A stretch of DNA of 25,031 nt from a virus. The stretch covers positions 1-25,031 of the IMG/VR virus record IMGVR_UViG_3300009154_000258; one strand, 5' to 3'. The translations under genes were made by a program, and so were the position numbers. Each line of letters begins with the position of its first letter. Position 1 is the first letter of the stretch. The notes under the pieces were generated by a model. That model did not search any database. It worked only from the letters and a program-made list of their open reading frames with translations, and was not told where the DNA came from. Below, piece by piece: positions 1 to 25,031 of this stretch.

Positions 1-9
1 CTCGGCCAT
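1..9 (-). CDS. Start of a leftward gene cut by the window edge
   Basis: An ATG at 7-9 on the minus strand overlaps the TGA stop (9-11) of the preceding gene by one base, and three codons (Met-Ala-Glu) are visible before the edge. The tight stop/start overlap matches the style of the other minus-strand genes, which is the only reason to call it. Nothing can be said about function. Confidence 0.4.
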
Positions 10-257
10 CACAGGCCCGCCGCTTCGCGCAGCTCGGCGGCCTTGCGACGTCGCAGCGTTTCCTTGGCCTCGTCAAGTGCCAGAGTCAGCTTCTCAATGA
101 AGGCTTCGGTTGCGGGTATATCGCTATAGATATTGCAGGAGTTGCTGATGTGAAAGATGACCGAAGGGCCGCCAAGGCCGCCCGAGGTCGTCTCAAACGT
201 CCAGCGGTCGGTTTCGCTCAAAACAATGCTTGTATTGAGGTACGTCTGGGTACTCAC
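9..257 (-). CDS. Hypothetical phage protein, 82 aa
   Basis: I do not recognise this protein. I chose the GTG at 255-257 because its GTGA overlaps the stop of the 45-residue membrane gene by four bases, the usual coupling in this phage. A GTG nine bases further upstream is also open but has no better ribosome site. The C-terminal half, from about residue 45, is a charged amphipathic helix rich in Lys, Arg, Glu and Ala that ends in a KAAELREAA-like run. The N-terminal half is Ser/Thr-rich with a Gly-Gly-Leu-Gly-Gly segment. It is probably cytoplasmic, since no signal peptide or membrane segment is visible. It lies in the leftward gene set beyond the integrase, where early or lysogeny functions are common, but that is context only. 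Confidence 0.6.
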   Translation of the reverse strand: MSTQTYLNTSIVLSETDRWTFETTSGGLGGPSVIFHISNSCNIYSDIPATEAFIEKLTLALDEAKETLRRRKAAELREAAGL

Positions 258-391
258 TGGCCCCACCCCGGTAGGCCGATGTTTGCGGTGACCATTGCGG
301 CCACAAATGAAGCGCCCCAGAGGATGCCAAAAACCAAATATCCGCGATGAGTAAGGCGTAAGGCGGGTTCACTCTTGCGTGGTCTATTCAC
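254..391 (-). CDS. Small single-pass membrane protein, 45 aa
   Basis: A short gene below usual length cutoffs. The GTG start at 389-391 is preceded on the minus strand by GAAGGGG with about six bases of spacing, a good ribosome site. The product begins with a basic stretch (Asn-Arg-Pro-Arg-Lys) and then has one hydrophobic segment at about residues 18-40 (YLVFGILWGASFVAAMVTA), ending in Pro-Gly-Trp-Gly-Gln. The positive N-terminus suggests Nin/Cout topology. Its TGA overlaps the next gene's GTG by four bases. Small membrane proteins of this shape are common in actinobacteriophages; some take part in superinfection exclusion or lysis, but nothing here decides a role. It is the first gene leftward from the region left of the integrase. 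Confidence 0.6.
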   Translation of the reverse strand: MNRPRKSEPALRLTHRGYLVFGILWGASFVAAMVTANIGLPGWGQ

Positions 392-442
392 TGCGTGCCC
401 CTTCAATGTAGGTTTGAAGGTGGGCTGAAGCAGTTAAGATTT

Positions 443-472
443 GCCTTGAGTTATCCCGTGATAACTAAAGGC
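443..472. promoter_or_regulatory. Near-perfect 30-bp inverted repeat, candidate operator
   Basis: The left arm (443-455) and right arm (460-472) are reverse complements at 12 of 13 positions around a 4-base centre, CCGT. The inner seven pairs, AGTTATC/GATAACT, are perfect. It lies between the leftward 45-residue gene and the integrase side. There is no T-run on either side, so it does not look like an intrinsic terminator. A dimeric repressor operator is the simplest reading. A hairpin in the leader of the leftward transcript, or part of the recombination site, are alternatives. Confidence 0.5.
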
Positions 473-516
473 GCTGCTCCACACCCACCAATGTTCAATA
501 ACTTGGGGAGTTCCTT

Positions 517-672
517 GTGAGCAAAGTTCTACACCATCAACTACTGCAAATGGGGGCCAAATTCGGGCGACACGCCAAATTTCTTGTTTTGGCGCTGAGA
601 AATACATCTATTCCCGTATTCGACACGAGATTTGCCCTAAACCTGTCCATACTGAGCAGTTCACGCGGCTAA
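517..672 (+). CDS. Possible 51-aa ORF upstream of the integrase
   Basis: A GTG at 517-519 is preceded by GGGGAG at 505-510 with six bases of spacing, which is a strong ribosome site, and the frame stays open for 51 codons to a TAA at 670-672. The peptide is basic in its N-terminal half (several His, Lys and Arg) with a short hydrophobic stretch around residues 22-27. No family is recognised. It would be the first gene of a rightward unit with the integrase, 26 bases upstream of it. The good ribosome site argues for it; the small size and lack of recognisable features argue against it. Confidence 0.3.
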   Translation: MSKVLHHQLLQMGAKFGRHAKFLVLALRNTSIPVFDTRFALNLSILSSSRG

Positions 673-676
673 GAGG

Positions 677-698
677 TCGGGGTAATCGGGGATCGGGG
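677..698 (+). repeat. Three TCGGGG repeats at the integrase ribosome site
   Basis: TCGGGG occurs at 677-682, 686-691 and 693-698, the last touching the ATG of the integrase. The middle GGGG (688-691) is at a suitable distance (seven bases) to serve as the Shine-Dalgarno sequence. Three GGGG tracts plus a nearby GG (674-675) could form a small G-quadruplex in DNA or mRNA. Any effect on integrase translation is inference. Confidence 0.4.
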
Positions 699-1496
699 AT
701 GAAGGTTCTAACCACGGCTGAGGCCATTACTATTGCCGCACACGCGCGCGAGGTCGCTGGAGGTTCTAAAGAAACCAGCAAACTTGACGCTTTCGTGCTA
801 CGCGCGATCGGCGTGCCACCACAAGAGGCCACGCTTGCGCACCTTGAGGCGGTTGTCCTGCGGTCGCAACATCGAGGGACTCGCGCCACGTATGCCAAAC
901 GATTGCGTAGCGTGTTTGAACTGCTCAACAAAGTCGGTGCAATTGACAACGACGTGTATTTGCAGCTGCCCAAACTGCGCCACCCGAAATACCTGCCGCG
1001 TCCATTTGCCGACGATCAGGTTGACCGGCTCATGGCTGAACTGCCCGAACCTCATCGCTCAGCCGTCCAGTTCGCCTTATTGACCGGCGCACGGGCGATG
1101 GAGGTTTATGCGTTTGAGGGTCAGCACCTAGTAGGCGGGGCTAACGGCTATGAGGTGCTTTTGCATGGCAAAGGTGGCACGCGGCTAACCGTTCCGGCTC
1201 ACCCGGCGATCATTGAGTTAGTCAATTCGCGTCATACCCTTGGGCCAATCTTTCCGTACCGCAACGCTCATCGAGTGTCGATGGATTGCAGCATTGCGAT
1301 CCAAAAAGTGCTTGGCCCTGGTTACACGTTCCACATGTGCCGGCACACTTTCGGCACTCGGGTCTACAAAGCCTCGGGCAACTCGCTACTTTTGACCCAG
1401 CAACTTCTCAGGCATCAAGACGTTTCAAGCACTCTGGGTTATGTCTTAGTTTCTCAGAATGCGCCACGGGCTGCCGTTGAACTGCTGACGGCTTAA
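699..1496 (+). CDS. int: Tyrosine recombinase (phage integrase), 265 aa
   Basis: This is a tyrosine site-specific recombinase, expected to integrate the phage into the host chromosome and excise it. Residues 1-95 form the SAM-like core-binding part, with the usual RATYAKRLRSV helix. Residues 100-265 are the catalytic domain. Visible catalytic residues are Arg132 (TGARAMEV), Lys158 (HGKGG hairpin), His212 and Arg215 (HMCRH), His239 (LLRHQD) and the Tyr248 nucleophile (STLGYV). It is short because it lacks the N-terminal arm-binding domain seen in lambda-type integrases, so it resembles the simple XerC-like size class. The ATG at 699 is the only start codon in a frame open for about 200 bases upstream. 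It is transcribed against the structural operon and followed 20 bases later by a HIRAN gene. Confidence 0.92.
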   Translation: MKVLTTAEAITIAAHAREVAGGSKETSKLDAFVLRAIGVPPQEATLAHLEAVVLRSQHRGTRATYAKRLRSVFELLNKVGAIDNDVYLQLPKLRHPKYLPRPFADDQVDRLMAELPEPHRSAVQFALLTGARAMEVYAFEGQHLVGGANGYEVLLHGKGGTRLTVPAHPAIIELVNSRHTLGPIFPYRNAHRVSMDCSIAIQKVLGPGYTFHMCRHTFGTRVYKASGNSLLLTQQLLRHQDVSSTLGYVLVSQNAPRAAVELLTA

Positions 1497-1516
1497 TTAC
1501 ATAACTAGGGGAAAGC

Positions 1517-1972
1517 ATGACCGAACCACAACAACAATGGACAATTGCCTACTTGGACGTTCCAGAAATCCAAAGCAAATTCATGTTCGATGTTGTCGGC
1601 GAATCGTATTGCCGCGATGGGTTGATGGGGCACATCAGGAATTCGACACCAGATGAGCGCGAAGAGGGCGAGATTTACAAGATGGCCGATCTGGTGTTTG
1701 AACCAACCAACGAATTTGACCCAAACGCGATCGCCGTTTACATGCACGGCCCGCGCGTCGGCTACATTCCGCGATCGTCAGGCGACGCCGTGGGTGCGGT
1801 AATGCGTAAGGCTTACGCGATGGGCGCTAACCGCATTTTGGTGTGGGCTGTTATCGGGTGGGATACCAACAATCCGCAGCCGCCAATTGGCGTGAAATTG
1901 AATCTGCCGATTTTTGACATGAACACGACTGTGATTTCGTTTACCGAAATCGACAAGCCCATCGGCTACTGA
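1517..1972 (+). CDS. HIRAN-domain protein, 151 aa
   Basis: The body of the protein (about residues 23-135) matches the HIRAN domain: an early V-V-G-E-S-Y strand (26-31), the central EPTNEFDPNAIAVY signature (62-75), then GPRVGYIPR (78-86), and a late GVKLNLPI strand (125-132). HIRAN domains bind the 3' ends of single-stranded DNA and are known in HLTF/Rad5-type remodelers and as stand-alone bacterial and phage proteins. Here it stands alone with short tails. The ATG is preceded by AGGGGA at good spacing, and the gene lies 20 bases after the integrase, so the two are probably co-transcribed. A role in processing or protecting DNA ends during integration, excision or replication is inferred from this pairing only. 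Confidence 0.8.
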   Translation: MTEPQQQWTIAYLDVPEIQSKFMFDVVGESYCRDGLMGHIRNSTPDEREEGEIYKMADLVFEPTNEFDPNAIAVYMHGPRVGYIPRSSGDAVGAVMRKAYAMGANRILVWAVIGWDTNNPQPPIGVKLNLPIFDMNTTVISFTEIDKPIGY

Positions 1973-2015
1973 GTTAAGCGGCGCAACCGTACCGATAACG
2001 GCACGCTTGTGACAC

Positions 2016-2059
2016 AAAAAAGCGCCCCCACCACGGCAGGGGCAGACCGTGGTGGGGGC
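2016..2059 (-). terminator. Intrinsic terminator of the leftward late operon
   Basis: A 13-bp perfect stem (2024-2036 with 2047-2059; core CCCCCACCACGG) with a 10-base loop is followed on the minus strand by a run of six T (2016-2021). It lies just after the stop of the last minus-strand gene (2075-2077), so it fits termination of the long leftward operon. On the plus strand the hairpin lacks a T-run, but it could still block the converging integrase-HIRAN transcript. Confidence 0.88.
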
Positions 2060-2074
2060 AGTTAAAGGGTTGGG

Positions 2075-2299
2075 CTATTCGTCGTCGTCAATCTCGGCCC
2101 ATTCCTCATCAAGGCGGCATTCGTCAAGCATTCCTCGCGCTGTCCAATATGGCGTAGTGCTATCGCGCAGAGTGTGCAACGACATCTCGCCCGTGGCGCT
2201 TTCAATGACCTCAGCGACGACTATCCAGCGGGTCATCATGACTGAGCCTTCAAGATCGTTGGCGATCGCTTCGGCGATGTGGTTGTCGAGGCTGCTCAT
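2075..2299 (-). CDS. Hypothetical phage protein, 74 aa
   Basis: A small acidic protein ending in Asp-Asp-Asp-Glu. The middle (about residues 21-32, MMTRWIVVAEVI) is a beta-strand-like segment typical of short conserved actinophage proteins, usually read as 'valine-threonine-arginine-tryptophan then hydrophobic strand'. I cannot assign a function. The ATG (2297-2299) overlaps the TGA of the DUF6378 gene by four bases (ATGA), so translation is probably coupled. It is the last gene before the terminator at 2016-2059. Confidence 0.65.
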   Translation of the reverse strand: MSSLDNHIAEAIANDLEGSVMMTRWIVVAEVIESATGEMSLHTLRDSTTPYWTARGMLDECRLDEEWAEIDDDE

Positions 2300-2586
2300 C
2301 TTGACCGCTCAACGTGGTCGAGACACAGAAGGTATCCAATTGCGTCGCACAAATTGTCTCTTGCTGGCTTGCCAACCGACTGGCGCACAAGCTTGAGGGC
2401 AGCCATGCACAGAGCGACGTGTTCGCCGTCAATCAGAACGTCGTCTCTGAGTAGCGGCGAGAGCACGGCCGACCAGGCTAAACCGATGGCGTCAAAGTCA
2501 GCAGTAGGCGGCCCGTAATGCGCGCCGCGGTCTCCCTCAACGAGGCTGGCGGCTTCCTCCAAAAGCGTCTTGTCGATGTAGTCCAT
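2296..2586 (-). CDS. DUF6378-type phage protein, 96 aa
   Basis: The sequence carries the pattern of the DUF6378 family of phage proteins: a Gly-Asp-Arg then H-Y-G-P-P motif (HYGPP, residues 23-27 from the chosen start), a following aromatic helix, the HVALCMAALKLVRQ helix in the middle, and a C-terminal RDNLCDAIGYLLCL helix. The family is of unknown function and is common near nucleic-acid genes of actinophages. I chose the ATG at 2584-2586 because it overlaps the previous gene's TAA by one base and has GAGGGG seven bases upstream. An upstream start at 2649 would add 21 unlikely residues overlapping the exonuclease. Confidence 0.75.
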   Translation of the reverse strand: MDYIDKTLLEEAASLVEGDRGAHYGPPTADFDAIGLAWSAVLSPLLRDDVLIDGEHVALCMAALKLVRQSVGKPARDNLCDAIGYLLCLDHVERSR

Positions 2587-3389
2587 TACCTGACCCCTCG
2601 CATTTCGACGGCTGCTGATCGACTCTTGCCGCGCTGGATCGCGCCACACTCAGTGCATCGGTACGCGGGGTATCGGGTCACGGCAGTAGTGGCAAAACCT
2701 GCCGACTCCAACTGTTCGCAGCCGCAGACCACACAACAGCGAACGTCATCGCCCACGACTAGGCCCCAGTTCAGCGCGTTGCCCAAGTAGGGCCGAAGAC
2801 GCTCAAACGCTAACTCCGTGACCTTTACGTCTTGGCGGTTGTATCGGCGCAGGCGGGCCTGTGCTTTGACATCGCCACCCATTGCGGCTTTAGCCTCGGC
2901 CGCGTTGTAGTGACCGTCCTTGTTTTCGATGCCGAGGCGATCGCAGAGGTGGCGCAGCGACTTTGACTCAAACGAAAACTGTTGACGGGCGATTAAATAC
3001 AGGTCTACCGAACGGTATGGCGCCGGCAGGGGCAAATTTCCGGCCATTGCCCAGTCCGACCTGAGCCATTTTTCATCGGCCGCTTTGGAGTTGAAGCCGA
3101 CTACGTAATCTGCCTCATTCATCCAATCCCAGACGGTGCGGGCTACGTGCCACGGGTCTTCGGGCTGATCCCATGCGGCCACAAACTTGTACATCTTTTC
3201 ACCCATGAAATGCCCACTGGCGCAGAGTGTGCGGGGCAGCACATCCCAGCGATCAGGATGCACATAGTTGACGCGCTTGAAGTCACGCGGCTCCCACACG
3301 TCCATTGTGACTTCACCAGGTAGGCGCTCCAAGTCAATCGTCAAGATTCGCGGGGCTGCTTTTTTTAGGTTGCGCGCCAAATCACCCAT
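2586..3389 (-). CDS. DEDD-type 3'-5' exonuclease with C-terminal zinc ribbon
   Basis: This is an RNase H-fold exonuclease of the DnaQ/DEDD superfamily, 267 aa. Exo I is LTIDLER, with Asp19 and Glu21. Exo II is the VVGFNSKAADEKWL stretch, with Asn100 and Asp105. Exo III is YNRQDV, with Tyr183 and Asp187. The Y-x-x-Q-D-V form resembles YprB-like and phage exonucleases. After residue 215 there is an apparent zinc ribbon with Cys219-x2-Cys222 and Cys245-x2-Cys248. The likely role is trimming or proofreading of DNA or RNA ends. The polymerase it would serve is not in the window. Its ATG overlaps the preceding gene by eight bases and its TAA overlaps the next ATG by one. Unusually for a DNA-metabolism gene it lies downstream of the lysis genes in the same operon. 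Confidence 0.82.
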   Translation of the reverse strand: MGDLARNLKKAAPRILTIDLERLPGEVTMDVWEPRDFKRVNYVHPDRWDVLPRTLCASGHFMGEKMYKFVAAWDQPEDPWHVARTVWDWMNEADYVVGFNSKAADEKWLRSDWAMAGNLPLPAPYRSVDLYLIARQQFSFESKSLRHLCDRLGIENKDGHYNAAEAKAAMGGDVKAQARLRRYNRQDVKVTELAFERLRPYLGNALNWGLVVGDDVRCCVVCGCEQLESAGFATTAVTRYPAYRCTECGAIQRGKSRSAAVEMRGVR

Positions 3390-3621
3390 CGCACAAGCAC
3401 CGGCCTCGACGATGACGAGAAACCGTCATGGCGCTCATCTGCACGCCGGTAGCGCGAATGGCAGCCGCGATGTGTTCTAACAGCATGTCGGAGTCAATCG
3501 CAGCTCGTAGCGCGTCAGCGTCCTCAGCATCAAGCCTGCCCAATAGTTGCCCAACCGTGCAGCGCGGCCCCGGCAGACTCTGTTTAGACGATTCCTGTAT
3601 GAGCGCATCTTTCAACTTCAC
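3382..3621 (-). CDS. Small HTH-like DNA-binding protein, 79 aa
   Basis: The layout is that of small actinophage proteins with a predicted helix-turn-helix: a helix rich in Asp, Ala and Leu (DAEDADALRAAIDS), then LLEHIAAAIRATGVQMSAMTV as helix-turn-recognition helix, then S-R-H-R-R-G-R-C-L-C. The terminal R-H-R-x-G-x-C-x-C tail is typical of this group, and its two Cys could bind metal. A regulator or terminase/DNA-packaging accessory role is possible but unproven. I prefer the GTG at 3619-3621, which has GAAGGGG five bases upstream. An ATG at 3637-3639, directly after the previous stop, would add six residues. Confidence 0.68.
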   Translation of the reverse strand: MKLKDALIQESSKQSLPGPRCTVGQLLGRLDAEDADALRAAIDSDMLLEHIAAAIRATGVQMSAMTVSRHRRGRCLCDG

Positions 3622-3639
3622 GGTTGCCCCTTCGATCAT

Positions 3640-3759
3640 CTAGAAAATGTCGAACCGATCAGGTTTAGATAGTTGTTTGTAGATTGCGCGGCCGATGAAT
3701 GCGCCGCCGATCGCTAGGCCGGCAAACATGAAGCCAACGGCGATATCGTTAAATTCCAA
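3640..3759 (-). CDS. Small membrane protein, about 39 aa
   Basis: The reading frame ending at 3640 encodes one clear hydrophobic glycine-rich segment (VGFMFAGLAIGGAFIGRAIY) followed by a short polar tail ending in Asp-Arg-Phe-Asp-Ile-Phe. The start is uncertain. A TTG at 3757-3759 overlaps the end of the kinase-nucleotidyltransferase gene by 11 bases; an ATG at 3727-3729 would give only 29 residues. Neither has a convincing Shine-Dalgarno sequence. A longer frame back to 3855 would overlap the upstream gene by over 100 bases and is unlikely. It looks like a single-pass membrane peptide. A contribution to lysis is conceivable given the nearby holin and lysin, but this is inference. Confidence 0.5.
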   Translation of the reverse strand: MEFNDIAVGFMFAGLAIGGAFIGRAIYKQLSKPDRFDIF

Positions 3760-4486
3760 GTTCTTGCCGTTTCTTAGTTGCTGACACTTGGCCGATTTTT
3801 TCCGGCGGTGTGACCTGGTCAATGCAGTAACCAACATCGCGCCCGTACACAACATGAGTGATGTTGGGTAGTTGCATCACCGTTCGACCGGCTGGCATGT
3901 AGTCGCGCAACTCGTCAAACGTCAACGGGTCTTTATCTAGGCCCGTTGTGTTTCGCACTCCCACGACAACGTTGCCGGTGCGTGTGGCTGCTTCCTGATA
4001 TAGCCATTCATGGCCTTCGTGCCACGGCTGGAACCGTCCAAGTACAAGAGCGTGAGGTGCGCGCCAATCCACTAAATTAGTGGCAGAAAACACGGCCTCT
4101 AGTTCCTCATCAACGGTGAGACCGTCAGGGATACGCACGTCATATTCGGTCGGATCAACCCACAGAAGCGACGTGTCTTGGAAGTCACGCACGGGTGCGC
4201 GATCAACCCAAATCAGCACATCAGGTTTACCGAACGCGGCGCGTGTGTCCGGTGTAGGGCAGATGAAATCGACAATGACCGTGACGCCTTGCGCTGACAA
4301 TGTACGCGCAGTCCAACGCATGCGCCGTGCATGTTCGACACGATCAGCGACAGTGAAGCCGAGATCAACGTGTAAGTTTTGGCGCACCTCGTCGGCGTTC
4401 CATACAATGCCATTGACTCGATGTGCCAAGGCGCGGGCAAGTGTTGTCTTGCCCGCACCCGGCAACCCGATAATTTGAATAATCAT
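3749..4486 (-). CDS. Fusion: APS-kinase-like P-loop domain + NMN-adenylyltransferase-like domain
   Basis: Two enzymes are joined in 245 residues. Residues 1-140 are a P-loop kinase close to adenylylsulfate kinase (CysC): Walker A GLPGAGKTT (7-15), then ADEVRQNLHVDLGF and DRVEH (31-52), which follows the CysC pattern D-G-D-N-V-R...D-L-G-F...D-R-x-E-N. Residues 145-245 are a nucleotidyltransferase of the HxGH class, with GRFQPWHEGH (150-159) and a late VSATKKR (234-240) matching the I-S-x-T-x-x-R motif of NadM/NadR-type NMN adenylyltransferases. The joint activity is not known. NAD-related salvage (phosphorylation then adenylylation, as in NadR with domains in the opposite order) is one option, sulfate activation another. 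The gene overlaps the lysin by four bases (ATGA). Confidence 0.82.
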   Translation of the reverse strand: MIIQIIGLPGAGKTTLARALAHRVNGIVWNADEVRQNLHVDLGFTVADRVEHARRMRWTARTLSAQGVTVIVDFICPTPDTRAAFGKPDVLIWVDRAPVRDFQDTSLLWVDPTEYDVRIPDGLTVDEELEAVFSATNLVDWRAPHALVLGRFQPWHEGHEWLYQEAATRTGNVVVGVRNTTGLDKDPLTFDELRDYMPAGRTVMQLPNITHVVYGRDVGYCIDQVTPPEKIGQVSATKKRQELGI

Positions 4487-5832
4487 TTGACGACCAAAAA
4501 GCCGCCGGCCTTACCCAATGCGGTTAACGACTGAACACCTGGCGTGCCGTTTGCAGCGTTACCAGACAAGCCCATCGACGAACTGCGGAACTTGTCATAA
4601 GCCGCTTGCGTTTTTGGCCCCCACAATCCGTCAACCGTCAACGTGGTGCCGACAACTTTGTTAAGAGCGGCTTGCACAGATTTGACGGCGGTTACGTCAT
4701 GCTTGAGAAGCGCGGCAAGGCTTACTGAGGGTTTTGGCTTAGGTGCAGGTACGGGCTTAGGTGCGGGCGTTGGCTTTGCATTGGGTGCGACGTACTGTTT
4801 CCAAATTGCTAGAAATGCTTGCTCGGATTCCTGCTGCTGAGTAACACCAGGTGCAACTTGCTTATTGAGCCACGCTTGCGGATACTGCGCCCAGTCGAAA
4901 CGCACAGTGCCGTCAGCATTAACGCCACCAATTCCCCACGCCGTAAAGTTTGTCCAATTGTTTGACAATTTTGCGGAGTACCGAAAACAGTTGCCAGCGT
5001 CGAGCATTGCCTTCATGTTCGCTGATGGGCCAAACATGGTGCGAATTTCGGGCAAGTGCGTTGAGTTGCACTGAAGAAAACCGACATCGAATGGTGGTTG
5101 TTCACTTGCCCAATCGTGCTTACCGGCGGGGTAAACCATGCTGGCATCCCAGCCTGACTCACGGCCCGCCAAAGTCCACACGATCCGATGTGTTGCGCCG
5201 GTTAAACCTTGAGCGGTTAAGAATGCAGAACACCATGCAGCGCCTTTAGTTACAGGTGGCTTGGGCTTGGGCATGATGGGCGCAATGATTTTGGCAATGA
5301 TTGAGGTTGTGCCATCGGGCTTGATGCCAAGGCGCTTGATGACGTTGGCGACATCGGCGGCCGTCGTGTTGCGCAAAGCTCCCCTGTCCCAGCTTTGAGA
5401 ATTTTCGGTGTGCATACCGTCGCAGTGAGGCGACCTCCACCATTCGCCGTTAGCAAGAATGCGGTGGCCATCGGTCGTGACGTAGCGGCTGAGAATCTTG
5501 TCAAGGTTGGCTTTCTCGGCGGCCGTCATGTGTGGCTCACCATCGGCCGGCAGAACCGTGTTGTACAAAACATCAACGGCCGTTCCCGAAGCGTGATTTG
5601 AGTAGCCCTTAGCGGCACGACTTTGACGCACCTCATGGCCGTCAATAGGGCCAGTCTTGATTGACATGCGCGGCCCCATTTCTTTTTGCCAAGCGGCGTA
5701 GAAATGCAGGAACACGGGCAGCGCAGCACGGGCGCACGTCACAGGCCGACCGACGCTAGGAATGATGCCAGTAGCGATGCGCGGGTCGCCGTCGTCGAGG
5801 ACGGGCCAACCGTTTAGTGATACGTCGTTCAT
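4483..5832 (-). CDS. Three-domain endolysin (M15 peptidase, transglycosylase-like, PG-binding)
   Basis: This 449-residue lysin degrades host peptidoglycan at the end of infection. Residues 20-165 form a D-Ala-D-Ala carboxypeptidase/VanY-type M15 peptidase with zinc motif SNHASGTAVDV (His80, Asp87) and the late HCDGMH (His141). Residues 195-345 look like a lysozyme/SLT-type glycosidase: LAGRESGWDAS carries the expected catalytic Glu225, followed by DVGFLQCNSTH. A Pro-Lys-Ala linker (352-369) joins a C-terminal peptidoglycan-binding domain of the PG_binding_1 type (about 370-415, with VDGLWGPKTQAAYDKF). No signal peptide is visible, so export through the holin upstream is expected. The ATG has AGGA upstream and lies two bases after the holin stop. 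Confidence 0.9.
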   Translation of the reverse strand: MNDVSLNGWPVLDDGDPRIATGIIPSVGRPVTCARAALPVFLHFYAAWQKEMGPRMSIKTGPIDGHEVRQSRAAKGYSNHASGTAVDVLYNTVLPADGEPHMTAAEKANLDKILSRYVTTDGHRILANGEWWRSPHCDGMHTENSQSWDRGALRNTTAADVANVIKRLGIKPDGTTSIIAKIIAPIMPKPKPPVTKGAAWCSAFLTAQGLTGATHRIVWTLAGRESGWDASMVYPAGKHDWASEQPPFDVGFLQCNSTHLPEIRTMFGPSANMKAMLDAGNCFRYSAKLSNNWTNFTAWGIGGVNADGTVRFDWAQYPQAWLNKQVAPGVTQQQESEQAFLAIWKQYVAPNAKPTPAPKPVPAPKPKPSVSLAALLKHDVTAVKSVQAALNKVVGTTLTVDGLWGPKTQAAYDKFRSSSMGLSGNAANGTPGVQSLTALGKAGGFLVVK

Positions 5833-5834
5833 GT

Positions 5835-6095
5835 TTAGAGTCCTGAATTTGGATCAACAAGCACGGGCGCGTCCGGTGAATTTGAACCGACGCCGTATTG
5901 AGTGGTCAGCCACGGGGTCAGGTAGTTAAGCGCCATAGGGATTGCAAAGCCGAGGAGGGCGACAATCTGAGGTGGCAGGCCCCAGTTGGTGTAGTCGGTT
6001 TGTACCCATTGAATGAGAGCGGTGACGCAAATGCCGGCCGCAACTAGAACGGCGTGGCGAAGGGCTGGGGGCAGTTTGTCAAGGAAACCGTTCAC
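5835..6095 (-). CDS. Holin, 86 aa, two membrane segments
   Basis: A small protein with two hydrophobic segments (about residues 13-31 and 43-61) joined by a short polar loop with Trp-x-x-x-Asp-Tyr, and a hydrophilic C-terminus. This is the class II holin layout. It directly precedes the endolysin (two-base gap), which is the classical holin-lysin order, so it is expected to form the membrane lesion that releases the lysin. The start is a GTG at 6093-6095; an in-frame TGA just upstream rules out a longer form. The ribosome site is weak, perhaps a means of keeping holin synthesis low. Confidence rests on topology and neighbours, not on a sequence family. Confidence 0.82.
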   Translation of the reverse strand: MNGFLDKLPPALRHAVLVAAGICVTALIQWVQTDYTNWGLPPQIVALLGFAIPMALNYLTPWLTTQYGVGSNSPDAPVLVDPNSGL

Positions 6096-6098
6096 GGG

Positions 6099-6203
6099 TC
6101 ACTCGCATTCTTCTAGGTGTTGTCGCTCGCAGTCGCGAGCCAATACGGGCACGGCGAATAGGCGCTCGCAGAGTGCGCAGCGCCACGGATCAGGTTGGGT
6201 CAA
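6099..6203 (-). CDS. Tiny zinc-finger-like protein, 34 aa
   Basis: Below usual length cutoffs. A TTG at 6201-6203 overlaps the TGA of the upstream gene by four bases (TTGA) and opens a 34-codon frame that fills the gap before the holin. The peptide has Trp-Arg-Cys-Ala-Leu-Cys near the start (Cys9 and Cys12) and His29 and Cys33 near the end, giving C-x2-C-x16-H-x3-C, a plausible single zinc-finger. A further Cys is at 25. The product is charged with no membrane segment. No family is named with confidence. The start codon is rare, and the evidence is the metal pattern plus the gap-filling fit. Its stop lies four bases upstream of the holin GTG. Confidence 0.5.
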   Translation of the reverse strand: MTQPDPWRCALCERLFAVPVLARDCERQHLEECE

Positions 6204-6487
6204 TGGGTCGAAACGTAAGACAAAATGGCGGCAAGTAGAACCACAACGTTGGTGCAGATCAGCGTGACCAACCAGCGGCGAGATTGTGCGGCCCTCATGT
6301 CACGCTCTCCGAGGTCGTCAGTGGTGACTAACTCGCTGCGCTCGACGACGCGCAAGCGGTCTTCGTGATCGTCAATGGTGCGGTCAAGCCGGTCAATGCG
6401 GCCATTGAGCGAGTTAATGCCAGCCTCAACCCGGGCCAAGCCCTGGGCGATGGTGACCAGCAGGGAGTGATCGCTGCTCTCAGTCAT
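6200..6487 (-). CDS. Coiled-coil protein with C-terminal membrane segment, 95 aa
   Basis: From the chosen ATG (6485-6487) the protein has a helical, heptad-rich part (about residues 8-55, including INSLNGRIDRLDRTIDDHEDR) and then one membrane segment near the C-terminus (about 73-92, WLVTLICTNVVVLLAAILSY). This is the layout of small phage proteins encoded beside holins, which may be second holins, spanin-like or antiholin-like factors. The ATG overlaps the previous stop by one base (TGATG) and has GGGG upstream at suitable spacing. A start at 6502 would add five residues and overlap more. Function is inferred only from topology and position just before the holin. Confidence 0.72.
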   Translation of the reverse strand: MTESSDHSLLVTIAQGLARVEAGINSLNGRIDRLDRTIDDHEDRLRVVERSELVTTDDLGERDMRAAQSRRWLVTLICTNVVVLLAAILSYVSTH

Positions 6488-7008
6488 CACGGCCCCATCC
6501 ATCGGGCTTGCATAAACGCCATGTCACCACTTGACGTAAGGCTATTTACTGCCGTGCGAGTTGAATAACTTGCCAGTTCAACGTAATCGCCAACCGACAA
6601 ACGATAGAGACAGGTAAGAGAAAGTGCAGCATTTTGTGCAGTTGCCCCACAAATTACGCTAGTGCCCGAGTGGGGTAACAATCCACCATTAACTGAAAAG
6701 TGAGCCGTCGCCAATGTTCCAGCAGTAAGGGCCAACGAGTAGCCACCGGCCAACATGTAAAGGCCAGCCGTTGCGATGGTAAGTCGAGTTGGCGATGCTG
6801 ACGTGTACAAACCGTTTGTATCAAATACTTCAGTGTTAAAACTAATGTTGGCGTAACCCGAACCGCCAACACTGGTTGCCGTGGTGGCGCGAATATATGC
6901 ATATGGCGGTGACACGATCGCATTCAGGTTGTCGCGCACATGCGTATTCATCACCGTTGATGTTACAGTTTCACCCGCAACCCAACTGCGTGGAGATGTC
7001 CAAGCCAC
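6487..7008 (-). CDS. Minor tail / tip protein, paralogue 2 (C1q-like C-terminus), 173 aa
   Basis: The protein starts with a conserved phage tip segment (MAWTSPRSWVAGETVT) followed by HVRDNLNAIVSPPYAY at about 23-38, a motif often found where tail or fibre proteins trimerise. The rest is a beta-rich domain with FSVNGGLLPHSG and a late LSVGDYVELASY, which resembles the C1q/TNF-like jelly-roll used by phage receptor-binding proteins. It ends in AFMQARWMGP. The neighbouring gene at 7037-7603 shares the same architecture and ends in the same motif. GTG start at 7006-7008 with a GAGGG site. Likely part of the tail tip or a receptor-binding subunit; the fold is inferred from pattern, not computed. 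Confidence 0.72.
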   Translation of the reverse strand: MAWTSPRSWVAGETVTSTVMNTHVRDNLNAIVSPPYAYIRATTATSVGGSGYANISFNTEVFDTNGLYTSASPTRLTIATAGLYMLAGGYSLALTAGTLATAHFSVNGGLLPHSGTSVICGATAQNAALSLTCLYRLSVGDYVELASYSTRTAVNSLTSSGDMAFMQARWMGP

Positions 7009-7036
7009 TATGCCCTCACCTTCCTAGTTGTTCTCA

Positions 7037-7603
7037 TTACGGGCCAAGCCAGCGGGCTTGCATAAATGCGTAAGCACCATCGCTTGCTTCGGTGTAGAAA
7101 TCGGCAATTGTTGACCCATATGACTGGGGCATATTGCATTGGACGCGCAACTCTACGTAATCGCCAACAGCGAGTTGATACTCACACGATGCGGAGATGG
7201 AAGGTGTTTGAGTGCTACTTCCACAGGTGACAGACTTGCCCGTGTGCGGAATAAGTGAACTATTGACTGAGAAACGAATACTTGCTTGCTTGTCACTGGT
7301 TAAATTCTGAATGCTTAATCCGCCAATAAGCAGGTACACGCCAGCCGTTTGTGCCGTCAGTCGCGTGTAGTTACCGCTGGGCCGTGAACTGATCATGCCG
7401 TTGGTATCTTCAACAACACTGGTCAGATAAACGGGCGAATATGTCGCAAGCGATGAGCCTGAAAAATGCTGAGAACTCAGATTTTTGACATAGGCATATG
7501 GCGGCGAAACGATCGCGTTGAGATTGTCTCGAATTTCAGTGTTAAACGTTACGTTAGTTTCTGCTGTGCCGTTGCTCCATGTTTTTGGAGTACTCCAAGC
7601 CAT
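7037..7603 (-). CDS. Minor tail / tip protein, paralogue 1 (C1q-like C-terminus), 188 aa
   Basis: A paralogue of the following gene. Shared landmarks are MAW at the start, RDNLNAIVSPPYAY (about 26-39), an FSVNSSLIPHTG strand pair, a Cys-Gly after the Ser-Val, LAVGDYVELRVQ and the terminal AFMQARWLGP. The middle differs, with longer loops and a DTNGM segment. This suggests duplication followed by divergence of the outward part. I chose the ATG at 7601-7603, preceded by GAGGT at five bases and seven bases after the previous stop. An upstream start at 7672 would overlap the previous gene. The probable place is the tail tip, next to the LamG-bearing tail protein. Confidence 0.74.
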   Translation of the reverse strand: MAWSTPKTWSNGTAETNVTFNTEIRDNLNAIVSPPYAYVKNLSSQHFSGSSLATYSPVYLTSVVEDTNGMISSRPSGNYTRLTAQTAGVYLLIGGLSIQNLTSDKQASIRFSVNSSLIPHTGKSVTCGSSTQTPSISASCEYQLAVGDYVELRVQCNMPQSYGSTIADFYTEASDGAYAFMQARWLGP

Positions 7604-7610
7604 AACTACC

Positions 7611-9650
7611 TCACATTGCCAAAATCGTTGAAGTACCCAAAACCGATGTGCCCAAGTTCCATACGGGATCAAATGCGGCCGTTACTGGACTAGCGGTAAA
7701 CGTGCGTTGCCATGTTGACTCGGTAATTCGATCTGAGAAACCTTCAATGAATAGGCGCAACGTCGATGTTGGTGAGGTGGAACTGGGCAAGCCGGTCACT
7801 TCAAACACTGAAGTAATGTAACTTTGCATTACGGTCAGGGGCGTTGATGAGGCCGTGCTAGGCCAAGTGACGAAATCAACTGTGATGTTTCTTAGGCGCG
7901 GCTGTGGGCTTGATGACCTGTGTGCTAACCCGTAGGCTATCGCCTCCAGTTGCCCAGTCGTATTGACGTAGCAGTTTGTGTCGATCGACTGCACGTCGTA
8001 ATTGCTAACGCTGGTTGCATCGCTTGACGTGACTACGGTGCCATCGCCATTAGTCAGTCGGGCCGTGTTCACAATGTCGGTGTGATCGTAGTCGAAACCG
8101 TTATCAGCGTTGATGGCTTGCGCCGGAACGCTCCAGCTTGTGGTTGGGTTATACCGTCCATTGCGTGTAACGAAAATTAAAGAATTGTTGTAACTAAAGA
8201 TGTCGCCCTGTTCAGAATCGGCAACCTCCTGAATGAGACTAAGGAAGTTGCGGCCCGTTCCGTTATCCAATAATGGTTGAGCTGACATGGTGCTTGATGC
8301 TCGCGCCGTGCCAACACTCGTTGGCGTTAGCCTACCTACTGATGCGTAGTAGCCTGACGGCAAGCCAGCAAATTTGCACAAGCGATTAAACCGCGCAGAT
8401 GAGGATTCATTGGAGAAACCGTTAATCAGTTTGGCATGTTCAGCGATGCGCGTATCAGATAGCACACTGGTGTAGTAGGCAAAGTTAGAAATGTAGCCGT
8501 TGAACAGTTGCTGAATCAGCAGCTCATAAGCGCCACCAGTACTTACTGGTTCGACATATCCACCAACGACTAAAACCCCATTGCTTGACATGAACTGAGT
8601 GGGCGAAGCGTAACCAGTCAACGAGAAAGTCAAAGTGCATACTTGCACGCCGTTGACGTAGCCGTTAAGCGTTGTGCTGTTTGGGCCAGTTGTTGAGGTC
8701 TGAGTGATCGCAACGTGATGCCATTTATCAGCAGTAAACACTGATTGCGCGCTTGTCACGTTGAACTGCTGCGCACTAGCGGAATAGGCACCAGGAAAGA
8801 CAACAACAGACATTCTTAAAGCGCCGCCGACCATGTAGGCCGAAACAGATGCTAAATGTTGATCGCGCGCGCCACCGACAGTAAACAATCCCCCATCAGT
8901 TTTTGATGGGTTGACCATGACCTCAAACGTTTCCGTAAAGTGCCCCGACGAATCCCAAGGGTCGGGTGCTGAAGCACTCAAGTATTTACCATTTCCAGAT
9001 GGGCTAGTTGCCGCGTAGGCAACTTTCGGCGAATCTGCACCCATTTTGGTTGCAGGATCAACGCCCAACAGGATTGAGCCGTCGCCATCGGTGAAATACC
9101 TGTAAGCAAATTTACGCATTGCACCAAACGGATACGAGCCGCGATTCAGACTGATCTCGCCGCCCTGATCGTCCAGCGGCCAATAACCGGCCGGGCTATC
9201 GCTCAAAATTTCGTCAGTGTAGCGATTACCAATGTTGATGCGAGCAAGGCGCGACAGGCGATCAGAAGCCGTCACCTGCACAACTGGCCGAACACCGTTC
9301 TGCCAGCGCGAAGACAACAAGTCAATGAAGCCGTACCATAAATCGGCCGTGTTTGTTCCATCGTCGTAGTAGATACGAATTGGAATACGCAGATTGAATC
9401 CGCTCAAACAGTTTGGGCCGCCAACAGTAAAACGGCCAGCGGTGCCTTTCTGCGCCGAATTGTCTAGCGTCAACGTCATAGTGCCAGGTCGAGCAACACG
9501 GTCAGCGAAACTCTTGCCGGTGGTGTAGTTGATGCCTTCAGAAAGAATCACCGAGCTGGTAATGTCTGTCCATGTGAGAGAAGCTGCAGCTGTGGACGGG
9601 CTTTGATTTAGCCCAACTTCAACAGTCACATTGTTTATGTTGATTGCCAT
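7611..9650 (-). CDS. Minor tail protein with inserted LamG-like domain, 679 aa
   Basis: The gene directly after the tape measure is normally the distal tail or tail-hub protein, and this fits. Residues 1-145 are beta-rich, with GINYTTGKSFADRVARPGTM and the strand IPIRIYYDDG, as in Dit/hub-like proteins of actinophages. At about 150-160 the sequence SPAGYWPLDDQGG opens a LamG/concanavalin-type domain that runs to about 410 (HHVAITQTS, then GYISNFAYYTSVLSD near its end), a carbohydrate-binding type fold. The remaining part (about 420-679) returns to hub-like sequence. ATG at 9648-9650 overlaps the tape measure stop by one base. The LamG domain may bind a surface sugar of the host; that is inference from the family. 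Confidence 0.82.
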   Translation of the reverse strand: MAININNVTVEVGLNQSPSTAAASLTWTDITSSVILSEGINYTTGKSFADRVARPGTMTLTLDNSAQKGTAGRFTVGGPNCLSGFNLRIPIRIYYDDGTNTADLWYGFIDLLSSRWQNGVRPVVQVTASDRLSRLARINIGNRYTDEILSDSPAGYWPLDDQGGEISLNRGSYPFGAMRKFAYRYFTDGDGSILLGVDPATKMGADSPKVAYAATSPSGNGKYLSASAPDPWDSSGHFTETFEVMVNPSKTDGGLFTVGGARDQHLASVSAYMVGGALRMSVVVFPGAYSASAQQFNVTSAQSVFTADKWHHVAITQTSTTGPNSTTLNGYVNGVQVCTLTFSLTGYASPTQFMSSNGVLVVGGYVEPVSTGGAYELLIQQLFNGYISNFAYYTSVLSDTRIAEHAKLINGFSNESSSARFNRLCKFAGLPSGYYASVGRLTPTSVGTARASSTMSAQPLLDNGTGRNFLSLIQEVADSEQGDIFSYNNSLIFVTRNGRYNPTTSWSVPAQAINADNGFDYDHTDIVNTARLTNGDGTVVTSSDATSVSNYDVQSIDTNCYVNTTGQLEAIAYGLAHRSSSPQPRLRNITVDFVTWPSTASSTPLTVMQSYITSVFEVTGLPSSTSPTSTLRLFIEGFSDRITESTWQRTFTASPVTAAFDPVWNLGTSVLGTSTILAM

Positions 9651-12124
9651 CAGCCAAGCCCTAACGGCGTGCCGCCAACGGAAGCGCGATACGCCTTCAA
9701 CGCGACTGCCACTTCCCGCCCATCCAAGTAAAGCCGGAATTGGGCCACCTGATTGCCGGCCGCTATGGCATTAGCACGCGCGTTGTTGACTACGCCAGTC
9801 TGTCGGGTAATGAGTCCGTTGTAGTCATAATCGCCGACCATAGTGCCAATGTCGCGGCCCACTCGGTCAAGCTGCGCTTCCGCGTTAATGATCGCGTTGA
9901 AATCGCTAGGCGTGGCTGACAGTAAAGCCTTCGCCAACTGGTCGCCCTCAATGGGGCCAGCGTCAATGAGTTGTTTAATCAGAGACATTGGCAGTTTGCG
10001 TTTACGCAAGGCCACGAGGTCGTTATAGAAACTCTTGATGTTTGACAGTTTCGACTTGATACCTGCAAGCAGGTTGCCAGGCGTAAGCGCCGCTGCGGCC
10101 TTCGCCTTATCTGCTGCCGCCACCTCGGCCCTTGACGCGGCCAATGCCTTATTGGCTTGTGCTTCAGCGTTAATAGCGCCGTTAAGTTCTTCGGGTGTCT
10201 TCGCCTTGCCAACATCGTTGCGAGCATCGCGCACAGCCTTCTCGGCATCAGCCAACCCGAGGCGCGCAGTCTTAGCGCGATCAGTTGCGGCCGTGTAGGC
10301 GTTGGTATCAAACACGCTATTGAGGTGTCCGCTGGCGGTGAGTTGGTCGCCGATGGCTTTGACCTCTTGAGCGCGCGCATCGGTAAGCGCCGTAAGCGCA
10401 TCTTTCGCATTTGTATATGCGGTAATGCTTTCGTTCCACGTCGTCAGCGCAGCGTTAGCGGCTGCCACCTGTGCAGCATGGGCGGCGGCGGCAACATGTG
10501 CCTGATGCGCTACGGCCGCAGTGTGCGCCGCAGTCTCAGCCGCTAAACGCTTCTCAGTCGCAGCAACAAGATTGCCGCCCGCGTACCAGTCATGCATACC
10601 GTGGACAACTTCGGTCATGCGATCGGCAAACGTTTTTGCTGAACCAGAAGCGCCATCGGCAGATGCCGACAAATCATCTAACCCACCAGCGGTAGCACTA
10701 GATGCCCTGTTAGCGGCAGAAATGGCATCTTCGGCCACTTTAAAATCTTCTGCTACTGCTCCAGCACTTGTGCCAGCATCCAGCGCCGCTTTTTCTAAAG
10801 CATCCAGTGCCCTACGCGCACCAACAATGTCTCCACTTGAAGCCATTGTGGCAATCGCATCGTTGATCAGAGCCAAATCGCGCAACACTTGCTTACGGCC
10901 TTGACCGCCACCATTGAAGAACGAGAAAAAATCTTCAATGCGTTGCATCAGGCCGGGATTGTCAAGGTGTTCTAGTTCTGCGCCCAAACCGTGCAACTGA
11001 ACGCCAAAGTTTCCAATCTTGTTAGCGTCAGCACCTTGGGTAATGCCGTTTATTGCTTTGCTTAAATCTTCGGCAGATGGTGCAGCGCCAAACATTGACT
11101 TACCAATTGCATCGGTGAGCTGCCCAACCAAGGGCAGGCCAACCGCAAGCGCAGCCCCAGCAACGCCCAACCCTTTCATTGCGCGCCCCAAGCCACCCAT
11201 TTGGCCACTTGCCTTATGAGACTTGGATGCCACCTCATCTTCGGCGGCGGATACCGCCTTTAATCCAAGAGCTGCCCTAATTCCGTCAGGAAAAATTAGA
11301 CGAAGATTAGCGCCCATGCTTAATAGCCGAGGGCCAAGCACAAGGGCCGCAGCACTGGCCGCAGCGATCCAAACTATTGGGCCTTTGAGACTGTCCGACA
11401 AGCCATTGAACGCCCGCAACACTGGCAACACTGCATTAGCGACCGCAGACAATGCCGGAACAAGCTGCTTACCGACCTCTTCCTGCAAGTCCCCAAATGT
11501 ACGCTGCGCCTTAAGCATTGCGCCTTGGGCGGTTTTATCAAACGCCACGCCAGTGCCGCCCACTTTTTCTGCCAAAAGATCACTGATTGTTGCGTAATCC
11601 TTGGCCTTGTCGCCCGTAGCCTTGAACTCAATGCCCAACGACTTGAGGGCTTTGGCGTTGCCCAGCATGGCCTTACCAACTAACTCAGATGCTTCAGTCA
11701 GCCCAATACCCTGGTTGATTGCGAGATCGTTGACAAGCGGAATGAGTTGCTTGATCTGGTTGCCAGTCAAATCAAACATGGCCAGTTTGGCTTCGCCGGC
11801 CGCTAAGTCGTCAGCATCAGCGCCAGCCTTATCTTGCAGCGCCTGATTCAACTCTTGGAACGATTGAATGCTGACATCAGCGATTTTCGGGAACTTCCGA
11901 TACGCCTCTTGCAGTTTCATTTGCGATTGTTCAGCGTCGGCGTAAGCTTTGATCGACGTTGCAGCGAAACCGAGAAGAGCCACCCCACCTAGCAGTTGTG
12001 AGGCTTGGCGCAGTCGATCAGTTTTCGTGGTCGTCTTGTCTAACTCTTTGCCGATGCCGGCCAAAACTTTGGAAGCGTTATCTGTAGCACCGATGATCCA
12101 TTGGAGTTGTGATGAACCGGCCAC
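9650..12124 (-). CDS. Tape measure protein, 824 aa
   Basis: The longest gene in the window, placed directly after the tail chaperones, is the tape measure protein that sets tail length. The N-terminus is helical and includes phage tape-measure motifs (TDRLRQASQLLGGVALLGFAATSIKAYADAE... and later AMLGNAKALKSLGIEF). Hydrophobic stretches at roughly 245-270 and 315-340 are typical of the segments inserted in the host membrane. An Ala-rich coiled-coil region lies between about 530 and 690. By the known rule of about 1.5 angstrom per residue, 824 residues predict a tail of up to about 120 nm. GTG start at 12122-12124 with GAGGT upstream. No peptidase or lysozyme motif was recognised in it. Confidence 0.93.
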   Translation of the reverse strand: MAGSSQLQWIIGATDNASKVLAGIGKELDKTTTKTDRLRQASQLLGGVALLGFAATSIKAYADAEQSQMKLQEAYRKFPKIADVSIQSFQELNQALQDKAGADADDLAAGEAKLAMFDLTGNQIKQLIPLVNDLAINQGIGLTEASELVGKAMLGNAKALKSLGIEFKATGDKAKDYATISDLLAEKVGGTGVAFDKTAQGAMLKAQRTFGDLQEEVGKQLVPALSAVANAVLPVLRAFNGLSDSLKGPIVWIAAASAAALVLGPRLLSMGANLRLIFPDGIRAALGLKAVSAAEDEVASKSHKASGQMGGLGRAMKGLGVAGAALAVGLPLVGQLTDAIGKSMFGAAPSAEDLSKAINGITQGADANKIGNFGVQLHGLGAELEHLDNPGLMQRIEDFFSFFNGGGQGRKQVLRDLALINDAIATMASSGDIVGARRALDALEKAALDAGTSAGAVAEDFKVAEDAISAANRASSATAGGLDDLSASADGASGSAKTFADRMTEVVHGMHDWYAGGNLVAATEKRLAAETAAHTAAVAHQAHVAAAAHAAQVAAANAALTTWNESITAYTNAKDALTALTDARAQEVKAIGDQLTASGHLNSVFDTNAYTAATDRAKTARLGLADAEKAVRDARNDVGKAKTPEELNGAINAEAQANKALAASRAEVAAADKAKAAAALTPGNLLAGIKSKLSNIKSFYNDLVALRKRKLPMSLIKQLIDAGPIEGDQLAKALLSATPSDFNAIINAEAQLDRVGRDIGTMVGDYDYNGLITRQTGVVNNARANAIAAGNQVAQFRLYLDGREVAVALKAYRASVGGTPLGLG

Positions 12125-12128
12125 GGTG

Positions 12129-12326
12129 CTACCTCGCTTTCATTTCCAATAGTTGATCGGCTGCAACTCGATACCGTTCGAACCGCTCCATAGACCACGT
12201 AGCGATTACGTCTTCCTCGTCAACGCCGTACAAATGAAGAAACACAGGCCCATAAACGCGGGCCTGTGTGATGGGGTCTACTCGACTAGGGTCTCCACCT
12301 GGTCTTGCCCAATAGGGAGGGCAGCG
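12129..12326 (-). CDS. Tail assembly chaperone T, frameshift extension of G
   Basis: In the -1 frame relative to G, an open stretch runs from 12326 to the TAG at 12129-12131, just before the tape measure. Beyond the G stop it encodes about 49 residues, including ARVYGPVFLHLYGV and WSMERFERYRVAADQLL, the usual shape of the second tail chaperone in long-tailed phages. No ATG, GTG or TTG occurs in this frame before the conserved part; the first, a GTG, is well inside it. So the product is best explained as a G-T fusion made by ribosomal frameshifting in 12281-12326. I could not find a standard X-XXY-YYZ heptamer in that window. Confidence 0.72.
   Translation of the reverse strand, partial: RCPPYWARPGGDPSRVDPITQARVYGPVFLHLYGVDEEDVIATWSMERFERYRVAADQLLEMKAR
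12242..12269 (-). other. Hairpin just after the G stop codon
   Basis: A perfect 10-bp stem (12260-12269 with 12242-12251, ACACAGGCCC on the minus strand) with an 8-base loop begins eight bases after the zero-frame stop of G (12278-12280). This is the distance at which structures stimulate frameshifting if slippage happens at or near the stop. It is followed by a short T-rich stretch, so weak termination or attenuation before the tape measure is another possibility. Confidence 0.45.
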
Positions 12327-12634
12327 TCAGCGTCCTCCTCGGCCGCTGATTGTCCGTCGATGAGGGCTTGCTCCTCGTCGGTCAACTCAACCGACCAACG
12401 CAACTTGGCGAGGTCAAGGTCGATTTCTGAGAACTTGACTGTTTCAAGCCCGTCGCGCTTACCAGCCAAGAACCATGCGAAGGCGATCGCCGACGCGCGG
12501 TCTTGCGCCAACTGCTCACGCCACTCCGTCCAAGTCAAACCTGTTAGGCGCTCACATTCCGCGGCGTCCTTAATCGGCATCGTGGACAAATCCAGTTTGC
12601 GCTCTTGCTCTTCAATGCTCATAACGATCTTCAC
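12278..12634 (-). CDS. Tail assembly chaperone G, 118 aa
   Basis: The position directly before the tape measure, the small size, and the existence of an overlapping -1 frame identify this as the first tail assembly chaperone, which binds the tape measure protein while the tube forms. The central part (GLTWTEWREQLAQDRASAIAFAWFLAGKRDG, about 32-62) has the conserved helical pattern in which 'ala/phe-W-x-x-hydrophobic-alkaline' residues recur in actinophage chaperones. The C-terminal quarter is acidic (EEDADAA). The start is a GTG at 12632-12634 with AAGGGG five bases upstream; an ATG at residue 5 is also possible. The role is inferred from context and family pattern. Confidence 0.82.
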   Translation of the reverse strand: MKIVMSIEEQERKLDLSTMPIKDAAECERLTGLTWTEWREQLAQDRASAIAFAWFLAGKRDGLETVKFSEIDLDLAKLRWSVELTDEEQALIDGQSAAEEDADAALPIGQDQVETLVE

Positions 12635-12643
12635 AGCTGCCCC

Positions 12644-13231
12644 TTAGATAGAAGTTTCTTTGCCTTTCATTGCTTCAAGAATTACGACGCGCTCAAACTT
12701 CTTCGTAATCTCTTCAATCTGGCGATTGACATACGGCGTCATATCGCGCCGTGTCTTTTCCCAGAAACCACTTGGCACAAATTTTGTGTTGTACCAGTGC
12801 TCACGATCGCCGAACAGCGGGTGACGAATTGAACCCGTGTTCGCTTGCCGCGCCGTCTTAGGTGACAACCCACTACGGGCCAACTTGCCCGTTGATGCGC
12901 GGATAATGATTCCGGCTTCTTTCTTATTGCTCAATTGGTTCTTGTACTCAAACGAGGCAGCAATACGTCGCCGGAAACCAGTTGATTTTTGTGTGCCTCG
13001 CTTATGACGCAATGCCCCTGACTGCTTTTCGCCTTTGATCTGCGTTGACATGATCGAATCTTTTTCGGCTTGTACAACTTTCTTGCCGATGTTGTCGCGC
13101 AGCTCTTTGTTCAATGCGGCTAGCAGTTTAGTTTTACTGCCTTTGCTTTTGTTATCGCTATCTAAAGCCGCTAGTGCGTTGCGCACGTTTTTCAGGTCAG
13201 GGTCAACCTGAATCTTTAGATCAGCACTCAC
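12644..13231 (-). CDS. HK97 gp10-like neck/tail protein, 195 aa
   Basis: A basic protein with a helical N-terminal half (ELRDNIGKKVVQAEKDSI, about 43-60), a middle beta part (EAGIIIRASTGKL) and the conserved SIRHPLFGDREHWYNTKFVPSGFW segment (around 134-157) that marks the HK97 gp10-like group of neck or tail-completion proteins. A helical C-terminus follows. In most relatives this gene lies upstream of the tail tube; here it follows the tube gene and precedes the chaperones. GTG start overlaps the tube gene stop by four bases (GTGA). Function is by family: joining the head-tail interface or completing the tail. Confidence 0.7.
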   Translation of the reverse strand: MSADLKIQVDPDLKNVRNALAALDSDNKSKGSKTKLLAALNKELRDNIGKKVVQAEKDSIMSTQIKGEKQSGALRHKRGTQKSTGFRRRIAASFEYKNQLSNKKEAGIIIRASTGKLARSGLSPKTARQANTGSIRHPLFGDREHWYNTKFVPSGFWEKTRRDMTPYVNRQIEEITKKFERVVILEAMKGKETSI

Positions 13232-14232
13232 AGGGCAGATTCAGCCGAAATGATTGAAACGGTGGCAAGCGCATTTGTACCATCGTTTCGTGCCTCAAAC
13301 GCAAACGCGTTGTTGAGGACTCCACGGTCGGCAATATCAAACGAGGTCGGCGCTGGGAAGACCACGGCCGGGATGGTGACCGTAAACGTTTCGTAGTAGG
13401 TCGAGGCGATCAGCGGGCCAACCCATGTGCAGACAAGTGACGTGTTGCTGTTATTAACGGCGCGATTGTGAAAGTCCGTCAGGTTGATCATGTCAACTGT
13501 CACTGAACCGCTGACCTTAGCCACACCGTTCAGCACCGGCTCAGACTTAGTGCCAGCAACGGTAGCGCCCGCGTAGTAGCCGCTGGTGTCCATTGCGCGC
13601 TCAATGCTGAGTGCAACATTCTTAACGCCAGATACGGCCGCTTCTGAAGTGTAAGTGCCGAGCTTCACGGTCAACTGTCCACCATGAAACACGTTCACGT
13701 TAGACGTGTACGACGGCGTTGCTAGGCTGGTTGAATTTTCATACGCCTGCGCGTCAATCGTGGCCGTGGCCGATAGCACCGTGTCAATACCACACGACAG
13801 GTCAATCTTGGAAACCTTGCAGCCCTTAAGGGTTGCGGGCGTCACGGTGCCGCCGCGCTGCGGCAAACCAACCTGCATTGTCAGCGACTTGCCAAACGGA
13901 TCGGCAAGAGCGTGAGTGTGCAAGTAAGCCGTTGTTGCGCCTTGCTGCACGGGCGTCACAGTGGTGCCCATGAGCGTCTGGAACAGCAAGCCCATGTTCT
14001 TCGACTGAATGTCGAATCCGACAGTGGCCATGCCGCCCGTCGTCGTTTCCACAAACTGATTGAGGTACTCACCATATGTACCCGAGATGATGCCATCGCC
14101 TTGCACGCGCGTTGCCGTCTTCTGCAACGATGCTGACTTGTGGCGCACAAATTTGGTGGGCGCAACATACGTGCCGTAGGCGCTTTCCGAACTGAACCCA
14201 AAGGACGAGCCGAGACCTGAGCCAATTGCCAT
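13228..14232 (-). CDS. Major tail tube protein, 334 aa
   Basis: The gene sits between the tail terminator and the chaperone/tape-measure set, the standard place for the tube protein. The N-terminus (GSGLGSSFGFSSESAYGTYV) and the following KFVRHKSASLQKT are typical of phage tail tube subunits, with many beta-strands. Other recognisable parts are MGLLFQTLMG (about 80-89) and ITIPAVVF/DRGVLNNAFAFEA near the end, the latter often seen in the closing strands. It should assemble as stacked hexamer rings. The ATG has a strong AAGGAG site about eight bases upstream, consistent with high expression, and is independent of the previous gene's stop. Confidence 0.85.
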   Translation of the reverse strand: MAIGSGLGSSFGFSSESAYGTYVAPTKFVRHKSASLQKTATRVQGDGIISGTYGEYLNQFVETTTGGMATVGFDIQSKNMGLLFQTLMGTTVTPVQQGATTAYLHTHALADPFGKSLTMQVGLPQRGGTVTPATLKGCKVSKIDLSCGIDTVLSATATIDAQAYENSTSLATPSYTSNVNVFHGGQLTVKLGTYTSEAAVSGVKNVALSIERAMDTSGYYAGATVAGTKSEPVLNGVAKVSGSVTVDMINLTDFHNRAVNNSNTSLVCTWVGPLIASTYYETFTVTIPAVVFPAPTSFDIADRGVLNNAFAFEARNDGTNALATVSIISAESAL

Positions 14233-14244
14233 TGTTGTATCTCC

Positions 14245-14487
14245 TTAGTTGGTCGGCTCAGCGGCCGGATCGGGGGTGGAAGTTTCAACGGGTGCCGCGG
14301 CCTTCTTGGCGGCTGGAGCCGACACGGCGGCCCATAGAGCCGTTTCGCCGGTGTCGCCGGTCTGGAAGTAGACCATTGCGGCGAACTCCTCAGAGACCGG
14401 CAGGATGGCGTCGGCCTCAACCTTTTCTAAGCCGCGATCAGTGACGACCCAAAGGGTGTCATCGGTGACATTCCGAAACTGAGGCAT
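14245..14487 (-). CDS. Small conserved structural-region protein, 80 aa
   Basis: A small protein with a compact N-terminal part (residues 1-55: LWVVTDRGLEKVEADAILPV) and a low-complexity Ala/Pro/Glu/Thr tail from about residue 55 (APAAKKAAAPVE). The N-terminal pattern, a short strand followed by E-A-x-x-x-x-x-V-x-x-E, is usual in small actinophage proteins found next to the tube gene. The function is not known. It has an AGGAG site at good distance (about seven bases) and lies between the tail terminator and tail tube genes, so it may help tail or neck assembly. The tail may be a flexible extension. No membrane segment or metal motif is visible. Confidence 0.65.
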   Translation of the reverse strand: MPQFRNVTDDTLWVVTDRGLEKVEADAILPVSEEFAAMVYFQTGDTGETALWAAVSAPAAKKAAAPVETSTPDPAAEPTN

Positions 14488-14498
14488 GCGAGTTTCTC

Positions 14499-14966
14499 CT
14501 AGATAATTGACGTGGCTTGGATAGTGAAGGGAAGCCGAACTGAGGTGCCGTCGGCGAACTGGTCGATGATGCAGCTGATATCGGTGATCTCTACAGCGAT
14601 GACGTTGGTCAGCCCAAGGCCGTAGTTGGCGCGGATCGCTGACTCGACCCAGCCGAGCACTTCAAACGCGCGCGTGCGGGTCGTTGAGATATCAACATCG
14701 CCGGTCTGACTCATTACGCAACAGTTCAACGTGACGGTTTCGTCGCGCGTTGAGGATGTTCCCGCGAGGTCGTGATACGCCTGCGAGATGCGGCCCGCCT
14801 CGGGTTGTTCAGGGTCGCCGCTATTGCCGATGATGACGAGATCGTCATAGCGTTCCTGTGTGATCGGTAGACCATCAGAAACGGTGAGCGTGGCGAGGTT
14901 GGTATCGGCACGCAACGTGGTCAGAACCGCGTCATACACGGCCGCGAAACGTGACGAGGTTGTCAT
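14499..14966 (-). CDS. Tail terminator protein, 155 aa
   Basis: The sequence has the layout of phage tail terminator (tail completion) proteins: an N-terminal helix (FAAVYDAVLTTLRAD), the strand pair with DGLPITQERYDDLVIIG, the beta segment TRDETVTLNCCVMSQTGD, a long helix RTRAFEVLGWVESAIRAN and a C-terminal strand SVRLPFTIQATSII. The hexameric ring it would form caps the tail tube and contacts the head connector. ATG overlaps the stop of the connector gene by four bases (ATGA). The similarity is to the general fold pattern, not to one protein, and the placement between connector and tube supports it. Confidence 0.72.
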   Translation of the reverse strand: MTTSSRFAAVYDAVLTTLRADTNLATLTVSDGLPITQERYDDLVIIGNSGDPEQPEAGRISQAYHDLAGTSSTRDETVTLNCCVMSQTGDVDISTTRTRAFEVLGWVESAIRANYGLGLTNVIAVEITDISCIIDQFADGTSVRLPFTIQATSII

Positions 14967-15778
14967 GCGAAGCCTGGCACGCTGATTAGGTTGGCAAGTT
15001 CTTGGATTCGGTAGGTCACAATGTTTGAGCCGCCCGGAATGTAATCAGAATCTCCGCTGCCCATCGACATCGGCGAAGCGCCGCGCTGAGTGCGCCACAA
15101 GTGCCGAACAATCTCTTTGATCAGCAACTGTTCAACAGGTGACGGGTCGGTCTTGCCGGCCACATAGTTGACCGTGATGTTGTTCTGACCTGACCGCCAA
15201 AACCGGCGCATTGTCGTATCACCGCGGTAAACAAGGCCAGCGCGATAATTGACGTAAAAGTCAACGTTCTCGGTAAGCGTGACACCGTTCTCAACGAGGC
15301 TGGTGACAGACACGACGGGCTGCTTTATTAGCATGATGCTGTCTTCAGTTGCCGTGTATTTTTCGCTAAACGAATCACGGCGCAGCTTCTGATTTACCAA
15401 AGGTTCAGCGATATCGGTAGCTTCAAGGATGAACTGGCGCAACTCGTCATCGCTAGCCGTGCTTGTGATGTTCAGGTATCGCTTGACGTCGCTGAGGCTG
15501 ACAATAAACGTTTCAGTTGGATCGTTGACTTCAAATGAATCCGTGTACGCGCTGGCATTGCTACCAGTCGCTACCCAACGCACCAGGTGACGGCCTACAA
15601 GCGTTGGCGAATAGTCCACGGTGTACGAGCCAGTGGTGGCGTTAGTAACGCTAGGCGTGGCCGTGGTGCCGTCCGGCAACGTGATCGTGCAGGTTACGGC
15701 CGTGGCATTCGCTGCGGTGCCGGTCGCATCTTTGACAGTGACGGCTAGGCCAACAATGTCGCCGAGGTCGTAGGCCAT
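14963..15778 (-). CDS. Head-tail connector with N-terminal Ig-like domain, 271 aa
   Basis: Residues 93-271 resemble the gp6-like head-tail connector family: the opening LSDVKRYLNITSTASDDEL helix pair, FILEATDIAEPLVNQKL, then beta strands and the later VEQLLIKEIVRHLWR helix. Residues 1-90 are extra: a beta-rich Ig-like/Bacterial-Ig type domain (YDLGDIVGLAVTVKDATG, then TLPDGTTATPSVT, TGSYTVDYSPTLVGRHLVRW). This domain would extend outward from the connector ring. Such Ig additions are known on phage capsid and tail proteins, where they may bind host surface sugars. The ATG is preceded by a gap of three bases from the previous gene. The order connector-terminator-tube agrees with other siphoviruses. 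Confidence 0.75.
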   Translation of the reverse strand: MAYDLGDIVGLAVTVKDATGTAANATAVTCTITLPDGTTATPSVTNATTGSYTVDYSPTLVGRHLVRWVATGSNASAYTDSFEVNDPTETFIVSLSDVKRYLNITSTASDDELRQFILEATDIAEPLVNQKLRRDSFSEKYTATEDSIMLIKQPVVSVTSLVENGVTLTENVDFYVNYRAGLVYRGDTTMRRFWRSGQNNITVNYVAGKTDPSPVEQLLIKEIVRHLWRTQRGASPMSMGSGDSDYIPGGSNIVTYRIQELANLISVPGFA

Positions 15779-15781
15779 TGG

Positions 15782-17122
15782 TCAGGCTCCCGTCATCGTT
15801 GCTGTTGCTTTAGTGGTGGCAGTCATAGACGCGCTTGCCGCTGTGGCGGGCGCTATTGAGGCAGTTGCCTTAGTGGCAGCCAACATCTGCCCTCGACGAT
15901 CGGCGATTACAGCGAGGGTCGCCGTAACCGTCGTGACCGTTACGCCCGTGGCTGAAACCGTGCGCGTTACCGTGACGGTTGCCGCCGTTGACGGGGTGAG
16001 CGCGTAGGCCGCAATGGCGTTGTGCGTGGCTGCGCTTTGCCCGCTACTGCTTGGCGTGATCGTCGTGAATGAATCGGCTAGGACGACCCGAACCGCTGCG
16101 CTTGTCGTCGTTGGCGAAACGGTCACATTGGTGGCGCTGGCCGTAACGACGCGCACGCCAGTAGCGGCCGTGGTTGGGCTAATTGTTAGGGCCGCGTCAA
16201 CTGTCTTGGCGGCGGTCGTCTGTGTGGCTGTGGCGTCACTTGTCGGCGTTGTTGTGACACTTGCCGAGGCTGAGCACGTAGCCGAGCCGCTGGCCGTTGA
16301 GGTTGGGCTAGTAGTAACGGCTGCATCAACGGCCCGCACCACCGTTGCCGAGGCGGCCGGGGTTGGGCTGGTCGTCGTCGCGGCGCTTGCGTTAAATACT
16401 GCGTTGGCGGCTGCGGCCACACTTGGCGAGGTCGTTACGGTCGTGGCTGAGGTAACAGCTGTGCGTAGTGCAGTTGACGCAGTACTCGGCGAATTAGTTA
16501 CGGCATCAGTAGTAGAGGTTTGTGTGGTGCCGCCGCCGCCAGCCGAGTAAGTAACGAAAACGCGAGGGTATTGCGAAAACGTGTTAACTGACGCTGGCAG
16601 ATAGAAGTTTGCGTGCTTATTGGAGTAAGACGCACCCGAAATGTTGTCAGCCGAAACGATGGCAAATTTAATGACGTTGCCAGCAAGATCAGTGTTCAAC
16701 GTTGATGAGCCAGTCATGGCAAAATCGCCAGAACTGCCGTCGGCAATGCTGCCACTTGCATAAGACGACAACGCACTCAATTGTGACGGTGAGCGCCAGT
16801 TGCCTTTGCGTATGGTCGATGAGCCGTCAGTCCAGCCGTACTTGATTGCTGAAATTGATGTTGTGTTCGTTACGCCACCCGCACCAACCGTCAAGTAAAA
16901 CGTTGAAGCCGAAACCGTATTACCTGCCAGCGATGATGCGTCAGCAGTGAAAAATGATTGATTCAAAATTTGTCGTTTGCCGTTGTTGTCACAGCCAACA
17001 TCGAAATTACTTGAACCACTGCTAGTCAAATAATCGGCTAACGAACTCGGCGAACTCCACGACGCAAAACCAACAAGCGAATAACCCGCATTAGTGGTCG
17101 CATAAATTGTTGTCGTACTCAC
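15782..17122 (-). CDS. Ser/Thr/Ala-rich repeat protein, candidate virion-surface fibre, 446 aa
   Basis: Residues 1-193 form a beta-rich domain with strands such as ASTFYLTVGAGG, KFAIVSADNISGA, ANFYLPAS and PRVFVTYSAGGGG. This is the pattern of DNRLRE-like carbohydrate-associated beta-sandwiches, although I cannot prove the family. After a Gly-rich hinge (194-198) the rest is low-complexity Thr, Ser, Ala and Val. From about residue 205 to 380 nine repeats of about 20 residues follow, each with Thr-x-Ser/Thr-Pro, prolines falling at 212, 233, 253, 273, 293, 316, 337, 357 and 377. Two degenerate repeats follow. It lies between capsid and connector genes with a glycosyltransferase nearby. It may be a fibre on the head or neck, possibly glycosylated. 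It overlaps the 90-residue gene by four bases. Confidence 0.75.
   Translation of the reverse strand: MSTTTIYATTNAGYSLVGFASWSSPSSLADYLTSSGSSNFDVGCDNNGKRQILNQSFFTADASSLAGNTVSASTFYLTVGAGGVTNTTSISAIKYGWTDGSSTIRKGNWRSPSQLSALSSYASGSIADGSSGDFAMTGSSTLNTDLAGNVIKFAIVSADNISGASYSNKHANFYLPASVNTFSQYPRVFVTYSAGGGGTTQTSTTDAVTNSPSTASTALRTAVTSATTVTTSPSVAAAANAVFNASAATTTSPTPAASATVVRAVDAAVTTSPTSTASGSATCSASASVTTTPTSDATATQTTAAKTVDAALTISPTTAATGVRVVTASATNVTVSPTTTSAAVRVVLADSFTTITPSSSGQSAATHNAIAAYALTPSTAATVTVTRTVSATGVTVTTVTATLAVIADRRGQMLAATKATASIAPATAASASMTATTKATATMTGA
15985..16510 (-). repeat. Nine ~60-bp degenerate tandem repeats within the Ser/Thr-rich gene
   Basis: The coding repeats of the 446-residue protein have a protein period of 20-23 residues (60-69 bases), read from the spacing of the conserved proline. 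Only the amino-acid pattern is kept (Val-Thr-x-Ser/Thr-Pro-Thr, then Ala-rich); the DNA copies differ, so this is an old duplication and not a slippage-prone exact repeat. A long plus-strand frame of almost only Val, Ala and Leu across the same bases is a by-product of this composition. Confidence 0.7.
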
Positions 17123-17391
17123 AGCACGCCACCGTTGTAGCGCACAGAATCAGCAATTATCAGGTGCGCAGTTTCTAACGGGTCGGGCATTGCCGGAACG
17201 TTCACAAACGTGTACGGCGCATCAACGGCAACAGGATCACCGGCGAACGTGGCAGACACTTGCTCAACGGTCAAAATGTTGTCGTTAGCACTAAACCCGC
17301 CAACAGTCGCCAACACTGAGCCAACGCGGAACGTGTGCGGATCACCAGCGGCATTCAGAGCGTCAGCCATGTTTTGTGCTGCGCTCATCAC
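17119..17391 (-). CDS. Hypothetical structural-region protein, 90 aa
   Basis: I do not recognise this protein. It begins with a short helix (AAQNMADALNAAGDPHTF), followed by a beta-rich part with FRVGSVLATVGGF and a later PYTFVNVPAMPDP loop. There are no membrane segments or metal motifs. The start could be GTG at 17389-17391, whose GTGA overlaps the stop of the TIGR03032-like gene, or the adjacent ATG at 17386-17388, which overlaps that stop by one base. Its end overlaps the next gene (the Ser/Thr-rich protein) by four bases, so the three are tightly coupled. It probably serves the same accessory structure as its neighbours. Confidence 0.6.
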   Translation of the reverse strand: MMSAAQNMADALNAAGDPHTFRVGSVLATVGGFSANDNILTVEQVSATFAGDPVAVDAPYTFVNVPAMPDPLETAHLIIADSVRYNGGVL

Positions 17392-18251
17392 TTCAACCTT
17401 TCGGCCGCCATTTTGATATCGAAAATTTCTTGCACATCCATTGGCACAAACTCAACCTGAGTGCCGGTCGCTAATTCAATGACTGCGATGCCGGGCTGTG
17501 CGAGCGCGTCGGTCGTGATCTCAGGAAACGCAGTCATGCGGCCCTGTGAAATACCAACAAGTAGGTAATCGCCGAGCTGCGTAATACCGCGAGTCCAGCC
17601 CGACAGGGTGGCCACAACGGTGGCCGCAGTATCGTCGGCCGTCCACTTGCATAACTGGCCGTGGCCCGAGTTTGCGAAGTAAACCGAGTCGCCGACGACA
17701 GTGGGCGAATGCGGAAACAGCAAGTTATGCAACACAACCTGATTGGTTTGCACGTCAATCAGTGCGCCACGCTCGGCCTTAGCCTCATCACGCCAACCTT
17801 GTGAAACATCGGAGATGCCCAGCGCGGTGACGTATTTAGGTGCACCGTTAATTGTGGCAACGCCGTTAACCCATGAGCGCGCATCTGACGTTCCAGCGGT
17901 CACGCCTGGCACCGTCCAAATGATTTCATTCACGCCGAAAGCGTGACGAGTCAACGCCGACTGGTATGAGGCGCAGGCGATCACGGAATCATCAGCAGCG
18001 AAACCGATTTCGTGGCTGTCAGTGTTCGGCACGTCGAGGACGGCTACGCGGTTGCCCGTGGCCTTGTTGTAGTAGTACAGGCCAGTATGTGACGCAACAA
18101 CTACGTACTGCTGGCCTATGGCAAGCCCTCGCGCGTTGTCAATGTCAACTGATGACCAAGTGTCGGCTTGATATGAGAAAACCTTGTTTTCAGAATGACT
18201 AGAAACAAGCAGCGCGTTAGAGCCAAGGGCTTGCGACAGAATCGCTCCCAT
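17388..18251 (-). CDS. TIGR03032/DUF4915 family protein, 287 aa
   Basis: The match to the TIGR03032/DUF4915 family is clear across most of the length: HEIGFA at 80-85, then WVNGVA (127-132) where the family has H-L-N-G-x-A, PKYVTALG (138-145), GWR (152-154), LFPHSPTVVGDSVYFANSGHG (178-198; the P-H-S-P and S-G-x-G marks), RGI (221-223) and VGISQGR (232-238). The family is of unknown function and folds like a beta-propeller, being found in bacteria with secreted or tetratricopeptide proteins. Its presence among phage structural genes is unusual. It might be a virion component or an enzyme acting on the neighbouring surface proteins. The Shine-Dalgarno is weak, so it may depend on coupling to the gene ending two bases before. 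Confidence 0.75.
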   Translation of the reverse strand: MGAILSQALGSNALLVSSHSENKVFSYQADTWSSVDIDNARGLAIGQQYVVVASHTGLYYYNKATGNRVAVLDVPNTDSHEIGFAADDSVIACASYQSALTRHAFGVNEIIWTVPGVTAGTSDARSWVNGVATINGAPKYVTALGISDVSQGWRDEAKAERGALIDVQTNQVVLHNLLFPHSPTVVGDSVYFANSGHGQLCKWTADDTAATVVATLSGWTRGITQLGDYLLVGISQGRMTAFPEITTDALAQPGIAVIELATGTQVEFVPMDVQEIFDIKMAAERLK

Positions 18252-18253
18252 GA

Positions 18254-18670
18254 CTAGGAAGCAGGTGTGATAGTCAGCGATGCGCCCGTTACGTTCAACG
18301 TGTCGCTTGTGCTCATGGTTTTGGATGCGGAAAGCGTTGCAGACCAGAGAAAATTGCCGCCCGTTGCAGCGTCAAAAAATGCAACGTGAGCAATGGTTTC
18401 ACCCGTAGCGCCACTAGGCCACGTATCAAAAACGACCGTGCTGGTCAAAGACAACACGCCAGTTGTTGAGGCGCTAAACGTAGCAGCCTTGCGAGTTCCA
18501 TAGCCGGAAACGTTGGACGTGCCAGCACTGCCGGGGCCTAGGTTAGAACCGCCATTAGTGTGAAGTTGCATGTAGATCGCTGAAGGCGCCGTGTACGTCG
18601 TGCCGGCAGCGTTGCCACGAATCACGTTGAGCCACGCATTTGCCAAATATGTGCTAGTGCCGACAGCCAT
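18254..18670 (-). CDS. Tail-fibre-like structural protein, 138 aa
   Basis: This belongs by pattern to the small phage 'tail fibre-like' proteins: a helical start (TYLANAWLNVIRG), then IYMQLHTNGGSNLGPGSAG (the H-T-x-x-x-x-x-G region of the family), VSGYGTRKAATFSAST, and closing strands with HVAFFDAATGGNFLWSATL and DTLNVTGASLTIT. These proteins are often decoration or fibre subunits in actinophages and are frequently found close to the capsid gene. The ATG overlaps the previous small ORF's TGA by one base (TGATG). The placement between capsid and connector, with a glycosyltransferase upstream, suggests a virion-surface component. It is not clear if it belongs to head or tail. Confidence 0.65.
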   Translation of the reverse strand: MAVGTSTYLANAWLNVIRGNAAGTTYTAPSAIYMQLHTNGGSNLGPGSAGTSNVSGYGTRKAATFSASTTGVLSLTSTVVFDTWPSGATGETIAHVAFFDAATGGNFLWSATLSASKTMSTSDTLNVTGASLTITPAS

Positions 18671-18753
18671 CAGGACTCCTCAGTATTTTCGGCTTTGATG
18701 ACCTCTGCATCGGCAGTGGCCTCAATGATGAACGTTGTTGTTTCAGGATTCAT
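18670..18753 (-). CDS. Small ORF of 27 aa coupling two structural genes
   Basis: An ATG at 18751-18753 with GAGGG about six bases upstream opens a 27-codon frame that starts inside the last 11 bases of the glycosyltransferase gene and ends by overlapping the next ATG with a TGATG. The peptide is acidic, with few hydrophobic residues (F-I-I-E near residue 8, then acidic to the end). The good ribosome site and exact fit in the gap suggest it is translated. It may act mainly to couple translation. No family is recognised, and a leader or spacer is an equally good explanation. Confidence 0.45.
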   Translation of the reverse strand: MNPETTTFIIEATADAEVIKAENTEES

Positions 18754-19477
18754 TAGTGCCCTCTTCAATCGTGGCTTCAGCGGCCCGCATGGCCAACTGG
18801 AATGAACGCTGCGACCGGTACATGTCAGCGGTCAAGACGTAAGACTTTTGATGACCAACCGAGATGCCGGTATGGACAAACACAGGGAAGCCGAGCTGAC
18901 CGGCTCGCAACATAAACGTCATGTCTTCCGATACGCGCGAGCCACGAATCTCGCCCTCTTGGAACCACGGGTAAGCGTGTGAAAACTCTTTATCAGCAAT
19001 GGCGCGCAACACGCGGCGATGAATCAGCACACATGCAGCACCAGTGCCAACAACCTGGAACATTTCATTCTCAGGAAAATCTAGGAAACGGATCGTCTGC
19101 GGCCCGCCGTCCTCTTCAACCATTGAATACAAGGTTGGGAACAGTTCGCCGTCAGATACGCCAAATGCAAGAGCGCCCACGATCGGCGCAGTCTCAGCGT
19201 CAGCGGCTTCAACGAGTTGCTCAACGATGAACCGATCAAAGGTCATATCGGCATCGAGCATAAGCAGCCATTCAGCATCGCCGGCGAGAAACTGCTCAAC
19301 GATCTCGTTGCGGCCTGAAGAGATGTTCACACCCGAATAGACCGGCAGCAACGTGCGCAAATGCGCACCGGCCGTTAACTCGTGAGCGATCAAACCCGCT
19401 AGTGAATTGCAGAAACCTGATGCAACTTCTTGGCCGTAGCAATAGCCCACGGCAACAGTGTCTTTAACGATCTGCAT
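18743..19477 (-). CDS. GT-A fold glycosyltransferase, 244 aa
   Basis: A GT2-like glycosyltransferase of the GT-A fold. The nucleotide-sugar and metal site is LMLDADMTF (DAD at 75-77). Family features that follow are VGTGAACVLIHRRVL (143-157), the acceptor/catalytic SEDMTFMLRAGQLG (183-196; Glu184 and Asp185) and VHTGISVGH (201-209). There are no membrane segments, so it acts in the cytoplasm, presumably on a phage protein. The gene lies between the major capsid gene and a set of structural genes that includes a Ser/Thr-rich repeat protein. Phage glycosyltransferases that modify virion proteins or DNA are known; which this is cannot be decided here. ATG with AGGGG upstream, 79 bases after the capsid stop. 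Confidence 0.82.
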   Translation of the reverse strand: MQIVKDTVAVGYCYGQEVASGFCNSLAGLIAHELTAGAHLRTLLPVYSGVNISSGRNEIVEQFLAGDAEWLLMLDADMTFDRFIVEQLVEAADAETAPIVGALAFGVSDGELFPTLYSMVEEDGGPQTIRFLDFPENEMFQVVGTGAACVLIHRRVLRAIADKEFSHAYPWFQEGEIRGSRVSEDMTFMLRAGQLGFPVFVHTGISVGHQKSYVLTADMYRSQRSFQLAMRAAEATIEEGTNES

Positions 19478-19507
19478 GCGCCCCTACCTTTTTGAATTGT
19501 CAACAGA

Positions 19508-19547
19508 ACTCGTTGAGGGCCGACCAGGTGGCCGACCCTCAACGAGT
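19508..19547 (-). terminator. Large hairpin after the major capsid gene
   Basis: The 18-base arms (19508-19525 and 19530-19547) pair over the whole length, with two G-U or mismatch positions, around a 4-base loop. The conserved core is CGTTGAGGG/CCCTCAACG. It lies right after the capsid stop (19557-19559). There is no clear T-run after it on the minus strand, so it may be a partial terminator, an RNA stability element or an RNase site that sets capsid level above downstream genes. Classified as terminator with reservation. Confidence 0.55.
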
Positions 19548-19556
19548 GTGAATCTG

Positions 19557-20981
19557 CTAGAGCTTGAGAACGCGGAAGGCGCCAGGCACCAGAGCATCCG
19601 CGCCAACGCGCCAGTTAAAGAACCATCCACGCTGACCCAACGGGCGACCCGAGGTGGTGTCAAACGTGTTAGGGATGTACTCCATCGTTGACCCGATGCG
19701 GTCGAAGATGAGGTACTGCGAGAAGTCACCGGCAAGCAGGATGTTGCTGCCCGTGGTGATGGTTGACGCCATTGAGTACGCCTCGTACTGGGGGCGACCC
19801 AACAACTCGTTCGGCTGGTTTGCTCCGAGGTTTGCCCAGAACGAAGAGCCGCCGTACTGATCCATGCGGCGAATAATGCCGTAGGTTGAGTAGTTTGCAA
19901 TCCACGAGGACTTGCTACGGAAGCGCGGCGGCACGGCCTCAATCACGGCGTCAACGTCGGCGCGTGAAGCGGTCGTGAACGTTCCACCCGTGGTGGGCGA
20001 AACACGCGACGTGGTGACAGCGGTGACCGCAGTCACGATGCCCTTGGGCTGGCTTGAACCAGAACCCGTGGCGAACGCTGCATCTTCCAAACGATCCTTC
20101 GCATCAGTAAAGAGGGCCGGCAACGAGTTAGCAAGCGCGGTATCTTCCAAGATTTCAAACGATGCTGCAACGAAAGCGTCAGCAAGGTAAGCGGTGATGG
20201 AAGGCTGAGCGAGAGTCGGCGAAGCGTCGGCAGCGGCCGCGTTTTCCGTCTTCCATTCGGCAGACACACCAGCAGATGAAATGCCGTTCCACTTGTTCGA
20301 CACACCAGTCTCAATCCGGCTGATCTGACGGAACGGGTTAGCAGCACCCGAGTTGCTTAAGATGACCGTTGGGTCAAGCAGGAACGGGATCGCGTAACCA
20401 CCATTGGCGGCAGTGGTTGACAAGGCAGCACGGAAAGCGGCAGCCTCTTCAGGCTCCAACATTGAGTGGAAGTCCATCGGGTACTGCATGACCTTGAGGA
20501 ATGCACGATGGTAGGCCGGTGAGCCAGTGAGAAGCGCGTGACGAGCAACCTCAGTGGGAGTCGTTACGTGAACTTCAGCATTGTTCTCAATGAGGCGGGT
20601 GGCGCGCTCTTGCCAGTCACTGACGTAGCCGGTGGCTGATTCAATCGCCGTGAGGGCACGAGCTGAAACTTCAGCCGCATCCATACGGTTGACAACACCA
20701 GGCTCAACACCTTCAAACGGGCTGCGCTTGATGATGACCTCGGGAGCGCCGAAGCCTGATTCGCGGTTTGCAGGATCAGCAGCGGCGGTACGAATTGCCG
20801 TCGCCTTCTCCTCTAATTCGCGCGCGGTGGCCAAGCTGGTCACGGCCGCGTCATACTCGGCAACGATCTCAGTTGATCGGGTTGCCTGCTCGTCACTGGG
20901 CGACTCGATGTCGGCCAGCGCGAGCATTTCGGTGCGGAGCGCATCGACGTTAGCCGACAACTCCTCAACACGCTTGCTCAT
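19557..20981 (-). CDS. Major capsid protein, HK97 fold, 474 aa
   Basis: The position directly after the prohead protease and the sequence pattern identify the HK97-fold capsid protein. Residues 1-65 are a charged coiled-coil delta domain (MSKRVEELSANVDALRTEML...). Residues around 165-185 (MQYPMDFHSMLEPEEAAAF) and the later GGYAIPFLLDPTVI, ASFEILEDTA, FATGSGSSQPKGIV, SSWIANYSTYGIIR and LLAGDFSQYLIFDR are typical of the mature shell part. The N-terminal portion should be removed by the protease; the cleavage point cannot be fixed from sequence alone. ATG overlaps the protease stop by four bases and has a strong AGAGGA site. A hairpin follows the stop. Confidence 0.93.
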   Translation of the reverse strand: MSKRVEELSANVDALRTEMLALADIESPSDEQATRSTEIVAEYDAAVTSLATARELEEKATAIRTAAADPANRESGFGAPEVIIKRSPFEGVEPGVVNRMDAAEVSARALTAIESATGYVSDWQERATRLIENNAEVHVTTPTEVARHALLTGSPAYHRAFLKVMQYPMDFHSMLEPEEAAAFRAALSTTAANGGYAIPFLLDPTVILSNSGAANPFRQISRIETGVSNKWNGISSAGVSAEWKTENAAAADASPTLAQPSITAYLADAFVAASFEILEDTALANSLPALFTDAKDRLEDAAFATGSGSSQPKGIVTAVTAVTTSRVSPTTGGTFTTASRADVDAVIEAVPPRFRSKSSWIANYSTYGIIRRMDQYGGSSFWANLGANQPNELLGRPQYEAYSMASTITTGSNILLAGDFSQYLIFDRIGSTMEYIPNTFDTTSGRPLGQRGWFFNWRVGADALVPGAFRVLKL

Positions 20982-21877
20982 TTTATTCCTCTTTCGATGA
21001 GTGATGCCCGCAGAACGTTGCGGGCAATAACTAACCGACCTGGGTGCATACGCGGCCCATCGGCACCGGCTCCGGTTGGAGTGGTGGCCCTCGCAGCGAT
21101 CGCCTGATCGAGGCGGCGCGCGAAGGAAGTGAGTTGGGATGACATTTGAACCGGCGTCATGTCGCCCATGTCGGCGCCCATGCCAGCCATGTCGGCCATG
21201 TAGCCGCCCTCGGCTTCTTCGTCATCCATGTTCGGGTTAGGCATTCCAAGAATCTGAGAAACGACCGCTTGCGCCATGTCCAGTGCACCATCGGCACACG
21301 CGAGCGCGTCAATGATCGGGTCAAGTTTCACGTCGGCAACAGCAAGGCAGGTAAGCAACTGCTGAGCGAGCATCTGCTCATCGGGAGCCAACTGGCGCAG
21401 GCCAGTCACAACAGCGCCCTCATAGGCTGGGAATGTCACAAGACTTACCTCTCGTAGTGCGACCTCGGTGCGCACGGTCGTGCTGCCGTCGCGCTTAGAT
21501 TTGATGGGCATGAAACCAACAGAGAACGCGCCGAGTACGCCATCGCGCACCAGCTCGAGCTGGTCGCGGCCATAGGCGGTATCGGATACGCGGAAAGAAC
21601 CCATCAGGCCCGCTTCCGTTTCCACCATGTCAACGGCGCGGCCCAATGGCTTGTGCGCGTCATGCTGAGACAGCAGGCGCAACGCAAAACGATCAACGGG
21701 CTTCTCGCTCAAGTACTTGGAGAATGCACCACGCTGAAAGCGTTCTTGATAGTGCGGGCCACCATCAGAGACTTTGGCGTTCTGACCGTAAGGCACCACG
21801 ATGCCTTGAATGGTTCGGCCATCACCATCGGCGCGAACCTCAAGGTCAGTCGTGAAAGAGCGCGACAGAGCCATCAT
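20978..21877 (-). CDS. Prohead protease (HK97 family) with Met-rich C-terminal extension, 299 aa
   Basis: The N-terminal 160 residues match the HK97-type prohead protease: GIVVPYGQNAKV (25-36), the fold's LLSQHDAHKPLG with His72, the DGVLGAFSVGFM segment with Ser119, and REVSLVTFPAY (142-152). It should cut the capsid delta domain and itself during maturation. After about residue 165 an extra part follows: a helix, then a methionine-rich stretch (GYMADMAGMGADMGDM, 225-240), then a basic helical end. It could act as an internal scaffold. I chose the ATG at 21875-21877 because AAGGAG lies eight bases upstream; a longer frame to 22021 would overlap the portal gene heavily. Confidence 0.88.
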   Translation of the reverse strand: MMALSRSFTTDLEVRADGDGRTIQGIVVPYGQNAKVSDGGPHYQERFQRGAFSKYLSEKPVDRFALRLLSQHDAHKPLGRAVDMVETEAGLMGSFRVSDTAYGRDQLELVRDGVLGAFSVGFMPIKSKRDGSTTVRTEVALREVSLVTFPAYEGAVVTGLRQLAPDEQMLAQQLLTCLAVADVKLDPIIDALACADGALDMAQAVVSQILGMPNPNMDDEEAEGGYMADMAGMGADMGDMTPVQMSSQLTSFARRLDQAIAARATTPTGAGADGPRMHPGRLVIARNVLRASLIERGIK

Positions 21878-21905
21878 GTAGTTATCTCCTTGTGTGTTGG
21901 CCCCA

Positions 21906-23228
21906 TTACGCGCCTGGCAAAGTTGGTGGCCTGAAATGGTTGGCCGGAAGAACAGGAATCTTGTCAATCGGTTGCGCTGCATCATGGGCAGCGGCTGCCT
22001 TGTACAACTGCACCGACACAAGGCCGGTGTGCTTCAGCAAAGTCATATCGCCAGCGGTCAACGCATCAACGATTGACGACGATTCATAGCCGGCCGTCAA
22101 CAATGTTGAAGCCGTCTGGGCAAGAATCTGCATCGTGAGCGCGCGCTCATTCTCACCATCGCGCAGCGCAGGAATACCGCTCACGTCATACCACAAACGC
22201 GAACCGTCAGGCACATTCACCAGCGGCGTCAAAGCCGAACAGATCGACTGCCACAAGAACGCCATCGTGCCATTGCCAAATGCTTTCAGCGCCTGCTCAT
22301 AGTTGGAGTAGGTAGCAGCATCCAAGCCGCGAGATAAACCGGCAACGATCGCAGGCACACCAGCCGCTGAAGCAATACGCGCCTCGCCGGCCGATTGCAC
22401 CGCGTCGTAATCCATGTCTTTAAAACTTGACCCAACGATGCTCAAGTCAGCGCCCTCATCAAGTACGACAGTGCCACCAGCTCCAGCAGGGCCGCCGTAA
22501 CGCGCCTGCCAACGTTCCTTGATTGACGTGAGCGTTTCGTTGTTCAGCTTCTGCTGATACTTGAGCATCAGATTAGGCGTGGCCGCATTGTCGAAAAACA
22601 CTTGCCGGTGCCGCGTCATTGCCACATCGGCGTTCACTTCGCGCAACACGGGCGTTAGCCACGACATCCCACGGTGACGGCCCAGCGGGTCAGGGATCGG
22701 TGCCCAGTGCGCAATGTCCTCAACGTTGTAAAACGTGCCATCAGATTCGCCTAAGCCACCCTCGGAATACAAGATGCCCAGCACATCATGGCGACCATTC
22801 AAGCCCTGCGATGAAACGATCTCAACCCAGTCGGGCCGCATCCACACGAGCGTGTCATTTTCTCGGCGCACAAAGAAGTTACCCGAGATCGAGTTGTGCT
22901 GTTCCGCGCGAGCCAGCAAGTCACCCGTCGTGCCACCTGGCCACGGGTTTCGCAGAATTTCCAGCTCAGGATCGTCATACAGTTTGCCCGTAGCCAAATC
23001 CTGAAACTTGAACTCGGCTTGCGCGATCATCTGAAGTCGAGCAAGCACACACGAAAACACAACCGAATTTGACGAGTAACCCAGCGCCGAATAGTCGCGG
23101 TACGTGCGCAAAATTTGTTCAGACTTCGTGCCGCCCCACGTCTGCGACATGAACGCGACAAGCTCAGGATCAGGCAGCAGAGAACGGTCAGAGCCACCCG
23201 TGCGGATTCGATCAAACAAACGACTCAT
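21906..23228 (-). CDS. Portal protein, HK97 type, 440 aa
   Basis: The portal is the dodecameric ring through which DNA enters the head. The sequence fits the HK97 gp3-like family: the entry stem (YRDYSALGYSSNSVVFSCVLARLQMIAQAEF, 43-73), the segment LLARAEQHNSISGNFFVRR (104-122), the DWVEIVSS region, the MSWLTPVLREVNADVAMTRH helix (around 197-220) and the GVPAIVAGLSRGLDAATYSNYEQA segment (about 296-319), which is the portal core and stem. ATG overlaps the preceding membrane protein stop by four bases. The C-terminus from about residue 400 is less conserved and ends in a Pro-rich tail. The order terminase-(membrane)-portal-protease-capsid is the usual HK97 order. Confidence 0.93.
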   Translation of the reverse strand: MSRLFDRIRTGGSDRSLLPDPELVAFMSQTWGGTKSEQILRTYRDYSALGYSSNSVVFSCVLARLQMIAQAEFKFQDLATGKLYDDPELEILRNPWPGGTTGDLLARAEQHNSISGNFFVRRENDTLVWMRPDWVEIVSSQGLNGRHDVLGILYSEGGLGESDGTFYNVEDIAHWAPIPDPLGRHRGMSWLTPVLREVNADVAMTRHRQVFFDNAATPNLMLKYQQKLNNETLTSIKERWQARYGGPAGAGGTVVLDEGADLSIVGSSFKDMDYDAVQSAGEARIASAAGVPAIVAGLSRGLDAATYSNYEQALKAFGNGTMAFLWQSICSALTPLVNVPDGSRLWYDVSGIPALRDGENERALTMQILAQTASTLLTAGYESSSIVDALTAGDMTLLKHTGLVSVQLYKAAAAHDAAQPIDKIPVLPANHFRPPTLPGA

Positions 23229-23374
23229 TTACCAAACACATCCGAATCCACAAATAGGCCGTAGGCAATAAGCCCAACGCCTCCCACGATCAACGCGGCA
23301 GGGACAGACACCAGTGCCACACCAGCGACGGCAAGCGCACCACCGACGATCGTGAGCAACAACGACAACCACAT
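23225..23374 (-). CDS. Small membrane protein between terminase and portal, 49 aa
   Basis: Below usual length cutoffs but well supported: the ATG at 23372-23374 has a strong TAGGAGG Shine-Dalgarno, which overlaps the terminase stop (TAG), and the TGA overlaps the portal ATG by four bases (ATGA). The product is almost entirely hydrophobic: WLSLLLTIVGGALAVAGVAL (about 2-21) and then PAALIVGGVGLIAYGLF (about 25-41), with a short acidic tail (DSDVFGK). This suggests two short membrane passes or a hairpin in the membrane. Its place in the packaging module is unexpected. It may be a membrane anchor for packaging, but nothing in the sequence shows this. Confidence 0.75.
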   Translation of the reverse strand: MWLSLLLTIVGGALAVAGVALVSVPAALIVGGVGLIAYGLFVDSDVFGK

Positions 23375-23384
23375 GGCGAACCTC

Positions 23385-24749
23385 CTAGATCACGTAGACG
23401 GACGGCTCAGCCGGTGCGCCAGTTGAACGACAAGCCCAATGGGCCAAGGTGACCGCAACGAGCGGCGAAATATGTACATCAGTGGACGATTTGCGAGACC
23501 ATGCCCAGGCATCACCCAACGGCCGGCGCTTAGCGATCAACGCCGCATCATTCAATTCAGGTTGACCCAAGTGATGCACGAAACCGCCATCGACAGCATC
23601 AAAAAACATGCCGCACGCTTGCGCGTAATCGCGGGTCGAAGTCAACGTGACCTCAATTCGTGCGGCCTCAAGGTCAGCGAGCAGAGAACCCGCAGGGCCG
23701 CCAGCATCAACCACGATCGCCGAAGGTCGCCATTTATTCACCAGTTCGGTGACTCGATCGACAACCCAACCCGTGCCACGACGGAACTCAACAAGCTCCA
23801 CATGCTTAGCACCATCGGGCCGAGTGCCAGCCGCGCCGATTGCTGCCCATGTGCGATCAGGTGAAACGTCAATACCGAAGCACACAGGGTCAGTCATCGT
23901 CGAAGATTCATCAACACACGCCAGCCAAGCAGGCTCAGCAAACACGCTCTCAGCCTGGCGTTTCGGCCAAATGCTCAAACGCTCTTGCTTGAACCAGTCA
24001 AGATCGTTGCTCATCGCGGCGTATTCACGCGCAATAAACTCCTGCGAAATGCGAATACCTAGCGCAGGGTTCGCCTGCGCCCACGCCTGCGGGTCAGACG
24101 GGTCAGCGTCGTCAGGAGCTGACCATTCCATGTAAGCCAAGGAAGGATCGCCGCCAGCAAGCGCGCGCTCGCGAAGACCACGCAATTGAGTAGCGGCATC
24201 GTCAACCGTTCCCGTGTAGATCACCTGAGGGTTTGGTCGAGTTGAGAGCGTAGGCAGCAGAGCTGCGATGTCTTCAGCGTCAAGCACCTGGCACTCATCC
24301 AAAATCGCAACATCGCCAGTGAAGCCACGGCCCGAGGTTCTCGACCTCGCCACGAATTGCAACCGCTGGCCAGTCTTAAGTTCGATGCCCTCTTCGCCGT
24401 GCGAGGTTCGGATCGTCTTCACTCGTGACTTCAGTTCAGAGTTGTTTTCGATGTACCCGACAACTCGACGAAACGCTTCTCGACAAGTTTTAAATTGGTG
24501 TGCTGACCAGAGGGTCAAAGATTCGCCCTCAAACAGGAACAGGCCGGCCAAGACCCTAGCCTCAAGAACAGCGCCCTTGCCGTTTTGTCGAGGAACAACC
24601 AGCCCGACCTCAAACGCCGACCACAAGCCATCTTCACGGCGGCTCAGCATTTGCTTCAAAACGTGACACTGCCAAGGGTCAAGAACCAACCCAACCGAAG
24701 CCGCCAAGTCAATAGCGTCTTGACCCCATGTCTCAACGCTTGGCGGCAC
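23385..24749 (-). CDS. Terminase large subunit, 454 aa
   Basis: The packaging motor ATPase and nuclease. From the chosen start, the Walker A-like VVPRQNGKG is at about 51-59, the Walker B with catalytic Glu, VAILDECQ, at 147-154, and the coupling segment IYTGTVDDA near 177-185. The nuclease domain is marked by GIDVSPDRTWAAIG (Asp294) and IVVDAGGPAG (Asp348), with a last acidic position near STDVHISPLVA. The start is uncertain: the GTG at 24747-24749 overlaps the small subunit by 17 bases and has GGAAAG upstream. GTGs at 24756-24758 and 24771-24773 are also open, and a much earlier start would overlap the small subunit heavily. The order small subunit, large subunit, portal is standard. Confidence 0.92.
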   Translation of the reverse strand: MPPSVETWGQDAIDLAASVGLVLDPWQCHVLKQMLSRREDGLWSAFEVGLVVPRQNGKGAVLEARVLAGLFLFEGESLTLWSAHQFKTCREAFRRVVGYIENNSELKSRVKTIRTSHGEEGIELKTGQRLQFVARSRTSGRGFTGDVAILDECQVLDAEDIAALLPTLSTRPNPQVIYTGTVDDAATQLRGLRERALAGGDPSLAYMEWSAPDDADPSDPQAWAQANPALGIRISQEFIAREYAAMSNDLDWFKQERLSIWPKRQAESVFAEPAWLACVDESSTMTDPVCFGIDVSPDRTWAAIGAAGTRPDGAKHVELVEFRRGTGWVVDRVTELVNKWRPSAIVVDAGGPAGSLLADLEAARIEVTLTSTRDYAQACGMFFDAVDGGFVHHLGQPELNDAALIAKRRPLGDAWAWSRKSSTDVHISPLVAVTLAHWACRSTGAPAEPSVYVI

Positions 24750-24972
24750 GCTTTCCACTCGTGGCAGTTGCACGCCTCGCGCGTAACTCGTCAATGAAAT
24801 CAGCCTCTTCCGCTGGCCCCTCAGCCAATTCAGCAAGCACCGCCCGCAGCTCACGCGCCGTGGCCGGAATGTCTTTGGTGTCAGGGTCGTCTAGGCGGGC
24901 CGCGAGAATGTCACGCAGAGTACGCAAAATGACGGTGCGGTCGCCGGTCGCAGATGCTTCGCTGAGATTCAC
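24733..24972 (-). CDS. Terminase small subunit, about 79 aa
   Basis: A helical protein with the pattern of actinophage small terminase subunits: an N-terminal G-D-R then RTVILRTLRDILAARLDD (about 11-30), followed by IPATARELRAVLAEL (about 35-50) and a Lys/Arg/Ala-rich end (GKRAAKR) for DNA contact. It recognises the packaging site for the large subunit. I chose the GTG at 24970-24972, which has GGGG six bases upstream. A TTG at 24982-24984 is an alternative. The frame remains open to the window edge without a stop, so a start outside the window cannot be excluded. It overlaps the start of the large subunit gene. Confidence 0.75.
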   Translation of the reverse strand: MNLSEASATGDRTVILRTLRDILAARLDDPDTKDIPATARELRAVLAELAEGPAEEADFIDELRARRATATSGKRAAKR

Positions 24973-25031
24973 AACCAGCCCCAAACGGTCACGTAGGGTG
25001 ACATAAAATTTAGTAGGGAGAGAATTTGTGC
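24973..25031 (-). other. Right edge, open frame upstream of the small terminase gene
   Basis: The last 59 bases hold no recognisable gene by themselves. On the minus strand the small terminase frame stays open to the edge (codons reading Leu-Pro-Thr-Lys-Phe-Tyr-Val-Thr-Leu-Arg-Asp-Arg), and another frame gives a possible 11-codon ATG ORF whose TGA overlaps the GTG by four bases. A late promoter could lie to the right, but none is visible here. Confidence 0.4.

Follow-up and report, generated by a model that had tools for sequence, protein, structure and literature searches.

A capsid-linked glycosyltransferase gene and a portable, probable accessory-fibre cassette lie side by side between the capsid and connector genes of a phage

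In the 25,031-nt stretch of viral DNA analysed here (the window), the genes for a glycosyltransferase (GT), a microprotein, a Gp80-like protein, a TIGR03032 protein, a 90-residue protein (p90) and a repeat fibre, which lie between the genes for the major capsid protein (MCP) and the head-tail adaptor, are two separate units. We think it probable that these are a GT tied to the capsid and, downstream, an accessory-fibre cassette, portable and independent of GT, that would provide an adhesive fibre and a dedicated propeller helper.

Gene order between capsid and connector

A preliminary description of this DNA placed five named accessory genes between the capsid and the connector, and all five are indeed open there, on the minus strand between MCP and the head-tail adaptor, with the tight coupling (overlaps and a 27-codon ORF) that it had reported. 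The phage comes from freshwater and has siphovirus-type tail genes. Its features, with the evidence for each, are as follows.

19557..20981, minus strand: MCP, HK97 type (PF05065, E = 1e-37; phrog_10, E = 4e-37)
19478..19556, minus strand: strong stem-loop in the MCP–GT intergenic region (−37.5 kcal/mol, z = −5.2)
18743..19477, minus strand: GT-A-like glycosyltransferase (phrog_34859, E = 8e-22; conserved DAD and ED motifs; gene neighbourhoods)
18670..18753, minus strand: 27-residue microprotein, MNPETTTFIIEATADAEVIKAENTEES (conserved ORF at gp80 loci)
18254..18670, minus strand: fibre protein of the Gp80 family, that of fibre I of Ralstonia phage GP4 (PF23140; PDB 8jou_a)
17388..18251, minus strand: TIGR03032/DUF4915 protein, predicted six-bladed-type beta-propeller (PF16261, E = 1e-43; AlphaFold2; VIA-align)
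17119..17391, minus strand: p90 (relatives found with TIGR03032 and a fibre)
16526..17122, minus strand: N-terminal domain of the repeat fibre, residues 1–199 (swapped between relatives)
15782..16525, minus strand: Thr/Ala/Ser repeat region of the fibre and its conserved C-terminal RRGxM...TMTGA end (composition, autocorrelation, alignments)
14963..15778, minus strand: head-tail adaptor (connector), the downstream border of the cassette (phrog_442, E = 4e-25)
699–1496: integrase-like ORF

Comparably strong hairpins occupy the same MCP–GT gap in contigs L002, L005, L007, L008 and L073. The N-terminus of the connector carries an Ig/filamin-like domain (PF00630, E = 3e-5, slightly below its cutoff) that was seen in nine of nine aligned adaptors.

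The fibre genes travel as a unit

Five coupled genes, encoding the microprotein, the Gp80-like protein, the TIGR03032 protein, p90 and the repeat fibre, recur together, and in unrelated phages this cassette sits either in the capsid–connector gap or flanked by the tape-measure and tail-tip genes. L002, which carries it at the head position, and L004, which carries it at the tail position, are 97% identical in Gp80, 96% in TIGR03032 and 97% in p90, but only 39% identical in their connectors; the cassette therefore moves as a unit. More distant copies keep Gp80–TIGR03032–p90–fibre (L268) or TIGR03032–p90–fibre without Gp80 (L267), and L024 and L025 have the same kind of fibre and no TIGR03032.

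The protein previously called fibre-like matches PF23140 over its full length (E = 1e-25, 90.7 bits, cutoff 27), as well as PDB 8jou_a (E = 3e-10). Mass spectrometry of phage JC1 virions detected gp53 and gp55, of which gp53, with 139 aa, lies where BcepIL02 has its Gp80 homologue (PMC9144972); JC1 gp55 is 90% identical to BcepIL02 gp57. From the GP4 structure (PDB 8jou_a) and the JC1 mass spectrometry, the Gp80 family is virion-associated, and by analogy the cassette proteins are probably present in virions of the phage studied here. Because the fibre genes reappear together in related phages and belong to a virion fibre protein family, a virion-surface appendage, as had been proposed, is the best reading of the cassette.

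The 27-codon ORF had been regarded as a mere coupler and proves instead to be a conserved gene. Its stop overlaps the start of the Gp80-like gene by 1 nt (TGATG), ORFs of its kind are coupled to gp80 at 71 of 84 loci compared with 2 of about 900 other genes, and changes are in excess at the third codon position. The microprotein has no family in Pfam or PHROGs, and a tblastn search of annotated phages, for which the query is probably too short, gave no matches. Its family is conserved and seemingly undescribed, and may be required for assembly of Gp80-type fibres. A proposal that the microprotein amounts to one repeat unit of the fibre encoded downstream was rejected, as there is no significant profile match to the fibres.

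p90, whose conserved start is probably the ATG at 17388 and which the preliminary description had called unknown, matches no family; relatives occur in L002, L003, L004, L267 and L268 and, weakly, in L024. The Thr/Ser-rich character of the repeat protein is confirmed: its repeat region contains 27% Thr, 25% Ala and 13% Ser (40% Thr plus Ser), with amino-acid autocorrelation at a lag of 20 residues (z = 4.4). The repeat proteins fall into no Pfam family, no relatives were found among annotated phages, and the AlphaFold model (pLDDT 37) was not used. Relative to L002, the N-terminal domain is 29.5% identical and the repeat region 80.2%; judging from such alignments, the N-terminus of the fibre is exchanged between relatives while the repeat is retained.

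A predicted propeller beside surface proteins

The earlier assignment of the third cassette member to TIGR03032/DUF4915 holds at the level of the Pfam family (PF16261, DUF4915; 149.8 bits, cutoff 35) and fails at the strict level: against the NCBIfam TIGR03032 equivalog the protein scores 143.3 bits over profile positions 103–312, under the cutoff of 251.5, and is therefore family-like, not a strict equivalog. The AlphaFold2 model (pLDDT 93.3, pTM 0.92), whose best VIA-align match is nidogen (1npe; Z = 25.8, rmsd 2.4 over 233 residues), confidently predicts a six-bladed-type propeller. With bacterial TIGR03032/DUF4915 proteins it shares, besides the Pfam family and a large repeat-rich type of neighbour, the core residues H80, R125, N129, D148, W153, H181, R221, R238 and E275 (phage numbering). 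By contrast, the phage protein is shorter and lies below that equivalog cutoff. It no longer has the Cys-His found in the bacterial motif DRCHLNG, and this loss makes an enzymatic role for it doubtful.

In bacteria, large repeat-rich ORFs adjoin TIGR03032 at 44 of 80 loci, a count that shared synteny inflates, since the loci sampled had been ordered by their similarity to a single Novosphingobium protein; coverage around the gene is 0.43 at −2.5 kb versus 0.03–0.06 at 8.5–9.5 kb. Further, all seven plasmid contexts inspected contain a large surface-type neighbour, and in L265 two giant collagen-like fibres flank TIGR03032. A few relatives are fused or adjacent to GT9-, GT41- or sulfotransferase-type proteins. 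A general link to GT41/OGT or sulfotransferases was nevertheless rejected: with GT41 at only three loci and sulfotransferases at few, the association is minor. No relatives of TIGR03032 were found among annotated phages, a first contig scan with the phage propeller as sole query gave no matches, and the literature searched makes no mention of DUF4915/TIGR03032.

In the arrangement that we propose, the Gp80-like protein would form a fibril on the virion, at the neck or tail, like its GP4 homologue, and the repeat protein would be the outer part, a long Thr/Ala/Ser stalk with an exchangeable N-terminal recognition domain. Since its bacterial relatives adjoin giant surface proteins, the propeller is assigned a helper role: together with p90 it would bind the repeat protein, aiding its folding, assembly or modification. 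With fibres of this type the phage would gain an additional, reversible means of attaching to the host surface.

The glycosyltransferase belongs with the capsid

The upstream gene had been described as a GT-A glycosyltransferase. It matches phrog_34859 (‘glycosyltransferase’) full-length, over residues 4–227, with the DxD and ED motifs of GT-A intact and D75, D77, D185, H209 and K211 invariant in the alignment; its score against PF00535 (glycosyltransferase family 2), 16.2 bits, is below the Pfam cutoff of 23.3. GT follows MCP in 75–81 of 91 informative contigs, whether fibre genes are present or not, and its divergence tracks that of MCP (Mantel r 0.73–0.80). GT is a capsid companion and not a member of the fibre cassette, and the putative enzyme would most likely decorate the capsid or another head protein.

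Alternative explanations

The preliminary description had joined GT and the Thr/Ser-rich protein in one glycosylation unit, in which GT would O-glycosylate the repeat protein and the whole block would be a single glycosylated surface structure that alters attachment or shields the virion. We consider this improbable, despite the adjacency of GT to the fibre genes, the Thr plus Ser content of the repeats, the intact GT motifs, the few transferase-associated TIGR03032 relatives and the glycosylated mycobacteriophage virions cited in PMC11256854. L025 shares its repeat protein and cassette with L024 (99% identity in Gp80, 94% in the repeat fibre), yet its capsid is unrelated and GT is missing from the site. 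Conversely, L003 and L004 carry the cassette in the tail region, whereas a 28%-identical GT remains between capsid and connector. Over the same 14 loci the Mantel r of GT is 0.73 with MCP and 0.17 with Gp80, and in five contigs (L003, L004, L007, L151 and L165) GT and the connector are immediate neighbours and no fibre gene intervenes. The expected conservation of the gene set in related phages is thus seen for the fibre genes, which stay together, but not for GT, which stays with the capsid when the cassette lies elsewhere.

Two further alternatives concern the cassette itself. The propeller could itself belong to the fibre structure and bind the host, instead of helping assembly, as its lack of a known enzyme signature, its place within the fibre operon and its top VIA-align matches (YWTD-type six-bladed nidogen, LRP and LDLR, which are protein-binding modules) would allow. 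This seems rather unlikely to us, because TIGR03032 is the most conserved cassette member (90–92%, dN/dS 0.08), unlike a surface-exposed binder, whereas divergence is seen in Gp80, p90 and the N-terminus of the fibre; moreover, the L024 and L025 fibres do without it, and its bacterial homologues are separate proteins beside large surface proteins, not within them. Highly improbable is the reading in which the cassette, as a lysogenic-conversion surface protein and not a virion part, acts on the host cell, whether infected or lysogenic. With an integrase-like gene in the window, the phage could plausibly be temperate, and the bacterial neighbours of TIGR03032 are of cell-surface type, but the cassette genes share the strand of the structural genes, form part of the head operon, are coupled to late genes, include a member of a virion-associated family and stand among tail genes in other phages.

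A capsid-linked GT and a mobile fibre cassette, which unrelated phages can carry in either the head-neck or the tail region, are testable units that replace the glycosylation guess. For DUF4915/TIGR03032, partnership with repeat-rich surface proteins, in bacteria as in phages, is a first pointer to function, and the microprotein family, which neither Pfam nor PHROGs includes, marks Gp80-type fibre genes. A broader idea, possible but doubtful at present, is that TIGR03032/DUF4915 propellers are a general class of proteins dedicated to long surface fibres rich in repeats, captured by phages in a mobile cassette, and that most Gp80 fibrils need the coupled microprotein for assembly; if so, bacteria would use these propellers for giant autotransporter-like proteins.

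Comparison with known systems

Virion glycans have been shown for mycobacteriophage Che8 and relatives (Freeman et al. 2023, as cited in PMC11256854), and a phage-encoded GT with a probable head-protein acceptor would be common to that system and this one. In Maravista the GT genes sit close to the 3′ end of the genome, whereas the putative GT of the present phage directly follows the capsid gene.

In Alishewanella siphophage LSH1, gp34–36 form an optional, co-inherited extra structural module (PMC13243795) that likewise comprises an adhesin-like protein whose repeat part is poorly predicted, a fibril protein resembling 8JOU and a third, small protein. It differs in its downstream position relative to the lysis genes and in the beta-helix lyase-like domain of its adhesin, and no TIGR03032 is described for it.

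The Gp80-family protein is also common to the Ralstonia podophage GP4, with its fibre I (gp80) and fibre-tail adaptor (gp77; PDB 8JOU), and genes of this type are found in Burkholderia phage BcepIL02 and Ochrobactrum phage POI1126; all have a repeat protein, a small protein of about 90 residues and fibre genes after Gp80. BcepIL02 gp56 and POI1126 gp16, which stand where TIGR03032 does here, in a gene order that resembles this one, were considered as propellers and rejected, being repeat proteins with no TIGR03032 profile match. Neither p90 nor its relative matches the Gp77 adaptor family (PF23148), and profile comparison dismissed both p90 (hhalign E = 0.36, no profile similarity) and the connector Ig domain (E = 0.08, probability below 1%) as a hidden Gp77. 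Compared with the GP4 type, the small protein of the present phage is not Gp77, the fibre protein is different, the tail genes are of siphovirus type, and the cassette has two extra members, a TIGR03032 propeller and a coupled microprotein.

A capsid-linked glycosyltransferase beside a fibre cassette

The window, an IMG/VR virus record of 25,031 bases, has its late genes on the minus strand, in the order terminase, portal, protease, MCP, block and head-tail adaptor, followed by those for tail and lysis. The five genes named in the preliminary description are open frames, and their positions and overlaps agree with the window sequence. Together with a microprotein frame, they make up the block between MCP and the connector (the head-tail adaptor):

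18743-19477, minus strand: glycosyltransferase (GT; phrog_34859, E = 8e-22; DAD and ED motifs)
18670-18753, minus strand: 27-residue microprotein, between GT and Gp80
18254-18670, minus strand: fibre-like gene, Gp80 (PF23140, 'GP4 fibre I gp80', E = 1e-25)
17388-18251, minus strand: 287-residue TIGR03032 protein (DUF4915/TIGR03032, E = 1e-43)
17119-17391, minus strand: 90-residue protein (p90)
15782-17122, minus strand: 446-residue repeat fibre

Profile searches gave no family match for the 90- and 446-residue proteins. Elsewhere, sequence predicts an apparent kinase joined to a NadR-like adenylyltransferase (3749-4486, minus strand) and, on the opposite strand, an integrase-like gene (699-1496, plus strand).

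The block is two units, a capsid-linked GT and a separate fibre cassette. By an automatic rule, MCP lies immediately upstream of GT in 75 of 91 informative IMG/VR contigs, rising to about 81 when the window and contigs L011, L024, L157, L164 and L021 are added by eye; the connector directly follows GT in five contigs. GT divergence follows that of MCP (Mantel r = 0.76, n = 81; 0.73-0.80 in non-redundant subsets, p = 0.005), more closely than MCP divergence follows portal (0.63) or connector (0.47). By contrast, GT and Gp80 divergence are uncorrelated (0.17, p = 0.14, n = 14, the same 14 loci serving for the GT-MCP comparison), with the ranges of both restricted by gathering contigs through GT or Gp80 similarity. 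Loci L024 and L025 form a natural experiment: their Gp80 proteins are 99% and fibres 94% identical and their MCPs 25%, and L024 carries a GT where L025, a 4.4-kb contig whose genome could hold a GT elsewhere, has only a small unrelated ORF. The preliminary description had suggested that GT and the Thr/Ser-rich repeat protein could belong to one glycosylated virion-surface structure. Homology backs the surface structure; the glycosylation link is not supported, because GT tracks MCP rather than Gp80 and L025 has the fibre without a GT at the site. The fibre genes of the proposed set recur together in related phages, but GT does not belong with them. Three loci (L105, L121 and L130) carry this type of GT gene as a tandem pair.

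Between MCP and GT lies a very stable stem-loop (19478-19556, minus strand; -37.5 kcal/mol, z = -5.2), and five related phages have hairpins of comparable strength there; thus this junction probably either attenuates GT expression or is a site of transcript processing.

A portable cassette at a swap site

In the window, L001 and L002, Gp80-TIGR03032-p90-fibre sits between GT and connector; in L003 and L004 it sits between tape-measure and tail-tip genes. L002 and L004 share 97% identity in Gp80, 96% in TIGR03032 and 97% in p90 but 39% in their connectors; the cassette therefore moved recently between phage lineages and genome positions. The steadiest grouping within it is TIGR03032-p90-fibre, given that L268 has all four genes (TIGR03032 about 53% identical), L267 has these three near head genes without Gp80, and L024 and L025 lack TIGR03032.

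Many other phages carry different fibre-like genes in the GT-connector gap. In L073 and others these encode Gp80, a 94-residue protein and a repeat fibre of 431 residues; L010 has a protein resembling a beta-helix, and L005, with MCP and GT 87-89% identical to those of the window, has a coiled fibre rich in Ser, Ala and Thr. The gap is therefore a swap site for surface proteins. At L005 6430-7221, this fibre and a 130-residue protein replace the cassette, the start overlapping GT by 4 nt.

Gp80 and the repeat fibre as probable virion parts

The block is an accessory-fibre cassette of the known Gp80/GP4 type with new elements, beside the capsid-linked GT. Our PDB match to the fibre I of Ralstonia phage GP4 (8JOU) is chain a; the cited paper names chain g. 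In phage JC1, gp53 and gp55 were detected in purified virions (PMC9144972); we take gp53 as the Gp80 homologue by its size and its place beside the Gp77-like gp55. PHROGs and RefSeq label the family 'head protein' (L020 16001-16387; phrog_240), yet in Faith1, where databases also use that name, minor tail genes surround the homologue. Because of this placement and because the GP4 homologue is a fibre, the label is probably a misannotation in many mycobacteriophage records. Against L002, the repeat protein's N-terminal domain is replaced (29.5% identity) and its repeat region kept (80%), as would suit a stalk that carries an exchangeable recognition domain.

Of 84 Gp80 loci, 75 have a coupled upstream ORF that stops no more than 4 nt from the start of Gp80. 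The microprotein core [DESTA][AM][ETDV][VI][ITVH], typically ITADAEVIKA...EE and picked after inspection of the alignment, is found in 71 of the 84 and upstream of 2 of about 900 identically scored control genes (MCP, GT, connector, portal, MTP and other large genes of the same contigs). Codon-position differences of 0.29, 0.26 and 0.52 show protein-level constraint. The microprotein matches no Pfam or PHROGs family and did not turn up in the Faith1 group. Its translational coupling points to synthesis alongside the fibril protein, whose assembly it may aid.

The TIGR03032 propeller

The phage TIGR03032 protein is confidently predicted to be a propeller (pLDDT 93.3, pTM 0.92), and its nearest structural matches are six-bladed propellers of the YWTD type (nidogen, Z = 25.8). 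It keeps most core residues of the family and has lost the Cys-His of DRCHLNG. Among bacterial loci, 44 of 80 have, no more than 3 kb from TIGR03032, a large repeat-type ORF (600 residues or longer, with Gly+Ser+Thr+Asn making up 33% or more). The coverage of these ORFs is 0.43 at -2.5 kb and declines to 0.03-0.06 at 8.5-9.5 kb. The plasmid neighbours bear the annotations autotransporter, choice-of-anchor, cadherin-like/RTX or IPTL-CTERM protein, in contexts spanning Alpha- and Betaproteobacteria, Planctomycetes and Cyanobacteria; in virus L265, two collagen-like giants flank TIGR03032. From these neighbours we infer that TIGR03032 proteins serve surface proteins rich in repeats, perhaps in folding, capping, export or modification; the literature searched contained no such link to giant repeat-rich genes. 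Fusion or adjacency to an acetyl-, glycosyl- or sulfotransferase-type protein is seen in a few members but not in most.

Across the bacterial loci (L178-L257), the giant repeat-rich neighbours, often autotransporter-like, occur in about half. In virus L262 (2066-3713), TIGR03032 adjoins glycine-rich proteins; this virus has a packaging-ATPase-like gene, and no tail genes were recognised in the part that was read. Locus L188 has a sphingomonad-like TIGR03032 and an autotransporter-like gene under the title 'Actinobacteria bacterium', and is therefore probably binning contamination.
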